Shown in pieces: positions 1-64,000 of a stretch of DNA of 64,000 nucleotides; the stretch's first letter is position 1; each line of letters begins with the position of its first letter. Under the pieces are notes generated by a model that worked only from the letters and a program-made list of their open reading frames with translations, had not been told where the DNA came from and did no database searches. The stretch comes from Actinomycetota bacterium. Lineage in GTDB: Bacteria > Actinomycetota > Acidimicrobiia > Acidimicrobiales > Ilumatobacteraceae. Made by a program: the position numbers and the translations under genes. The DNA lies in NCBI GenBank assembly GCA_016870215.1, contig VGCD01000004.1, positions 1-64,000 of the forward strand, written 5' to 3'.

Positions 1-411
1 GGCCTCAAAGGCACCAAGACCCATGAGAACCTGTTGGAGGCATTTGCAGGCGAGAGCCAGGCAAATCGTCGCTACCTCTGGTTCGCACAAAAGGCAGACG
101 TCGAGGGCTACCCCGACGCAGCCGCACTCTTCCGTTCAGTTGCTGAAGGCGAGACCGGCCACGCGCACGGTCACCTTGAGTACCTGGCAGAAGTCGGTGA
201 CCCAGCTAGCGGTGAGCCAATCGGCGAGACCGAACTCAACTTCAAAGCGTCGATCGCCGGTGAGACCTACGAGTACACCCAGATGTACCCAGGTTTTGCC
301 AAGACCGCACGCGACGAAGGATTCTCTGAAATTGCTGACTGGTTCGAAACTTTGGCACGCGCCGAGAAGAGCCACGCTGGTCGTTTCCAAGAGGGCTTGA
401 ACTCCCTCTGA
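1..411 (+). CDS. Rubrerythrin-like ferritin-fold protein (5' end outside window)
   Basis: A four-helix diiron protein of the rubrerythrin family, expected to reduce peroxide in the cytoplasm. The frame is open from the first base of the window, so the start codon is missing; 136 residues are visible. Diiron-ligand segments are recognisable: GESQANRRY near the N-terminus, an E-x2-H pair in GETGH, and Glu/His pairs in the last two helices ([11 protein letters not shown] and AEKSH). It ends at the ferritin-like domain and lacks the C-terminal rubredoxin domain of classical rubrerythrins, so electrons must come from a separate partner. The iron-sulfur oxidoreductase downstream is a plausible partner (inference). 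Confidence 0.9.
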
Positions 412-416
412 TCCGA

Positions 417-494
417 CTGTCGCGCACGTCGCGACATGTGTCGATTGACCGGGTGGTCGTCTGGTTTTTCCAGCGACCACCCGAGTCGCGACAG
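417..494 (+). terminator. Strong hairpin after the rubrerythrin gene
   Basis: GGGTGGTCG (451-459) pairs perfectly with CGACCACCC (474-482). An inner CTGG/CCAG pairing (461-464 with 470-473) extends the stem across a single bulged T and closes on a TTTTT loop. An outer arm CTGTCGCG (417-424) pairs with CGCGACAG (487-494). There is no downstream T-run, so this could be a non-canonical terminator or an RNA-stabilising or processing structure that sets rubrerythrin expression apart from the downstream genes. Confidence 0.55.
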
Positions 495-543
495 TTACTA
501 CGTTTCCTCATCGAATAATTCAACCGACACGAAATGACGCGCA

Positions 544-1848
544 ATGACAATCACGTATGACCCAAAACATCCGAAGTATCTCGATGAGGCTGATGTTCGC
601 GAGGAACTCACTCGGGTGTACGACCTGTGTCACGGTTGCCGCCTGTGCTTTAAATATTGCACGTCATTTCCCACATTGTTCTCTTATGTCGACCAACACG
701 ACGATCAAGACGCCGGCCGATTGACTCCCGAGCAGCAAGATCAAGTCGTCGACGAATGCTTCCAATGCAAGCTCTGCTACATCAAGTGCCCGTACATTCC
801 TGAGCTGCACGAGTGGGCACTTGATTTCCCCCGACTCATGTTGCGAGCCGACGCCATGCGTCGCGCCAATGGTCAGGTGTCATTGCGCAAGCGCGCCACC
901 ACCGAATTCATGGGTCACACCGATGCGCTCGGCAAGGTGTCAACTGCGGCAGCACCGATTGCAAATGCGGTGCTCGGCGCAAAGCCAGGTGGCATCGTGC
1001 GCAAAGTGGTCGCAGCAACTGCTGGCGTTTCCTCGGTGCGGTTGTTGCCGCCGTTTGCAAAGATGCGGTTCTCAACGTGGTTCAAGAAGCGAGTCAAGCC
1101 GACATTCACGAAGAAGCAGGGCTCGGTGGCGGTGTTCCCAACGTGTCTTGTCGAGTATCAAGAGCCGGGCATTGGTAAAGACCTCGTGCGCGTGTACGAA
1201 CGCAACGGGGTTGAGTGCTCGTTGGTCGATGGTGCTGGCTGCTGCGGTGCACCGTATCTCCACAGTGGTGACCTTGATCAGTTCACCAAAGTTGCCACCA
1301 AGCAGGTGAAAGTGCTCGCCGACGCGGTGCGCGAAGGCAAAGACATCGTCGTTCCCCAGCCAACGTGCGGCTACGTGCTGAAGAAGGACTACCTCGACTA
1401 TGTCGGCGGACCCGATGCCGAACTGGTTGCCAAGAACACGTATGACTCGAGTGAATATCTCATCAACTTGCACAAGGCGGAGGGAACAGAATTCGACACC
1501 ACGTTCACTGGTCCGGTGCCTGAGACCGTCACATATCACACGCCGTGTCACTTGCGCGCGCAGAACATCGGACTCAAGAGCCGGGACCTCATGAAGCTGA
1601 CGGGAGCAAAGATCAAGCTTGTCGATCAATGCTCAGGCATCGATGGCATGTGGGGCCTGAAGGCCGAGAACGAAGAGTTTGCAATTCCGATTGCGAAGAA
1701 ACTTGCCGAGCAAATCACCGCGGCCAATGGCGATGTCGTGACCGGCGATTGCCACCTGGCGAACACGGCTATCACCGAGCAGACCGGCTCAAAACCGCTC
1801 CATCCATTGCAGATGGTGGCACGTGCATACGGCATCCCCGAAGACTGA
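544..1848 (+). CDS. Iron-sulfur oxidoreductase with two 4Fe-4S and two CCG domains (GlpC/HdrD-like)
   Basis: Predicted electron-transfer subunit of 434 residues. Two ferredoxin-type motifs lie near the N-terminus: C29-x2-C32-x2-C35-x3-C39 and C72-x2-C75-x2-C78-x3-C82-P. The C-terminal half holds two CCG-type domains, with GAGCCGAPY and later HTPCHLRAQ followed by DQCSGIDGMWG, as in GlpC and heterodisulfide reductase subunit D. There is no membrane segment. It sits between a rubrerythrin and a DUF3501 gene, a recurring neighbourhood in bacteria (established), which suggests a shared redox or peroxide function. Substrate and electron acceptor are unknown. ATG at 544 has no clear ribosome binding site. 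Confidence 0.88.
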   Translation: MTITYDPKHPKYLDEADVREELTRVYDLCHGCRLCFKYCTSFPTLFSYVDQHDDQDAGRLTPEQQDQVVDECFQCKLCYIKCPYIPELHEWALDFPRLMLRADAMRRANGQVSLRKRATTEFMGHTDALGKVSTAAAPIANAVLGAKPGGIVRKVVAATAGVSSVRLLPPFAKMRFSTWFKKRVKPTFTKKQGSVAVFPTCLVEYQEPGIGKDLVRVYERNGVECSLVDGAGCCGAPYLHSGDLDQFTKVATKQVKVLADAVREGKDIVVPQPTCGYVLKKDYLDYVGGPDAELVAKNTYDSSEYLINLHKAEGTEFDTTFTGPVPETVTYHTPCHLRAQNIGLKSRDLMKLTGAKIKLVDQCSGIDGMWGLKAENEEFAIPIAKKLAEQITAANGDVVTGDCHLANTAITEQTGSKPLHPLQMVARAYGIPED

Positions 1849-1905
1849 CGAAACATTCACACGACAATCTCATCCGATCACAACAAACACATGAAGGAGA
1901 CCCAC

Positions 1906-2517
1906 GTGACAACGGCAACCCCCACCGCATCACGCAAGTTGACTCTCGCAGACATCAAAGATGTTCGCGAGTATGAACGAGAGCGAGCAGACTTCCGTGC
2001 TCGAATGCTCGACGTCAAGGCACGTCGTCGCATTTCGCTCGGAACGCTGGTCACGCTCATGTTCGAGAATCGCGACACGATGCGACTTCAAATTCAAGAG
2101 ATGATTCGTGTCGAAAAAATCGTCACAGACGAGGGCGTGTTGGAAGAGTTGCACGCATACAACCCGATGGTTCCTGAAGCAGGCCAGCTGTGTGCAACCT
2201 TGTTCATTGAGCTCACCTCTGACGACATGGTTCGTGAATGGTTGCCAAAGCTGGCGGGCATCGAACGCAGTGTGTTCATCAAGCTTGCAAACGGCGACAC
2301 AGTTCGCGGATGTCTCGACGCACAACATGAAGCAGGCCTCACACGAGACGACGTCACAGCGGCCGTGCACTACCTCACCTTCGACTTCAGCCCAGAGCAG
2401 GTCGCTGTATTTGCTGAAGGTGACGTGCAAGTGCTGAGTGATCTTCCGAACTACCTCGAGGCCACCGAGTTGCTTCCTGCCACCAAGGACGAGTTGCTCG
2501 GCGACCTCCGGCCCTAG
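1906..2517 (+). CDS. DUF3501 family protein
   Basis: A soluble 203-residue protein of the DUF3501 family, function unknown. I chose GTG at 1906 because AAGGAG at 1894-1899 sits six bases upstream; an ATG at 1891 is in frame but that segment contains the ribosome binding site itself. The protein begins with a short Thr/Ala stretch, then a charged helix (DVREYERERADFRARM). The family is recurrently found with rubrerythrin and the GlpC-like oxidoreductase, exactly as here, so it is probably an accessory of that redox module (inference from context). No cysteine cluster or cofactor motif is evident. Confidence 0.85.
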   Translation: MTTATPTASRKLTLADIKDVREYERERADFRARMLDVKARRRISLGTLVTLMFENRDTMRLQIQEMIRVEKIVTDEGVLEELHAYNPMVPEAGQLCATLFIELTSDDMVREWLPKLAGIERSVFIKLANGDTVRGCLDAQHEAGLTRDDVTAAVHYLTFDFSPEQVAVFAEGDVQVLSDLPNYLEATELLPATKDELLGDLRP

Positions 2518-2613
2518 GGCCACAGCGCCCTCGTCTCTAACGGATGCCCGTATTCCGGCGGTCTGCCGGGCGGGCTTCGGCGGATTCGGTGGGGTGATTA
2601 GGTCAGATGCGGA

Positions 2614-2643
2614 TTGCATCGTGTGACCGATGACACCTACTAT
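2614..2643 (+). promoter_or_regulatory. Candidate promoter of the WhiB gene
   Basis: TTGCAT (2614-2619) and TACTAT (2638-2643) are separated by 18 bp, with four of six matches to each sigma-70 consensus element. They lie about 70 bp before the WhiB start. No other gene occupies the 193-bp gap, so a promoter is expected here. The assignment rests on pattern only. Confidence 0.35.
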
Positions 2644-2710
2644 CTCGGTCAGAGGGGCCCTCGTACTTCGTATGAGGCAGGAGGGCTCTGGCATCGACGG
2701 GGGAGTAGCG

Positions 2711-2950
2711 ATGTCATTAGCGGATATCACATGGCGTATGCGCGGGGCCTGCCACGGTCTCGACCCGTCCATCTTCTTTCCAGATGATGACGAGCAGGCC
2801 GATGTGGCCAAAGAAATCTGCGATGAGTGCGACGTTCGTGTCGCCTGCCTGGAATATGCGCTGACTACGCGTGAACGTGACGGAGTCTGGGGAGGCGCCA
2901 CCGAACGCGAGCGGCGCAGAATTATTCGTCAACGTCGACGTTCGGCGTAG
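2711..2950 (+). CDS. WhiB-family iron-sulfur transcription regulator
   Basis: A 79-residue WhiB-like protein. The four cluster-binding cysteines are C14, C37, C40 and C46 (C-x2-C-x5-C after the first Cys), followed by the family turn GVWGG at 58-62 and a basic C-terminal tail rich in Arg for DNA contact. WhiB proteins bind a redox- or NO-sensitive 4Fe-4S cluster and usually act with the primary sigma factor; they are restricted to Actinobacteria and their phages. ATG 2711 is preceded by GGGGAG at proper distance. The target is not evident; the downstream gene starts a different pathway (trpD). Confidence 0.93.
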   Translation: MSLADITWRMRGACHGLDPSIFFPDDDEQADVAKEICDECDVRVACLEYALTTRERDGVWGGATERERRRIIRQRRRSA

Positions 2951-3028
2951 ATACTTGGTGGCGTAGACACTCACGCCCGCACCTCAGACGCCACATTTCC
3001 CGGCTGGCCGAACATCATCGGCGACCTC

Positions 3029-4042
3029 TTGCAGTCGCGAGATCTCGACGACGCCACGGCATTTGCAGCGACTTGTGAGTTGTTGTCCGGTGACACGAGC
3101 ACCACGCACATCGCAGCATTTCTCATTGCGTTACGAGCCAAGGGTGAGTCAGCCGTCGAGCTTGCGGCCATGTTGCGAGCAGTTCGAAACGCAAGCCTGC
3201 AGGTTCGACTAAGCGATGCTCTGTCGTCAACTGCAATGGACATTGTCGGGACTGGTGGCGACAAGAGCAACTCGGTGAACATCTCGACGATGACGTCGAT
3301 TGTCGTGGCGGCGTGTGGTGTACCGGTGTTCAAGCACGGAAACCGAGCATCATCGTCACAGTGCGGCACAGCAGATGTGCTTGATGAACTTGGAGTGATA
3401 ATTGAATTGACACCCGACGGCGTCGCGCAATGTCTCGAGCGCGCGGGTATCGCATTTTGTCTTGCCCCGGCATTTCATCCGGCGTTCCGACATGTCGGGC
3501 CAACGCGCCGAGAGCTTGGTGTGCCGACGGTGTTCAACCTTCTCGGTCCACTCGCAAACCCGGCGCCGATCACGCGCATGCTTGTCGGCGTAGCTGATGC
3601 AAAAATGATGGAGGTGATGGCATCTGCACTGGCCACTCGGGGAGTGACCGATGCATGGTTGGTGCACGGTGACGGCGGCCTTGATGAGTTGTCACTCTCG
3701 GGCGTGAATCACGTGGTCGCATTGCGCGATGGCTCAGTAACCACACATACGGTCGATGCCGTCGATGTCGGGTTGACTCGCGCATCTGTCGACGATCTTC
3801 GGGGTGGAGACGCGGCCTTCAATGCGCAGGTCGTTCGCTCACTTCTTGCAGGTGAGCACGGCGTTGTACGTGATGTGGTGTTGTTGAATGCTGCAGCGGC
3901 GTTGGTGGTGGCAGGAAAGGCGAAGGACATTGCCACTGGCATGCAATTGGCACAAGATGCTCTCGATAGCGGTCGCGGAGCACACGTGCTCGAAACCTTT
4001 GTTAAAGAGAGTGCCGCAGCAGCGGCGAATGTGGCACGCTGA
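3029..4042 (+). CDS. trpD: Anthranilate phosphoribosyltransferase
   Basis: Transfers phosphoribose from PRPP to anthranilate in tryptophan synthesis. Family signatures are clear: GTGGD with NIST (PRPP site), KHGNRASSS followed by CGTADVLDELG, and GPLANP. The coordinates start at a TTG that is the first canonical start in the frame. Family-like residues (FPGWPNIIGDLL) continue upstream to about 2996, and the frame is open back to 2951 without ATG, GTG or TTG. The true start is therefore uncertain and may be non-canonical, or there is a sequence error upstream. No other trp genes are nearby. The next gene begins five bases after the stop. Confidence 0.92.
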   Translation: MQSRDLDDATAFAATCELLSGDTSTTHIAAFLIALRAKGESAVELAAMLRAVRNASLQVRLSDALSSTAMDIVGTGGDKSNSVNISTMTSIVVAACGVPVFKHGNRASSSQCGTADVLDELGVIIELTPDGVAQCLERAGIAFCLAPAFHPAFRHVGPTRRELGVPTVFNLLGPLANPAPITRMLVGVADAKMMEVMASALATRGVTDAWLVHGDGGLDELSLSGVNHVVALRDGSVTTHTVDAVDVGLTRASVDDLRGGDAAFNAQVVRSLLAGEHGVVRDVVLLNAAAALVVAGKAKDIATGMQLAQDALDSGRGAHVLETFVKESAAAAANVAR

Positions 4043-4047
4043 CCGCC

Positions 4048-4875
4048 ATGATTCGCGTACCAGCAACGTCTGCGAACCTCGGTCCAGGTTTCGACGCTCT
4101 CGGCATGGCCGTCACGTCGTATGCAGATGTCGGAGTGGTGGGGTCATCTGATCAGCCGCACGATGCAGAATTGTGTAGTTCGCGTCACCCTGCCCACATC
4201 GCGTTTCTTCGTGCCGGAGGAACAGGAGACGTGTGGGTGAGGCATTCGATTCCGATGGGTCGGGGAATGGGCTTCAGTGGTGCCGTTCGAGTGGGCGGAA
4301 TACTCGCGGCACTGTCACAGAAGTACGGCACGATTGACGGGGCAATGTTGTTGACGGCTGTCGACATTGGAACTGAATTAGAGGGCCATGCCGACAATGT
4401 GGCTGCATCTGCGATGGGTGGAATTGTCGCTACGTCAGGCGGCGTTGTCGCTCGAATTCCAAGTCCGCTACAGCCTGCTGTCGTGATGTGGGTGCCCTCG
4501 TTCACCACCAGGACCAATGAGTCGCGCTCGACACTTCCTCAAACCGTCGCCTTGCCTGACGCTGTGTTCAACATTGGTCGTACGGCATTGCTTGTTGCTG
4601 CGTTTGCTGCAGGGGATGTGGCGGCGCTTCGCACAGCCACGGAGGATCGACTTCACCAAGACTTGCGGTTCTCGCATGCACCAGCGTCGAGGGCTGCATT
4701 AGACGCAGGCCTTGCCGCAGGTGCGTGGTGCGGGTGGTTGTCAGGTTCAGGCCCGACCGTGGCACTGTTGTGCGACCCGGCGGAGGCTGATCGTCTCTCT
4801 GCAGCACTGCCAGACGATGGTCACGTGAAGGTGTTGGAAATCGACACGCTGGGGGCGCGCGTCGTATCTGTGTGA
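4048..4875 (+). CDS. thrB: Homoserine kinase-like GHMP kinase
   Basis: A 275-residue GHMP-superfamily kinase, most like homoserine kinase, which phosphorylates homoserine in threonine synthesis. The N-terminus VPATSANLGPGFDALG is the classic ThrB opening. The ATP loop at 69-80 reads PMGRGMGFSGAV, where the common Ser-Ser-Ala is changed to Phe-Ser-Gly. The C-terminal motif is LSGSGPTVALL. At 275 residues it is slightly short for ThrB (about 300). It has no thrA or thrC neighbours, so the substrate is inferred from sequence only; another small-molecule GHMP substrate is possible. Confidence 0.75.
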   Translation: MIRVPATSANLGPGFDALGMAVTSYADVGVVGSSDQPHDAELCSSRHPAHIAFLRAGGTGDVWVRHSIPMGRGMGFSGAVRVGGILAALSQKYGTIDGAMLLTAVDIGTELEGHADNVAASAMGGIVATSGGVVARIPSPLQPAVVMWVPSFTTRTNESRSTLPQTVALPDAVFNIGRTALLVAAFAAGDVAALRTATEDRLHQDLRFSHAPASRAALDAGLAAGAWCGWLSGSGPTVALLCDPAEADRLSAALPDDGHVKVLEIDTLGARVVSV

Positions 4876-4898
4876 CACCCCATTGTCAGAGTGTGGGC

Positions 4899-5105
4899 AT
4901 GGACATCACTCGTGAACCACTCATCATCAGCTGCGACACTTGTGTCATGGTCGCCACGTCGGCTTGCGATGACTGCATGATGAATTGTCTCGTCGATACG
5001 CGTCACGACGGCGCAGTGGTTCTCGACTTTGAAGAGCAGAAAGCTGTGCGACTGCTTGCAAAGGCAGGTTTGGTGCCTACGCTTCGGCATCGTGCCACCG
5101 GCTGA
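4899..5105 (+). CDS. Small cysteine-rich conserved protein next to QueG
   Basis: A 68-residue protein with four cysteines near the N-terminus (CDTC then CDDC, eight residues between the pairs, and one further Cys in MMNC). This spacing could bind a metal or iron-sulfur cluster. The C-terminal half (FEEQKAVRLLAKAGLVP) is helical. I do not recognise a named family. ATG 4899 is chosen because the cysteine block begins soon after; upstream GTG and ATG codons are possible. Its end overlaps the likely start of queG by 14 bp, so the two are probably translationally coupled, and a role with the QueG cobalamin/Fe-S enzyme is conceivable. Confidence 0.6.
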   Translation: MDITREPLIISCDTCVMVATSACDDCMMNCLVDTRHDGAVVLDFEEQKAVRLLAKAGLVPTLRHRATG

Positions 5106-6222
5106 CACTTACTGGGAAGACCTTCGAGCGCTCGCGCTGTCGAGTGGCCTTCATTCTGTTGCTGTCACATCTGCCGATCCGCTTCAGCGGGCCCGTGAGC
5201 AGATTGAGAACCGACTCGAGCGCAACCTTGTCAATGGAATGCAATTCACATTCCGCAATCCGGTTCGAAGCACCACGCCAACGATGTCGGTAGAGGGAGC
5301 GAAATCAATCATCGTTGCGGCACGAAGCTACGACGTGCGCGACGCACCAGATGACGATGCCCTGGGTAAGTACCCAGCCAGAGTCGCGCGGTATGTCTGG
5401 CACGACCACAATGCGGCGTTGAAGAAGTCATTGGAGATTGTCAAGAAACGACTGAAAGCAGACGGCCATCGCGCTGTTGTCTTCGCGGATGACAACTCGG
5501 TGGTTGACAGAGAAGTGGCGTGGCGATCTGGGCTCGGATGGTTTGGTAAGAACGCGAACATCTTGTTGCCAGGTGTCGGAAGCTATTTCGTTCTTGGGTG
5601 CATTGTTACCACGGTAGAACTACCCGTCGGTGCGCCGTTAGATGATGGATGTGGTCCGTGTGTGCGATGTTTGTCGTCATGTCCCACCGATGCCATCGTT
5701 TCGCCAGGTGTCATCGATTCGCATCGTTGCTTGTCGTGGCTGCTGCAGAAGCCCGGTGTGTTTCCTCGCGAATATCGAGTGGCGTTGGCAGACCGCATTT
5801 ATGGTTGCGATGAATGTCAGAGCACATGTCCACCTACGCAACGGTCGTCTGTAACCGGCGAGGTTCCTGTTGCCATCACGTCACGACACCGACGTCACAT
5901 CGATGTGGTGTGGATGCTCTCGGCGGCGGACAAAGAACTTCTTGATGCGTGTGATCCGTGGTACATCCACGAGCGCAATCCTCTGTGGTTGCGTCGCAAT
6001 GCGCTCATCATCCTTGGCAACATCGGTGATCCCGACGATGCCGATGTACGAAGAGCGCTTGAAGCCATGTTGAGGTCGAACGAACCGGTGCTTCGCGCTC
6101 ACGCAGTGTGGGCATGTGCCCGACTTGGTCTCACTCATCTGTTGAGTGGCTTCGATACAGATCCCGACGACATGGTGCGCGCTGAGTTCGCTCATCTGCC
6201 AACCTGTCGGGACGACCTATGA
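5092..6222 (+). CDS. queG: Epoxyqueuosine reductase
   Basis: Catalyses the last step of queuosine tRNA modification, reducing epoxyqueuosine with cobalamin and two 4Fe-4S clusters. The eight ligand cysteines are visible: C187, C190, C193 and C197 in CGPCVRCLSSCP, C213, and C239, C242 and C246 in CDECQSTCP. The C-terminal segment is a HEAT-like repeat (RRALEAMLRSNEPVLRAHAV), as in full-length QueG. GTG at 5092 gives a normal N-terminus of 376 residues; a longer in-frame ORF from 5029 would run entirely inside the preceding gene. The stop overlaps the next start as ATGA. No other queuosine genes are in the window, so Q may be salvaged or made elsewhere. Confidence 0.9.
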   Translation: MPPADTYWEDLRALALSSGLHSVAVTSADPLQRAREQIENRLERNLVNGMQFTFRNPVRSTTPTMSVEGAKSIIVAARSYDVRDAPDDDALGKYPARVARYVWHDHNAALKKSLEIVKKRLKADGHRAVVFADDNSVVDREVAWRSGLGWFGKNANILLPGVGSYFVLGCIVTTVELPVGAPLDDGCGPCVRCLSSCPTDAIVSPGVIDSHRCLSWLLQKPGVFPREYRVALADRIYGCDECQSTCPPTQRSSVTGEVPVAITSRHRRHIDVVWMLSAADKELLDACDPWYIHERNPLWLRRNALIILGNIGDPDDADVRRALEAMLRSNEPVLRAHAVWACARLGLTHLLSGFDTDPDDMVRAEFAHLPTCRDDL

Positions 6223-7340
6223 AGCACCTGCTCGTCACCAACGACTTCCCACCCAAAATCGGTGGCATCCAGTCGCTGTTGTGGGAATGGTGGCGACGTC
6301 TGCCGCCCGAGTCGTTTGCCGTTCTGACCAGTCCGTATGCGGGCACCGCAGACTTTGATGCTGCTCAACCATTCCGTATCGAGCGCACTCGCGAGCCGGT
6401 GTTATTGCCACATCCATGGATGGTGAACAGGGTGAACTCGCTCGCGTCCGAAGTGGGCGCTGAACTAGTTGTCATCGACCCCGCGGTACCACTTGGGTTG
6501 ATCGGGCCATCGCTCAAGTTGCCGTACGCAGTCGTACTGCATGGTGCAGAGGTCACGGTGCCGGGTCGCCTTCCATTGTCCAAGCAATTACTCGGCAATG
6601 TGCTTCGGCGCGCAGATCGCATCATCGCTGCCGGTGGATATCCGGCGGCCGAAGCGGTGCACGCCGCTGGTCGCGAGTTGCCCATCACTGTGGTGCCGCC
6701 AGGGGTCGACTGCACTCGCTTTGCTCCTCTCACAGCAGAAGCGCGACTTGCTGCTCGGCGTCACTTCGGTTTGCCAGACGATGCCGAAGTGGTGCTTGGG
6801 GTCAGCCGACTGGTGCCACGGAAAGGGTTCGACACGGTCATTCGTGCATCGGCCCGATTGGCGCGCGACCGCGAGAATCTGTTGGTAGTCATTGCGAGTA
6901 CCGGTCGGGACGAATCGCGCCTCAAGGCGCTTGCACGAGAACTCGGGGCGCCAGTGGTGTTCTTGGGCCGCGTAGCTCATGATGATTTGCCGCGTCTCTA
7001 CGGATGTGCGGACGTGTTCACCATGATGTGTCGCAATCGTTGGGCGGGGCTTGAGCAAGAAGGTTTCGGCATCGTGTTTCTTGAGGCTGCCGCCTGCGGC
7101 GTTGCTCAGATTGCCGGGCGAAGCGGTGGCGCGGCCGAAGCAGTCGAACACGGCGAGACGGGCCTTGTCATCGATGACCCCAATGACGTCGACGCTCTTG
7201 CTGCTTCACTGACCACGTTGCTCGACGACGAGTCGACTCGTTTGTCAATGGGCGCTGCAGCTCGTCGGCGTGCGGAGTCGATATTTCGTTATGACGTTCT
7301 GTCGGCGCAACTCGGACACGCGCTCGGTGCGCTGTCATGA
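6219..7340 (+). CDS. pimB: GT4 mannosyltransferase, PimB'-like
   Basis: A 373-residue GT-B glycosyltransferase of family GT4, best matching PimB', which adds the second mannose to phosphatidylinositol monomannoside on the inner membrane face. Key segments are the N-terminal VTNDFPPKIGGIQS loop, HGAEVTVPGRLP, the phosphate-binding SRLVPRKGFD, and EGFGIVFLEAAACG containing the E-x7-E donor site. PimB' context fits: PgsA, a PatA-like acyltransferase and PimA are encoded 50 kb downstream, and an SRPBCC protein follows as it does near pimB' in mycobacteria. ATG 6219 overlaps the queG stop. Confidence 0.85.
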   Translation: MKHLLVTNDFPPKIGGIQSLLWEWWRRLPPESFAVLTSPYAGTADFDAAQPFRIERTREPVLLPHPWMVNRVNSLASEVGAELVVIDPAVPLGLIGPSLKLPYAVVLHGAEVTVPGRLPLSKQLLGNVLRRADRIIAAGGYPAAEAVHAAGRELPITVVPPGVDCTRFAPLTAEARLAARRHFGLPDDAEVVLGVSRLVPRKGFDTVIRASARLARDRENLLVVIASTGRDESRLKALARELGAPVVFLGRVAHDDLPRLYGCADVFTMMCRNRWAGLEQEGFGIVFLEAAACGVAQIAGRSGGAAEAVEHGETGLVIDDPNDVDALAASLTTLLDDESTRLSMGAAARRRAESIFRYDVLSAQLGHALGALS

Positions 7341-7350
7341 TGAAGTCGTC

Positions 7351-7836
7351 ATGAAACCGACGTCAATTCCAGGGTGGAACACACTTCTCACCGCATTATT
7401 CGTGGTAGCTGCAACGTTGTCTGCCGTCGTTTTTGAGCAGCCATTTCGCACGCTCGCAGTCGTTGTGTCACTGACGTGCTTCAGTGTCGGCGTTGTCACA
7501 TTTCTTCTCGGTTATTGGGCTGCAGTTCAACGAAGCCGTCGTGATGTCATTGGCGTGGCAGCACTCTTCTTTCTTCTAGGCGACGTGGCACACAAGCGAA
7601 CCAAGCGACACATGAACACCTGCTTTGCTCTCCAAAGTGTGGTTGCTCTTGCAACAGCACTGGCCCGACCCGAGACTGATGGAAAGCCAGGAAGCACCCT
7701 TGCATTCGGCATTCTCGTGCCAATGTTGGGCCTTGGGCTCAACGGATTGTGGGGCTCGAGGCACGGTCACTTCGATACTCGCGCAGATGTCGCATCGATG
7801 GAAGCCTCTGAGTGGCAAGATGAAGACCATGAGTGA
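7351..7836 (+). CDS. Small membrane protein of unknown function
   Basis: A 161-residue protein that I cannot assign to a family. Two hydrophobic segments lie near the N-terminus (about residues 12-30 and 37-58), a third between about 64 and 75 is weaker, and a fourth covers about 114-132. The C-terminus is acidic and polar. ATG 7351 was chosen because it begins just before the first membrane segment; longer in-frame starts lie inside the pimB' gene. It is wedged between pimB' and an SRPBCC gene and overlaps the latter by eight bases, suggesting a cell-envelope role. Confidence 0.65.
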   Translation: MKPTSIPGWNTLLTALFVVAATLSAVVFEQPFRTLAVVVSLTCFSVGVVTFLLGYWAAVQRSRRDVIGVAALFFLLGDVAHKRTKRHMNTCFALQSVVALATALARPETDGKPGSTLAFGILVPMLGLGLNGLWGSRHGHFDTRADVASMEASEWQDEDHE

Positions 7837-8269
7837 CCGCGCCGCACTGACCACTTTGATCGCTGCACCCCTCGATCGTTGCTATGCGATGGCGCTGGAC
7901 TTCGAGAGATACCCAGAGTGGGCCAAGGATGTCAAAGAGGCAAAGATCCTCTCCCGCGATGATCAAGGTCGAGCATCACTAGTCGAGTTCCGCGCCTCAG
8001 CCCTTGGTCGAAGTACCCACTACACGTTGTCATACGACTACAGCGATGCACCCGCGCGTCTTGCTTGGCATCTCTTTGAAGGTGACATCATGCGCTCAAT
8101 TGATGGCGCATACTCCTTCGTTGAAGTCGAGGGTGGTACTCAGGTGTTCTACGAAATCGACATTGAACTCATCATTCCGCTGCCGGGCTTCGTGAAGCGT
8201 CGTGCTGAAGTTCGCATCTTGAACACGGTCAAGGAGATGAAGGTCCGCGCTGAGTCTTCGGCGTCCTAG
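7829..8269 (+). CDS. SRPBCC / polyketide-cyclase-like lipid-binding protein
   Basis: A 146-residue START/SRPBCC-fold protein. The opening DRAALTTLIAAPLDRCYAMALDFERYPEWAKDV is the familiar beta-strand, then 'coq10/polyketide cyclase' D-x2-x-YP-x-W pattern. The last third (IELIIPLPGFVKRRAEVRIL) is the amphipathic C-terminal helix typical of the fold. It probably binds a hydrophobic ligand. Similar genes follow pimB' in mycobacteria (for example the Rv2185c neighbourhood), so a role near lipid glycosylation is possible, but this is not shown. ATG 7829 overlaps the previous stop. Confidence 0.8.
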   Translation: MSDRAALTTLIAAPLDRCYAMALDFERYPEWAKDVKEAKILSRDDQGRASLVEFRASALGRSTHYTLSYDYSDAPARLAWHLFEGDIMRSIDGAYSFVEVEGGTQVFYEIDIELIIPLPGFVKRRAEVRILNTVKEMKVRAESSAS

Positions 8270-8281
8270 TCGTCAGAAGTC

Positions 8282-9187
8282 ATGACCGGTGCTACCGCTG
8301 TCAGCGGTGATGAGGACGTAGTTGTCGGTATCGACATCGGCGGCACGAAATGTCTGGCAGTTGCCATTCGAGGCAACGCAATCGTGGATGTGTCACGACG
8401 CCCAACTCCGCCAGCGCATGCACTTGCTGAGCACTTGTCGGCGATGGTCGCCGATATTGAATCGCGGTTGAACTGTCAAGTTTCGGTACTTGGTGTTGGC
8501 GCACCTGGTTTGGTCACGCCAGAGGGAGTCGTGCGCGCATCTCCGAATCTTCGCGAGGCTCGCGATGAGCCACTCGGACCGCAGTTACGTGCGATGGGGA
8601 ACTGGCGTGTGCATGTGGAGAACGATGCGACCGCTGCTGCATATGCAGAGTGGGCAAGTGGCGCTGCGAATGGCGCTCGACATGTGATGATGATCACGCT
8701 TGGCACCGGAATCGGCGGTGGATACGTGATTGACGGAGAGGTCTTTCGAGGTGCGAACGGATTCGCCGGTGAGGTCGGTCACATGATTGTTGTCGCCGGA
8801 GGTGTGCAGTGTCCCTGTGGCAAGCGGGGTTGTTGGGAGCGCTATGCATCTGGGTCGGCTCTACGTGAGTTTGCTGGTGGTGAAGAAGGCGAAGTGATGG
8901 CTGCCCGCGCCTCGCGAGGTGATTCCGATGCGGTTGCAGTGATGAACACCTTTGCAAATTGGGTGGCTCTTGGCCTCGCGAACCTTGTGAATGCGTTTGA
9001 TCCAGACGTGATTGTGCTTGGGGGCGGTGTGGTCGAATCTGCAAACTTGTTCTTGCCGTCAGTCCGTGTTCGTCTTAAGGAACATCTCTACTCGTCAGAC
9101 CGTCGTCCGTGTCCAGAGGTGCACGCGGCGGTGCATGGAGAGCGAGCTGGCGCTATTGGTGCCGCTCTACTGGGCCGCCTCCGCTAG
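8282..9187 (+). CDS. glk: ROK-family glucokinase
   Basis: A 301-residue sugar kinase of the ROK family, predicted to phosphorylate glucose to glucose 6-phosphate. Visible are the phosphate loop DIGGTK near the N-terminus, the second ATP motif TLGTGIGGG, the glucose-contact segment GANGFAGEVGH, and the zinc motif CPCGKRGCWE, which is diagnostic for ROK proteins. No DNA-binding domain precedes it, so it is a kinase and not a ROK repressor. Glucose preference is inferred from the actinobacterial family, not from a specific residue. Confidence 0.88.
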   Translation: MTGATAVSGDEDVVVGIDIGGTKCLAVAIRGNAIVDVSRRPTPPAHALAEHLSAMVADIESRLNCQVSVLGVGAPGLVTPEGVVRASPNLREARDEPLGPQLRAMGNWRVHVENDATAAAYAEWASGAANGARHVMMITLGTGIGGGYVIDGEVFRGANGFAGEVGHMIVVAGGVQCPCGKRGCWERYASGSALREFAGGEEGEVMAARASRGDSDAVAVMNTFANWVALGLANLVNAFDPDVIVLGGGVVESANLFLPSVRVRLKEHLYSSDRRPCPEVHAAVHGERAGAIGAALLGRLR

Positions 9188-9197
9188 TTTTTGTGCG

Positions 9198-10403
9198 ATG
9201 GACTTTCGCCGAATCACCAACCTGCCTCCATACGTCTTCACCATTATCAATGGTCTGAAGGTTGAGGCGCGTCGAGCAGGTGCTGATGTCATCGACCTCG
9301 GATTCGGTAATCCCGACTTGCCTTCTCCAGATATTGCCGTCGAGAAGCTGGCCGAAGCGGCACACAACAGCAAGAACCATCGGTATTCGGTGTCGCGTGG
9401 ACTTCCGAAATTGCGCGAAGCGATCGCAGATCTGTACAAGCGAAACTGGAACGTCGACCTCGACGTCGAAACCGAAATCACAAACACCATTGGTTCGAAA
9501 GAGGGTTTCAGTCACCTGATGTGGGTGCTACTCGACCGAGGCGATGCAGCTATCGTGCCCAGCCCGAGTTACCCGATCCATATCTTCGGACCACTTTTTG
9601 CTGGCGCAGACTTACGTCAAGTTCCGATGCGTAGTCTTGCTGATCCTGCAGCGCGCGAAGATTTCACCGGAGACTTTTTCCGCAATCTTGAGACCGCATG
9701 GAACGCGGGGTGGCCAAAGCCGCGGGTGCTGGTCATTTCGTTCCCGCATAACCCCACCGGTGCAACGGTTGACCTCGACTTCATGCAGCGCGTGGTCGAT
9801 TTCTGTCGTGAACGCGACATGATCGTTGTCAACGACTTCGCTTATGCCGACATGGGCTTCGATGGCTACAAGCCACCGTCCATTCTCCAGGCCAAAGGTG
9901 CCAAGGAATGCGCAGTCGAGCTCTATTCGATGACCAAGGGTTTTTCGATGGCCGGCTGGCGTGTCGCATTCTTGGTTGGCAATTCAGCTGTGGTGCAGGC
10001 GCTGGTGAAATTGAAGAGCTATCTCGACTACGGAACCTTCCAACCGATTCAAATCGCCGCAACTGTCACCATGAACGAAGCTGCCGATTATCCCAAGGAA
10101 ATTTGTTCGATTTACGAATCTCGTCGCGACGTTCTCATCGACGGTCTCTCGCGCATCGGATGGGACATTCCCAAGCCCAAGGGCTCAATGTTCGTATGGG
10201 CTCAAATTCCAGAGCCCTATGCCGAGATGGAATCGGTGGAGTTCTGTTCGCACTTGGTGCGTGAATGCGACGTGGCGTTGTCGCCAGGTGTCGGATTTGG
10301 TCCAGGTGGTGAAGGCTTCGTGAGGTTCGCGCTGATTGAAAATGAGCAGCGCATCCGTCAAGGCCTGCACAACTTGAAGCGTGGTCTTCCCAAACTCGGT
10401 TGA
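9198..10403 (+). CDS. alaC: Class I/II aminotransferase, AlaC-like
   Basis: A 401-residue PLP-dependent aminotransferase of fold type I. The start RRITNLPPYVF is typical of the AlaC (glutamate-pyruvate transaminase) group. The pyridoxal lysine is K247 in SMTKGFSMAGWR; other cofactor contacts are NPTGA and the Asp/Tyr pair in NDFAYADMGF. It probably links alanine and glutamate pools; LL-diaminopimelate aminotransferase relatives look similar, so the exact substrate is not certain. ATG 9198 follows the glucokinase stop by ten bases. It is convergent with glpK, with two bases between the stops. Confidence 0.85.
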   Translation: MDFRRITNLPPYVFTIINGLKVEARRAGADVIDLGFGNPDLPSPDIAVEKLAEAAHNSKNHRYSVSRGLPKLREAIADLYKRNWNVDLDVETEITNTIGSKEGFSHLMWVLLDRGDAAIVPSPSYPIHIFGPLFAGADLRQVPMRSLADPAAREDFTGDFFRNLETAWNAGWPKPRVLVISFPHNPTGATVDLDFMQRVVDFCRERDMIVVNDFAYADMGFDGYKPPSILQAKGAKECAVELYSMTKGFSMAGWRVAFLVGNSAVVQALVKLKSYLDYGTFQPIQIAATVTMNEAADYPKEICSIYESRRDVLIDGLSRIGWDIPKPKGSMFVWAQIPEPYAEMESVEFCSHLVRECDVALSPGVGFGPGGEGFVRFALIENEQRIRQGLHNLKRGLPKLG

Positions 10404-10405
10404 GT

Positions 10406-11860
10406 TCAGTGATGCGCCCATGAGTGGCTTCGCTCAACGGCGCGCAACCATGTCGAATAATTGCCAGATTCGTCTCGCGGATCAAAGCGTCGGTCAAGGT
10501 GCCAAGTGTCGGCAATTTCTTGCACCGAGTTCCACACGCCAGCACCAAGTCCGGCGAGGTACGCAGCACCGAGTGCCGTGGTTTCAGAATCAGTTGGTCG
10601 CAACACGGGTACACCCAGTTCGTCGGACTGCATCTGCAGCATGTCATTCATGACGGCTGCACCTCCGTCGACGCGCAACTCAGCGAGTGTGGTTCCGCTC
10701 GCTACGGTCATCGCTTCGACCACGTCACGAGTTTGAAACACCATTGCTTCGATGATGGCGCGCGCCAGATGCGCGCGGGTGGTGCCTCGAGTGATGCCAA
10801 CAATTGTCCCTCGCGCATACGGATCCCACCACGGACTTCCGAGTCCGGTGAATGCGGGCACCACGTACACGCCACCATTATCTTGCACTGTCGAGGCGAG
10901 GGGTCCGATGTCGGCTGATGATTCGATGACGCCTAAACCGTCTCGAAGCCATTGCACAGCTGCTCCGGTGACAAACACCGCACCTTCGAGCGCGTACGTC
11001 GTTTCGCCTCTGCCCAGGTTCCAGGCGACCGTCGTCAACATTCCTTCGGTCGGCGATGGGCACGACGTGCCAACGTTCATGAGTACAAAACTTCCCGTCC
11101 CGTATGTGTTCTTCGCCATGCCGGGGCTGAAGCAGGCCTGACCGAACAATGCAGATTGTTGGTCCCCGGCGATTCCTGCAATGGGGATTCCGCTCGGAAG
11201 TCCATCGACCTTCGTTGTTCCGCACACTCCTGACGACGGAACGACAGTGGGAAGAGCGTTCATCGGAACTTCGAACAGGGCACACAAATCATTGCTCCAT
11301 GTGCATGAGTTGATGTCAAACAGCATTGTGCGACTCGCATTGGAGACATCCGTGACAAAACTTGCACCACTCGTCAGATTCCAAGTGATCCACGAGTCGA
11401 TAGTGCCCAATGCAAGATCACCAGACAGGGGAACGTTCCCCTCAGTGATCAACCACCGTGCCTTGCTTCCGCTGAAATACGGATCAAGTACGAGGCCAGT
11501 GGCGCGTCGAACAAGAGGCAGATGTTCGACAAGAGAATCGCAATACTCGGCTGTCCGTCGGTCTTGCCACACGATGGCGCGATGAAGCGGCCGCCCTGTC
11601 GCTTTGCTCCACGCAACGATGGTTTCGCGTTGATTCGTAATGCCGATCGATGCAATGGGGTCGTCCACTTTCGAGATGACCTCGGTGAGGGTTTCCATGA
11701 CGGCATTCCATATGTCGACTGCGTCGTGTTCGACCCAGCCAGGCTGCGGGAAGTGTTGAGGAAACTCGCGGTACGCAGAGATGGACGGTCGACCATCGAC
11801 GTACACCGCGCGCGTACGCACCCCTGTGGTGCCTGCGTCGATGCTGAGAACGGCCGACAT
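10406..11860 (-). CDS. glpK: Glycerol kinase
   Basis: Phosphorylates glycerol to sn-glycerol 3-phosphate with ATP. The 484-residue FGGY-family protein has the N-terminal phosphate loop SIDAGTTGVR, the segment AIVWQDRRT (glycerol site), GIAGDQQSALFGQ, KNTYGTGSF, the FGGY signature region PAFTGLGSPWWDPYARG, and the C-terminal DGGAAVMNDMLQMQSD. ATG at 11860 gives the canonical N-terminus; a longer frame upstream reaches into the inositol monophosphatase gene. It lies four bases after the IMPase stop, so both are probably one transcript. No glpF or glpD is adjacent. Confidence 0.92.
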   Translation of the reverse strand: MSAVLSIDAGTTGVRTRAVYVDGRPSISAYREFPQHFPQPGWVEHDAVDIWNAVMETLTEVISKVDDPIASIGITNQRETIVAWSKATGRPLHRAIVWQDRRTAEYCDSLVEHLPLVRRATGLVLDPYFSGSKARWLITEGNVPLSGDLALGTIDSWITWNLTSGASFVTDVSNASRTMLFDINSCTWSNDLCALFEVPMNALPTVVPSSGVCGTTKVDGLPSGIPIAGIAGDQQSALFGQACFSPGMAKNTYGTGSFVLMNVGTSCPSPTEGMLTTVAWNLGRGETTYALEGAVFVTGAAVQWLRDGLGVIESSADIGPLASTVQDNGGVYVVPAFTGLGSPWWDPYARGTIVGITRGTTRAHLARAIIEAMVFQTRDVVEAMTVASGTTLAELRVDGGAAVMNDMLQMQSDELGVPVLRPTDSETTALGAAYLAGLGAGVWNSVQEIADTWHLDRRFDPRDESGNYSTWLRAVERSHSWAHH

Positions 11861-11864
11861 GCAC

Positions 11865-12644
11865 TCAGTCTGCTTGAACAATCGCCAACAAGGCGACGAG
11901 ATCGCCGTGAATGGCCGGTGTTGAAGCCATGACTTCTTCTGGTCGAACCGAGTTGCCCGCAAAATCAGTGACGATCGCTCCGGCCTCGGCGGCAATCACC
12001 TGTCCGGCCACGAGGTCCCACATATGGAGGTTCTCTTCGAAATATGCATCGAGGCGACCTGCGGCAACGAAACACAGGTCGATGGCGGCAGCACCAAAAC
12101 GACGAATGTCTCTTACCTTGTCGACCATTCCGGGAATCCGTCGTGATTGTCGTACTCGTGCATCAGCTGAGTAACTGAACCCAGTGCATACGAGCGCGTC
12201 CGACAGCCGGTCATTTTTTCGCACGCTGATTGGCTGGCCGTTCAGGTGAGCACCGGCACCGCGTGAGCCACTGAAGAGTTCTCGTAGCGCGGGCACATAG
12301 ACGACGCCGGCAAGCGGTCCATTCGTATCGGTGACTCCGATTGACACGGCCCACATTGGCAAATCAAAGTAAAAATTGGTCGTTCCGTCGATCGGATCGA
12401 TGAACCATGTCAAATCTGAGTTCCCCTGATGTGCAGCACCTTCTTCACCGACAATCGAATCATTCGGACGTTGGGTGCGAAGCCCATCGACGATGAGTCT
12501 CTCGCTGGCACGGTCGTACTCGGTCACCATGTCGGTGAGTGTGGACTTGGTGTCGACACTGGAGACCCCACGGCGACGTCCAGCCATTGCCATGTCGCCG
12601 GCTTCACGCGCGAGTGACTGAGCCACCGCCAAGCACTCGTTCAT
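11865..12644 (-). CDS. Inositol monophosphatase family protein
   Basis: A Mg-dependent phosphatase of about 259 residues. All metal-site motifs are present: GEEG, DPIDGTTNFYFDLP, and the C-terminal WDLVAGQVIAAEAGA. A likely substrate is inositol 1-phosphate, which would feed phosphatidylinositol, PIM and mycothiol synthesis, all encoded in this window; histidinol phosphate or other sugar phosphates are alternatives used by close relatives. An alternative TTG start at 12662 would overlap the stop of the preceding gene as TTGA, compatible with coupling. Confidence 0.85.
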   Translation of the reverse strand: MNECLAVAQSLAREAGDMAMAGRRRGVSSVDTKSTLTDMVTEYDRASERLIVDGLRTQRPNDSIVGEEGAAHQGNSDLTWFIDPIDGTTNFYFDLPMWAVSIGVTDTNGPLAGVVYVPALRELFSGSRGAGAHLNGQPISVRKNDRLSDALVCTGFSYSADARVRQSRRIPGMVDKVRDIRRFGAAAIDLCFVAAGRLDAYFEENLHMWDLVAGQVIAAEAGAIVTDFAGNSVRPEEVMASTPAIHGDLVALLAIVQAD

Positions 12645-12658
12645 CGCAGAAGTCGAAA

Positions 12659-12952
12659 TCAACGTGGTGATTCCATCTGGTCAGACACCTCTCGCCACTC
12701 TCCGAGTGCTCGCAACACAAGTACGGCAACGATCGCTGTTCCGCCAGCTGCCAACGATGCTCCGATAAGAACGCCGAGACCTTCCGGACCAGCGCAGTCG
12801 CCGGTGCATTGAATGTCGACAAGTGCAAAGCCAATCAGGCCACCGAATGCGCCGCCGAGACAGATGGAAACAAATGCCAAGATGCGCGCCACACGTGACG
12901 GGAGAGCAGACAAGCCAGCCGACGATGGGGAATTCGTTCGATGAGTGGTCAC
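12659..12952 (-). CDS. Small two-helix membrane protein
   Basis: A 97-residue protein of no recognised family. After a polar N-terminus there are two hydrophobic segments (about residues 20-42 and 56-80) separated by a loop holding two cysteines (QCTGDC), which might form a disulfide outside the membrane. GTG at 12952 is chosen; an in-frame extension to 13036 would run through the divergent dinB start. It is probably the first gene of the minus-strand unit with the phosphatase and glpK. Confidence 0.55.
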   Translation of the reverse strand: MTTHRTNSPSSAGLSALPSRVARILAFVSICLGGAFGGLIGFALVDIQCTGDCAGPEGLGVLIGASLAAGGTAIVAVLVLRALGEWREVSDQMESPR

Positions 12953-13017
12953 GCCTGAATCGTAGGTGTCAGTCCTCGGGCTCGCATGATTGGCCTGCAC
13001 TAGCGTGACCGTGAGAC

Positions 13018-14286
13018 GTGAATAAAGAAGTGGCAACGAATACGCACGACGAACGGTTCATCCTGCACGTCGACATGGATGCCTTCTATGTGTCTGTCGA
13101 ATTGCTCGACCGACCGGATCTGGTTGGAAAGCCAGTGGTTGTCGGAGCCACAGGTAATCGCGGCGTTGTTGCTGCAGCGTCGTACGAGGCACGGAAGTAC
13201 GGCGTTCGTTCAGCGATGTCTGCCTTTCGCGCCCACCGACTGTGCCCGGACGCGATCTTTCTTCCACCCCGCCATTGGCTGTACTCGGAAGTGAGCGAGA
13301 AGTTGTATGACCTCATGAGTTCGTATACACCGCTTGTAGAGCCTTTGTCGGTCGACGAAGCATTCATGGACGTCACCGGTTCGGTGCGCTTATTTGGTGA
13401 TCCGGAATCAATCGCTCACAACATTCGACAACGAGTCTCAGATGACTTGGGTTTGACGTGCAGCGTAGGAATCGCACCAGTCAAATTTCTCGCCAAACTG
13501 GCATCTGAAGCGGCCAAACCTCAGGTCGCTGCCGGGAAAGTCTCATCGGGGCACGGTGTGTTTCGCGTGCGACGAGGAGAGGAACTTCAGTTTTTGCATC
13601 CATTACCTGTGCAGTCGCTGTGGGGAGTTGGCCCTGCGACGCTCACCCGACTTGAACGGCTGGGAATTCGCACAGTGGGCGACCTCGCCGAGTTGGAAGA
13701 GTCAGCGCTTGTGTCAGCACTTGGTGCGGCGCATGGCGCACATCTTCACGCTTTGGCCCACGCTCGTGATGATCGAGATGTGGTGCCAGATCGAGTCGCA
13801 AAATCCATCGGGCACGAAGAGACTTTCGAGCACGACCTTTTTTCGGTCGACGAGTTGCGACCCCATGTTGTTCGGCTCGCTGATGCGGTTGCACGGAGGC
13901 TTCGCCGTGCAGAAACTTCGGCGGGAACGTTGACTCTCAAAGTGAAGTTCTCGTCGTTCAACATCGTCACGCGGTCAGTCAGTCCTTCACAAGCACTGAC
14001 CACGGGTCCGGCAATTGTCGCGGCAGTCATGCCGCTCATCAGTGACATTGATCCCGCGCAAGGCGTGCGCCTCGTTGGCATCCATGCGGCACGGCTCGGG
14101 ACAAAAGTGGATGAGGGTCGCTTGTTTCAGGAATTTGACGACCCCGTCGAGGCTGTTGAAGCGCAATGGTCAGTGGCGAACGATGCCATTGACACGATTC
14201 TCGATCGATACGGGAAGGGAGCCATCGGCCCGGCTTCGACGCTGCATTCCCGACGTCCAGGGGAGTCGCCGTTCGGCCCAGAATGA
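13018..14286 (+). CDS. dinB: DNA polymerase IV (Y-family)
   Basis: A translesion polymerase of 422 residues. The palm active site shows D19 and D21 in DMDAFYVSVE and D113-E114 in SVDEAF. Fingers, thumb with helix-hairpin-helix region (GVGPATLTRLERLGIRTVGDLAEL) and the little finger domain (ETFEHDL onward) follow in order. The C-terminal tail ends in SPFGPE without a canonical beta-clamp QLxLF motif; RLFQEF near residue 374 is the nearest candidate. GTG 13018 was chosen because upstream codons run into stops. No SOS box was recognised in the 65-bp divergent region. Confidence 0.92.
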   Translation: MNKEVATNTHDERFILHVDMDAFYVSVELLDRPDLVGKPVVVGATGNRGVVAAASYEARKYGVRSAMSAFRAHRLCPDAIFLPPRHWLYSEVSEKLYDLMSSYTPLVEPLSVDEAFMDVTGSVRLFGDPESIAHNIRQRVSDDLGLTCSVGIAPVKFLAKLASEAAKPQVAAGKVSSGHGVFRVRRGEELQFLHPLPVQSLWGVGPATLTRLERLGIRTVGDLAELEESALVSALGAAHGAHLHALAHARDDRDVVPDRVAKSIGHEETFEHDLFSVDELRPHVVRLADAVARRLRRAETSAGTLTLKVKFSSFNIVTRSVSPSQALTTGPAIVAAVMPLISDIDPAQGVRLVGIHAARLGTKVDEGRLFQEFDDPVEAVEAQWSVANDAIDTILDRYGKGAIGPASTLHSRRPGESPFGPE

Positions 14287-14337
14287 AATCTGTTCTGCCG
14301 CATTGTGTGGAGGCCGACGAGGTGGAATGATTTGGGT

Positions 14338-14688
14338 GTGGGTCTTTCCGACGACGAACAGCGCATACTGCGAGAAATCGAACAGCAACTCGAAACCGAT
14401 GAGCGTTTTGCGCAAGCAGTTTCTCCATCAGGTCTCTACCGTCACTCCGCACGTACCGTTCGTTGGGCCGTCCTCGGTGTTGTAGCTGGGCTCGTCATCA
14501 CTGTTGCTGCACTGCAAGTTCACTTCCTCGTGTCGTTTGTCGGTTTTCTCACAATGCTCGTCTGCGGGCTCGTCATCGAACGACAGGTTCGCCTCATCGG
14601 CAAGGCAGGCGTGCAAGATCTCGCTCAGACGTTGCGCCAGCCGAGGTTTGCCTCGGCGCGCTTTCGTTCGCGTCCCGAGCGCGAGTAA
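14338..14688 (+). CDS. DUF3040 membrane protein
   Basis: A 116-residue actinobacterial DUF3040 protein. It begins with the family signature LSDDEQRILREIEQQL, then has a cytosolic linker and a helical hairpin of two membrane segments (about residues 44-62 and 66-84), and a basic C-terminus. Function is unknown. DUF3040 genes are often found near the dcw cluster in Actinobacteria, as here. GTG at 14338 matches the usual family start directly before LSDDEQ. Confidence 0.82.
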   Translation: MGLSDDEQRILREIEQQLETDERFAQAVSPSGLYRHSARTVRWAVLGVVAGLVITVAALQVHFLVSFVGFLTMLVCGLVIERQVRLIGKAGVQDLAQTLRQPRFASARFRSRPERE

Positions 14689-14730
14689 CTCTTCACTTCG
14701 TTTTTCATTCACTTCAACGCAGTAGTTGTC

Positions 14731-14763
14731 GGTTTCGGCGACCGTGCAAGGCGGTGCCGAACC
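14731..14763 (+). other. Bulged hairpin in the gap after the DUF3040 gene
   Basis: TTCGGC (14734-14739) and ACCG (14741-14744) pair with CGGT (14752-14755) and GCCGAA (14756-14761), with flanking GG/CC and a seven-base loop. There is no T-run after it. It may act as a terminator or an mRNA stability element for the dinB-DUF3040 unit. The remainder of the 121-bp gap shows nothing certain. Confidence 0.4.
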
Positions 14764-14809
14764 AATCGCAACCGTGTCGGACGGATAAGGTGAACGAACA
14801 GGAGATGAA

Positions 14810-15088
14810 GTGGTGATGCAGTCGAGACGCGGAGTTGTAGCGATGGTTCTAGCGGTGCTGTCTCGGCCGCTGTTGTGGCCAGTGGCACTGCGACAACTGT
14901 TTCGACTCGCTCCCAATGGTTGGTGGCATAAGCGACCCTTTTTGCCTGTCCCGTCGACCCCGTACTTGCGGTTCAGGCTCGAAACCCAGTACGGCACGCC
15001 TGCAGGGGAAACTGAAGCGCCGCGTGCGAGTGATGTGGTGGACTATCTGAGATGGTGTCGCGACTGGGAACGGACAAACGGTAGGTGA
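14810..15088 (+). CDS. Conserved hypothetical protein
   Basis: A basic protein of about 92 residues with one hydrophobic stretch near the N-terminus (VVAMVLAVLSRPLLWPVALRQL) and a conserved-looking core (NGWWHKRPFLPVPSTPYLRF), ending in DYLRWCRDWER. It resembles uncharacterised actinobacterial proteins found beside HNH nucleases, but I cannot name a family. AGGAGA at 14800-14805 supports a GTG start at 14810 or 14813. Its stop overlaps the HNH start, so the pair is coupled. Confidence 0.65.
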   Translation: MVMQSRRGVVAMVLAVLSRPLLWPVALRQLFRLAPNGWWHKRPFLPVPSTPYLRFRLETQYGTPAGETEAPRASDVVDYLRWCRDWERTNGR

Positions 15089-15588
15089 CCATGAGGAGCG
15101 CACTCGTACTCAATGCGACGTACGAACCGCTCAGCATCGTGTCTGCACGGCGTGCCGTGTGTCTTGTTCTGTGTGACAAGGCCGAGATCATCGAAGACGA
15201 AGGCGTGCCAGTCAGGTCGGAGCACGTCAATGTTCCGGCACCCACTGTCATCAGATTGCGATACATGGTGAAAGTCCCCTTCCACCGCAGCACAGCTTTG
15301 TCGCGACGCGCGGTGTTTGCGCGTGACAATCATCAGTGCGCGTATTGCGGTGGGCATGCAGACAGTATCGACCATGTCATTCCGCGTTCGCGTGGGGGCA
15401 AACACACCTGGGACAACGTCATCGCGGCGTGTCGTTCGTGCAATCTGCGGAAACGCGACCGCACGCCCGAAGAAGCGGGCATGGCACTCAACGTTTCGCC
15501 ACTCGCACCGAGAGAGCTGTCGTGGATCACGTTTGCCGTCGGGCGAGTGCCCGAGGCGTGGAAGCCCTATCTGGCACACGCCAGTTGA
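15085..15588 (+). CDS. HNH endonuclease domain protein
   Basis: A 167-residue HNH protein of the type widespread in Actinobacteria. The N-terminal half (SALVLNATYEPLSIVSARRA) is a conserved domain of unknown role. The HNH core shows zinc cysteines in CAYCGG and CRSCN, and the catalytic His in DHVIPRSRGG, with the family tail NLRKRDRTPEEAGM. A nuclease role in DNA repair or maintenance is inferred; no toxin-antitoxin or phage context is visible. GTG 15085 overlaps the previous stop (15086-15088); ATG 15091 is an alternative. Confidence 0.85.
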   Translation: MTMRSALVLNATYEPLSIVSARRAVCLVLCDKAEIIEDEGVPVRSEHVNVPAPTVIRLRYMVKVPFHRSTALSRRAVFARDNHQCAYCGGHADSIDHVIPRSRGGKHTWDNVIAACRSCNLRKRDRTPEEAGMALNVSPLAPRELSWITFAVGRVPEAWKPYLAHAS

Positions 15589-15606
15589 AGTTCGCGCAAT
15601 CGACCA

Positions 15607-16302
15607 ATGGACACCGACTCGTCTCTCCCTGCACGCGGTTCTGCATGGCGCATCGAGCGCTGCAGAGGCGGTGCTGGTGATCTACATGCTCTCGACTTTC
15701 CAGAAGGTCGTTCGATCAATGTGATGTTGCCGACCGCGCCTGCACTGGTTCTTGGTTCTACGCAATCACCGAACCTTGTCGTTGCGCAGACTGCATCGAA
15801 AATGGGGGTCGACGTGTGTCAGAGGCGCACGGGCGGTGGAGTGGTGTTCGTGCATCCTCAGCATTCGGTCTGGGTTGACGTCGTAATTCCGCGAGATGAT
15901 CCGCTGTGGGTTGATGATGTGGCTCGCAGCTCCTTGTGGCTGGGTGCTGCGTTTGTCGACGCTCTTCACGACTGCGGTATCAGTGGTGTGGGGATGTACA
16001 CGGGGGCAATGAAGCGCGGTGACATTGGAGATGTCGTGTGTTTCGCATCATCTGCACCAGGCGAAGTGTTTTTCGATGTGTCAAAAGTGCACGAAAAAGT
16101 GGTGGGCATTAGTCAGCGTCGCGGACGCAATGGCGCACGATTCCAATGCATCCTGTATCGGAAGTGGGCACCGCAAGAGTGGAGCTGCCATTTGACTGAC
16201 GTTGCGGTCGCAACCGCTACGAACGAACTCGCGGTACGCAGTGTTGATGTGAGCGCAGACGACCTGGTCGACCATCTCCACCGTGTGCTCAATGCTCGTT
16301 AG
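15607..16302 (+). CDS. Lipoate-protein ligase A family (LplA/BPL fold) protein
   Basis: A 231-residue protein of the biotin/lipoate ligase fold. The hallmark RRTGGGVVF loop and the lysine segment KVHEKVVGISQRR are both present, so ligand activation is plausible. It could attach lipoate or octanoate to 2-oxoacid dehydrogenase or GcvH subunits, but neither is encoded nearby, and close relatives include proteins without proven ligase activity. The first 35 residues are poorly conserved-looking, so the true start may be downstream of ATG 15607. It is convergent with the next gene, overlapping by four bases. Confidence 0.72.
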   Translation: MDTDSSLPARGSAWRIERCRGGAGDLHALDFPEGRSINVMLPTAPALVLGSTQSPNLVVAQTASKMGVDVCQRRTGGGVVFVHPQHSVWVDVVIPRDDPLWVDDVARSSLWLGAAFVDALHDCGISGVGMYTGAMKRGDIGDVVCFASSAPGEVFFDVSKVHEKVVGISQRRGRNGARFQCILYRKWAPQEWSCHLTDVAVATATNELAVRSVDVSADDLVDHLHRVLNAR

Positions 16303-16979
16303 TCGCCGTTTTCCGTGAGGCCAGGCGTGTTTCGCAGACCGTTTAGTAGGGTCTCCATTTCATCGGGGGAGAGCCGGGCTTCAGGGTGCAGGCCAAACCG
16401 GGTGTAATACGCAGGTGGCATCGAGCCTTCTTTGACAACTTCGAAGGATTCTTCGGCGTCTCCTGGGTTGGTCGCGAACTCCGAGTAATTCACTGCTTCT
16501 CGACCTTCATCGATGTGGCTCTGCACCATCCATGAGATTGGCGCAACAGATGCATACGACGGGTACTCAACTTGGTTCGAGTGACAACCAAAGCATGCAC
16601 GAACCATGAGTTCGCGAGTTTCTTCGTTGGCCCACTTCGGCTCTCCGGTAATTGGGGCTTGAGCGTGTGAGCGCCCATATGGAACTGCCTGAATGACCAG
16701 ACCAAGAACGACCACGGTCACCGCAGACGACACGACGAGTGCACGGCCCGTCAGTGCTCGTGAGAATTGAGCACTCATCTTTCGAAGAACCAGCACATAG
16801 GCGACCATGTACACGGCGAACAACACGATGAAGCCGGGCGCGAACCCGATGTACGCACCTAGAGCGACAACAACTATCGCGCCGACAATGTGCACCAGCG
16901 ACCAGATCCGATGTTGAGTTGCGATGCGCCACACGCCAGTGATGAGCGAAACGCATGTCACGAGGACTTTTGAAATCAC
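16299..16979 (-). CDS. Membrane-anchored haem-binding (cytochrome c-like) protein
   Basis: A 226-residue protein with four hydrophobic helices (about 2-20, 27-45, 48-66, 79-98) followed by a soluble domain carrying C119-x2-C122-H123, a covalent haem attachment motif, and a later M167-P-P as a possible distal ligand. The C-terminal part matches the short 'haem-binding domain' found in many bacteria. The domain should face outside, where cytochrome c maturation occurs. GTG 16979 is the likely start. It lies alone between lplA-like and the divergent dcw promoter; its electron partner is unknown. Confidence 0.75.
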   Translation of the reverse strand: MISKVLVTCVSLITGVWRIATQHRIWSLVHIVGAIVVVALGAYIGFAPGFIVLFAVYMVAYVLVLRKMSAQFSRALTGRALVVSSAVTVVVLGLVIQAVPYGRSHAQAPITGEPKWANEETRELMVRACFGCHSNQVEYPSYASVAPISWMVQSHIDEGREAVNYSEFATNPGDAEESFEVVKEGSMPPAYYTRFGLHPEARLSPDEMETLLNGLRNTPGLTENGD

Positions 16980-17093
16980 TCTTCACGTTTAGTGCGGCTC
17001 AGTGGACGCGCGACGGACAGGTGTTCGACATGGCGTGCAACATGGTGTGCAAGCGATGGACAGGGAGCGTGTGGGTTGGCGTGGGGGGCGAGG

Positions 17094-17138
17094 TGGTCGG
17101 TTGTGGGGTGGAATGGTTGACAGTGGGGCAAAGTGGGG
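17094..17138 (+). promoter_or_regulatory. Putative MraZ operator: five TGGNN boxes at 10-bp spacing
   Basis: TGGTC (17094), TGGGG (17104), TGGTT (17114), TGGGG (17124) and TGGGG (17134) recur at an exact 10-bp period. MraZ of E. coli is known to bind TGGGN direct repeats with 5-bp spacers in its own promoter, which is the same geometry. The boxes overlap the -35 element and the spacer of the promoter below, so binding should repress mraZ and the dcw operon. Confidence 0.7.
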
Positions 17139-17145
17139 ATAATGT
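17117..17145 (+). promoter_or_regulatory. dcw (mraZ) promoter
   Basis: A perfect TTGACA (17117-17122) is followed after 17 bp by TAATGT (17140-17145), a TAnnnT-type -10 element. An overlapping GATAAT at 17138-17143 is the alternative with 15-bp spacing. It lies 49 bp before the mraZ GTG and inside the TGGNN array. Confidence 0.65.
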
Positions 17146-17193
17146 GCTGCGTGGGGGAAGACAGGGCGTCTCCCGGTGGGAGCGGAGAAACCC

Positions 17194-17610
17194 GTGTTTG
17201 TTGGAGTGCACGAGCGTCAGTTGGACCCCAAGGGTCGACTCGCATTGCCAGCTGCTTTCCGCCCACGTCTCGAGCCCCGTTGCTATCTCGCTTTCGGTCA
17301 GGGCAAATGCGTTGACGTACTCACTGCCGAAGCCTTTGACCAGGTCGCCCAAGAGTTGATGCAGAAAGTACGAGCTGGTGAGATCGATCGCAATCAACAG
17401 CGCGCACTTGCAGCCAACACCCTCGAAGTGACCGTTGACGCGCAGGGTCGCATCAACCTTGACGAGAAGTTGCGTACCTATGCAGGCCTCGCGCTCAACT
17501 CACGGGTCATCGTTGCTGGCTCCCTTGACCGAGTCGAGATCTGGGACCCAGAGCGTCACGAGCGGATCACGGAAGTGGGCACGCAGCAAATCGCAGGAGC
17601 GGACGCGTGA
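17194..17610 (+). CDS. mraZ: Transcriptional regulator MraZ
   Basis: Dcw-operon repressor of 138 residues with two SpoVT/AbrB-like DNA-binding repeats, DPKGRLALPAAFR near the N-terminus and DAQGRINLDEKLR in the second half. GTG 17194 gives the canonical start MFVGVHERQLDPKGR and is preceded by GGAG at six bases; a GTG at 17176 is in frame but would add six non-family residues. It heads the division and cell wall cluster, and the operator array lies immediately upstream. A 269-bp noncoding segment separates it from rsmH, unlike the usual tight spacing. Confidence 0.93.
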   Translation: MFVGVHERQLDPKGRLALPAAFRPRLEPRCYLAFGQGKCVDVLTAEAFDQVAQELMQKVRAGEIDRNQQRALAANTLEVTVDAQGRINLDEKLRTYAGLALNSRVIVAGSLDRVEIWDPERHERITEVGTQQIAGADA

Positions 17611-17712
17611 TCGCCGATGATCGCCATTCGTACTCCCCAGCAGACTCACTCTTTTTCTCGACCTTTCCCAACGTCAATGGTTTCGACTTCATCTGTTGTG
17701 CACTCTCGGTGC

Positions 17713-17820
17713 TCGGCAGTTCTCCGGATGGCACGGTGGCTAGCCCCAACTCCGCCCGCTGTCATCGTCGCCGACTCGGGGAGACATCCCGACGGCACTT
17801 GTCATCCGGAGAACTGCCGA
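17713..17820 (+). repeat. Long inverted repeat between mraZ and rsmH
   Basis: CGGCAGTTCTCCGGATG (17714-17730) has a perfect reverse complement at 17803-17819, extended by one outer T-A pair and, in RNA, by an inner G-U plus two pairs. The 72-base interior contains the palindrome GGCTAGCC (17738-17745) and a nested hairpin GCCG-AC-TCGGG / CCCGA-CGGC (17770-17796). No open frame with coding character covers the 269-bp gap 17611-17879. It could be a transcription attenuator, an RNA processing site or a small mobile remnant. Confidence 0.7.
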
Positions 17821-17879
17821 ACATCTGGAGCGACGTGCAACGAATCCCGCCAGTGCGCATTCACGATGGAGCGCAAACG

Positions 17880-18851
17880 ATGACGTCGAGTCAAATGGGT
17901 ATCGGTCACTCAGGTAATCACTTCGAACATCAGCCGGTCATGCTCAACGAGTTGTTGGCAGTGTTTGGTGACACGGCTCCGGGTCTGTTTGTTGATGCAA
18001 CGCTCGGTGGTGCCGGTCATGCATTGGCGCTTCTTGGTCGCCATTCAGCTATGCACTTGCTCGGCATTGACCGTGACGAAGACGCACTTCGAGCCGCTTC
18101 CACTGCGCTGGGGTCGACGAGCGGGCGTGCAACCCTCCGGCACGCCCGCTTCGATCGCATCGCAGAGATGGTTGCCGACACAGGTGCGACCGCAATTGTT
18201 GGCGCATTGTTTGATCTCGGTGTGTCGTCGCCGCAGTTCGATGTGGCTGAACGTGGGTTTTCCTACCGACACGATGCGCCACTTGACATGCGTATGGATC
18301 GTTCGCAGAACGTGAGCGCATTCAACATCGTCAATGAGTGGACCTTCGAGGAATTGGTTCGCATGTTGCAGGACAATGCCGACGAAAAATTTGCAGCACG
18401 AGTGGCACGGGCGATGATTGCTGCCCGTCCAATTGAGAGGACCGTTCAGCTGGCCGATGTGGTCACCATGGCGATACCCGCTGCCGCGCGTCGCCGTGGT
18501 GGCCACCCGGCAAAGCGCACATTTCAGGCGATTCGAATTGCCGTCAACAGTGAACTCGAAATTCTGGAGTCGTCGCTCGAGGCAACAATTGAACTTCTTG
18601 CGCCAGGAGCACGCCTGGCAGTACTGACATATCACTCAGGAGAAGACCGCATCGTGAAGTGGACCTTCCGCCGTGCTGTCACCGGCGGATGTGAATGCCC
18701 GGCAGGTCTGCCATGTGGTTGTGGGGCACGTCCCAGCGCCAAGACCGTTCGTGCACCACGCGAAGCAACGAAGGCTGAGCAAGAGTCCAACCCACGGTCA
18801 CGATCAGCGAAGTTGCGCGTCATCGAGCGACTCGCACGAGAAACGGCCTGA
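17880..18851 (+). CDS. rsmH: 16S rRNA m4C1402 methyltransferase
   Basis: S-adenosylmethionine-dependent methyltransferase that modifies C1402 of 16S rRNA (also called MraW), 323 residues. Typical segments are HQPVMLNELL at the start, the SAM loop DATLGGAGHALALL, FDLGVSSPQFDVAERGFSY, LDMRMD, and the C-terminal TYHSGEDRIVKWTFR. ATG 17880 gives the family N-terminus; the frame is open further upstream through the noncoding gap, but those residues (including a Cys-rich stretch) have no family resemblance. ftsL follows after two bases. Confidence 0.93.
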   Translation: MTSSQMGIGHSGNHFEHQPVMLNELLAVFGDTAPGLFVDATLGGAGHALALLGRHSAMHLLGIDRDEDALRAASTALGSTSGRATLRHARFDRIAEMVADTGATAIVGALFDLGVSSPQFDVAERGFSYRHDAPLDMRMDRSQNVSAFNIVNEWTFEELVRMLQDNADEKFAARVARAMIAARPIERTVQLADVVTMAIPAAARRRGGHPAKRTFQAIRIAVNSELEILESSLEATIELLAPGARLAVLTYHSGEDRIVKWTFRRAVTGGCECPAGLPCGCGARPSAKTVRAPREATKAEQESNPRSRSAKLRVIERLARETA

Positions 18852-18853
18852 CC

Positions 18854-19345
18854 ATGGCAGTCGCACTTCGCACCGATATCGCACGTCGCACTGACATTGC
18901 ACGTCCTGCTCGTTCAAAGGAAACAGTCGAAAGGCCAGAGCTCACACTCGTTCCTGCTGCGCAGCGGCGAACAGTTGGTCGTGTTATCACCGCCGTCATC
19001 GTCTTCTTCGGGCTCATGTTTGCGGTCGTCGCACTTCGTGCATTCATGGCTCAAGAGCAGATGCGCCTAGATGAGTTGAACAGGGACATCATTCGAGCGC
19101 GAGCGCACTACGACGAACTTCGCGCCGAACGAGCATTGCTTCAGTCGCCGTCGGTATTGCTCGAAAAAGCACGCAGTTTCGGCATGGTGCCCGCCGTTGG
19201 CATGAAAGTCGTCGAGATACCCGCAGAGGTTGCTGCCGAAGTGGCCGCATCGGTGGGGAAGATTGATGAAGACATCGCCAGCACCACAGAGTCCAAGCTC
19301 GACGATTTTGGTCGTATCAAGCGACAGGTAGGACCGGGTCGATGA
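18854..19345 (+). CDS. ftsL: Cell division protein FtsL
   Basis: A 163-residue bitopic membrane protein. A basic N-terminal tail with a duplicated TDIARR/TDIARP segment precedes one membrane helix (about residues 42-64), then a short leucine-rich coiled coil (QEQMRLDELNRDIIRARAHYDELRAERALL) that should pair with a DivIC-like partner in the FtsQLB complex. Sequence identity in this family is low, so the call rests on topology and its place between rsmH and ftsI. Its stop overlaps the ftsI start (ATGA). Confidence 0.82.
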   Translation: MAVALRTDIARRTDIARPARSKETVERPELTLVPAAQRRTVGRVITAVIVFFGLMFAVVALRAFMAQEQMRLDELNRDIIRARAHYDELRAERALLQSPSVLLEKARSFGMVPAVGMKVVEIPAEVAAEVAASVGKIDEDIASTTESKLDDFGRIKRQVGPGR

Positions 19346-21384
19346 GTGAGAGAAGCTCACGTGACTCACGGCAACGCTCGTCGAAGAGCGTCGCTGCAGG
19401 TCAAGTGCAACGACGCACGCGTAGCCATGGCTCGTCAACTTCTCGCCGACCTGTCGAAGGTGGTCGACCAACTGGGCGCACTCGCGCAGAAGACTCACGC
19501 AGCCGCTCTGGCTCTGGTGCTCGCTCTGCAAGTCGCTCTTCGGCTCGCTCGCGCGCACCTCGTTCGACGAGCGAGCGGTTGATACGCCAGACAGAGCAAC
19601 TCAGGCAGCGCGCTGTTCAGACAGCGCAGAAGCAGGCTTCATACGAAGTCGACCAACGTATTCGTAAGCGTCTGTCGTTTGCAGTTCTCGGCATCGTGTT
19701 CGCATTGTTGTTGCTAGCTGTGTGGGTGGGCTTGTTGCAGACCGTGCGCCGCGATGGCTACCACGCTGCGAGCATCAACCAACGCACGCGCACCACCATT
19801 ATTCGCGCAGATCGTGGCGTCATCTTTGACCGAAACGGGAATGAAATCGCACTCTCTGTGCCGACCACCACTGTGTTTGCTGATCCTCAACTCGTCCTCG
19901 ATCCAGTGGGCACTGCCGCCGCAGTGACTTCGATTTTGCAATTGTCAGCTGCAGAACATGACCGCATCGTTGCCGCCCTCAGCAAACGCGAAGGCAACTT
20001 CGTGTACATCGCACGTCAGATTGACAAAGATCGCGCAAATGCCGTTCTTGACCTTGAGCTAAGCGGTGTGTCGTCATACACCGAGCCGGCCCGCGTGGTG
20101 GAAAGTGGAGTGGCCGGTGCAGTCATTGGTCGTACTGATCCAGATGGTTTGGGTATCTCTGGTCTCGAGCAGCAGTACAACGAATTGCTTGCTGGTGTCG
20201 ATGGCAAGGCAGTTCGCCAACGAGACAACAAGGGCAACTCAATCTCTGGCACCGGTTCGATGATCACTGATCCGCAGACGGGCTCAGATCTCGTACTCAC
20301 CATCGACAAGTCGATTCAGTTTCAAGTCGACCAGGCTTTGCTTCAGAGGGTTGATCAGCTCAAGGCACGCGCCGGCACTGTCATCATGATGGACTCCCGC
20401 ACAGGTGATATCTACGCGATGTCGAACGTGCGTCGCAATGAAGATGGTAAGGCCGAACTCGCGACCGGCAACTTCGCCGCCGTCGAAGCACATGAGCCCG
20501 GTTCAGTCGCCAAAGTCTTCAGCGTCAGCGCTGCTCTCAATGAGGGAAAGGTGACCGATTCGACGGAGTTCATGGTGCCTGGCGTTCTGCGTGAAGACGG
20601 CTTCGTCATCCGAGACGCTTACCCTCACCCAACGATGAAGATGACCGTGCGTGAGATCCTGACGGAGAGCTCGAACCTCGGAACAGTGATCACTGGCGGA
20701 ACCATTCAGCCAGAACAGATGCACGCTTACTTGCGTGCCTTCGGGTTCGGTGCGACAACTGGTCTCGAGTACCCAGGTGAAAGTAAAGGCATTCTGAAAT
20801 CGACACGTAAATGGCTTGGTACGGAAAAAAAGACCGTCACGTACGGGTATGGATACGCGGCAACTCCGCTGCAGCTCGTCGCCGGTGTGAACGTTGTGGC
20901 AAATAGTGGTACGTATGTGGCACCGCGACTTGTCAAAGCAACTATCGACGCCGAAGGTGAGTTGAAGGAAACGAATGCCGCAGCGACGCGTCCGGTACTG
21001 AAGCCCGAGGTTGCAACGACGATGACGTCCATCATGAAAGACGTGGTGTGTTCTGGTACGGCAACCTTGGCGCAAGTGAAGGGTATGACGGTCGCCGGCA
21101 AGACGGGTACTGGCTATAAAGCTCAAGACAACGGCACCTACACAACCGCAACTGGTGGGCGAAAGTATTTTGCGTCGTTCGTCGGATATTTCCCTGCAGA
21201 TGATCCAAAGATCACAATGCTTGTGAGCATTGACGAACCAGATGGCTCCTCTCGTGACCGTTTCGGTGGAACGGCTGCTGCACCGGTCTTTGCCCGACTG
21301 GCCAACGTCGCGATTCAGGAATTGGATATCACTCCTACTGGCACGGGAACTGGGTGCCCTGCCGACGCAAAGAGTGGACACTGA
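19342..21384 (+). CDS. ftsI: Septal peptidoglycan transpeptidase FtsI (class B PBP)
   Basis: A 680-residue penicillin-binding protein that cross-links septal peptidoglycan. A Ser/Arg-rich cytoplasmic tail of about 108 residues comes first, then one membrane helix (about 110-132), the PBP dimerisation domain, and the transpeptidase with the catalytic S388-V-A-K, S443-S-N445 and K587-T-G motifs. There is no C-terminal PASTA domain. The long basic tail is unusual in size and may bind FtsW or other divisome partners. murE follows after about 20 bases. Confidence 0.94.
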   Translation: MSERSSRDSRQRSSKSVAAGQVQRRTRSHGSSTSRRPVEGGRPTGRTRAEDSRSRSGSGARSASRSSARSRAPRSTSERLIRQTEQLRQRAVQTAQKQASYEVDQRIRKRLSFAVLGIVFALLLLAVWVGLLQTVRRDGYHAASINQRTRTTIIRADRGVIFDRNGNEIALSVPTTTVFADPQLVLDPVGTAAAVTSILQLSAAEHDRIVAALSKREGNFVYIARQIDKDRANAVLDLELSGVSSYTEPARVVESGVAGAVIGRTDPDGLGISGLEQQYNELLAGVDGKAVRQRDNKGNSISGTGSMITDPQTGSDLVLTIDKSIQFQVDQALLQRVDQLKARAGTVIMMDSRTGDIYAMSNVRRNEDGKAELATGNFAAVEAHEPGSVAKVFSVSAALNEGKVTDSTEFMVPGVLREDGFVIRDAYPHPTMKMTVREILTESSNLGTVITGGTIQPEQMHAYLRAFGFGATTGLEYPGESKGILKSTRKWLGTEKKTVTYGYGYAATPLQLVAGVNVVANSGTYVAPRLVKATIDAEGELKETNAAATRPVLKPEVATTMTSIMKDVVCSGTATLAQVKGMTVAGKTGTGYKAQDNGTYTTATGGRKYFASFVGYFPADDPKITMLVSIDEPDGSSRDRFGGTAAAPVFARLANVAIQELDITPTGTGTGCPADAKSGH

Positions 21385-21405
21385 GAGAGCATGGAGGTCA
21401 TCGTG

Positions 21406-22851
21406 ATGGAACGACGTGCTCACATCTCATGTTCAGTTGGTGAACTGATAGCTCGATCTGCGCTCGGAGAGGTGCGCATAGTTGGTCGACCCGATGTGGT
21501 GGTGACGGGGGTGTGCTTTGACTCGCGCAATGTTGCGGCGGGAGACCTCTTTTGCTGCGTGCCCGGTTCAGGAGCCGACGGCCATGATTTTGCAATCGAC
21601 GCAGTTGCACATGGTGCGACAGCTTTACTCGTGCAGCGGGAGATCCATGGTGTCGATGAATCTGTGTCACAGATTGTCGTCCCAAATGTGCGTTTGGCGA
21701 TGGGACCGGTGAGCTCAGAGTTCTACGGAAGACCGAGCACTCGCTTGTGTGTGGTCGGAGTGACTGGCACAAATGGAAAGACCACGACGACGGCAATGCT
21801 CGCCTCCATTTTTTCAACTGCTGGTCATCGCACGAACGTTCTTGGCACGCTGACCGGATCGCGGACCACGCCTGAAGCACCGGATTTGCAGCAGTTCTTC
21901 GCCAATTCGCTCGCCGACGATGTGGCATACGTCGCGATGGAAGTGTCTTCTCATGCGCTCGACCAGCACCGCGTCGACGGCACACGCTTCGGTGCGGTGG
22001 TGTTCACCAACCTCGGGCGAGACCACCTTGACTACCACGAGTCCATGGAGCGCTATTTCGCCGCTAAAGCTCGACTCTTCATCGGTGACTTCGCCGACAA
22101 AGCAGTAGTCAATGCCGATGATGTGCACGGACGCCTGCTCATCGACTCTCGTGCCGGTGAAACGTCTTCGTACTCGCGTCAAGACATCGACAATGTTCGA
22201 GTGTCGGCTGAGTCGCTGTCATTCTCGTGGGAAGGCATCACAATCGATGTGCCGATCGGTGGTGACTTCAACGTTGACAATGCCCTCGCAGCTTGCGTCA
22301 CCGCGAGAGAGCTGGGCTTCTCGCTTGAGCAGATACGCGAGGGGCTCGCATCCTTGAAACCAGTTAGAGGACGCTTCGAGAGCATCCCCAACACACTTGA
22401 TGTGCATGTCATCGTCGACTACGCACACACCCCGGAAGCGCTCGAGCGCCTGCTCACCGCAGTGACAACCAAACAAGGCAAGCGACTCATCGTGGTCTTC
22501 GGCTGTGGTGGCGATCGCGACGCTGGAAAGCGCCCGGTGATGGGGGCCATTGCAACTGCCCATGCTGATGTCGTCGTGGTCACGTCTGACAATCCTCGCC
22601 ACGAAGATGCCGCAACCATTGTTGATGACATCATCGGCGGCATCGACGACGTTGCGCAACGCAAGGTGACAAGAATCGTCGATCGCAGATCAGCCATCGA
22701 GCACGCCATCACGATCGCTGAACCAGGAGACATGGTTCTGATTGCCGGTCGCGGACATGAGTCAAAGCAAGAAGTCGCGGGGGAGATGCGGGACTTCGAT
22801 GATGCGTTGGTTGCTCGAGACGTGCTTCAAGGATTGGTCAAGCGCGCATGA
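21406..22851 (+). CDS. murE: UDP-MurNAc-tripeptide ligase MurE (meso-DAP type)
   Basis: Adds the third stem-peptide residue to UDP-MurNAc-L-Ala-D-Glu, 481 residues. The ATP loop GTNGKTTT, the YFAAKARLF lysine (carbamylated in the family), SSHALDQHRV, and the specificity motif DNPR in SDNPRHEDA are visible; DNPR indicates meso-diaminopimelate rather than lysine. ATG 21406 is chosen because GGAGG at 21393-21397 lies eight bases upstream; an in-frame ATG at 21391 is part of that ribosome binding site. Its stop overlaps mraY directly, with no murF between. Confidence 0.94.
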   Translation: MERRAHISCSVGELIARSALGEVRIVGRPDVVVTGVCFDSRNVAAGDLFCCVPGSGADGHDFAIDAVAHGATALLVQREIHGVDESVSQIVVPNVRLAMGPVSSEFYGRPSTRLCVVGVTGTNGKTTTTAMLASIFSTAGHRTNVLGTLTGSRTTPEAPDLQQFFANSLADDVAYVAMEVSSHALDQHRVDGTRFGAVVFTNLGRDHLDYHESMERYFAAKARLFIGDFADKAVVNADDVHGRLLIDSRAGETSSYSRQDIDNVRVSAESLSFSWEGITIDVPIGGDFNVDNALAACVTARELGFSLEQIREGLASLKPVRGRFESIPNTLDVHVIVDYAHTPEALERLLTAVTTKQGKRLIVVFGCGGDRDAGKRPVMGAIATAHADVVVVTSDNPRHEDAATIVDDIIGGIDDVAQRKVTRIVDRRSAIEHAITIAEPGDMVLIAGRGHESKQEVAGEMRDFDDALVARDVLQGLVKRA

Positions 22852-23906
22852 TTGCCGTTCTCATCGCAGGTGTCGTGTCGATGCTGCTCTCGTTGCTTGG
22901 TTCACGTGCCCTCATGCAACTCTTTGCCCGACTCGGTGTCGGTCAGCCGATTCTCGGTAAAGAGGATCACGGTCCTGTGCATCACAGTCCGAAACAAGGC
23001 ACGCCGACAATGGGTGGAGCAGCCATCATCGTCGCTGCTTTCATTGGTTGGGTAGTGGCGCATGTGCGTCGCGGTCTTCCGTTCTCCAATCAAGCGCTCA
23101 TCATGTGGGTCGGTGTCCTGTTGCTGGCGTTGATGGGCTTTCTCGACGACTTCCTCAAGGTGCGAAAGGCGCACAATCGCGGAATCTTCTGGAAGCGCAA
23201 GGGATACATCACTTTCGGGCTCGTCGTGCTCACGATGACGTGGCTCGTGCTCGCCACGAACGTTTCTGAGACGTTGTCGTTCACCCGTTTTGACTTCCCG
23301 GGAATCGAATTACCGGCCGCACTGTGGGTGGTGTGGACCTCGCTCATGGTGTGGGCCACGACGAATGCGGTGAACGTCACCGACGGCCTTGATGGTCTTG
23401 CTGCTGGTTCGGCAACGTTCGGCTTTCTTGCGTTCACGGTGATCGCGTACTGGGCTTTCCGTAACCCGGATCTGTATCACTTGGTCAACCCACTTGACCT
23501 TGCGGTGTTCTCCATCGCCTTCGCTGGTGCTTGCGGTGGATTCCTCTGGTGGAATGCAGCCCCTGCTCGCATCTTCATGGGTGATGTCGGAGCTCTCGGT
23601 CTCGGAGCTGCACTTGGGTTGCTCGCGGTCACAACGAACACGCACCTGTTGCTCGTGCTCATTTGTGGCTTGAATGTCATGGAAGCTGGTTCGGTTGCGA
23701 TTCAGATGACCATCTTCAAAGCGTCAGGACGCACGCGACGGTTCTTCCGCATGACGCCGATGCATCACCATTTCGAACTTCTTGGTTGGCCAGAGACCAC
23801 CGTGATCATTCGTTTCTGGATCATCTCCGGAATTTGTGTGGCTGCAGCTGTCGGATTGTTCATTGCAGATTTCACCAACATGAGTGCGCTGGAAGTTGGT
23901 CGATGA
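22848..23906 (+). CDS. mraY: Phospho-MurNAc-pentapeptide translocase MraY
   Basis: Integral membrane enzyme of 352 residues that makes lipid I on undecaprenyl phosphate. About ten hydrophobic helices are visible. Catalytic motifs are DDFLKVR, NAVNVTDGLDGLA and MGDVGALGLG, and the conserved PMHHHFELLGW loop is intact. The ATG overlaps the murE stop (ATGA), and its stop overlaps murD in the same way. Confidence 0.95.
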   Translation: MIAVLIAGVVSMLLSLLGSRALMQLFARLGVGQPILGKEDHGPVHHSPKQGTPTMGGAAIIVAAFIGWVVAHVRRGLPFSNQALIMWVGVLLLALMGFLDDFLKVRKAHNRGIFWKRKGYITFGLVVLTMTWLVLATNVSETLSFTRFDFPGIELPAALWVVWTSLMVWATTNAVNVTDGLDGLAAGSATFGFLAFTVIAYWAFRNPDLYHLVNPLDLAVFSIAFAGACGGFLWWNAAPARIFMGDVGALGLGAALGLLAVTTNTHLLLVLICGLNVMEAGSVAIQMTIFKASGRTRRFFRMTPMHHHFELLGWPETTVIIRFWIISGICVAAAVGLFIADFTNMSALEVGR

Positions 23907-25273
23907 AAACGGTGACCGTGTATGGGCTTGGTGTCGCTGGTGTGGCTACCGCCAAGGCTTTTGCTGAGCGTGGAGTTGGAGTGCGGCTCGGGGACGACAA
24001 CATCACAGACGACATGTTGGCGTTGGCAGATGCCATCGACTCGCCACTGAACTCAGCAGATGATGCCCGCGGTATCGAGTCTGTGCTTCGAGGCTCTGAC
24101 GTACTGGTGCCCGCACCTGGCATTGCTCCGACTCATCCGGTGATTGTCGAGGCGCATCGACGCGGAATCATCGTTCGTAGCGAGATTGACATCGCATACG
24201 AGTGGGAGCAGGCCCGTCCACATGGTCCCCGACCAATCGTGGCGGTCACGGGAACCGATGGCAAGACGACTACAACGATGTTGGTGGCTGCACTCATCAG
24301 AGCGGCAGGGAAGAATTGCGCCGAAGTCGGCAACACCGATGTGCCGTTCATTGCGGCAGTCAATGACGACGTTGATGCATTTGTGGTCGAGTGTTCAAGT
24401 TTTCGGCTCGCCTTTACACAGAGTTTTCGTGCAGATGCATCGATTTGGTTGAACATTGCACCTGACCATCTCGATTGGCACGGATCATTCGAGGCTTACA
24501 CGGCGACGAAGGCTCGTCTCTGGAGTCACGACCGAGCAAGTGATGTTGCAGTCGTGCCATGCGGTGACACGCTCATCGAGGGCTACGCACGGTCGCGCGA
24601 TCACCATGTTCGTACGTTCGGATTGAATGACGGCGACTATCGAGTGGAAGCGGGAAGTCTTGTCGGCCCCGAAGGTCCAATTGCTTCTGTTGCATCAATG
24701 TGGCGCACAATGCCACACGACATAACAAATTCACTTGCAGCATCCGCAGCAGTGATGGAGTGCGGTTTGGTATCTGCCAGTCACGTCGAAGGTGCCTTGG
24801 CCACCTTTCAGCCTGCGTCTCATCGCATTGACCATGTTGGCGACTTTGCCGGTTCTGGTTGGTTTGATGACTCGAAAGCGACAAGTCCGCATGCGGCTCT
24901 CACCGCAATTCGTGCTTTCAATCGCGTTGTACTCATCGCTGGCGGAAAAAACAAAGACCTTGACCTCTCGCAGCTTGCGAGCGAACCGCATCGCATGCAC
25001 GGTGTCGTGGCCATTGGTAGCGCGCAACAAGACATCGTCGATGCGTTCACCGGCGTGTGCACCGTTCTGCGTGCGGACTCGATGGAAGAAGCGGTTGCTG
25101 CAGCAGCTGGATTGGCCGTCCCAGGAGTCGCTGTACTTCTTTCGCCTGGCTGCACGAGCTACGACTGGTATGGGAACTACAAGCAACGCGGTGATGACTT
25201 CGTGGCCCGCGTGAACAAGCACTTCGCAAATTCGAACGACCAAGTTATGACCACTCGTGGAGGGATCCAATGA
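23903..25273 (+). CDS. murD: UDP-MurNAc-L-Ala:D-Glu ligase MurD
   Basis: Adds D-glutamate to UDP-MurNAc-L-alanine, 456 residues. It has the N-terminal Rossmann substrate domain (VYGLGVAGVATAKAF), the ATP loop GTDGKTTT, NIAPDHLDWHGSFEAYTATKARL with the carbamylated-lysine position, and the C-terminal DDSKATSPHAAL, AGGKNKDLD and LLSPGCTSYDWYGNYKQRGDDF segments. ATG 23903 overlaps the mraY stop; the frame runs further upstream only as a shadow of mraY. The stop overlaps ftsW. Confidence 0.94.
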   Translation: MKTVTVYGLGVAGVATAKAFAERGVGVRLGDDNITDDMLALADAIDSPLNSADDARGIESVLRGSDVLVPAPGIAPTHPVIVEAHRRGIIVRSEIDIAYEWEQARPHGPRPIVAVTGTDGKTTTTMLVAALIRAAGKNCAEVGNTDVPFIAAVNDDVDAFVVECSSFRLAFTQSFRADASIWLNIAPDHLDWHGSFEAYTATKARLWSHDRASDVAVVPCGDTLIEGYARSRDHHVRTFGLNDGDYRVEAGSLVGPEGPIASVASMWRTMPHDITNSLAASAAVMECGLVSASHVEGALATFQPASHRIDHVGDFAGSGWFDDSKATSPHAALTAIRAFNRVVLIAGGKNKDLDLSQLASEPHRMHGVVAIGSAQQDIVDAFTGVCTVLRADSMEEAVAAAAGLAVPGVAVLLSPGCTSYDWYGNYKQRGDDFVARVNKHFANSNDQVMTTRGGIQ

Positions 25274-26463
25274 CGAGCACCCATCTACCTGCCCCGGCAC
25301 TCAGCATCGCAGAGCGCAGACTCCGGACATTGCAGCGCACAGGTCTGGCGCAAAAGCGAAAGATCGCAGAGAAGCCTCCGACGTTTGTGTTCTACGGAAT
25401 CCTCGTGGTCGTCACGATGCTGACATTGCTCGGACTTGTGATGGTGTTCTCATCGTCATCAGTGACGCTGGTGAAAGACGGAAGTTCAGCGTGGTACTTC
25501 TTCCAGAAGCAACTCATGTGGGCCTTCTTTGGGCTGGTAACCGGCGTCGGCATGTATCGCATGCCGTATTACATCTGGCGTGGACTGGTGAATATCTCAC
25601 TTGCCGTCGCCTTCGGTTTGAACCTCTTGGTGTTCGTGCCGTTCTTTGGCAAGGAAGTCAACGGTGCTCGCGCATGGGTCGGCTGGGGTTTCATCCGATT
25701 CCAGCCGTCAGAGTTCCTAAAACTCGCAATCGTGTTGTACTGCGCTGACTTGCTAGCAAAACGACACCGTCGAGTCGAATTCGCAAAAGACACCTTGATT
25801 CCTGTAGCGGTCATCATCGGCGGCGCATCTCTCATGTGCCTGGCACAGAAAGACATCGGTTCGGCCACCATCTTCGGCGGCATTCTCGTTCTCATGTGTT
25901 TCATCGCCGGACTTCCGAAGCGCCATCTGGCGTACGTGTGCGGAGTCGTTGCGGCGGGCGCGTTGTTTGTCATCGCCACCAGCACCACGGCGCGCGCTCG
26001 TTTCACATCGTTTCTTGACCTCGAAGGAACCAAGGGATACCGCGGATACCAGGTGTATCAGTCGCTTCTCAGCATCGCCAATGGTGGACCGACAGGTGTT
26101 GGCATCGGCTCAGGTACTGGCAAGTGGGGATACGTACCGCTGTCGCACAGTGACTTCATCTTCGCGATCATCGCTGAAGAGTTGGGACTAGTTGGAACAG
26201 TCCTCGTGCTCGGCGGTTTCATCGCTCTCGTGTATCTCGGTGTTCAGACAGCACTCGGCGCTCGAGACATGTACGGCGCATTGCTTGCAGGTGGCGTGAC
26301 AGCATGGTTCGGTGTTCAAGCAATCGTGAACATTGGCGGCGTGACCGGTTCGCTCCCGATGACAGGCCTCACTTTGCCCTTCATTTCTTATGGCGGATCC
26401 TCACTCATGGTGTCGATGGCGGCAGCTGGCCTGCTGTTGAACGTCGCTCGCAACATGAAGTAG
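25270..26463 (+). CDS. ftsW: SEDS-family septal glycosyltransferase FtsW
   Basis: Polymerises glycan from lipid II at the septum together with FtsI, 397 residues. The first 40 residues are cytoplasmic, followed by about ten membrane segments. Family landmarks are RFQPSEFLKLA, LAQKDIGSATI, SHSDFIFAIIAEELG and the C-terminal LPMTGLTLPFISYGGSS. It overlaps murD by four bases. A 46-bp gap separates it from the Mur fusion. Confidence 0.94.
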   Translation: MTSTHLPAPALSIAERRLRTLQRTGLAQKRKIAEKPPTFVFYGILVVVTMLTLLGLVMVFSSSSVTLVKDGSSAWYFFQKQLMWAFFGLVTGVGMYRMPYYIWRGLVNISLAVAFGLNLLVFVPFFGKEVNGARAWVGWGFIRFQPSEFLKLAIVLYCADLLAKRHRRVEFAKDTLIPVAVIIGGASLMCLAQKDIGSATIFGGILVLMCFIAGLPKRHLAYVCGVVAAGALFVIATSTTARARFTSFLDLEGTKGYRGYQVYQSLLSIANGGPTGVGIGSGTGKWGYVPLSHSDFIFAIIAEELGLVGTVLVLGGFIALVYLGVQTALGARDMYGALLAGGVTAWFGVQAIVNIGGVTGSLPMTGLTLPFISYGGSSLMVSMAAAGLLLNVARNMK

Positions 26464-26509
26464 GCGGGGAGAGCCATCTCGCTGACATGCATCCACTAAA
26501 CAAGTGGTC

Positions 26510-29500
26510 ATGAAGTCGACCGGCGAACGAGCTTCTCGGTTGCACACCGATGCGCATGCCGACGTGTATGCAGTCGTCACAGGTGGTGGCACGAGCGGCC
26601 ATGTGTTGCCTGCCATCGCTGTTCTGGAAGCTCTCGAGGATTCCGGCATGAGTGTCGAACGACTCCGCTTCGTCGGCTGTCGGCGTGGAATTGATGCCCG
26701 ACTTCTGGGTGACACCCCATACGAAGCAGTCTTTTTGCCGGTGTCCGGACTGCGCCGCAGCATGTCTCTGGGAGCGATTCGTGACAATCTCGCTTTGGTC
26801 TGGCGTCTCTGGAACTCCACTCGTCTGGCTCGTCGACTGCTGCGCAGGTGGCAACCACAAGTCGTGGTGTCCGTGGGTGGGTATGCGAGTGAACCGATGG
26901 CAAGAGCGGCAGTGTCGCAAGGAGTGCCATTGGTGTGTGTCAGTTACGACCGCACACCTGGTCTCGCAACCAGACGGCAGGCCCGACATGCGGTCGGTAG
27001 CGCCGTGGCATTCCCAGACTCAGAGCTACCCCGTGTGCATCACACGGGGGCTCCTGTGCGTCGGCATGTGCGGACAATCGATGTTGCTTCGCGCCGCGAA
27101 GAGGCTCGCACGATCCTCGGTGTTCCAGCAGACATCATGCTCGTCACTGTCATGGGAGGATCTCTCGGTTCTGCGGCATTGAACTTCGCATGTCGAGCAT
27201 TCGTCGAGAGATGTCGTGAACAAGCACACACAATCGGTGGGCGACCGATTGGAATCTTGCACCTGTGCGGAGATCGCTTTGTCGAAAATGAGGGTGAGGA
27301 AACTGTGCAAGCCGGGGTGTGGTATCGCACTATTGGCTACGAACCACGAATTGCCGAGGTCTATGCGGCAAGTGACCTGTTGGTGGCGCGCGCCGGTGCA
27401 AGCACCGTTGCTGAGATTGCTGCAGTCGGCGTTCCTTCAGTGCTCGTGCCGTGGCCGGCCGCAGCAGAAGATCATCAGCGTCTGAACGCCCGCTGGCTTG
27501 CTGATTCATCGGCTGCGGAATTGATCGAAGAAGAGCAGTTGACAACCGATGTCCTCTTTAATCGCATCACGCACTTGCTTGGTGACGACCAAGCTCGACA
27601 AGCGATGTCGGAACGGGCACGCATGTTGGGAGAGGCGTCTCGTAGTGACGGGCTGGTGCAATTCATTAACGATGTCGCCCAACACCGAACATCGCTGGAG
27701 CCCGCAGAAGATGGCGACGCTCTTGACAAGCAGCCCGTTCAACGCATCCACGTGGTCGGCGTCGGCGGACCTGGCATGAGTGCGGTCGCCACTGTGCTCG
27801 CAGAGATGGGTCATCGTGTGAGCGGATCGGACCTACGACGGTCTCACACCATGGACCAGCTCGAGGCCGCGGGCGTGCGGGTTCATATTGGTCACAGCGA
27901 ATCGCACGTCGAAGATGTCGACACGGTCGTGTACTCGACTGCAATTCCGCAAGACAACATCGAACTTGTCAGCGCACGACGAGCGGGCATCGAGGTGATT
28001 CATCGCGGAGACATGCTCGGTCGAATTTGTGCCAAGGCCCGCAGTGTGGGTGTGGCTGGCACTCACGGCAAGACCACGACTTCGGCACTTCTCTTGCGCA
28101 TTCTTGATGACGCAGGTCGAGCCCCTTCCTATGTGATTGGAGCCGAAGTTGGCGACACGGGTCGTGGTGCGCAGTGGACGGGGGGAGACATTCTCATCGT
28201 CGAGGCAGATGAGAGCGATGGAACTCACGACAAACTTCCACTTTCGGGGGTCATTCTCACGAACATCGACATCGATCATCTCGATCACTTCGGATCTCTT
28301 GAAGGCCTCATCGATTCCTTCGATCGGTTCTTGCAGCGAGTCAAAGGACCGGTCGTGGTGTGCATAGATGATGTGAATATTCGTCAACTCTCGGCAATCA
28401 AGGCCGTTGATCGTGGGGTCATTACGTACGGCACGAACGACAGTGCGGACTTCAGGGTGTCTGATATCTCCGTCACTTACGCTGGTACGTCATTCAGATT
28501 GACGACTGCTGCGACAACTCTCGACGTGAATATTCCTTTGTTCGGTGAACACAACGCACTCAATGCCGCCGGTGCAATTGCACTGGCAACATCCGTCGGC
28601 GTGTCGATGAGCGATGCCGCAGCATCTCTCGCCAGTTTTGGTGGTGTAGATCGACGATTCGTGGAATGCGGGTCGATGTCGGGGGTCACCTTCGTCGATG
28701 ATTACGCCCATGTCCCCACTGAGATTCACGCAGTGCTGAAGGCCGCAGCACAGCGTTATACCAATCGAGGACGCCTTGTCGCAGTGTTCCAGCCGAACCG
28801 CTATCACCGTATTGCCGCAATGGCGAAAGAATTTGGAACATGTTTTTCTGCAGCTGATCTGGTGATCATCACGGACATCTACGCATCTGGCACCACACCA
28901 ATTCCTGGGGTGACGGGTCAGCTTGTCGCCGAAGCAGTCAGCCCGCATCACGCTTCTGGCAATGTGTTGTACGTAGCTGATCGACGAGAGTTGCCGCGTG
29001 CGGTCGCAGAGCAGCTGCGTTCCGGTGATGTCGTGGTGAGTATGGGTTGTGGTGACATCGAGTCCTTCCCCCGTGAGGCAATCATCGAACTTGGTGTGAG
29101 TGCAGTGAAGAAGTGGTGCGACGCACGATCAATCAGCGCCGAGTTCAATGGTCAAGTTGGAAAACTCACGACCTATCGAGTCGGTGGAAGAGCTCGCCTT
29201 GTGGTGACACCCCGAAATATGGAGGAAGTGCGTGAATTCGCTGGCCAGGTGCCGCCGTCAGTTCCGTTTTACGCCTTGGGAAATGGAAGTAACACATTGG
29301 TGAGCGACCGGGGATTTGACGGAATAGTTCTCCGCTTACCCGACACAACGGGCGTGATGGCAGGCGACGCAATCGATTACCAAGTGGATGGTGGCTCGTG
29401 CGTCGCGACGGTCGACAGTGCAATGAAACTGCCTGTGTTTGCTCGGCGCACCGTTGCGGACGGCTGGTGTGGTGCGGAATGGATGGTTGGTGTCCCCGGA

Positions 29501-30124
29501 ACGATGGGCGGCGCTGTTCGCATGAATGCAGGTGGACATGGATCTGACATGGCGTCGTCTGTCGTTGAGATTGAAATCGTGGATGTCACCACTGGTCACA
29601 GGTCCTGGGTGCCGGCGTCCGACATTGGGTTTCGTTTTCGACACTCTGCACTCGACGATGCGCATGTCGTGAGCCGAGTGCGGGTGTCGTTGCAATCGGC
29701 ATCTGCGACTGAACACGACTGCGAAAGTGCGCTGTCGGAGATTGTTGCCTGGCGACGTGAGCATCAGCCTGGTGGACAGAACGCTGGTTCGGTGTTCGTC
29801 AACCCTTCCGAGGGTGATGGTTCGGCGGGGGCACTCATCGATTCGCTCGGTTTACGTGGCTGGCGTTGTGGCACCGCCCACGTTTCTGAACGGCATGCAA
29901 ACTTCGTGCAGTCAGATCAAGGTGGGTCAGCAGATGATGTGCTCGCCGTGATGCGACATGTTCAGCAGCAGGTGAGTGCGTCGACTGGAATTCTGTTGCG
30001 GAGCGAAATTCGACTCTTGGGCTTCGATGAAGATGTCGTTGCAGAGTTCTCAAGTCACAGGTCGTATTCGGTTGATGACGGTGCAGACGACGAAGCACGG
30101 GCAAGACTGTTGCGACATTTATGA
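26510..30124 (+). CDS. murGCB: MurG-MurC-MurB trifunctional fusion protein
   Basis: One uninterrupted reading frame of 1204 codons carries three peptidoglycan-precursor enzymes. MurG (about 18-390) has GGGTSGH at 25-31, GGSLGS at 216-221 and RAGASTVAE near 295. MurC (about 410-866) has VVGVGGPGMS, GTHGK521-TTT and DIDHLDHF. MurB (about 868-1204) has G924-NGSN, GVPGTMGGAVRMNAGG near 994, the catalytic Ser1094 in NAGSVFVNP and Glu1166 in SEIRLLGF. A short acidic linker joins MurG and MurC, while MurC and MurB abut. In MurG the usual HEQN/HEAN acceptor motif is replaced by SYDRTPG. GTG 26504 is an alternative start. ftsQ overlaps the stop. Confidence 0.93.
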   Translation: MKSTGERASRLHTDAHADVYAVVTGGGTSGHVLPAIAVLEALEDSGMSVERLRFVGCRRGIDARLLGDTPYEAVFLPVSGLRRSMSLGAIRDNLALVWRLWNSTRLARRLLRRWQPQVVVSVGGYASEPMARAAVSQGVPLVCVSYDRTPGLATRRQARHAVGSAVAFPDSELPRVHHTGAPVRRHVRTIDVASRREEARTILGVPADIMLVTVMGGSLGSAALNFACRAFVERCREQAHTIGGRPIGILHLCGDRFVENEGEETVQAGVWYRTIGYEPRIAEVYAASDLLVARAGASTVAEIAAVGVPSVLVPWPAAAEDHQRLNARWLADSSAAELIEEEQLTTDVLFNRITHLLGDDQARQAMSERARMLGEASRSDGLVQFINDVAQHRTSLEPAEDGDALDKQPVQRIHVVGVGGPGMSAVATVLAEMGHRVSGSDLRRSHTMDQLEAAGVRVHIGHSESHVEDVDTVVYSTAIPQDNIELVSARRAGIEVIHRGDMLGRICAKARSVGVAGTHGKTTTSALLLRILDDAGRAPSYVIGAEVGDTGRGAQWTGGDILIVEADESDGTHDKLPLSGVILTNIDIDHLDHFGSLEGLIDSFDRFLQRVKGPVVVCIDDVNIRQLSAIKAVDRGVITYGTNDSADFRVSDISVTYAGTSFRLTTAATTLDVNIPLFGEHNALNAAGAIALATSVGVSMSDAAASLASFGGVDRRFVECGSMSGVTFVDDYAHVPTEIHAVLKAAAQRYTNRGRLVAVFQPNRYHRIAAMAKEFGTCFSAADLVIITDIYASGTTPIPGVTGQLVAEAVSPHHASGNVLYVADRRELPRAVAEQLRSGDVVVSMGCGDIESFPREAIIELGVSAVKKWCDARSISAEFNGQVGKLTTYRVGGRARLVVTPRNMEEVREFAGQVPPSVPFYALGNGSNTLVSDRGFDGIVLRLPDTTGVMAGDAIDYQVDGGSCVATVDSAMKLPVFARRTVADGWCGAEWMVGVPGTMGGAVRMNAGGHGSDMASSVVEIEIVDVTTGHRSWVPASDIGFRFRHSALDDAHVVSRVRVSLQSASATEHDCESALSEIVAWRREHQPGGQNAGSVFVNPSEGDGSAGALIDSLGLRGWRCGTAHVSERHANFVQSDQGGSADDVLAVMRHVQQQVSASTGILLRSEIRLLGFDEDVVAEFSSHRSYSVDDGADDEARARLLRHL

Positions 30125-31191
30125 GTCGCGACGAGACCCCCATCGAGCCGCCAATCGATGAGACCGCTGTCACCGAGGTGCCGGCTGACGTTCTCGGTGA
30201 ATTGTCGAGCCTGCTCGGAGTCGACCAGGTCCCACCAGGGCCGTCCGACAGCGGAAGTGACGGTGAAGGAACGACGCTGGAGGAGTCGCCGCAAGAGACG
30301 AGCAAGACGGTTCACGTCACATCCGCAGAGATGGGTGCATCGTCTGATGAATCAGTGGTGATCATTGATGATGAGTATCACGGTTCCACAGTGCTGGTGG
30401 ATGCCGATCAAGTCGGCCGCATCGTCATCGTTGATGACGATCAACCAGACCCACGCTTCGAAGAACGACGCGAGAAGATTCGCCGTCGCGAGCAACGTCG
30501 TCAAGTTCGGTGGGTATATGCCGCCGGCATCGCCATCGGGGCATTCGTCCTCGTTGTAGTGGTGCTCGCCTCGCCGTTGTTCTCGGTGCGAGACATCACT
30601 GTTGATGGTCGTGTCTATGTCGACAGCGACACCGTGAAGAAGGCGACAGATGCACTGAAAGGCGTGTCGGTGTTTTCTGCTGATGTCGACCGGGTCGAGG
30701 GAATTCTGCGCGAGGACCCATGGGTGGAGGACGTGAGAGTCGAAACTCACTTTCCTTCATCCGCCATCATCGAAATTGACGAACGCACGCCTGTGGTGTG
30801 GTTCGTCGGTTCTGACAACAAAGCTCGTGTCATCGACGCCGACGGGGTGGTCATCACGGTGCTCGACGGGTGGCCTACCGGGTACCTGCAAATCGTAGGA
30901 ACAGGTCCGAATGTCGAACCGGGCGTGAAGGCCGATCAGGTCTATCGAGCCATCGCTCAGCTGGTGGCAGCATTGCCTGCAGAGATCAAGCTCAAAGTGC
31001 GTGATGTCGGCATCACCGGTACGGGGGAGATCACCTTGACTTTGAAGAGCGGAACGCTCATCCGATTCGGCCAGCCCACCGATTTGCAGGACAAGTTGGT
31101 GGCTGTCGTGGTGTTGTTACGACGACAAGACCCGGCGAATCTGGCCGCAATCGACGTGTCTACGGGTGACGTCACAGTCCAATCTCGGTAG
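30121..31191 (+). CDS. ftsQ: Cell division protein FtsQ
   Basis: A 356-residue bitopic divisome protein. An acidic cytoplasmic region of about 118 residues, with DDE/DDD clusters (VIIDDEYHGS, VIVDDDQPD), precedes a basic stretch (RREKIRRREQRRQVR) and one membrane helix (about 138-156). Outside lies the POTRA domain (LFSVRDITVDGRVYVDSDTV) and the FtsQ beta domain (EDPWVEDVRVETHFPSSAIIEIDERTPV). The acidic tail is long for the family. The start overlaps the Mur fusion stop (ATGA). Confidence 0.9.
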   Translation: MSRDETPIEPPIDETAVTEVPADVLGELSSLLGVDQVPPGPSDSGSDGEGTTLEESPQETSKTVHVTSAEMGASSDESVVIIDDEYHGSTVLVDADQVGRIVIVDDDQPDPRFEERREKIRRREQRRQVRWVYAAGIAIGAFVLVVVVLASPLFSVRDITVDGRVYVDSDTVKKATDALKGVSVFSADVDRVEGILREDPWVEDVRVETHFPSSAIIEIDERTPVVWFVGSDNKARVIDADGVVITVLDGWPTGYLQIVGTGPNVEPGVKADQVYRAIAQLVAALPAEIKLKVRDVGITGTGEITLTLKSGTLIRFGQPTDLQDKLVAVVVLLRRQDPANLAAIDVSTGDVTVQSR

Positions 31192-31222
31192 CCAATTCGA
31201 GAAAAGTCCGTAGAAATCAGCC

Positions 31223-31255
31223 TGTGGAAGGTTCCACAGAGGTCGAATTTCCACA
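31223..31255 (+). promoter_or_regulatory. Palindromic element in the ftsQ-ftsZ gap
   Basis: TGTGGAAGGTTCCACA (31223-31238) is an inverted repeat of TGTGGAA/TTCCACA around a central GG, and a third TTCCACA occurs at 31249-31255, 17 bases after the second arm. It may be an operator for ftsZ or a weak hairpin. It lies in the 135-bp gap that should also hold an ftsZ promoter, whose elements I could not fix with confidence. Confidence 0.4.
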
Positions 31256-31326
31256 CTTCTGTTGCGTCTTGTGTAAGCATTGACCCACTCGCGTGACACC
31301 ACCGAGCTACTTGGAGGTAGGGGCCG

Positions 31327-32421
31327 ATGGCCGGAGCACCACAGAACTATTTGGCCGTCATAAAAGTGATCGGCGTCGGAGGCGGCGGCGTGAACGCTGT
31401 CAACCGCATGATCGACGCCGGTTTGCGCGGAGTTGAGTTCGTCGCAGTCAACACTGATGCGCAGGCATTGCTAATGAGTGATGCCGACGTGAAGCTCGAC
31501 ATCGGCCGTGAGCTCACCCGTGGACTCGGCGCCGGGTCAGATCCTGATGTCGGCCGTGCCGCAGCTGAAGCTCACCGTGACGAGATTGAAGAACTTGTCC
31601 ATGGCGCGGACATGGTGTTCATCACGGCTGGTGAAGGTGGTGGCACCGGAACTGGTGCAGCGCCAGTGATCGCTGAGATCGCACGTTCACTTGGAGCCCT
31701 CACCATTGGTGTTGTCACTCGTCCGTTTGCTTTCGAAGGCCGTCGTCGTGCGGTGCAAGCTGACAACGGCATTCAACGTCTGAAGGAAAAAGTCGACACG
31801 CTCATCGTCATCCCGAATGATCGATTGTTGACAGTTGCCAATGACAAGACGTCACTGGTCAATGCCTTCAAGATGGCTGACGAAGTGTTGTTGCAAGGCG
31901 TCGCGGGCATCACCGGATTGATCACCACACCAGGTCTCATCAACACCGACTTCGCCGATGTCAAGATGATTCTGTCGAATGCCGGCTCGGCTCTCATGGG
32001 AATCGGAGTCGCCAGTGGCGACAATCGCGCCTCTGTCGCTGCCAAGACTGCTATCTCGAGCCCGATGCTTGAGGCCGCAATTGATGGGGCAAAGGGCATC
32101 CTTTTGAACATCACTGGCCCATCAAGCATGGGACTCTTCGAGGTCAATGCGGCTGCCGAAGTCGTGCATGGAGTGGCGCATCAAGATGCAAACATCATCT
32201 TCGGTACCGTCATCGACGACGAGATGGGTGATGAAATCAAGGTCACTGTCATCGCTGCCGGATTCGAACGTTGGGATGCCGGTCCGGGAATCGGCGCACG
32301 TCGGGCATCCACCGGTGCGGACACTCGTCCGTCGAGCGCGCGTGACATCTTTGCTGATCTTGACGGAGATCCTCTTGACGACGACGATGACGGATTCGAC
32401 GTTCCGTCATTCCTCAAGTAG
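31327..32421 (+). CDS. ftsZ: Tubulin-like cell division GTPase FtsZ
   Basis: Polymerises into the cytokinetic ring, 364 residues. The GTPase domain shows NTDAQAL at 42-48 and the tubulin signature GGGTGTG at 104-110, with the T7 loop NTDFADVK near 207. A short linker of about 40 residues, acidic at its end ([13 protein letters not shown]), leads to the C-terminal binding peptide VPSFLK. GGAGGT at 31313-31318 lies eight bases before ATG. It has its own leader separate from ftsQ. Confidence 0.97.
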
Positions 32422-32450
32422 CCCGCTGACAATTTCGGCTACTCAAAGCG

Positions 32451-33125
32451 ATGCTCGCACCGCAAGAGGTGGCAGAGAACATCTCACGTGTTCGTTCACG
32501 TCTTGATGAACTCTCATCGCACCATGTGGGGCTCATAGCCGTCACAAAAACGTGGCCTCGTGTCGCGATGGAAATTGCCACACGTGCTGGCGTGGACGGA
32601 CTGGGCGAAAATTACGCACAAGAGTTGATCTCAAAAGTCGGAGAGGGCCGCGGCGATTTGGCGCCAGTGCACTTCATTGGTGGGCTTCAGTCCAACAAGG
32701 TGAAGTCGCTCATGTCGCATGTCGACATCTGGCAATCAATCGACCGCAGCAGCCTTCTCGCTGAGTTCGGTGTGCGATATCGCGCCCGGCGTGACACCGA
32801 CCCGACTCTTGCTCGTCCGCGAGTATTGCTTCAGGTCAACACCACTGGCGAGCAGGGAAAGTCCGGATGTGACCCCGCCGACCTAGATGATCTTCGTGCT
32901 GCGGCGGTCGCCGCGGACTGTGAGGTGCTTGGCTTGATGACGGTCGGGCCGACAGACGGCGACCCAGCGAAAACCGAATCGGCCTTTCGATTGTTGCGGT
33001 CGTTGGTCGACCGACACGGGCTGTCGGAATGCTCGATGGGTATGACAGGCGATTACGAGAGAGCGACAGCATTGGGGTCGACGATGGTGCGTATCGGAAG
33101 CGCAATCTTCGGCTCGCGCGGTTGA
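32451..33125 (+). CDS. YggS/PLPBP family pyridoxal-phosphate homeostasis protein
   Basis: A single-domain alanine-racemase-fold protein of 224 residues that binds PLP without being an enzyme in known members. The lysine is in AVTKTWP; GENYAQE, FIGGLQSNKVK (family FIGxLQxNK) and the phosphate segment SMGMTGDYERA with GSTMVRIGSAIFGSR are present. It lies between ftsZ and sepF, the normal actinobacterial position, although the usual ylmD/pgeF gene is missing here. Confidence 0.9.
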   Translation: MLAPQEVAENISRVRSRLDELSSHHVGLIAVTKTWPRVAMEIATRAGVDGLGENYAQELISKVGEGRGDLAPVHFIGGLQSNKVKSLMSHVDIWQSIDRSSLLAEFGVRYRARRDTDPTLARPRVLLQVNTTGEQGKSGCDPADLDDLRAAAVAADCEVLGLMTVGPTDGDPAKTESAFRLLRSLVDRHGLSECSMGMTGDYERATALGSTMVRIGSAIFGSRG

Positions 33126-33192
33126 CACCTTCGCGCATGGCCGAGGCCTGCAGCCCACGACCACACTCCGCCATTCGAGCAAGAGGGTGCGT

Positions 33193-33198
33193 TACCCT
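33193..33198 (+). promoter_or_regulatory. Candidate -10 element for a leaderless sepF transcript
   Basis: TACCCT (TAnnnT) ends six bases before the sepF ATG (33205), so transcription would begin at or next to the start codon. No Shine-Dalgarno sequence precedes this ATG. No clear -35 element is visible. Confidence 0.45.
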
Positions 33199-33204
33199 GT
33201 AGTC

Positions 33205-33735
33205 ATGTCGATGTGGCGACGAGCAATGGAATATCTCGGACTGACGGGAGACGACACCTACGACGACTACGACTTGTCGCAGGAGTATGAGCGTCCGCTG
33301 CGCGGTCGTGGGGGCTTCGACCCCACTGGTGGTCGTGGTCGGGGTTATGCGCCCGAGTACGTCGACGACATCAGTCGTCCGGCGCCGCGTCCCATGCGTG
33401 ACGACAGCATGCCGATACGTCGTCCGGATGATTCAGGACTTCAGGTGCGTCCCGTTGGTGCTCCCAGAACGTCAACAGTGCGCGCCGTGCCTGCAGCCGG
33501 AGCCGAACCTGTGACGGTGCGCCCACGTCAGTTCAACCAAGCTCAAGAAGTCGCAGACCATTTCAAAGAAGGTCAACCCGTCATCGTGAACCTCGAAGGT
33601 GCCGATCGTGAAATGTCACGACGCATCATCGACTTCGCAAGCGGACTGTGTTACGGACTTGGTGGAACGATGGAGAAAGTCGGCAGCGGTGTGTACTTGC
33701 TGAAGCCCACCTCCTATTCCTCCGATCGCCACTGA
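33205..33735 (+). CDS. sepF: Cell division protein SepF
   Basis: Membrane-binding FtsZ anchor, 176 residues. The N-terminal amphipathic helix MSMWRRAMEYLGL is the lipid-binding anchor; a flexible Arg/Gly/Pro-rich linker follows (about 30-105), then the compact SepF core with RPRQFNQAQEVADHFKEGQPVIVNL and RRIIDFASGLCYGLGGTMEKVGSGVYLL. In Actinobacteria SepF replaces FtsA/ZipA. ATG 33205 gives the canonical helix; an in-frame start at 33187 would add six residues ahead of it. Confidence 0.93.
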   Translation: MSMWRRAMEYLGLTGDDTYDDYDLSQEYERPLRGRGGFDPTGGRGRGYAPEYVDDISRPAPRPMRDDSMPIRRPDDSGLQVRPVGAPRTSTVRAVPAAGAEPVTVRPRQFNQAQEVADHFKEGQPVIVNLEGADREMSRRIIDFASGLCYGLGGTMEKVGSGVYLLKPTSYSSDRH

Positions 33736-33748
33736 TCGCGACGTATTC

Positions 33749-33994
33749 ATGAACCTTTTGTGCTCTTTGGTGGACTTGTATGTCCTTGCCATCATCGGAC
33801 GCGCGATTCTGTCGTGGTTCCCATTGGATCCTCGTGGACCAATGGCTGGCGTCGCGGGATTTTTGATTCGCATTACCGAGCCGGTGTTTGCACCGGTGCG
33901 ACGAGTGATGCCCAACATGGGGCCTTTTGATCTGACGCCACTCGTTGTGCTCATCGGGGTGCAACTACTTTCACGCATCCTTCTGGGGTGCTGA
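33749..33994 (+). CDS. YggT family membrane protein
   Basis: An 81-residue inner membrane protein with two hydrophobic segments separated by the conserved [14 protein letters not shown] segment, which defines the YGGT family. It occupies the standard place after sepF. The function is not settled; a link to division or osmotic homeostasis is suggested by its neighbours. Confidence 0.9.
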
Positions 33995-34022
33995 GCCCGT
34001 CGCGGCTCTACGCTTTCACGCC

Positions 34023-37000
34023 GTGACCTACCCCCACGTCGACCCGCAGCCGAACTTTCCTGCGCTCGAACAAGCCGTCCTAGCTCGCTGGGAACGCGAG
34101 GGGACCTTCGCCACAAGTATCCAGGCGCGAGATGCAGGTGACGGTGGCGCAAATGAATTCGTGTTCTATGACGGACCACCGTTTGCGAATGGGTTACCTC
34201 ACTACGGACACCTCCTCACGGGCTTTGTGAAAGATGCTGTTCCTCGATACCAAACGATGCGGGGACGAAAAGTCGAGCGTCGCTTTGGTTGGGATTGTCA
34301 TGGACTTCCAGCCGAGGTTGAAGCAGAAAAAGAACTCGGAATCTCCGGGCACCCAGAAATCACCGACTATGGCATCGCCCGTTTCAACGACGCATGTCGA
34401 ACGAGCGTGTTGCGCTACACCGACGAATGGCAGCGCTATGTAACGCGACAGGCCCGATGGGTCGATTTTGAGAACGACTACAAAACGCTCGACGTGTCGT
34501 ACATGGAGAGCGTCATGTGGGCATTCAAGACGCTCTGGGACAAAGGTTTCGTCTACGAAGGTTTTCGAGTTCTCGCATATTGCTGGCGCTGTGAGACTCC
34601 GTTGTCGAACACTGAAACGCGCATGGACGACGTGTATCGCGAACGTCAGGACCCGGCTCTCACTGTGTGGTTCACACTCGACACTGGCGAGCGCATTCTT
34701 GCGTGGACGACAACTCCGTGGACCCTTCCTTCCAACTTGGCGTTGGCTGTGGGACCAGACATCGACTACGCAGTTCTCGCCGATACATCAGGGCAGAAAT
34801 ACATCGTGGCCGATGCGCGTCGCGGCGCCTATGAAAAAGAATTCGCTGAGATGGAAGTTGTCGGCACTGTGCCGGGTCGTGATCTTGTTGGGCGCACATA
34901 CACGCCGCTGTTCGACTACTTCGCTGGCACAGAAAATGCATTCCAGGTTTTGGCTGCTGACTTTGTCACCACCGAAGACGGAACAGGTGTCGTGCACATG
35001 GCGCCCGGATTTGGCGAGGATGACCAACTTGCGTGTAACGCGGCAGGTATTCCGACATTGTGCCCGATGGACGAGCACGGTTGCTACACATCAGACATCG
35101 CACCGTGGGCTGGACGGCACGTCTTCGATGCAAATTCCGACATCATCCGTCACTTGAAAGAACGAGGTGTCGTCGTCCGTCACGATTCATACGACCACCC
35201 GTACCCACATTGCTGGCGATGCGCGCAGCCACTTGTGTATCGAGCAATCTCCTCGTGGTTTGTGCAGGTGACCGCATTCAAAGATCGCATGGTCGAACTG
35301 AACCAACAGATTCGTTGGGTGCCAGAACACATCAAAGAGGGAAGTTTCGGCAAGTGGCTCGCGAATGCGCGCGATTGGTCAATCAGTCGAAATCGATTCT
35401 GGGGATCGCCTATCCCGGTGTGGAAGAGCGACGATCCGCAATATCCCCGTATCGACGTCTACGGAAGCATTGCCGAGCTCGAGCGTGACTTCGGTGTGAA
35501 AGTTGACGACCTACACCGACCATCTATCGATGATCTCGTTCGCGATAACCCCGATGACCCGACTGGGAAGTCCAAGATGCGACGGGTGCCAGAAGTTCTT
35601 GATTGCTGGTTCGAGAGCGGGTCGATGCCTTTTGCTCAGGTTCATTATCCGTTCGAAAATAGTGAGTGGTTTGAGAGTCATTACCCAGGTGACTTCATCG
35701 TCGAATACATCGGTCAAACGCGCGGCTGGTTCTACACGCTGCATGTCCTCGCCACGGCGCTGTTCGATCGCCCGGCATTTTCCACCTGCGTCAGTCACGG
35801 AATCGTGCTCGGCGATGACGGTCAGAAGATGTCGAAGAGCTTGCGCAATTACCCAGACCCCATGGGAATCTTCGACACCTACGGCTCCGATGCGATGCGT
35901 TGGTACCTTCTGTCGTCCTCGATTCTTCGCGGTGCTGATTTTTCTGTCACTGAGCAAGGCATCCGCGAAACAGTGCGGCAAGTACTGCTTCCATTGTGGA
36001 ATTCGTGGTACTTCCTTTCGCTGTATGCGAACGCCGAAGGAATGACCGGCGAGTATCGGTTCGACAGCACCCATGTTCTTGATCGTTACGTGGCGGCAAA
36101 GTTGCGTGTGTTGGTGCACGACATGACACACGCTCTCGACAACTACGACCTCTTTGACGCATGTCAACGAATGCGCACTTTCCTTGATGTGCTCACAAAT
36201 TGGTACATCAGACGTAGTCGCGACCGCTTCTGGTCGGGTGACCGGGATGCTGTCGACACATTGCACAGCGTGCTGTCAGTGGTGGTTCGACTTGCCGCGC
36301 CACTTCTTCCGCTCGTGTCAGATGAGATCAACTCAGGTCTCGTCGGAGGAGAGGGAAGTGTTCACCTCGCTGATTGGCCAAACGTTGAGTCGTTGCCAAA
36401 TGACGAGCAGCTTGTGGCCTCGATGGATTTGGTGCGCGCGGTCTGTTCTGCGGCGTTGTCGGTTCGCAAGGCGCATGACCGACGTGTGCGCCAGCCCCTT
36501 AGTCGTCTCACGGTTGCGTCAACAGACTCGTCGAACCTGTCCGCATACATTGACATCATCTCTGATGAGGTCAATGTGAAAGAGGTGTCACTGTCTGCAG
36601 ACGTGGCAGCAGTGGCAAGGCATGAGTTGCAGGTAGTCCCGGCGTCGGTGGGGCCCCGACTCGGCAAGAAGACCCAACAAGTCATTGGTGCCGTCAAGAA
36701 AGGCGAATGGACCCGCGAGGGGGACGAGATTGTCGTTGCTGGTGAGCGTTTGCAACCCGGTGAATACAGTCTGCGGCTTGTCGCTGATTCGTCGACAGCA
36801 AGTGCTGCGCTCGATGATGGCAGTGGCGTGGTGTTGCTCGACATTGACTTGACGCCAGAGCTCGAAGCTGAGGGTCAGGCTCGTGACATCATTCGTGCAG
36901 TGCAGCAAGCACGCCGCGATGCGCAGCTCGATGTCACCGACCGCATTTCTCTCACTCTCGGTACGTCAGCCGAACTGCGAGGTCGGCTTGTGCCATTTGT

Positions 37001-37115
37001 CGACATGATGTGCTCTGAGACTCTCGCGACCACTCTTCAATGGGATGAACAGATTGACCGCGATACAACTATTGAGGGTGCAGAGATCGGCCTGAAAGTG
37101 GCCGCAGTTCGCTGA
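34023..37115 (+). CDS. ileS: Isoleucyl-tRNA synthetase, eukaryote-like (IleS2) type
   Basis: Class I synthetase of 1030 residues. The HIGH motif is PHYGH (59-63) and KMSKS begins near residue 602. The N-terminal [20 protein letters not shown] and the editing-domain segment ([19 protein letters not shown]) match the eukaryotic-type IleRS common in Actinobacteria, the type associated with low mupirocin sensitivity. GTG 34023 gives the family start [12 protein letters not shown]; the frame is open further upstream inside yggT. It lacks the C-terminal zinc finger of the E. coli-type enzyme, as expected for this subgroup. Confidence 0.94.
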
Positions 37116-37270
37116 GTACGCCTTGGCGACAGAGGTCCGTTGGTGCCCCTCTGGGGTAGGACATTTGGGTGTTCTGAACGTGAGTCCGCTGACTCTCGGC
37201 TAGAGCGGCTAGCCTGCCCGACCCAAGAAAGCGTTCGTCGTTTTGACCCTCGCTCACCCGGGAGACCACC

Positions 37271-38497
37271 ATGGCAGCCAAGAAGAAGTCCACCTCTACA
37301 GCGAAGAAGTCGGCCAAGAAGCCCGTCAAGAAGTCAGCCAAGCGGCCGGCCAAGAAGCAAGTGAAAAAGGCTTCAAAGTCAACCGCAAAGAAGCCGGCAA
37401 AGAAGAATGCTGCAGCCGTCAAAAAGGCGGCGGCTGTGAAGAAGGTCGCAGCAAAGAAGGTCGCAGCAAAGAAGGTCGCAGCAAAGAAGGTCGCAGCAAA
37501 GAAGGTCGCAGCAAAGAAGGTCGCAGCAAAGAAGGTCGCAGCAAAGAAGAAGGCTGATCTCGCCAAGAAAGTGGCTGCTCAAAAGGCCGCAGCGAAGAAG
37601 AAAGCTGAACTAGCGAAGAAAGTTGCGGCCAAGAAGAAGGCTGACGCACTAAAGAAAGCCGAGCTGGCCAAGCGCGCTGCTGCAAAGAAAGCTGAAGCAA
37701 AAAAGAAGGCGGACATTGCTCGCGAAAAGGCCCGACTCAAGGCGGAAGCTGATCGTCAACGCAAGCAGGCGGCTCGAGAGAAAGAGGCTCAGGCCAAAGC
37801 GAAGGAACGTGAACGTCAGGCGGCCGAGAAGGCGCGTCTCAAGGCGCGGGCTGAAGCAGAAAAAGCTCGCCTGAAAGAAAAGGCCGAACGCGACAAGCAA
37901 CGCGCAGCCGAAGCAGCGGAACGTGCTGCTACGAAGGCAGCTGCTGAAGCGGAGAAGGCTCGGATTCGCGAAGAAGCTGCTGCAGCCAAAGCCGCGGCTA
38001 AGGCTGCTGCTGAAGCAGAGAAAGCTCGACTGAAGGCAGAAGCTGAAGCAAAGAAGAGGGCTGAAGCAAAGAAGTTCATCATCGTGAAGGGACCGTCTGA
38101 GGACGGGATCACCTCAACGAAGGAATTCGATTTGAAGTTCCTCTTCGCACAGCGTGATGCGCTTCGCATCGAACGTGCGAAGTTGCTAGGTCAGGCCGAT
38201 CGACTTGAAGACGAAGCAAATGCCCTTATTGCCGACGCCGAGATGGGCGATGTGCAATTCGACGATGAAGGCGGCGAAGGCGACACGATGGTGGTCGAGC
38301 GCGAGCGAGACCAGGTGTTGTCTGCGCAAGCACGTCAAACGGTGTCAGAGATTGATGCTGCTATCGAGCGCATGGGTCGTGGTGAATACGGGTACTCGGT
38401 CGTGTCCGGATTCCCCATTCCGAAAGAGCGATTGAAGGCCCTACCATGGGCGACGGAGTTGGTCACCGAGCGCGCGGGTGGACTTGGTCGCCGATAG
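37271..38497 (+). CDS. Lysine/alanine-rich protein with DksA/TraR-like C-terminal domain
   Basis: A 408-residue chimera. Residues 1-130 are a histone-H1-like Lys/Ala tail containing seven perfect copies of AAKKV coded by a 15-bp tandem repeat. Residues 130-265 form a long charged coiled coil (EKARLKAEADR, AEAEKARLKAEAE). The C-terminal 130 residues resemble DksA/TraR proteins (LSAQARQTVSEIDAAIERMGRGEYGYSVVSGFPIPKERLKALPWATELV), but the four zinc cysteines of the finger are replaced and none remains. Related proteins sit beside ileS and lspA in streptomycetes. GGGAGA lies six bases before ATG. DNA or RNA-polymerase binding is likely, not proven. Confidence 0.8.
   Translation: MAAKKKSTSTAKKSAKKPVKKSAKRPAKKQVKKASKSTAKKPAKKNAAAVKKAAAVKKVAAKKVAAKKVAAKKVAAKKVAAKKVAAKKVAAKKKADLAKKVAAQKAAAKKKAELAKKVAAKKKADALKKAELAKRAAAKKAEAKKKADIAREKARLKAEADRQRKQAAREKEAQAKAKERERQAAEKARLKARAEAEKARLKEKAERDKQRAAEAAERAATKAAAEAEKARIREEAAAAKAAAKAAAEAEKARLKAEAEAKKRAEAKKFIIVKGPSEDGITSTKEFDLKFLFAQRDALRIERAKLLGQADRLEDEANALIADAEMGDVQFDDEGGEGDTMVVERERDQVLSAQARQTVSEIDAAIERMGRGEYGYSVVSGFPIPKERLKALPWATELVTERAGGLGRR
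37441..37545 (+). repeat. Seven perfect 15-bp tandem repeats inside the Lys/Ala-rich gene
   Basis: The unit GAAGGTCGCAGCAAA recurs seven times without a mismatch and keeps the frame, coding (KVAAK)n. Perfect identity implies recent expansion or ongoing slippage; copy number may vary between strains, changing tail length in steps of five residues. Confidence 0.95.
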
Positions 38498-38975
38498 ACG
38501 TCGGTGGTCGACACTGTGGCTATCCGCACTCGTGGTGTTGGCCGATCAGGTCACCAAACATTGGGCCGTCAATCATCTCGTTGATGGCAAGACGATTGAC
38601 CTTGTGTGGACCCTCCGGTTCAAACTTGGCTTCAACAGTGGAATGGCCTTCTCGCAGGCTGATGGCCTCGGTCCTGTCATTGGTGTCGTTGCACTCGTAG
38701 CAATCGTTGTTCTTGCATACGTCGCGAGACAGGCAGACACGCGGTCCGGTTCGTTCGCAGCCGCAGCAATTCTCGGCGGGGCGGCGGGCAATGTGATTGA
38801 CCGACTGTTTCGAGGCGACGGATGGCTGCATGGCTCTGTGGTTGATTTCATCGATCTTCAGTGGTGGCCGGTCTTCAATATCGCAGACATGGGCATCACC
38901 ATTGGCGGGGCAATTCTCGTCATCGGTGCATGGCGTGCGCCACGCGAATCAACATCAGGCGGAGCGCCAGCATGA
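38478..38975 (+). CDS. lspA: Lipoprotein signal peptidase
   Basis: Membrane aspartyl protease that removes signal peptides from prolipoproteins, 165 residues with four membrane helices. Catalytic Asp residues lie in GNVIDRL and FNIADMGITIG; the N-terminal LADQVTKHWAV and GFNSGMAFS segments are also conserved. GTG 38478 overlaps the end of the upstream gene by 20 bp, and the stop overlaps rluD (ATGA). A substrate in this window is the DUF3048 lipoprotein at 61.1 kb. Confidence 0.92.
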   Translation: MDLVADRRRWSTLWLSALVVLADQVTKHWAVNHLVDGKTIDLVWTLRFKLGFNSGMAFSQADGLGPVIGVVALVAIVVLAYVARQADTRSGSFAAAAILGGAAGNVIDRLFRGDGWLHGSVVDFIDLQWWPVFNIADMGITIGGAILVIGAWRAPRESTSGGAPA

Positions 38976-39889
38976 TCATTGAGGAAGCCATTCCAAGTGC
39001 GTTGGACGGCGAGCGGCTCGATCGCATCGTTGCACTCATGCTTGACGTGTCTCGATCGGATGCTGCAAGCATCATTGAAGGTGGCGGTGTCACCGTCGAT
39101 GCAGCGCCAACTCACGTCGGAAAACAACGATTGACCAAAGGTCAACTTGTGCGCGTAGACGATTCTTTCCTGCCCGCGCCACTACTCCCACAGCCTGATG
39201 CCTCGCTTGATGTCGACATCGTCCATGCCGACGATGACGTCATCGTGGTCAACAAGTCCGCAGGCATGGTGGTTCATCCGGCAGCTGGACATCAAGGTGG
39301 AACATTGGTGAATGCGCTTCTCGCGAGGTTTCCCGAGATCAGTGATGTTGGCGAACCAATTCGTCCCGGAGTTGTCCACCGCCTCGATGCAGGTACGAGC
39401 GGCCTTCTCATGGTGGCGCGATCCGGACTTGCGTACGAGCACCTTGTTGCCCAGTTGGCAGAGCGCAGCGTGGAACGTGAGTACGTCGCCCTCGCGTGGG
39501 GTCACTTCGATTCAGCCACCAGCACCATCGATGCGCCACTTGGACGAGATCACCGCGACCCAATGCGTATGGCGGTAGTACACGACGGCAAGATGGCACG
39601 AACCCACATTGAGGTATTGCAGAGCTTCGCTGATCCTGCAGCGCTATCGCTGGTGAAATGCAATCTTGAAACTGGCCGCACTCACCAGATCAGGGTGCAC
39701 CTGGCTGCTGTCTCGCACCCTGTTGTCGGGGACGCAACCTATGGCGGTTCTCGCTCTTCGCTGCCGGCACCTCGGCCGATGCTGCACGCTCGTCGCCTCG
39801 GCTTTGTTCACCCGTCAACTGGTGAGTTCATGGCATTCGAGACACCCATTCCAAAAGACATGGCTGACGTGATCGCATGTTGTTCTTAA
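38972..39889 (+). CDS. rluD: RluA/RluD-family 23S rRNA pseudouridine synthase
   Basis: A 305-residue pseudouridine synthase. An S4 RNA-binding domain (LDGERLDRIVALML...GGGVTVDAAPTHVGKQRLTKG) precedes the catalytic domain with the HRLD aspartate in VVHRLDAGTSGLL, VNKSAGMVVHPAAGH, and the C-terminal ETGRTHQIRVHLAAVSHPVVGDATYG. ATG 38972 overlaps the lspA stop, the usual lspA-rluD pair. Whether the target is the RluD or RluA/C site cannot be told from sequence. Confidence 0.92.
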   Translation: MIIEEAIPSALDGERLDRIVALMLDVSRSDAASIIEGGGVTVDAAPTHVGKQRLTKGQLVRVDDSFLPAPLLPQPDASLDVDIVHADDDVIVVNKSAGMVVHPAAGHQGGTLVNALLARFPEISDVGEPIRPGVVHRLDAGTSGLLMVARSGLAYEHLVAQLAERSVEREYVALAWGHFDSATSTIDAPLGRDHRDPMRMAVVHDGKMARTHIEVLQSFADPAALSLVKCNLETGRTHQIRVHLAAVSHPVVGDATYGGSRSSLPAPRPMLHARRLGFVHPSTGEFMAFETPIPKDMADVIACCS

Positions 39890-39906
39890 CGAAACGTTGC
39901 TCTTCG

Positions 39907-40365
39907 CTAATGGATGTGGTCGTGGTCGTACGTCGGCCACTGTGACTTACCACGGGCGATGTCGGCTATTGCGGCAAGGGTGTACGCGCCCAGGTGTTCA
40001 CGCATGTGACGGCCGGCCAAGTCCCAAATGGCCAACAGCACGCACTGTCCATCGTGGTCACATGCTCCGTCTTGGTGCGGCTGACCAAAATCGCCGAGCG
40101 TGATTGGTCCGTCGACAGCGGAGATGATCTCAGAGAGCCTGATCTCATCGGGGGCTTTGGCGAGTACGTAACCCCCACCGACGCCGCGCTTCGACTTCAC
40201 GAGCCCGGCGCCTTTCAACGCAAGAAGAATCTGCTCGAGGTACGGCTGGGGTAGCGCAGTTCGCTCGGCGATGTCGCGGACCGAGGTCGGGCCAGCCTCG
40301 TCTTGATGAAGTGCGAGGGAAAGTAGTGCCCTGCACGCATAGTCGCCGCGGGTGGAAACTCGCAC
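39907..40365 (-). CDS. Rrf2-family transcription regulator
   Basis: A 152-residue winged-helix regulator. The N-terminal STRGDYACRALLSLAL and the helix-turn-helix with QPYLEQILLALKGAGLVKSKRGVGGGY are typical of Rrf2 proteins such as IscR, NsrR and CymR. Only two cysteines lie in the sensor region (GACDHDGQC), one fewer than the three of Fe-S-binding IscR or NsrR, so cluster binding is uncertain. The C-terminus is His/Asp-rich (YDHDHIH). GTG start at 40365. It is divergent from the phosphodiesterase gene 23 bp away; no isc/suf or sulfur genes are in the window. Confidence 0.85.
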   Translation of the reverse strand: MRVSTRGDYACRALLSLALHQDEAGPTSVRDIAERTALPQPYLEQILLALKGAGLVKSKRGVGGGYVLAKAPDEIRLSEIISAVDGPITLGDFGQPHQDGACDHDGQCVLLAIWDLAGRHMREHLGAYTLAAIADIARGKSQWPTYDHDHIH

Positions 40366-40388
40366 GGGTTTATCGTAGGTGTTCTCCT

Positions 40389-41504
40389 ATGTCGAACCCG
40401 TCTCTGGTCCTGCCCGCATACGGGGACGGCTGTCTCTCCTCTGTGATTCCTGCGCTGTTGGGTGGGTTGAGACCTGGAGGCTCTGGGGATCTGTCATGGA
40501 TGCCGGGCAATGTCGTACGGGAGCAACCCACGGTGCTGCTCGTGCTTGATGGTCTCGGCTGGAATCAACTTGAAGCGCGACGTCATCTCGCGCCCACATT
40601 GGCTGCCATGTCGGCATCACGGTTGACGTCAACTGCACCGAGCACCACGGCGACTGCGTTGACATCGATTACGACGGGTTTGACACCCGGAGAGCATGGC
40701 GTCGTTGGCTATCGCATGCACATGGGTGACTCGGTGATGAACACGCTGCGATGGGGCAATGAGTCGGGAGACTGTCGGCGCCGGTATCCACCCCACATGG
40801 TTCAACCGTGTCCGCCATTCATGGGCGAGCGAATCCCTGTCGTAAGCCGCGCCGAGTTCGAGTCCACCGGATTCACCGAAGCCCACCTTCGTGGCGTGCG
40901 CCATGAGGGTTGGCGAGCGGCATCAAGCATTCCGGTAGTGGTCGGAGATCTTCTCCGACAAGGAGAGTCTTTTGTCTATGCCTATTACGACGGTGTCGAC
41001 AAGATTGCGCACGAACGTGGCTTCGGTCAGTTCTACGACGCGGAGATTCAAGCAACTGATGACTTGGTGTCACGCATCATCTCGTCGATGCCAACTGGTT
41101 CCCAGTTGCTGATAACTGCCGATCATGGGCAAGTGCATGTAGGCGACGACACGATTCTGCTCGACCCCTCTGTGATGGCAATGGTGGCGGCGCAGTCAGG
41201 CGAGGGACGTTTTCGTTGGCTGCATGCGCACCGTGGCCAACATGGCGCACTCTTAGACCGTTGCCGCGAGTTGTACGGCGATGTCGCTTGGGTTGTGTCC
41301 CGTCAACAAGTCATAGAAGAACGATGGCTCGGACCACGAGTGACGACCGAGGTTGAACGTCGCCTAGGTGACGTTGCGCTTGTTGCATCTGCAGCGGTGT
41401 CGTTCGAAGACCCTGCCGATACCGGCCCATTCGACCTGGTTTGTCGTCACGGTTCACTGACCGCCGACGAGATGTATGTGCCTTTTCTCGCAGCCCAGGC
41501 CTGA
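40389..41504 (+). CDS. Alkaline phosphatase/nucleotide pyrophosphatase-superfamily hydrolase
   Basis: A 371-residue metallohydrolase. LVLDGLGWNQL holds the first metal aspartate, TAPSTTATALTSITTGLTPGEHGVVGY the nucleophilic Thr region, AYYDGVDKIAHERG the second metal site, and ITADHGQVHV the third. This is the pattern of the nucleotide pyrophosphatase/phosphodiesterase family, whose bacterial members cleave phosphodiester or phosphonate substrates. No signal peptide is evident, so it is probably cytoplasmic. Substrate unknown. ATG 40389 is preferred, giving a family-like N-terminus. Confidence 0.8.
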   Translation: MSNPSLVLPAYGDGCLSSVIPALLGGLRPGGSGDLSWMPGNVVREQPTVLLVLDGLGWNQLEARRHLAPTLAAMSASRLTSTAPSTTATALTSITTGLTPGEHGVVGYRMHMGDSVMNTLRWGNESGDCRRRYPPHMVQPCPPFMGERIPVVSRAEFESTGFTEAHLRGVRHEGWRAASSIPVVVGDLLRQGESFVYAYYDGVDKIAHERGFGQFYDAEIQATDDLVSRIISSMPTGSQLLITADHGQVHVGDDTILLDPSVMAMVAAQSGEGRFRWLHAHRGQHGALLDRCRELYGDVAWVVSRQQVIEERWLGPRVTTEVERRLGDVALVASAAVSFEDPADTGPFDLVCRHGSLTADEMYVPFLAAQA

Positions 41505-41554
41505 GTTCGCCCGTTCGATGTGAACACTGCCGATGTGCTTGGCAGACTGACGGG

Positions 41555-42094
41555 GTGAGCGATTTCTCCAACTCCCAACATCTCGCCAATCCTGAACACA
41601 TCCCCAGCCCTGAAGTGCTGCCGAACAACATGTCTGGCGCATTCACGGCGAGCGCTTCGCCCGATGCAGATGGGCGCGGAAACCAAGCTGAAACTGAATC
41701 CGTGACAGAACCTGCGAAAGTCATGCGCATCGGGTCAATGGTGAAGCAACTTCTCGACGAAGTTCGAGGCACGACGCTTGATGAACCAAGCCGTGAGCGT
41801 CTCGCAGAAATTTACGATCGCTCGATTGTCGAAATTTCTGAAGCGGTGTCACCCGACTTGGCTCAAGAGCTGAAGATGCTTGCACTTCCTTTCAGAGAGG
41901 GAGAAGTGCCGAGTGAATCTGAGTTGCGAGTGGCAAAAGCCCAGCTCGTCGGATGGCTGGAAGGGTTGTTTCACGGAATTCAGGCCACTTTGTTTGCGCA
42001 GCAACTTGCGGCCCGTCAACAACTCGAACAGATGCGTCAGATTCAGGCACCACAACGTCCGGGTCAGACAGGGCCGGGTGGCACGTACCTCTGA
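41555..42094 (+). CDS. bpa: Bacterial proteasome activator Bpa (PafE)
   Basis: A ring-forming, ATP-independent activator of the 20S proteasome, 179 residues, matching the family size. After a disordered N-terminus (about 55 residues) the helical core is recognisable: RIGSMVKQLLDEVRGTTLDE, RLAEIYDRSIVEI, and VAKAQLVGWLEGLFHGIQATLF. The C-terminus GPGGTYL ends in Thr-Tyr-Leu, compatible with the hydrophobic-Tyr-X motif that opens the proteasome gate (GQYL in mycobacteria). GTG 41555 fits. Its presence implies that 20S subunits are encoded elsewhere in the genome. Confidence 0.9.
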   Translation: MSDFSNSQHLANPEHIPSPEVLPNNMSGAFTASASPDADGRGNQAETESVTEPAKVMRIGSMVKQLLDEVRGTTLDEPSRERLAEIYDRSIVEISEAVSPDLAQELKMLALPFREGEVPSESELRVAKAQLVGWLEGLFHGIQATLFAQQLAARQQLEQMRQIQAPQRPGQTGPGGTYL

Positions 42095-42118
42095 CCTGGT
42101 ACACCTGACTGCTAATTT
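42091..42118 (+). promoter_or_regulatory. Candidate dnaE promoter
   Basis: CTGACC (42091-42096) and TAATTT (42113-42118) with a 16-bp spacer lie about 50 bp before the dnaE GTG, in the 75-bp gap after bpa. The -35 element overlaps the bpa stop codon. Confidence 0.4.
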
Positions 42119-42169
42119 CGGCGACACACATTGCGGTGAGCACGACATGAGACAAGGGAGGTGGCAGAG

Positions 42170-45100
42170 GTGGGAGAGTCATTCACTCACCTCCACGTCC
42201 ACACCGAGTACTCCATGCTCGACGGCGCGGCGAAACTCGAAGAACTAGTCGCCAAGGCAGTCGCAGACGGCCAGCCAGCCCTCGGAATCACCGATCACGG
42301 CAACATGTATGGCGTCATCGAGTTCTACAAGGAATGTCGACGTCAAGGCATCAAGCCCATCCTCGGCACCGAGGCGTACATGGCTCATGACCATCGCAGC
42401 GAACGCATTGCTCGCCGCGGGCGATTCGACGACAACGGAGGTTCTGGCGACGGTGGCAAGAAGCTCTATTACCACCTCACTTTGTTAGCTGAGAACAACG
42501 TCGGTTATCGCAATCTCATCCAATTGGCGAGCAGAGCATTCCTCGAGGGGTACCACTACAAACCGCGAGTCGACTGGGAATTGCTCGCCACCTACAACGA
42601 GGGGCTCATTGCCACCACTGGCTGTCTTGGCGGCCACGTACTTCAGTCGCTCGTCAACGGCGACGAGAAAGGTGCGCTTCAGAAAGCAGCCCGCCTGCAA
42701 GACATCTTCGGTAAGGACAACCTGTTCGTTGAGCTTCAAGACCACGGCATTCCTGATCAACAACGCACCAATCCGATGCTCATCGACATCGCTCGCAAAA
42801 TTGGTGCTCCATTGCTCGCCACAAACGACTCGCACTATGTCAGCCGGTCAGATCATGAGGCGCACGACGCACTGCTCTGCGTGCAGACCGCATCACGAAT
42901 GAGTGACGCAGATCGGTTCAAATTCTCCGGGTGTGAGCACTATCTGAAGACCGCACAAGAGATGCGTCAGTTGTGGAGTGAAGTTCCGTCGGCATGTGAC
43001 AACACACTTTGGATTGCCGAAAGAGCCAATATCGACATTGAATTCAATGTCCCTAAGTTGCCCGAGTTTCCCATTCCGACAGGTTTCACCACCGACACGC
43101 AATACCTCGAAAAACTCACATGGGATGGTGCCCGCGAACGATGGGGCACCAATTTGTCTCCAGACATCCAAGAACGGCTCACCTACGAACTGGGTGTCAT
43201 CACGTCTATGGGTTTTGCCTCGTACTTTCTCATCGTGTGGGACCTCATCCGGTTTGCACGCGAAAATGGAATTCGGGTTGGCCCTGGTCGTGGCTCGGCT
43301 GCGGGCTGTGCGGTTGCGTATTGCCTCCGCATCACTGATCTCGATCCTTTGAGATACGACTTGCTTTTTGAGCGATTCCTCAATCCGAGTCGTGTGTCGA
43401 TGCCAGATATCGACATGGATTTCGACTCGCGGTATCGCGACACCATGATCCGGTACGCCGCCGACACCTACGGCCGCGATCACGTCGCTCAAATTGTCAC
43501 GTTCTCCACCATCAAGGCTCGAAACGCTGTTCGAGATGCAGCCAGGGTGCTCGGCTATGACTACGCCGTTGGCGACCGCATTGCAAAGGCCATGCCACCG
43601 CTGGTGATGGGTCGCGACACGCCATTGCGGTACTGCTTCGAAGAAAGTGATGCTCATCGTGACGGTTATCGCGCTGCATCAGATCTTCGCGACATGTTCG
43701 AATCTGATGACGATGTCAAGAAAGTCGTCGAGATTGCGACGAAACTCGAGGGCCTGAAGCGCAGCGACGGCATCCACGCTGCGGCTGTCGTCATCACGCG
43801 CGATCCGCTCACGGAGTATCTCCCTATTCAGCGCAAGCCCACGGGTGACGGCGCCCCAGAAGACGCTCCCATCGTCACTCAGTATGAGATGCACGCTGTC
43901 GAGGAACTGGGTCTCTTGAAAATGGACTTTCTCGGGTTGCGCAACCTCGACGTCATCACCGACACGGTGGCCATGATTCGTGCCACGCGACATCCTGATT
44001 TCACCATCGACACGGTGCCGCTCGACGACAAACAGACATACGAGTTGTTGGGGCGTGGCGACACCATTGGCGTATTCCAGCTCGAATCTCCACCGATGCG
44101 GGCCCTGCTACGCAGCATGAAGCCGACGTCGTTCGACGACGTTGCAGCGGTCATTGCGTTGTATCGCCCAGGTCCGATGGGTGCAAACATGCACAATGAC
44201 TACGCAGACTTCAAGAACAGTCGTAAGTCCATCTCGTATTTCCACGATGATGCTCGCGAGTTGCTTGCAGACACGTACGGCCTCATGGTCTACCAAGAGA
44301 GTATGATGCGCGTGGCTCAAAAATTTGCCGGCTACTCATTGGCGCAAGCAGACAACTTGAGAAAAGCATGTGGCAAGAAGATCCGCGAGCTGATGGCCGA
44401 GGAACGCGAGCAATTTGTCACGGGTTGTGTGAACACCGGATACCCCGAGAAGCTCGGAACTGAACTCTTCAACATCATCGAGGGTTTCGCCGATTATGCA
44501 TTCAACAAGAGTCACGCATATGGCTACGGGTTGGTGTCGTATCAGACGGCGTACCTGAAGGCGCACTATCCGGTTGAATACGCCGCTTGTCTCCTCACCT
44601 CGGTGAAGGGCAACTATGAGAAAGCCGCAGTGCATCTTGCTGATGCGCGTGCGTCAGATATCTCGGTGCTGAATCCCGACATCAACTTGTCGCAGTCCGA
44701 TTTCGTGGCCATCGTCGATAACGGGCAGCGCACCATTTACTTTGGCCTCGCTGCCATTCGAAATGTAGGTGAGGGACTTGTCGAACTCATCGTGAACGAG
44801 AGAGCTGCGAACGGGACCTTCGAGTCATTCCATGATTTCGTCGAGCGCGTCCCCGAACCAGCGCTCAACAAGCGTGCGGTTGAGTCACTCATCAAGTCGG
44901 GTGCCTTTGATCAACTCGGACATCCACGGCGCGGTCTTTTGACTGTGTTTGAACAGATTGTCGACACCACCATCGTGCGAAGGCGCGAACGTGAACGTGG
45001 AGTCATGAGCCTGTTCGGAGAGTCCACCGATGAAGACGGGGGTTGGAGCGAGCGCATTCCTATTCCAGACCTTCAATTCGACAAGTCCGACCAATTGCGT

Positions 45101-45694
45101 TTCGAAAAAGAGATGCTCGGTTTGTGCATTTCGGATCACCCGCTCATGGGTGTTCAATCAGCCCTTCGTCGAAAGGTTGATTGCGGAATTGCAGAACTTC
45201 AGGGTCGCGAGGATGGCCCGGTCGTGATCGGTGGAGTGGTGACGATGCTCAATCGTCGATACACCCGAAAAGGTGACCAGATGGCGACGTTTGTACTCGA
45301 AGATCTCGAGGCTTCAATAGAAATCACTGTCTTCACGCGTGCGTTGTCTGATTACGGTCACTTGTTACGAGACGATGCAATCGTCACAGTCACGGGTCGG
45401 CTCAACAGACGCGACGAGAATCGTGTCAGCGTGTCTGCGCAGCGCATCAACTTGGTCGAGAATCTTCGCGACCGACCAACGGCACTTCACCTTCAATTGG
45501 CGACGCACGGGCTGTCCGAAGAGCGCGTCGATGCCTTGAGGCAAATTCTCATCGAGCATCCGGGGGACTGTCCCGTGGTACTGCATCTCGGAAATGGCCT
45601 TGAGATGTCGCTCGGAGACGAGGTGGCTGTGGATTTTGACAAGGTTCTCGGGCCGCTGCGCGTTGCTTTCGGTCCCAGCGTGGTGACCCTCTAA
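42170..45694 (+). CDS. dnaE: DNA polymerase III alpha subunit
   Basis: Replicative polymerase of 1174 residues (DnaE1 type). Order: PHP domain starting FTHLHVHTEYSMLDGAA with intact histidines, palm with GPGRGSAAGCAVAYCL and the catalytic D413-I-D415-M-D417-F-D419, fingers (AFNKSHAYGYGLVSYQTAYLKAHYP), helix-hairpin-helix and OB fold (VVIGGVVTMLNRRYTRKGDQMATFVLED). The intact PHP metal residues are compatible with intrinsic proofreading as in mycobacterial DnaE1. GTG 42170 is chosen because GGGAGG at 42156-42161 is eight bases upstream; GTG at 42161 overlaps that site. Confidence 0.95.
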   Translation: MGESFTHLHVHTEYSMLDGAAKLEELVAKAVADGQPALGITDHGNMYGVIEFYKECRRQGIKPILGTEAYMAHDHRSERIARRGRFDDNGGSGDGGKKLYYHLTLLAENNVGYRNLIQLASRAFLEGYHYKPRVDWELLATYNEGLIATTGCLGGHVLQSLVNGDEKGALQKAARLQDIFGKDNLFVELQDHGIPDQQRTNPMLIDIARKIGAPLLATNDSHYVSRSDHEAHDALLCVQTASRMSDADRFKFSGCEHYLKTAQEMRQLWSEVPSACDNTLWIAERANIDIEFNVPKLPEFPIPTGFTTDTQYLEKLTWDGARERWGTNLSPDIQERLTYELGVITSMGFASYFLIVWDLIRFARENGIRVGPGRGSAAGCAVAYCLRITDLDPLRYDLLFERFLNPSRVSMPDIDMDFDSRYRDTMIRYAADTYGRDHVAQIVTFSTIKARNAVRDAARVLGYDYAVGDRIAKAMPPLVMGRDTPLRYCFEESDAHRDGYRAASDLRDMFESDDDVKKVVEIATKLEGLKRSDGIHAAAVVITRDPLTEYLPIQRKPTGDGAPEDAPIVTQYEMHAVEELGLLKMDFLGLRNLDVITDTVAMIRATRHPDFTIDTVPLDDKQTYELLGRGDTIGVFQLESPPMRALLRSMKPTSFDDVAAVIALYRPGPMGANMHNDYADFKNSRKSISYFHDDARELLADTYGLMVYQESMMRVAQKFAGYSLAQADNLRKACGKKIRELMAEEREQFVTGCVNTGYPEKLGTELFNIIEGFADYAFNKSHAYGYGLVSYQTAYLKAHYPVEYAACLLTSVKGNYEKAAVHLADARASDISVLNPDINLSQSDFVAIVDNGQRTIYFGLAAIRNVGEGLVELIVNERAANGTFESFHDFVERVPEPALNKRAVESLIKSGAFDQLGHPRRGLLTVFEQIVDTTIVRRRERERGVMSLFGESTDEDGGWSERIPIPDLQFDKSDQLRFEKEMLGLCISDHPLMGVQSALRRKVDCGIAELQGREDGPVVIGGVVTMLNRRYTRKGDQMATFVLEDLEASIEITVFTRALSDYGHLLRDDAIVTVTGRLNRRDENRVSVSAQRINLVENLRDRPTALHLQLATHGLSEERVDALRQILIEHPGDCPVVLHLGNGLEMSLGDEVAVDFDKVLGPLRVAFGPSVVTL

Positions 45695-45828
45695 GCCTTG
45701 TCGCTGGGCACTTGGCCCAAATTCCAGCCTTCTCCTTCATGAAATCGCTGTTTCGGTGGCAGACTAGGTAATTCTTACGGCCAGCGCACGGGGCGCGGCC
45801 TCGAGCCAATGTGGAGCGGACGAAATCG

Positions 45829-46485
45829 ATGACACTCGAAGTCGCCACCCAAGACTGCAACGCGCTGACCGACGCCGATCTCGATGAATTGGCATCAATG
45901 GGTGGCGCGTTTGACATCGGAACTCTGTCCAAGGCCAAAGAAGATTGGGTTCTCTTCACATCTGCTCGCGACGGTGGCAAGCTCGTCGGGTTCACATTCT
46001 CAACTCTCGAGCGAATTGGCGGAACACCGTGCGTGCTACTTGGCCTCATGAGTGTCAAGAAGACCGGAAAGCGTGATTCGGTGTTGAAAGGACTCATGTC
46101 CGAGGCCTACCACCGGGCTCTCATGGCCTTTCCTGACGAAGATGTAGTCATTGGCTCGCGCTTCGTGCGCGCAGACGGCATGGAGGCTTTCAAGAGCCTG
46201 AGCGACATCATTCCCCGACCCGGACATCGGGCAGTGGGCGAAGAGCGAGCTTGGGGCCGCCGTCTCGCCAAGCGGTTCGGTGTTGACGCCACGTACGACG
46301 AACAATCCTTTGTCGTTCAATCAAACGCCCGCACCGGCTTCATCGATCATGAGTCGACGAAGTCAGAGAAACTAAAAGCCGACATCGTCGAGCAGTTCAA
46401 GGATGTGAACGACAAGAAGGGTGGCGTGCTCATTGTCCACGGATGGACGATGACCGAAAGTCTTCTCAAGTTGGGTCAACGCTAA
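45829..46485 (+). CDS. Conserved hypothetical protein, possibly GNAT-like
   Basis: A soluble protein of about 218 residues without a family I can name. The central part (DGGKLVGFTFSTLERIGGTPCVLLGLMSVKK followed by a helix, YHRALMAFPDEDVVIGSRF) has the strand-strand-helix look of an acyltransferase fold, and a CoA loop could follow strand four, but no Q/R-x2-G-x-G/A motif is present. The C-terminal helix is charged. ATG 45829 is preferred; GTG 45811 would add six residues. Stands between dnaE and a nitroreductase; the 134-bp gap before it includes TAATTC at 45770, a possible -10. Confidence 0.5.
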   Translation: MTLEVATQDCNALTDADLDELASMGGAFDIGTLSKAKEDWVLFTSARDGGKLVGFTFSTLERIGGTPCVLLGLMSVKKTGKRDSVLKGLMSEAYHRALMAFPDEDVVIGSRFVRADGMEAFKSLSDIIPRPGHRAVGEERAWGRRLAKRFGVDATYDEQSFVVQSNARTGFIDHESTKSEKLKADIVEQFKDVNDKKGGVLIVHGWTMTESLLKLGQR

Positions 46486-46521
46486 GTCGGCGGTCCTCGC
46501 CTTCGGTCGAGGTGACATTTC

Positions 46522-47121
46522 ATGGAGTTCGAGACACTCGTCCGATCCCGCCGTATGCGCCGGTCATTCAACGATGTGCCAGTCGATCGGCGTGTCATTG
46601 AGCAGTGCGTTGATCTCGCACGACTGTCACCGAGTGCCGGTAAGTCTCAGGGCTGGAATCTTGTCGTTCTCGAAGGTTCGCAGACTGAAAAGTTTTGGTC
46701 GTGCACCTTGCCGGTCGAGCGGCGCTCCACATTTGCATGGCCTGGTCTCCTACGCGCACCAGTCATCGCAATTGCGCTTGCCGATCCCACTGCTTATGTC
46801 GAGCGTTACTCGGAGGCCGACAAAGCGCATACCGGACTCGGAAACGGACCCGATGCATGGTCGGTGAAGTACTGGACAGTCGATGCTTCGTTCGCGGTGA
46901 TGACTTTGCTCTACGCCCTCGACGATGCAGGTTTGGGTGCTCTCTTCTTTGCAATTTTCAACGGCGAGCAACAGCTACGTGAGTCCCTCGGAATTCCAGC
47001 ACATCTAGAGATCATCGGAGCGATTGCGACAGGTGTTCCTGACGGTTCAGACGCACCGGGACGAAGTGCGGCACGACCATCGCGTGTGGTCTCCGATTTC
47101 ATCCATTGGGGTACGTGGTAG
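46522..47121 (+). CDS. Nitroreductase-family flavoprotein
   Basis: A 199-residue FMN-dependent protein. The N-terminal SRRMRRSFNDVPVDRRVIEQCVDLARLSPSAGKSQGWNLVV has the FMN-contact Arg-Arg and Ser-Ala-Gly-Lys positions of the family, and DDAGLGALFFAIFNGEQQLRESLGIPAHLEIIGAIATG is the conserved second half. Physiological substrate unknown; F420-related and FMN-based members occur in Actinobacteria. Its 3' end overlaps the next convergent gene by 23 bp. Confidence 0.85.
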   Translation: MEFETLVRSRRMRRSFNDVPVDRRVIEQCVDLARLSPSAGKSQGWNLVVLEGSQTEKFWSCTLPVERRSTFAWPGLLRAPVIAIALADPTAYVERYSEADKAHTGLGNGPDAWSVKYWTVDASFAVMTLLYALDDAGLGALFFAIFNGEQQLRESLGIPAHLEIIGAIATGVPDGSDAPGRSAARPSRVVSDFIHWGTW

Positions 47122-49138
47122 CAAGCACTTCACGAAGCGCTTCACGATCTGACACCGGTGCATTACAGACGTGGTCACGGCACACGTAAGCGCGCTCTCC
47201 GTCGCGACCATGCCATAAGGGCGAGTCAAAACGTTCGCCCCAGGCGACAACAGCAGTCGGACGCCACGTCGACCTCACCTCATCGAGCAAGTCGGATCTT
47301 GATCCTGTGATTGCAATTTCGGTTGTGCCGATGACGCGCAGATGCATCGCCAATGCAAGGTTGCAAAAGGCTGACGGTGCCCGGCGGAATGTCGAGGAAC
47401 ACAGTGCAATCAACGCATCGGCGCGCTCCAGTAGGTCCATACGACCAGAGAGTGCTCCGAGGCGCACGAAGGCGATGGCTGCAGTCGACTGAGCGGAAGC
47501 AGTTGCATTGTCCATGATGTCTTTTGCTCTCACGATGAGGCTTTCTGCATGTTTGCTCGTGGTGAAGAGTCCGCCGTTTTCTTCGTCCCAGAAGTCATCG
47601 ATGAGCCTGTCTGCAACTTCGATGGCCACGTTGATCCATCGCGCCTGTCCGGTCAGTTCGTACAGACGAGTGAATGCATCGACGACCTGTGCAAGATCAT
47701 GCGCAAGAGCATCGTGTCGCGCCTGAGGAGTTGCGTCGGCTTGCCAACTTCGATGCCAGCGCCCGTCGTTGGTGCGAAGTGACGCGACGAGGAACTCACC
47801 GTTCTCAACGGCAGCGTCCCTCCAGTCGTCTCGATTGAAGGCTGCGGCCGCTTCGCAAAGACTCGAAAGCATCATTGCGTTCCATTCGGTCAGCACCTTG
47901 TCGTCCAGACCGGGTCGCGGTCGAGTGGCCCGGGCAGCGAACAACGCTGTGCGCGAGCGCGCGAGGTTGTCGGGAAGAAGAGGCTCATTGCGATGTGCAA
48001 TGCGGTTGGGAATGGATCGCCCCTCGAAATTGCCGACCGACGTGATGTCCCACCACGCGCATGCCTGTGGTGCATCGCTGCCAAGCACGTCAGCTATCTC
48101 GGTAGCTATCCATGTGTAGAAGGTGCCTTCGTGTGAGTGGCCTTCCTGGTCGAGTGAATCTGCATCCTCAGCGCTGTAGAAACCTCCGTCGCCATGACGG
48201 AGATCACGCAGCACATACGTGACGAGTTCTTCAGCCACGTAGCGGAAGTCATTGATCTTGAAGACTTGCCACGCATGCACGTACACCCGAAGCAGTAGTG
48301 CTTGGTCATAGAGCATCTTTTCGAAATGTGGGACAAGCCATTTCTCGTCGACGCTGTATCGCGAGAATCCACCTCCAAGATGATCGTGCATCCCTCCGGC
48401 CGCCATAGCCCTGAGCGTTGTACATACTGCAGTCTCGATATCGCGCGCCTGCTGAGCAGTGGAGGACTTCTGCTGCGTGGGCGGCTGAGCAGAGAGCTCC
48501 AAGTAGGCGCGCATCAAGAGATCGAGAGCAAACGTCGACGGGAACTTCGGAGCAGACCCAAATCCGCCCCATTCAGAGTCGAAATTGGACAACAAAGTCT
48601 GCACGGCGAGTGACAATGCCTCGCGTGGTTTGTCATCAGTCGTCGGTTTGATGCTCTCGGTGCGACGAAGAGAATCAAGAAGAGCATCAACGTTGTGGCG
48701 CACATCTTCTGGCTTGTTGTGCCAGACGTCGTCAATTGCAGCCATCAACTGGAGAAATGTGTTCTTCGGAAAGTAGGTCCCTCCGTAGAACGGCTCGCCG
48801 TCTGGCGTGAGAAAAACCGTCATCGGCCATCCACCGCGCCCCGTCATTGCTTGAACGGCGTCCATGTAAATCGCGTCGACGTCCGGACGTTCCTCGCGGT
48901 CCACCTTGATGTTGACGAACTGGGCATTCATGACCGAAGCAACGTCGTCGTCTTCAAAGCATTCATGCGCCATCACGTGGCACCAGTGGCATGCTGAATA
49001 GCCGACGGACAGGAGTATCGGTACGTTGCGTTGCTTCGCTTCAGCGAAAGCGTCTGCTCCCCATTCGAACCAAGAAACCGGATTGTCCTTGTGTTGGCGC
49101 AGATACGGCGATGCCGACGAGACCAGACGATTGGTCAT
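47099..49138 (-). CDS. YyaL/SSP411-type thioredoxin-domain protein
   Basis: A 679-residue protein of the conserved YyaL family (human relative: spermatogenesis-associated protein 20). The N-terminal thioredoxin-like domain has SACHWCHVMAHECF, a C-x2-C active site, after NPVSWFEWGADAF. The rest is an (alpha/alpha)-barrel region like N-acylglucosamine epimerases (GGMHDHLGGGFSRYSVDEKWLVPHFEKMLYDQALL). The molecular function is unknown. ATG at 49138; lies next to inhA on the same strand with nine bases between. Confidence 0.9.
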   Translation of the reverse strand: MTNRLVSSASPYLRQHKDNPVSWFEWGADAFAEAKQRNVPILLSVGYSACHWCHVMAHECFEDDDVASVMNAQFVNIKVDREERPDVDAIYMDAVQAMTGRGGWPMTVFLTPDGEPFYGGTYFPKNTFLQLMAAIDDVWHNKPEDVRHNVDALLDSLRRTESIKPTTDDKPREALSLAVQTLLSNFDSEWGGFGSAPKFPSTFALDLLMRAYLELSAQPPTQQKSSTAQQARDIETAVCTTLRAMAAGGMHDHLGGGFSRYSVDEKWLVPHFEKMLYDQALLLRVYVHAWQVFKINDFRYVAEELVTYVLRDLRHGDGGFYSAEDADSLDQEGHSHEGTFYTWIATEIADVLGSDAPQACAWWDITSVGNFEGRSIPNRIAHRNEPLLPDNLARSRTALFAARATRPRPGLDDKVLTEWNAMMLSSLCEAAAAFNRDDWRDAAVENGEFLVASLRTNDGRWHRSWQADATPQARHDALAHDLAQVVDAFTRLYELTGQARWINVAIEVADRLIDDFWDEENGGLFTTSKHAESLIVRAKDIMDNATASAQSTAAIAFVRLGALSGRMDLLERADALIALCSSTFRRAPSAFCNLALAMHLRVIGTTEIAITGSRSDLLDEVRSTWRPTAVVAWGERFDSPLWHGRDGERAYVCRDHVCNAPVSDREALREVLATTYPNG

Positions 49139-49147
49139 GGCGTGGCG

Positions 49148-49915
49148 TCACGCGCCGACGGCGTGGTACCCGCCATCGACATGGATGATCTCGCCAGTGG
49201 TGGCAGGAAACCAATCGGACATGAGAGCCACACATGCTCGTGCGACTGCGTCGGCATCGTTCACATCCCACCCAAGTGGCGCGCGATGATCCCAGACGTC
49301 TTCGAACTTCTTGAATCCAGGTATCGACTTCGCCGCCATCGTGCGAATGGGCCCGGCAGCGATGAGGTTGCAACGAATTCCGCGTGGGCCAAGTTCTTTT
49401 GCGAGATAACGGCTGGTTGATTCGAGCGCTGACTTGGCGACACCCATCCAGTTATACGCCGGCCATGCGACTGTGTTGTCAAAATCAAGCCCAACGATGG
49501 AACCGCCCTTGCTCATGAGCGGTAGGAACGCATCAGCCATTGTCTTGAGTGAGTATGCGGATATCTGCATCGCAACGGCAACGTCACTCCATTGGGCCGC
49601 CAGGAAGTCATCACCGAGGCACACCTCGGGTGCAAAGCCGATGGAGTGCAAGACACCATCGACGGCGCCCATTGACGCCGCGACCTGTTCACGCACTGAG
49701 GTGATGTGTTCGTCAACTGTGACATCAAACTCAAAGACGTCAGCAGGAGTATCGAGACGTCGCGCAGTGCGTTGAGTGAGAGAGAGTGCGCGGCCCGCAC
49801 CAGTCAGCACGATGGTCGCACCTTCGCGCTGCGCCATTTGTGCGACTCCGAAGGCGAGTGACGCATCGGTCAGTACGCCGGTGATGACGAGACGCTTGCC
49901 GTCGAGGATTCCCAT
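49148..49915 (-). CDS. fabI: InhA-like enoyl-ACP reductase (NADH)
   Basis: Short-chain dehydrogenase of 255 residues for the last step of FAS-II elongation. It resembles mycobacterial InhA: GILDGKRLVITGVLTDASLA at the start, HSIGFAP, VGLDFDNTVAWPAYNWMGVAKSALES with the catalytic Tyr-x6-Lys, and NLIAAGPIRTMAAKSIPGF. The YNWMxVAKSALES segment is particularly InhA-like. ATG 49915 gives the canonical N-terminus; 48 bp divergent from the F420 reductase gene. Some members are sensitive to isoniazid-NAD or triclosan; not tested here. Confidence 0.88.
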   Translation of the reverse strand: MGILDGKRLVITGVLTDASLAFGVAQMAQREGATIVLTGAGRALSLTQRTARRLDTPADVFEFDVTVDEHITSVREQVAASMGAVDGVLHSIGFAPEVCLGDDFLAAQWSDVAVAMQISAYSLKTMADAFLPLMSKGGSIVGLDFDNTVAWPAYNWMGVAKSALESTSRYLAKELGPRGIRCNLIAAGPIRTMAAKSIPGFKKFEDVWDHRAPLGWDVNDADAVARACVALMSDWFPATTGEIIHVDGGYHAVGA

Positions 49916-49962
49916 GCATCTGACCGTAGTGGGGAAGGGGCGTTTGTGTAAGGCTCTCACCT

Positions 49963-50643
49963 ATGCGTATCGGAATCCTCGGAGGAACTGGTCCTGCCGG
50001 AAGTGCATTGGGCGCCAGGTTGGCATCGGTTGGCAATCACGTCGTGATCGGCTCGCGGTCGAGGGAGCGAGCGCTTGAAGTTGTCACTCAGATGAAGGAT
50101 AAGTGGCCTCAGCTAGGTGCGGGCATCGAGGCTGGAGACAACAATGAGGCAGCTTCTTGCGATGTCGTGGTGCTGGCAACTCCATGGGACTCAGCGGCCA
50201 CAACTGCAACCGAATACGAAGATCAATTGGCGGGCAAAGTTGTCATCAGCATGGCGAATGCTCTGGTTCGAGTTGGTCATGAATTTCAACCACTACTTCC
50301 CCCGCGCGGAAGTGTTGCGGCACATGTGCAAGCAGCCGTACCTCGTTGCCGAGTTGTCGCTGCTTTCCATCATCTTCCTGCAAAGGAACTTGGCCATCTC
50401 GGCTCACCCATTGACAGCGATGTGCTCATTTGCTCGGACGATGCAGACGCCATCGTCAAAACGGCTGAGATCGTGTCGCAGATTCCAGGGTGTCGTCCGC
50501 TTGATGCAGGTGAACTTTCGAACGCGACAGCGATTGAAGCCTTCACTGCGGTGCTGCTTCAGTTGAATATTCGTTACAAGACGCGCGTCGCACCCAAGCT
50601 CACGGGCATCAAGGGGGATCCGCGAGAGGCACGTCCGTCCTGA
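49963..50643 (+). CDS. npdG: NADPH-dependent F420 reductase (NpdG-like)
   Basis: A 226-residue Rossmann protein that moves hydride between NADP(H) and coenzyme F420. The N-terminal GILGGTGPAGSALGARLASVGNHVVIGSRS is the NADP site of F420H2:NADP oxidoreductases, and FHHLPAKELGHL and the C-terminal LLQLNIRYKTRVAPKLTGI are family segments. Together with the LLM-class oxidoreductase at 57.4 kb it indicates an F420-using cell (inference). It is divergent from the InhA-like gene. Confidence 0.87.
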   Translation: MRIGILGGTGPAGSALGARLASVGNHVVIGSRSRERALEVVTQMKDKWPQLGAGIEAGDNNEAASCDVVVLATPWDSAATTATEYEDQLAGKVVISMANALVRVGHEFQPLLPPRGSVAAHVQAAVPRCRVVAAFHHLPAKELGHLGSPIDSDVLICSDDADAIVKTAEIVSQIPGCRPLDAGELSNATAIEAFTAVLLQLNIRYKTRVAPKLTGIKGDPREARPS

Positions 50644-50655
50644 CGTGAGTCGCCG

Positions 50656-51783
50656 ATGACAATGCGTCTCTACGACACCTCGCGGCGAGACATCGTCGCC
50701 TTTGAGCCCGGCCCGACCGTGCTGATGTACACGTGTGGCATCACTCCATATGACGCCACTCACTTGGGGCATGCTTCCACATTCGTTTTCTATGACGTGT
50801 TGCAACGTCGTCTGATTGATCTGGGGCACCAAGTGCGGTGCGTGCGCAACGTCACTGACGTCGATGATCCACTCTTTGCGAAGGCACGTGAATTGGGAGT
50901 GCACTATCTCGATCTCGCAGCAGGAGAAGAGAGCCGCTTCAACCGAGACATGGAAGCACTTGACACCCTGCCCGTGTTCAGTGCGCCGCGAGCCTCGTCA
51001 GCCATCTCCGACATCCGTGGCTTCATTGGAATGGTGCTTGATCGAGGTTTCGCTTATGCCGCTGGTGGGTCGGTGTACTTCGATGTCACCAAGTTCGATT
51101 CATTCGGTTCGGTCTCGAATTATTCGCATGAGCAGATGATTGATTTCGCTCGGGAGCGTGGAGGCAATGTCGATGACCCACACAAGCGGCATCCACTTGA
51201 TTTCGTGTTGTGGCATCCATCTGCTGAAGATGAACCAAGTTGGGATGCGCTGTGGGGTGCTGGTCGACCAGGGTGGCACATCGAATGCTCTGCGTTGGCA
51301 CTTCGCGAGTTGGGAACCACCATCGATCTCCACGGCGGAGGTAGTGACCTCATCTTCCCGCATCATGAATGCGAACGAGCACAATCCGAAGCAGCCACAG
51401 TTCAGCCTTTCGTGAAGCACTGGATGCATGTTGCGATGGTGTTCAAAGACGGTCACAAGATGTCAAAGAGTCTCGGAAACCTCGTGTTCGTAGACAAATT
51501 GCGCGAAACATGGGACCCGCGTGAGATCCGTCTGTGCATCATCGCGAACCACTATCGACGCGAGTGGGAGTGGAATGACGAGCGCATGCCCGCTGCGCGA
51601 CACCGCCTTCAGTCGTGGCTGGCAAGCAAGGGTGGTCCAGATGGCTCAAGAGTGCTCGAAGAGGTGAGGGCTTGCCTAGACGACGACCTTGACACACCTG
51701 GGTCACTGAGAGTCATTGATGAAGCGGCAGCCGATGGTCGCGACGTCAGCGATGCTGCGGCGCTGCTCGGCGTGCGCCTGTAG
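50656..51783 (+). CDS. mshC: Cysteine:GlcN-Ins ligase MshC (mycothiol synthesis)
   Basis: ATP-dependent ligase that joins cysteine to 1-D-myo-inosityl-2-amino-2-deoxyglucopyranoside, a cysteinyl-tRNA-synthetase relative. It starts with MYTCGITPYDATHLGHA, in which the HxGH motif and the T-P-Y-D-A-T string separate MshC from CysRS, and carries KMSKSLGN. HLHxxG zinc region is HGGGSDLIFPHHECERAQSE. At 375 residues it is shorter than mycobacterial MshC (about 410), truncated in the C-terminal part. The stop codon falls inside a four-copy 21-bp tandem repeat whose frame remains open for 23 further codons. Confidence 0.87.
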   Translation: MTMRLYDTSRRDIVAFEPGPTVLMYTCGITPYDATHLGHASTFVFYDVLQRRLIDLGHQVRCVRNVTDVDDPLFAKARELGVHYLDLAAGEESRFNRDMEALDTLPVFSAPRASSAISDIRGFIGMVLDRGFAYAAGGSVYFDVTKFDSFGSVSNYSHEQMIDFARERGGNVDDPHKRHPLDFVLWHPSAEDEPSWDALWGAGRPGWHIECSALALRELGTTIDLHGGGSDLIFPHHECERAQSEAATVQPFVKHWMHVAMVFKDGHKMSKSLGNLVFVDKLRETWDPREIRLCIIANHYRREWEWNDERMPAARHRLQSWLASKGGPDGSRVLEEVRACLDDDLDTPGSLRVIDEAAADGRDVSDAAALLGVRL

Positions 51784-51849
51784 AGACACGGCGTGAGCCT
51801 GAAGCAACACAGCGTGAGCCAGGTTCAGCACAGCGTGGGCCTTAACAAA
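51766..51849 (+). repeat. Four imperfect 21-bp tandem repeats across the mshC stop codon
   Basis: Copies begin at 51766, 51787, 51808 and 51829, each with a CACAGCGTGAGCC-like core (CTCGGCGTGCGCC, CACGGCGTGAGCC, CACAGCGTGAGCC, CACAGCGTGGGCC). The period of 21 bp keeps the mshC frame: LGVRL-stop-R, then HGVSLKQ, HSVSQVQ, HSVGLNK. The first copy is the real C-terminus of MshC. The array also equals two helical turns per unit. The remaining 113 bp before the next gene show a weak promoter only. Confidence 0.85.
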
Positions 51850-51898
51850 AAGTGAAGTAAGAAGCACTAAATCCGGCATGTGACGTCAGTCCTGCATC

Positions 51899-51927
51899 TA
51901 GTCAATTCGCCGTTACTCGCTTATTCT
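51899..51927 (+). promoter_or_regulatory. Candidate promoter of the acyltransferase-thrS unit
   Basis: TAGTCA (51899-51904) and TATTCT (51922-51927) with a 17-bp spacer, about 36 bp before the acyltransferase ATG. Each element matches four or five consensus positions. Confidence 0.35.
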
Positions 51928-51962
51928 GACGCATTCAAACACGGATGCAGGGAGGTGCTCAG

Positions 51963-52754
51963 ATGTCGAACAACCCCCGACACTTCTCGGGGGCCGGGGT
52001 CGCCCAGCGACGTGCGCGTCGAGTGGTGCTTCCTCTTGCCAACCGGCTGTGGCGCTTCAATCTCGAGGGATTCGACAACATCAAGGACATCGGACCAGCC
52101 GTCCTGTGTCCGAATCATGTGTCGTTTCTTGATTCTGCGTTTCTTATGTTGCAGGCACGACGTGAAATCAGTTTTGTCGGCAAAGCCGAATACATGGACT
52201 CTTGGAAGACAAAAGTTCTCTTCCCGATGATGGGAATGATCCCGATTGACCGGTCCGGTGGAGAGCGAAGTGCTGCGGCACTTGATGCAGCAGAGATGGT
52301 GCTGCGCCGTGGTGAGTTGTTCGGAATTTTCCCTGAGGGCACGCGCTCGCGAGATGGAATGCTCTACAAGGGTCACACTGGTGCAGCACGACTTGCACTT
52401 CGGGTTGGGTGTCCGCTCATTCCGGTCGGTGTGGTCGGAACGCGAGAGATTCAACCGCCAGACAAGGTGATGCCAAAGTTTTTCCGCGAGTGCACAATTC
52501 GTATCGGGCGGCCAATCGACGTGTCTCGCTATCTCGACCGCTCAGAAGACCACATGGTGTTGCGAGAGCTCACCGATGAAGTGATGTTCGAAATTCGTGA
52601 ACTCACCGGACAGCAGTATCGCAACGTGTACGCGACGAAAAAGTCAGAGTCCATTGAGACGGCCTGTGCCGTCGTGCCAGGGCAAGACAACGATGCATCA
52701 TCGGGAAGCGAGCCACAAGGCCGAGATGCGCGTCAAATGCAACCCACTGCCTGA
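51963..52754 (+). CDS. 1-acyl-sn-glycerol-3-phosphate acyltransferase (PlsC-like)
   Basis: A 263-residue PlsC-family acyltransferase of phospholipid synthesis. The H-x4-D catalytic motif is NHVSFLD and the glycerophosphate motif is FPEGTRSRDG, with VPVGVVG-type block IV (LIPVGVVGTRE). GGGAGG at 51950-51955 supports ATG 51963 with seven bases spacing. The C-terminal 45 residues are polar and appear disordered. Its place before thrS, pgsA and the PIM genes fits lipid assembly. Confidence 0.87.
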   Translation: MSNNPRHFSGAGVAQRRARRVVLPLANRLWRFNLEGFDNIKDIGPAVLCPNHVSFLDSAFLMLQARREISFVGKAEYMDSWKTKVLFPMMGMIPIDRSGGERSAAALDAAEMVLRRGELFGIFPEGTRSRDGMLYKGHTGAARLALRVGCPLIPVGVVGTREIQPPDKVMPKFFRECTIRIGRPIDVSRYLDRSEDHMVLRELTDEVMFEIRELTGQQYRNVYATKKSESIETACAVVPGQDNDASSGSEPQGRDARQMQPTA

Positions 52755-52781
52755 AGCCTCAATCCGTAGACTGCCAAGTGC

Positions 52782-54752
52782 ATGTCGCAGATTTCAGTCT
52801 TGCTTCCCGACGGTTCGTCGCGTTCGTTGCCGGCAGGGTCGACCCTGCTCGCCGTTGCGGCATCGATAGGTCCTCGACTCGCCAAGGCGGCGATTACCGG
52901 CACCATCAACGGAGCTGAAGCGGATCTGTCGTCGACCGTGTCAGATGGTGACTCGGTTGCCCTTGTCACAGCAGACTCAGAAGCCGGTCGACATGTGCTG
53001 CGCCATTCAACAGCGCACGTTTTGGCGCAAGCGGTGCTGCAACTTTTTCCAGGTGCGCACTTCAGTATCGGCCCTGCCATTGAAGACGGCTTCTATTACG
53101 ACTTCGCCCTTCCAGGTGGTCGCACGTTTAGCGAAGAAGACTTGTCGGCAATCGAAGCACGCATGCGCGACATTGTCGCCGCGGATCAACCTTTCATCCG
53201 TTCGGAAGTCGATGTCGACCAGGCCTTGTCGCTCTTTGCGGGTCAGCCGTACAAGTGCGAAATCATCGAGAGAGTTCGAGGCGGTGCGGCAGACGGTGCA
53301 GACGCCGTTGAAGTTGGTGGTGGCGACACCATCAGCGTGTATCGAAACTCTGACGACTTTGTCGACTTGTGTCGCGGACCACATGTACCGTCCACGAACA
53401 AACTTGGTCACTTCGCACTGATGAAGGTGGCCGGTGCTTACTGGCGCGGCAACGAAAAGGGCCCGATGTTGCAGCGCATCTACGGCACGGCGTGGGAAAG
53501 CGCTTTGGCGTTGAAGGAGCATCTCACCAGGCTTGAGGAGGCAGCCAAGCGCGATCATCGCAGGCTCGCGACTGAGCTCGACCTGTTGTCCTTCCCAACT
53601 GAACTTGGTGGTGGTCTTGCTGTGTGGCATCCAAAAGGTGCCATTGTGCGCAAACTGATGGAGGACTACAGCCGACTTCGACATCAGCAAGGTGACTATC
53701 AATTCGTCTACACGCCGCATCTTGCCAATGCGAACCTCTTCGACACGTCCGGCCATCTCGGTTGGTACGCCGACGGCATGTACCCACCGATGGAAATGGA
53801 CAACGGCGTGTACTACATGAAGCCGATGAACTGCCCGATGCACTGCCTCATCTTCCGCAGTCGTCAACGCAGTTACCGAGAATTACCACTTCGCCTTTTT
53901 GAGCTGGGCACGGTGTATCGATACGAACGTGCCGGAACACTGCATGGCCTTCTGCGTATTCGCGGCTTTACTCAAGATGACAGCCACATCTATTGCACGG
54001 AAGAACAGTTGTCTGACGAAATTACATCTCTGCTCGACTTTGTCATCTCAGTGCTACGTCGCTTTGGTTTCGAGGATTTCGAGTTCAATTTGTCAACTCG
54101 CGACCCACAGAAGTCGGCCGGCAGCGATGAGATTTGGGACAAGGCCACGGTCGCACTGCGGGAAGCGATGAATCGTCATGGAGTCGAATACAAAGTCAAG
54201 GAGGGTGACGCCGCTTTCTATGGGCCGAAGATCGACATCGATGTTCGCGATGCCATCGGGCGCAAATGGCAATTGAGCACCATTCAGTGTGACTTCAACT
54301 TGCCTGAACGTTTCGAACTTGAGTACGTCGGCTCTGATTCGCAGCGCCATCGCCCAATCATGTTGCATCGTGCTTTGTTCGGCTCGGTGGAACGCTTCTT
54401 CGGTGTGTTGCTTGAACACTATGCGGGGGCTTTCCCCACATGGTTGGCACCGGTCCAAGTGCGCGTGCTTCCGGTGGCGGCTTCACATGAGCAGTACGCC
54501 GACGAAGTCGTCGAACGGCTCGTTGCGGGTGGTTATCGCGTCGATAAGTCAGCCGCAGATGACCAACTTGGAAAGCGCATCCGAACAGCCAAGGTAGAGA
54601 AGATCCCGTATGTGTTGGTCGTGGGCGATGATGACGTGGCTGCAGGCACGGTCGGCGTGAATCCTCGCGGTGGGGAAGTGGAACGGGGAGTCAGTGTCGA
54701 TGATTTCATCCAGCGTCTCGCCTCTGATGTTGCTGCGGCATCGCAAGACTGA
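52782..54752 (+). CDS. thrS: Threonyl-tRNA synthetase
   Basis: Class II synthetase of 656 residues with all domains: TGS (PDGSSRSLPAGSTLLAVA), the editing domain with HSTAHVLAQAVLQLFP and the CRGPHVPST segment, the catalytic core (GAIVRKLMEDYSRLRH, YMKPMNCPMHCLIF, LFELGTVYRYERAGTLHGLLRIRGFTQDDSHIYC), and the anticodon domain. ATG 52782. TAGACT at 52767-52772 is a possible -10 element nine bases upstream. Starts the thrS-HIT-pgsA-patA-pimA run. Confidence 0.95.
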   Translation: MSQISVLLPDGSSRSLPAGSTLLAVAASIGPRLAKAAITGTINGAEADLSSTVSDGDSVALVTADSEAGRHVLRHSTAHVLAQAVLQLFPGAHFSIGPAIEDGFYYDFALPGGRTFSEEDLSAIEARMRDIVAADQPFIRSEVDVDQALSLFAGQPYKCEIIERVRGGAADGADAVEVGGGDTISVYRNSDDFVDLCRGPHVPSTNKLGHFALMKVAGAYWRGNEKGPMLQRIYGTAWESALALKEHLTRLEEAAKRDHRRLATELDLLSFPTELGGGLAVWHPKGAIVRKLMEDYSRLRHQQGDYQFVYTPHLANANLFDTSGHLGWYADGMYPPMEMDNGVYYMKPMNCPMHCLIFRSRQRSYRELPLRLFELGTVYRYERAGTLHGLLRIRGFTQDDSHIYCTEEQLSDEITSLLDFVISVLRRFGFEDFEFNLSTRDPQKSAGSDEIWDKATVALREAMNRHGVEYKVKEGDAAFYGPKIDIDVRDAIGRKWQLSTIQCDFNLPERFELEYVGSDSQRHRPIMLHRALFGSVERFFGVLLEHYAGAFPTWLAPVQVRVLPVAASHEQYADEVVERLVAGGYRVDKSAADDQLGKRIRTAKVEKIPYVLVVGDDDVAAGTVGVNPRGGEVERGVSVDDFIQRLASDVAAASQD

Positions 54753-54766
54753 GGCGACACATTCGT

Positions 54767-55282
54767 ATGAGTCTTGAGCAACTGTGGAACGGCTGGCGTG
54801 CTGAATACATCCGCGGAGCGGTTGCAGGTTCCACATCTGGCGCATCCGTCTTTACCAGCATCTTGACTTCGGGATTGAGTGACGAAGATGCCCACATTGT
54901 GCAGCGAGGTGCACTCACCTTCGCAATTATGAACGCGTTTCCATATGCCTCTGGTCATGTCTTGGTCTTGCCCTATCGCGAGGTTGCCAATCTTGAGGAT
55001 TTGACCGTCGCAGAGGCCGCAGAGCTCTGGTCGATGGTCACGGCGGCGACTCTTGCTCTTCGTGCGTCACACGCTCCGCACGCCATCAACGTTGGAATCA
55101 ATCTCGGGCCCGCTGCCGGCGGAAGCGTGTCACAACATCTGCATGTTCACGTTGTTCCCCGTTGGGATGGAGACACGAATTTCATGACGGTGATTGCCAA
55201 TACTCGCACGCTCCCAGAAGCACTAGAAGAGTCAGCGCGACGCATCCGCAATGCGTGGCCTGATGAGCAACAGAAGAGGTAA
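54767..55282 (+). CDS. HIT-family hydrolase (AP4A phosphorylase-like)
   Basis: A 171-residue histidine-triad protein. The active site is QHLHVHVVPRW, and the upstream MNAFPYASGHVLVLPYREVANLEDL is the usual nucleotide-side segment. Mycobacterial counterparts in the same thrS-pgsA context are AP4A phosphorylases, so a diadenosine-polyphosphate role is likely but not certain. ATG 54767 follows thrS by 14 bases. Confidence 0.87.
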   Translation: MSLEQLWNGWRAEYIRGAVAGSTSGASVFTSILTSGLSDEDAHIVQRGALTFAIMNAFPYASGHVLVLPYREVANLEDLTVAEAAELWSMVTAATLALRASHAPHAINVGINLGPAAGGSVSQHLHVHVVPRWDGDTNFMTVIANTRTLPEALEESARRIRNAWPDEQQKR

Positions 55283-55286
55283 GGGT

Positions 55287-55802
55287 ATGGCAACTGACGA
55301 CATCCGCGATGAACTTCCCGACGATCTGAACGCCGTCGACTTCGTCGGTGCTTACAAGTTTCCCGACAACAGCAGGCGACGCATACCGGGCTACATGTAT
55401 CTCTTTCTTTCAGCAGTCTGTGTGGTCGTTTATGTCGCCGCAGACGGAGACACACCATTGGTGAACGATGGTTACTTGCTCGCAGCATTGATACTCGGCA
55501 TCGTTGGTCTGTACAGCTTGCTGAGCGGATGGAGAATGACGGTTGACGAGAAAGGTGCCTTAGAGCGCGCAACTCGCGCCGTGGGTTTCGCAGTTGGGCA
55601 TGCATCGGCCCAGCAAGTATGGCGAGGCGTGCGGAGCCGACCGACATGGCGCATGTTTTGTTACAGCTCGGAAGATCCCCCCACTCGGCGGGGGTTGGTA
55701 CTCATCGATGCAGTCGACGGTCGTGTCGTTGAGTGTCTCGTCGAAGCCAATCCCGACACCGACAACAGCACTTCCGACGCATCAAGTAACCCACCCGAGT
55801 AG
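55287..55802 (+). CDS. Membrane protein of unknown function between HIT and pgsA genes
   Basis: A 171-residue protein with two hydrophobic segments (about residues 38-52 and 65-84) near the middle of the N-terminal half, and a soluble C-terminal part ending in a Ser/Asp/Pro tail. The sequence after the membrane segments (GWRMTVDEKGALERATRAVGFAVGHASAQQVWRGVRSRPTWRM) looks like a small alpha/beta domain. No family recognised. ATG 55287 is close to AAGGG and AAGAGG. Its location suggests involvement in the PIM or phospholipid unit. Confidence 0.6.
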   Translation: MATDDIRDELPDDLNAVDFVGAYKFPDNSRRRIPGYMYLFLSAVCVVVYVAADGDTPLVNDGYLLAALILGIVGLYSLLSGWRMTVDEKGALERATRAVGFAVGHASAQQVWRGVRSRPTWRMFCYSSEDPPTRRGLVLIDAVDGRVVECLVEANPDTDNSTSDASSNPPE

Positions 55803-55812
55803 CGTTCCGACG

Positions 55813-56535
55813 ATGTTCGACAAGCGCTTTCGCACTCCAATCGAAAAGGCGGTGCGCCCTGTCGGAGTCTTCCTCCGTCGAATCGGAATGTCGCCAGATC
55901 ACCTCACGATTCTCGGGGTGGTCATTTCATGTGGTGCAGCAGTAGCGATTGGTGTAGGCGCCACGAGAGGCGGACTGGTGCTCGTCATTCTTGCTGCTCT
56001 ACCTGACATGCTTGACGGTGCCGTAGCCAAAGCGGGTAACGACGCAAGTCAACGCGGTAGTTATTTCGATTCGGTGATGGATCGTCTCACGGATGCCATA
56101 TTGATGGGTGGTGTTGCGTGGTATTTCGGAAGTGAGTACGGAGCTCATGCAGCAGTTCTGCCGTTTGCGGTGCAATCCATGTCGTCGCTCATTTCGTATC
56201 AACGCGCAAAAGCAGAAGCACTCGGACTCAATGCCAAGGGCGGACTGATGGAGCGAGCCGAACGCATTGTTCTGCTCTGTGTCGGACTGTTGTTCGACTT
56301 GCTCCTCTTGCCCATCATGTGGCTCATGCTCGCACTCACGACATTGACGGTCGTGCAGCGTTTTCTGATGGTGTGGCAACAAGCTGAGGTTTCTAATTCG
56401 ACTCAGGCGAAGCGTGATGAGCGGTCACGTCGCAGAGTTCAACGCCAGGAACGGTTCAGCTCGCGAGCAACACGGCGCCACACCTCAAGGCGCATGTCGG
56501 CACGTGGTGGGAGAAATGGCTCAATACGACACTGA
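55813..56535 (+). CDS. pgsA: CDP-alcohol phosphatidyltransferase (phosphatidylinositol phosphate synthase type)
   Basis: A 240-residue membrane enzyme with about six helices. The CDP-alcohol motif D-G-x2-A-R-x8-G-x3-D-x3-D appears as DGAVAKAGNDASQRGSYFDSVMD, with Lys replacing the usual Arg. In Actinobacteria this position (pgsA1) makes phosphatidylinositol phosphate from CDP-diacylglycerol and inositol phosphate. The C-terminal 55 residues are very basic and low in complexity. ATG 55813 is chosen; upstream frame is a shadow. Overlaps the next gene by 20 bp. Confidence 0.85.
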   Translation: MFDKRFRTPIEKAVRPVGVFLRRIGMSPDHLTILGVVISCGAAVAIGVGATRGGLVLVILAALPDMLDGAVAKAGNDASQRGSYFDSVMDRLTDAILMGGVAWYFGSEYGAHAAVLPFAVQSMSSLISYQRAKAEALGLNAKGGLMERAERIVLLCVGLLFDLLLLPIMWLMLALTTLTVVQRFLMVWQQAEVSNSTQAKRDERSRRRVQRQERFSSRATRRHTSRRMSARGGRNGSIRH

Positions 56536-57454
56536 CCGAAGGCGCACCTTGGGCGGAGCAGCAACGGTTGGTGGCTACAGAATCGGATCACTGGTTGCGC
56601 GTTTGACACCTGCATTTGTCTCGCAAAACACAGCGGCGCTTCTCGCACCGACGGTTGCTTTGTCACTTCGCGACAAGCGAGCAATGTTTGAGCGTCACTT
56701 ATCGCGGGTTCTGCCCGGTGTCGGTGGTCTACAGCGTCGACGACTGGCTCAGCAGGCTTTCGACAGTTACATGCGGTACTACCTCGAGAGCTTCAGATTG
56801 CCTGATCTTTCTCCTCGCTACGTCGACAAGATGTTCAGTGTTGACGGCTTCGCCAATATTGAGTCAGCGCTTGAGAGAGGCAAGGGTGTCATTCTCGCTT
56901 TGCCACATCTCGGTGGCTGGGAGTGGGCCGGACGGTGGATGGCTGACCGTGGGCACAAGTTGACCGTCGTTGTCGAGGCCTTGCAACCGCCCGAGTTGTT
57001 CGACTGGTTCACCAATCTGCGCAGTGAACTTGGCATGAACGTGGTTCCTCTTGGTCCGAATGCTTCGCCGAGCGTGCTGTCCGCTTTGCGTGCAAATGAA
57101 ATCGTGTGTCTGCTCTGTGACCGGGACATTCAAGGTGGAGGTATTCCCGTCGAGTTTTTCGGTGAGCACACAACCCTTCCCGCTGGTCCAGCGATGCTTG
57201 GTTTGCGTGCTGGAGCAGCCGTACTACCGACAGCGGTGTACTTCACCAAGCGCACAGATGGACATCACGCAGTGGTGGCAGAAGGCCTCGACATGTCGCG
57301 AGGTGACTCTCTTCGCGCGGATGTCAGTCGGATCACTCAAGACTTAGCCAAGCAACTTGAAAAACTCATTCGACGAGCACCTGAGCAATGGCACTTGTTC
57401 CAACCCAATTGGCCATCTGACCCTGGGTATCCCCACATCGTCGATCAGGAATAG
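56516..57454 (+). CDS. PIM acyltransferase (PatA-like, LpxL/HtrB family)
   Basis: A 312-residue membrane-associated acyltransferase of the HtrB/LpxL type, in Actinobacteria typified by PatA, which acylates the mannose of PIM1 or PIM2. The H-x4-E active-site motif is PHLGGWEWAG, and LLCDRDIQGGGIPVEFFGEHTTLPAGPAMLGLRAGAAVLP is the conserved second block. The context, pgsA upstream and pimA downstream, is the standard PIM operon. ATG 56516 has GGGAG very close by; the first residues are basic. Confidence 0.85.
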   Translation: MAQYDTDRRRTLGGAATVGGYRIGSLVARLTPAFVSQNTAALLAPTVALSLRDKRAMFERHLSRVLPGVGGLQRRRLAQQAFDSYMRYYLESFRLPDLSPRYVDKMFSVDGFANIESALERGKGVILALPHLGGWEWAGRWMADRGHKLTVVVEALQPPELFDWFTNLRSELGMNVVPLGPNASPSVLSALRANEIVCLLCDRDIQGGGIPVEFFGEHTTLPAGPAMLGLRAGAAVLPTAVYFTKRTDGHHAVVAEGLDMSRGDSLRADVSRITQDLAKQLEKLIRRAPEQWHLFQPNWPSDPGYPHIVDQE

Positions 57455-58353
57455 GCGTCGAAGAGTTCCCCGATTGCTTTCACCTGTCCGCCGCTCGTCG
57501 AAGACATAACTGCGATCGGAGTCACACCTTCGTTGAACCATGCTTCTAGTCCGTCGCGGACAAATGACGCATTTCCGCCAAGCGTGCAATCGTGCAGCCA
57601 CCTGTCGCTCATTGCGGCAAGCACGGCATCTTTGTCTCCTGAGCCAAGCGCGGTTTCGATGCTGTCCATTTCTTCCACATAGCCGGCACTCCGCCAGTAA
57701 TTGCGGTAGTTCGGCAGGATGACATAGCCCATCAACGTTCTCCTGTTCACTGCGTCGGCAGCACTGCGATCATCATTGATCACGGTGGGAATCATGTTTG
57801 AAAGAAACATCGACGACGCTCGGTGTGTTTCCAGTGACGCAAGTTGCGTGGCCATGTGACTGCGCGACGCGTTGGCCCAGATTGCTCCGTCAGCGACTCG
57901 TAAGGCGAGTGACAGCATTTTATCTCGAAGAGTTGCGAGGTACACGGGGGGTAGGGCACCAGACGACTTTTCATTTGCTTTCATTGCCGCGACATACGTT
58001 TCGATGTCGGCCAGTGGCTTACCAGTGCTCACATTCAGTCGTTTGACGACAGGTCCATGACTCACGCCGAGCCCGAGTGCGAAGCGACCATCAGAGACCT
58101 CGTTGATGTGGGCTGCGATATTGCCCGTCTCGACAGGGTGGCTGTAATAGATCGGCTGGATCGATGTCCAGAATCGAATCTTGTGTGTCGAGTGCGCGAG
58201 TGATACCGAAAGCCCCATCGTTCCGCCCAGGCTCGGAAGGGCGAGGCCGCTGAACCCGCGCTCCTCGGCTTGAACTGCCAAGTCGATGATTGCTCGACGC
58301 TTCGTCGGTGTGGCAATCACGGAGAGCGCTGGTTTGCGCGGTGCATTCGTCAT
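57445..58353 (-). CDS. LLM-class F420-dependent oxidoreductase
   Basis: A 302-residue luciferase-like monooxygenase-fold protein. Segments HINEVSDGRFALGLGVSHG and LALPSLGGTMGLSVSLAHSTHKIRFWTSIQPIYYSHPV fit the actinobacterial F420 group. Function unspecified. It lies on the opposite strand inside the PIM gene run, overlapping the PatA-like gene end by ten bases, which suggests a late insertion into that run (inference). ATG 58353 is chosen; GTG 58362 is possible. Confidence 0.82.
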   Translation of the reverse strand: MTNAPRKPALSVIATPTKRRAIIDLAVQAEERGFSGLALPSLGGTMGLSVSLAHSTHKIRFWTSIQPIYYSHPVETGNIAAHINEVSDGRFALGLGVSHGPVVKRLNVSTGKPLADIETYVAAMKANEKSSGALPPVYLATLRDKMLSLALRVADGAIWANASRSHMATQLASLETHRASSMFLSNMIPTVINDDRSAADAVNRRTLMGYVILPNYRNYWRSAGYVEEMDSIETALGSGDKDAVLAAMSDRWLHDCTLGGNASFVRDGLEAWFNEGVTPIAVMSSTSGGQVKAIGELFDAYS

Positions 58354-58428
58354 GGATATCACCGTACTTCGCCGAATTGGCGCGGGGGCTGGCGCGATTT
58401 CCTCGATCTACGCCTACCGTGTGGGTCC

Positions 58429-59649
58429 ATGAGTGCTGACAGACCTGTTGACGTGTCTGCAACCACCTCAATGTTGCGAATAGGCATGGTATGTCCGTAC
58501 AGCCTCACCATTCCCGGTGGTGTTCAGCACCAAGTGCTCGGGTTGGCGCGAAGTCTCCGTGCACGAGGTCATGAGGTGCGAGTGCTCGGACCCTGCGATG
58601 GCCCGCCACCTGCATCATTTGTGACTCCACTTGGCGACAGCTTGCCCACGTCGGCGAACGGTTCGATTGCACCGCTCGCTCCCGATCCGTCGGCTGCGCT
58701 GCGCACTATCCGCGCATTGAACGATGAAGCTTTCGATGTTCTGCACTTGCACGAACCGTTTGCTCCCGGACCAACGCAGACTGCGGTCTTCGTGAAACTT
58801 GCGCCAATTGTTGCGACGTTCCACATGGCGGGTAGCTCAGTGGGGTACAAGGTGTTCCGCCGACCTCTCAATCATTTCGTTTCGCGACTTGATGTGCGAT
58901 GTGTCGTATCGAAAGATGCACTTCAGCTCGTGAGCGAGTTCTTTCCAGGTGACTATGAGGTGTTGTTCAACGGTATTGAACTGAATCAGTATGAGCGGCC
59001 TTCGACTGTCACGGAAAGCCGCGAGAGACGTGCAATCTTCTTCATTGGGCGCCATGAGCCTCGTAAGGGTTTGGAAGTGTTGTTGCAGGCAATGGATCGA
59101 TTGCCACCCGACGTCACTTTGTGGGTTGCCTCCGATGGTCCTGACACCGCTCGATTGCGTGCTCTGTACGCGAGTGATTCGCGAATCGAATGGCTGGGAC
59201 GAATCTCAGACGACGAGAAGGTGCATCGTTTGCAGTCTGCAAGCGCATTTTGCGCACCATCACTTCATGGCGAATCTTTTGGTGTCGTCTTGCTCGAAGC
59301 GATGGCAGCTGAAACCCCGGTAGTTGCCAGCAATCTTGACGGTTACCAAAACGTGGCGACACATGATGTCGACGCATTGCTGGTCGAACCGGGAAACTCG
59401 GTCGAATTGGCAGCTGCTCTGTCGCGAGTTCTCGATGATGCACCTCTGGCACGTCGCTTGGTCGAAGCAGGTCAAGTTCGAGCACGTCAGCACTCAATGG
59501 ACGAACTGGCTGCGCGTTATGAAGTCCTGTATCGCCGTGCACTGGATATCGAGGCTGCCGCCGGATCAGCCATTCGGGTACCCCGTATGCTGAAGAGGTT
59601 CGAGGGTCGTTTCTTACGCGGCTCCCGAGAAAGGACTCGAGTGACATGA
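58429..59649 (+). CDS. pimA: Phosphatidylinositol mannosyltransferase PimA
   Basis: GT4 mannosyltransferase of 406 residues that adds the first mannose to phosphatidylinositol at the inner leaflet. The start IGMVCPYSLTIPGGVQHQVLGLARSL, the HLHEPFAPG loop, ATFHMAG, FIGRHEPRKGLEVLLQ, and the E-x7-E donor motif in GESFGVVLLEAMAAETPVV are typical of PimA. The first 14 residues (to MLRIGM) may be extra; ATG 58471 is an alternative start. TACCGT (58415-58420) eight bases before ATG may be a -10 of a near-leaderless transcript. Its stop overlaps lemA. Confidence 0.9.
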   Translation: MSADRPVDVSATTSMLRIGMVCPYSLTIPGGVQHQVLGLARSLRARGHEVRVLGPCDGPPPASFVTPLGDSLPTSANGSIAPLAPDPSAALRTIRALNDEAFDVLHLHEPFAPGPTQTAVFVKLAPIVATFHMAGSSVGYKVFRRPLNHFVSRLDVRCVVSKDALQLVSEFFPGDYEVLFNGIELNQYERPSTVTESRERRAIFFIGRHEPRKGLEVLLQAMDRLPPDVTLWVASDGPDTARLRALYASDSRIEWLGRISDDEKVHRLQSASAFCAPSLHGESFGVVLLEAMAAETPVVASNLDGYQNVATHDVDALLVEPGNSVELAAALSRVLDDAPLARRLVEAGQVRARQHSMDELAARYEVLYRRALDIEAAAGSAIRVPRMLKRFEGRFLRGSRERTRVT

Positions 59650-60200
59650 CCACATGGATCATTGTTGCGGTCGTCGCAGTTCTTCTGCTCGCTTTCATCC
59701 TTCTGTACAACTCCCTGGTTCGACGTCGAGCCCAAGTTGACAACGCCTGGTCGCAGATCGATGTGCAGCTGCGTCGTCGTCTCGACCTCATACCGAACCT
59801 TGTCGAAACGGTCAAGGGATACGCACAGTTCGAAAAATCAACGCTCGATGCCGTTATCACGGCGCGCCAATCGGCACTCACCGCCTCACCGTCGCCACAA
59901 GCTCAGGCGTCAGCGGACAATGTCGTGTCTGGTGCGCTCCGGCAACTGTTCGCGTTGTCCGAGGCGTATCCCGACCTGAAGGCGAACCAGAACTTCCTCT
60001 CGCTGCAGGAGCAGTTGGCGGAAACTGAGAGTCGCGTGGCTTATGCACGGCAGTTCTACAACGATGAGGTCCTGAAGCTCAACACTGCGATCCAGAATTT
60101 TCCGACGCTGATTGTCGCGCGTCTATTCGGGTTCACCGAGCGTGAGTATTTTGAGGCCGGCCCCGAGGCGCAGGCGCCACCTAAAGTCTCCTTCAGCTGA
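59646..60200 (+). CDS. LemA family protein
   Basis: A 184-residue membrane-anchored helical protein. One N-terminal membrane helix (residues 4-24) is followed by the conserved NAWSQIDVQLRRRLDLIPNLVETVKGYAQFE and the ending NFPTLIVARLFGFTEREYFE. In other bacteria LemA is encoded next to HtpX or membrane TPM-domain proteins; here HtpX follows. Role unknown. Start overlaps the pimA stop. Confidence 0.93.
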   Translation: MTTWIIVAVVAVLLLAFILLYNSLVRRRAQVDNAWSQIDVQLRRRLDLIPNLVETVKGYAQFEKSTLDAVITARQSALTASPSPQAQASADNVVSGALRQLFALSEAYPDLKANQNFLSLQEQLAETESRVAYARQFYNDEVLKLNTAIQNFPTLIVARLFGFTEREYFEAGPEAQAPPKVSFS

Positions 60201-60226
60201 ATCACTCGTCGTAGTCTTTCTCTGTC

Positions 60227-61132
60227 ATGTATGACTTGATCTCGGCGAACAAACGCCGCACTGCATTGCTCGTTTCAGGGTTCATCGTCTTCCTGCTTCT
60301 CGTCGGTTGGGTCGCTGGGTTGTACCTCGGAAGCCCGGTGGGGGGGACTGTGTTCGCCCTGGTGTTTTCTGCATTCGTGTCGTTCGGTTCGTATTGGAAA
60401 TCAGATGCAATTGCGCTGCGTGTCAGTCGTGCAGTGCCAGCGGACCCTGCGACGTATCAGCGACTGCACAATCTCGTCGAGGGTCTGTGCATAGCAAGTG
60501 GTCTTCCGAAGCCGGCCATCTATGTCATCGAGGACGAAGCGCCGAATGCCTTTGCCACAGGTCGCAACCCTCGCCATGCTGCGATTGCCGTCACGTCGGG
60601 CCTTCTCGACAAAATGAATCGCGTCGAACTTGAAGGTGTCTTGGCACATGAGTTGTCGCACATTCGCAACTACGACATTCTCATCTCGACCATGACAGTC
60701 ACGCTTGTGGGTGCGATCGCGTTGCTGTCAGATCTCGCTATTCGACTGATGTGGTGGAACGGTGGACGTGTGCGTCGATCAGGCGACCGAGGAGACTCGG
60801 GCAACCCGCTGGCCATGGTCGGGTTTGTGCTGCTCATTCTCGCGCCCGTCATTGCGGCAATTCTCCAAGCAGCAGTCGGGCGTCGTCGTGAGACGCTTGC
60901 CGATGTGTCTGCTTGTCAGATGACGCGATACCCCCCAGGGCTGATTTCAGCGCTTGAGAAATTGAAGGCTGACACCACTGTGACGCATGCCGCATCCACC
61001 GCGACGGCCCATATGTGGATTGAGCAACCCTTGTCCGGTGTCGGTGACGCAGGTCGGCTGTCGCGTTTGCATAGTCTGTTCAATACCCACCCACCGCTCG
61101 AAGAGCGCATTGCACTTCTAAGGGAGATCTGA
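60227..61132 (+). CDS. htpX: HtpX-like M48 membrane metalloprotease
   Basis: Zinc protease for membrane-protein quality control, 301 residues. HEXXH zinc motif is AHELSHIRNYD, with the third ligand Glu in ETLADVSACQMTRYP. Four hydrophobic segments: two at the N-terminus and two after the active site. The HtpX-LemA pairing is a recurrent neighbourhood (established). Confidence 0.93.
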   Translation: MYDLISANKRRTALLVSGFIVFLLLVGWVAGLYLGSPVGGTVFALVFSAFVSFGSYWKSDAIALRVSRAVPADPATYQRLHNLVEGLCIASGLPKPAIYVIEDEAPNAFATGRNPRHAAIAVTSGLLDKMNRVELEGVLAHELSHIRNYDILISTMTVTLVGAIALLSDLAIRLMWWNGGRVRRSGDRGDSGNPLAMVGFVLLILAPVIAAILQAAVGRRRETLADVSACQMTRYPPGLISALEKLKADTTVTHAASTATAHMWIEQPLSGVGDAGRLSRLHSLFNTHPPLEERIALLREI

Positions 61133-61133
61133 C

Positions 61134-62249
61134 ATGGGTCGACAACTGGCAACAAAGAGTCGCGTTCTTGCACTGATCGTGACCGCAACGGTCGCATCGT
61201 CATTTCTGGCCGCTTGCGGCGGCGGGGCAGCCACCGAAGAGGGGGCTGGCGCCATCACCGACACCACGACTGACGCCATGACTACAACGACGTTGCCTGG
61301 CAAGGTGTGGCCATTAACTGGTCTGCCATTGGCCGAGGCCGATGAACTCACCTCGCTGCGCCCGGCGCTCGTGGCAAAGATCGATGCTCATCCACTTGCC
61401 AACCCACAAACTGGTCTGCAAGCAGCCGACATCGTGTTTGAAGAAAATGTCGAGCGCCTCACGCGTTTCGCCGCAATCATGCACTCGAAGGGCAGTGACC
61501 CAGTGGGTCCGCTGCGCAGTGGTCGTACACAAGACGTCGACATCCTCGGTGCTTACAACAAGCCACTTTTTGCGTGGAGCGGTGGAAACGTGCGCGTGAC
61601 GAAAGCTGTCAACGACAGTGATCTCGTCAACGTGGGTCAATCCGCATCACGTGGCAAGGGTGGTTACTACCGCGAGAAGACTCGCAAGGCGCCGCACAAC
61701 CTGTTCGCCAAGACCGCTGACTTGTGGAAGCTCGCGCCAGAGGGTTCGGGGCCACCACAAGCACAGTTCGTGTATCGCGGTACTAGCGATGCGATGCCGG
61801 CCACGGCCGCACCCGCCGCAGGAACAAAAGTGGCAATGGACAACATGAAGGTGTATTGGCAGTGGGATCCGTCAACGTCGTCATACATCCGTTTTGTCGA
61901 AGACTTGAAGCGCGTCAGCCAACCCCACATGGACACTGACGGAACCCAAGTCAGCGCATCGAATGTTGTCGTCCTGTACGTCGAGTACAAGCGCTCAAAG
62001 GCTGACCGTAAGAGCCCAGAAGCCCAAACCATCGGCAAGGGTCTGATGTCGGTCCATACAAACGGCGTCTGGGTCGGTGGAACGTGGGAACGCAAAGACC
62101 GTACTCAGCCGTTCACGCTCAAAGACACTGCAGGTGCGGTGGTGCGTCTGACACCTGGTCGAACCTGGATTGAACTAGCGCGCAACTATGCGCAGGCGAT
62201 CGTGCCGGTGGGTGTCGACCCGAAGAAGGTTGCCTGGCCGAAACCGTGA
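61134..62249 (+). CDS. DUF3048 (YerB-like) lipoprotein
   Basis: A 371-residue exported lipoprotein. A signal peptide ends in the lipobox SFLAAC, so the lipid-modified Cys is near residue 28, followed by a Thr/Ala-rich linker. The two DUF3048 domains comprise residues about 55-180 (PLTGLPLAEADELTSLRPALVAKIDAHP) and 190-368 (KVYWQWDPSTSSYIRF, RTWIELARNYAQAIVP). Function unknown in B. subtilis YerB and here. ATG 61134 follows the htpX stop by one base. LspA at 38.5 kb would process it. Confidence 0.85.
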   Translation: MGRQLATKSRVLALIVTATVASSFLAACGGGAATEEGAGAITDTTTDAMTTTTLPGKVWPLTGLPLAEADELTSLRPALVAKIDAHPLANPQTGLQAADIVFEENVERLTRFAAIMHSKGSDPVGPLRSGRTQDVDILGAYNKPLFAWSGGNVRVTKAVNDSDLVNVGQSASRGKGGYYREKTRKAPHNLFAKTADLWKLAPEGSGPPQAQFVYRGTSDAMPATAAPAAGTKVAMDNMKVYWQWDPSTSSYIRFVEDLKRVSQPHMDTDGTQVSASNVVVLYVEYKRSKADRKSPEAQTIGKGLMSVHTNGVWVGGTWERKDRTQPFTLKDTAGAVVRLTPGRTWIELARNYAQAIVPVGVDPKKVAWPKP

Positions 62250-62282
62250 GGCTCGCTTCGGGCGAACCCATAGGGTCCTCTG

Positions 62283-62288
62283 TACGAT
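62283..62288 (+). promoter_or_regulatory. Candidate -10 element for a leaderless pdxS transcript
   Basis: TACGAT (TAnnnT) is six bases before the pdxS ATG, the same spacing as TACCCT before sepF. No Shine-Dalgarno sequence lies between. A second TAGGGT at 62271-62276 is an alternative. Confidence 0.4.
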
Positions 62289-62294
62289 GACGAC

Positions 62295-63188
62295 ATGTCA
62301 TCCTCCGCAGAGAACTTCACCGGTACTGTCCGCGTCAAGCGTGGGCTAGCCGAGATGTTGAAGGGCGGCGTCATCATGGACGTCGTCACGCCAGAACAAG
62401 CGCGCGTTGCCGAGGATGCCGGAGCGTGTGCAGTCATGGCGCTCGAGCGAGTGCCTGCCGACATTCGCAAAGACGGTGGCGTCGCCCGCATGAGCGACCC
62501 GGAAATGATCGAGGGAATCAAAGCTGCGGTCACCATTCCGGTCATGGCAAAGGCGCGCATCGGTCACTTCGTTGAAGCTCAAATTCTCGAGGCATTAGGT
62601 GTCGACTTTGTCGACGAATCAGAAGTGCTCACACCTGCCGATGAGGCGCACCACATCGATAAGTTCGGATTCACTGTGCCCTTCGTGTGTGGTGCCACCA
62701 ATCTCGGAGAAGCGCTCCGCCGCATTTCTGAAGGTGCCTGCATGATTCGCTCGAAGGGTGAGGCTGGTACCGGAAACATGGTTGAAGCCGTGCGGCATCT
62801 TCGCTCGATACTCGGAGACATCCGCAAGATCACCCAGGCCGATTCGGCTGAACTGTTCGACTGGGCCAAGCGCCTGCAAGCTCCACTTCCGCTTGTGCAG
62901 GAACTCGCCGAAACTGGCAAGTTGCCCGTGCCATTGTTCTGTGCCGGCGGAATTGCCACACCGGCCGATGCTGCGCTCGCAATGCAACTGGGAGCAGAAG
63001 CGGTGTTTGTCGGTTCTGGCATTTTCAAGAGTGCTGACCCAGCGCCACGCGCAAAAGCAATCGTTGAAGCCACCACCAATTTCCGTGACGCGCACATCCT
63101 GGCGAAAGTCAGTCGAGGTCTCGGTGCTCCAATGACCGGCATCGGCATGGATGCAGTGAACGAGCGCTACGCCGAGCGTGGCTGGTAG
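62295..63188 (+). CDS. pdxS: Pyridoxal 5'-phosphate synthase subunit PdxS
   Basis: (beta/alpha)8-barrel synthase that makes PLP from ribose 5-phosphate, glyceraldehyde 3-phosphate and ammonia, 297 residues. Hallmarks: [37 protein letters not shown], the catalytic Lys region [15 protein letters not shown], and AEAGTGN-type [16 protein letters not shown]. Its glutaminase partner pdxT follows after 37 bases. Relevant locally: YggS is a PLP-homeostasis protein. Confidence 0.96.
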
Positions 63189-63225
63189 CTGCGAGAAGTC
63201 AACATCATGACTGCGAGGCCCCCAG

Positions 63226-63837
63226 GTGAACGTGCGAGTCGGAGTACTCGCGGTTCAAGGAGCATTTCTCGCTCACGCTGAGGTTCTTTGCGATCTCGGC
63301 GTAGAAGCTGTCGAAGTTCGCCAACCAAACAATCTCGAGGGTTTGGATGCCATCGTGTTGCCCGGCGGTGAGTCGACCACAATGTCGAAGCTCTTGGTGT
63401 CCACTGGGTTGTGGCATCCACTCAATGGCCTTTTGCACGGGGGATTACCGGTGTTTGGAACGTGTGCCGGAATGATTCTTCTGGGCACATCGATTCTTGA
63501 TGGGCGCCCCGATCAATCATGTTTCGGCGTCATCGATATTGCGGTTCGCCGCAATGCATATGGTCGTCAAATTGATAGTTTCGAGGCCGACATCGACACT
63601 GCAGTTGGTCAATTTCATGGTGTGTTTATTCGTGCACCACGGATAGAGGCATTCGGCGCGAAGGTGGAGGTACTCGGGACTCACAACAACGAGCCTGTAA
63701 TAGTGCGACAGGGCACTGCACTTGCGGCTGCATTTCATCCAGAGTTAAGCGCCGATGTGCACTTGCATCAGTTCTTTATCACTCACGTCGCGGGTCTTGC
63801 TCCCGCGACAATTGACACGACTGCAAAGGGGCGTTGA
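63226..63837 (+). CDS. pdxT: Glutaminase subunit PdxT of PLP synthase
   Basis: Class I glutamine amidotransferase of 203 residues that supplies ammonia to PdxS. Motifs: [12 protein letters not shown] at the start, LPGGESTT, the nucleophile Cys in GTCAGMILL, and the catalytic His-x-Glu in FHPELS. GTG 63226 is preceded by a CCCAGG stretch only. Its stop is four bases from yebC. Confidence 0.94.
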
Positions 63838-63841
63838 CCTT

Positions 63842-64000
63842 ATGTCCGGACATTCCAAGTGGGCAACCATCAAACACAAGAAGGGCGCCGCCGACAAAGC
63901 GCGCGGAAAGTTGTTTGCCAAGTTGGCGCGACAGATTGAAGTTGCTGCGCGTCAAGGTGGAGGCGACATCGACTCGAACGCGTCACTGCGAACGATGGTG
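63842..64000 (+). CDS. yebC: YebC/TACO1-family regulator (3' end outside window)
   Basis: Only the first 53 codons are present: [38 protein letters not shown], the invariant N-terminus of the YebC family. Known members act as DNA-binding regulators or as translation factors for polyproline stretches. Lies in the common pdxS-pdxT-yebC order, usually followed by ruvC. Confidence 0.95.

Follow-up and report, generated by a model that had tools for sequence, protein, structure and literature searches.

Pairwise fusions of genes for peptidoglycan precursor synthesis are already known. Among actinomycetes, MurG-MurC (Cellulomonas gilvus) and ftsW-murG (Kribbella flavida) fusions have been reported (PMC4929429, Fig. 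3), and MurB-MurC, MurC-Ddl, MurE-MurF and MraY-MurG fusions have been listed (PMC6420597). The MurB/C protein of Verrucomicrobium spinosum complements mutants of murB and of murC in E. coli, and its MurB activity was not demonstrable in vitro (PMC4803751). It is a long-standing question whether the cytoplasmic Mur enzymes form a single complex scaffolded by MurG; it has mostly been addressed through weak protein-protein interactions, and there is precedent for MurG acting as a scaffold of Mur enzymes (PMC6420597, PMC4929429). We analysed a 64,000-nt stretch of DNA from a member of the Ilumatobacteraceae (Actinomycetota; contig VGCD01000004.1, positions 1 to 64,000), hereafter the window, in which murG, murC and murB form a single open frame of 1204 codons plus a stop, with no internal stop codon on reading of the ORF. 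The frame, its parts and its immediate neighbours are as follows.

25270..26463, (+) strand: ftsW, directly 5' of the fused gene (TIGR02614, 346 bits, over the cut-off)
26510..30124, (+) strand: murG-murC-murB fused gene, 1204 aa; its stop codon shares the ATGA at 30121 with the start of ftsQ
26573..27667, (+) strand: MurG domain, aa 22-386 (TIGR01133, 210.7 bits, below the cut-off of 250.25)
26939..26962, (+) strand: VSYDRTPG in place of the MurG HEQN acceptor loop, aa 144-151 (alignment to solved MurGs)
27668..27742, (+) strand: G-C linker, aa 387-411, predicted to be disordered; its length differs among relatives by whole codons
27743..29077, (+) strand: MurC domain, aa 412-856 (TIGR01082, 451 bits, above the cut-off of 335)
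29051..29125, (+) strand: C-B bridge, aa 848-872, predicted to be a single unbroken helix that carries the end of MurC over into MurB
29117..30028, (+) strand: MurB domain, aa 870-1173 (TIGR00179, 154 bits, above the cut-off of 144.5)
30121..31191, (+) strand: ftsQ, directly 3' of the fused gene (POTRA_1 and FtsQ_DivIB_C), its start overlapping the fusion stop

Like the C. gilvus MurG-MurC, which we compared by its published description, the window fusion joins neighbouring dcw genes of Actinomycetota in G-C order and unites non-consecutive steps, but the C. gilvus protein is without MurB. The Verrucomicrobiota MurB/C relatives that we read have the same C-then-B order and, in 7 of 12 (a set that includes one Kiritimatiellae locus twice), the same 39-codon spacing between the two domains, but they lack a MurG domain. 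The MurE-MurF of Bordetella pertussis (PMC6420597) and the MurC-Ddl of Chlamydia trachomatis, the latter as it is cited in PMC4803751, are likewise bifunctional proteins from adjacent genes, but each is a different pair and holds two enzymes only. Where MurG has been described as a scaffold for MurD/E/F and MurE-MurF (PMC6420597; PMC4929429) the association is non-covalent, whereas the link to MurG in the window protein is covalent. The original prediction knew of no described MurG-MurC-MurB protein, and we found no report of a triple fusion in the full text of open-licence PMC papers; the triple fusion thus appears to be undescribed, but its pairwise versions have been published (PMC4929429, PMC6420597, PMC4803751). 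The triple is thus a union of pairs described before: the window protein holds both MurG-MurC and MurB/C in one frame, three enzymes rather than two. It offers a single polypeptide for structural study of the Mur complex, and a natural MurB-MurC-MurG protein with relatives in every state (split, G-C, C-B and G-C-B) offers a direct comparative and biochemical test of the complex.

The fusion sits inside the dcw cluster next to ftsW and ftsQ, as had been proposed, and the cluster reads rsmH (a name resting on the ORF translation alone), ftsL-like, ftsI, murE, mraY, murD, ftsW, the fusion, ftsQ, ftsZ, yggS and sepF. The fused gene could also start at an in-frame GTG at 26504. A profile search of the contigs of the source genome, a draft of 2.0 Mb in 55 contigs that is 91.8% complete, identified the fused gene as its sole MurG and sole MurB_C locus. 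We also observed that murF is absent from its usual murE/mraY interval (21391-23906) and lies on another contig (C1:235862-237085), and that the source genome has two MreB genes.

Profile searches agreed with the ORF reading that the MurG, MurC and MurB domains are all complete, and each of the three parts matches its own enzyme among solved structures. The MurC domain matched MurC 6cau with a phmmer E of 3e-82 and has its P-loop, GTHGKTTT, at aa 517-524. The MurB domain has both FAD_binding_4 and MurB_C (86.7 bits), with GNGSN at aa 924-928 and the catalytic residues Ser1094 and Glu1166; against PRK13905 it scored 235.7, below the cut-off of 259. The curated TIGR01133 cut-off that the MurG domain misses is also missed by the dcw MurG in 24 of 30 genomes from other families of the order and class. 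This domain has phmmer matches to the solved MurGs 7d1i, 1f0k and 3s2u, the GT28 N and C domains, the GGGTxGH motif (GGGTSGH at aa 25-31 of the fused protein) and the GGS loop, and it is the sole murG, in a dcw location. Foldseek with the predicted model returned MurC, MurB and MurG folds among its matches. As a separate matter, two MurC segments differ in nearly the whole family: FQPHRY (28787-28810, aa 760-767) is FQPNRY/F, and DDYGHHPTE (28697-28723, aa 730-738) is DDYAHVPTE or DDYAHLPxE, while in other classes FQPH is kept and HHP mostly kept.

All main motifs had been expected in the frame. GGGTSGH, GTHGKTTT, GNGSN, Ser1094 and Glu1166 are where they had been placed, but the HEQN of MurG is replaced by VSYD at aa 144-147. 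The HEQN loop of E. coli, P. aeruginosa and A. baumannii MurG has been described as critical for lipid I (PMC8256705). Among the relatives read for this loop (L002-L075 and L086-L117), family members had VSYD, VSWD, CSYD or ISYD at the HEQN position, fused and split alike, and in other families of the class the loop is partly eroded (e.g. MEQN, VNTD, VELD). Because the VSYD-type loop is found in fused and split members and erosion extends to other families, loss of HEQN is not a consequence of the fusion, which we therefore ruled out as its cause. A second MurG as the reason for the divergent domain was ruled out as well, since the genome has only one; VSYD alters the active site of an essential enzyme that has no second copy in this genome. 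From synteny and sole-copy status, we assume that the MurG domain is active.

The distance between landmarks on either side of the C-B junction was 117 nt (39 codons) in 11/11 fused proteins measured, from two genera, compared with 121-191 nt in split relatives, some of which come close to the fused value (122 nt). In the Verrucomicrobiota MurC-MurB fusions beyond the seven with 117 nt, it was 123 or 141 nt. AlphaFold2 predicted three well-formed enzymes for residues 16-1185 of the window protein (mean pLDDT 92.3), with a pTM of 0.69 that leaves the relative placement of MurG unfixed, as does the 0.66 of a model from a second lineage (L026; pLDDT 91.3). In the window model, MurC and MurB are joined by a continuous 25-residue helix of high pLDDT (848-872; 833-857 in model numbering), and aa 396-406 within the G-C linker are disordered, with pLDDT under 50. 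The L026 model repeats both features, the C-B helix and the disordered G-C linker, and the two models share many alignment rows and hence are not wholly independent. We infer that the C-B spacing may reflect a preferred register of the helix that has been arrived at more than once.

A search among relatives, of the kind proposed with the original prediction, recovered the fusion in two further metagenome-assembled genomes (MAGs) and in another genus. The window's genus has the triple fusion in 3 of 32 genomes, the genes being split in the others with a readable locus, so that the fusion is not required. In a family sample of 121 genomes, three genomes of genus g11 (L024-L026) are also triple-fused, at about 46% identity to the window protein, and the other readable members of g11 have C-B fused and G separate. 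Genus g184 has G-C fused, with B separate, and the large-genome genera of the family have three separate genes, mostly with 4-base start-stop overlaps. Within the family, every genome found to carry a fusion is small, about 1.4-2.3 Mb. Outside the family, there was no triple fusion among the matches listed from 396 Actinomycetota genomes sampled, and no unbroken three-domain match among those listed from 289 Verrucomicrobiota genomes, where C-B fusions are common. Further unbroken MurG-MurC frames were seen in other families of the phylum, in L078 (G642) and at G102:C15:40776-43178, so the G-C pair fuses repeatedly. We also noted a murC with an apparent mid-gene frameshift (between query MurC positions 217 and 299) in L012 and L041, which are probably one genome.

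With draft genomes as the source, chiefly MAGs, stop codons could in principle have been lost through an assembly or sequencing artefact. The same unbroken fusion is, however, present in two separate MAGs, UBA2093 (L002 = G486, 73% identity) and F1-20-MAGs022 (L003 = G489, 71%), and also in another genus, and indels in the G-C linker are of whole codons only. Between the window and these two MAGs, substitution is of the coding type, with differences at 0.62-0.64 of third and 0.11-0.16 of second codon positions in the domains and at 0.56-0.79 and 0.18-0.21, respectively, across the C-B bridge. The retention of the fusion across three species, with in-frame indels and coding-type substitution, excludes assembly error for practical purposes, and we give an artefact next to no credence. 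It is also improbable that, from a continuous frame, MurC and/or MurB are made apart through internal initiation or proteolysis. GTG codons do lie close to the MurC start in the window, L003 and L024-L026, and the dcw genes of split relatives are start-stop coupled; but none of the window's GTG codons has a Shine-Dalgarno-like sequence upstream, neither the MurC nor the MurB junction shows such a start in the window protein, in keeping with the predicted lack of a ribosome binding site between the domains, and the C-B junction falls within a predicted helix. As for how the frame came to be joined, the domain order had been taken to follow gene order after loss of stop codons. The order is G-C-B and the G-C junction fits, since in several split members of the window's genus murC continues the frame of murG after a stop codon, so that this join could arise by stop loss. 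At the second junction the proposal fails: readable split members of the genus have murB out of frame with murC, mostly with start-stop overlaps, and the C-B join therefore required an indel (frameshift), stop loss being insufficient. In trees of the concatenated domains, the window clade groups with split members of its own genus and the other triple clade lies inside g11. A single clade of the six triple-fused proteins was rejected (AU p = 3e-9), as was one of all C-B fused proteins (AU p = 5e-6); for the latter group, single-domain tests rejected it with MurG (p = 0.003) but not with MurC (p = 0.086). One ancestral triple fusion that predated the divergence of the two genera and was then broken up in most descendants would account for the identical 117-nt spacing in both, and by a hand count on one topology it needs five events against four for independent gains, a small gap. 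The spacing is weakened as proof of one origin by its frequency in Verrucomicrobiota, which makes convergence possible, and the genera are not sisters in the AU-test tree, so that extra losses would be needed. We hold this single origin to be rather unlikely. Given the rejection of one clade and the roughly one event fewer for independent gains, two origins are favoured, though not proven, and the triple fusion most likely arose at least twice.

MurB is the FAD/NADPH reductase that makes UDP-MurNAc, MurC adds L-Ala to UDP-MurNAc, and MurG is the peripheral membrane enzyme that converts lipid I to lipid II. On sequence grounds, we consider it very probable that the frame encodes one trifunctional peptidoglycan-precursor enzyme made from joined adjacent dcw genes, in a cell with no other MurG or MurB, and we infer that all three domains are active. 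MurB and MurC would form a semi-rigid unit via their shared helix, leashed by the short flexible linker to membrane-bound MurG. The fusion would then impose a fixed 1:1:1 stoichiometry and bring the MurB and MurC reactions, two early cytoplasmic steps, to the membrane alongside MurG; tethering of these steps to the membrane and the divisome, as the original prediction suggested, is plausible. Direct channelling may be feasible from MurB to MurC only, because MurD, MurE, MurF and MraY act between MurC and MurG and transfer there cannot be direct. A stronger proposal is a covalent mini-metabolon, twice evolved, in which a rigid, fixed-register C-B helix would hand UDP-MurNAc between active sites and a MurG whose acceptor site has been remodelled would tie precursor entry to the membrane step; we regard it as speculative and unlikely. 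The fusion might instead be neutral, neighbours in compact genomes occasionally losing stops or shifting frame and leaving the domains as independent enzymes on a string, an account that we think quite possible while leaning somewhat against it. The patchy spread, with 3 of 32 genomes in the genus and sister genera showing G-C, C-B or no fusion, the small size of every fused family genome and the weak constraint on the G-C linker all agree with neutrality. They have to be set against a fusion that has been kept across deep divergence (71-73% identity in the window clade, and a whole G-C clade in g184) and a C-B bridge that is length-invariant, protein-constrained and predicted to be a rigid helix, with a spacing that recurs in Verrucomicrobiota.

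Elsewhere in the window, 37271-38497 encodes a 408-aa protein, flanked by ileS-like and lspA-like ORFs, that had no match in Pfam. Its first half is Lys/Ala-rich, its C-terminal part has a DksA/TraR-type likeness seen by eye only, and its gene contains a perfect 15-bp repeat in 7.4 copies (37439-37549).
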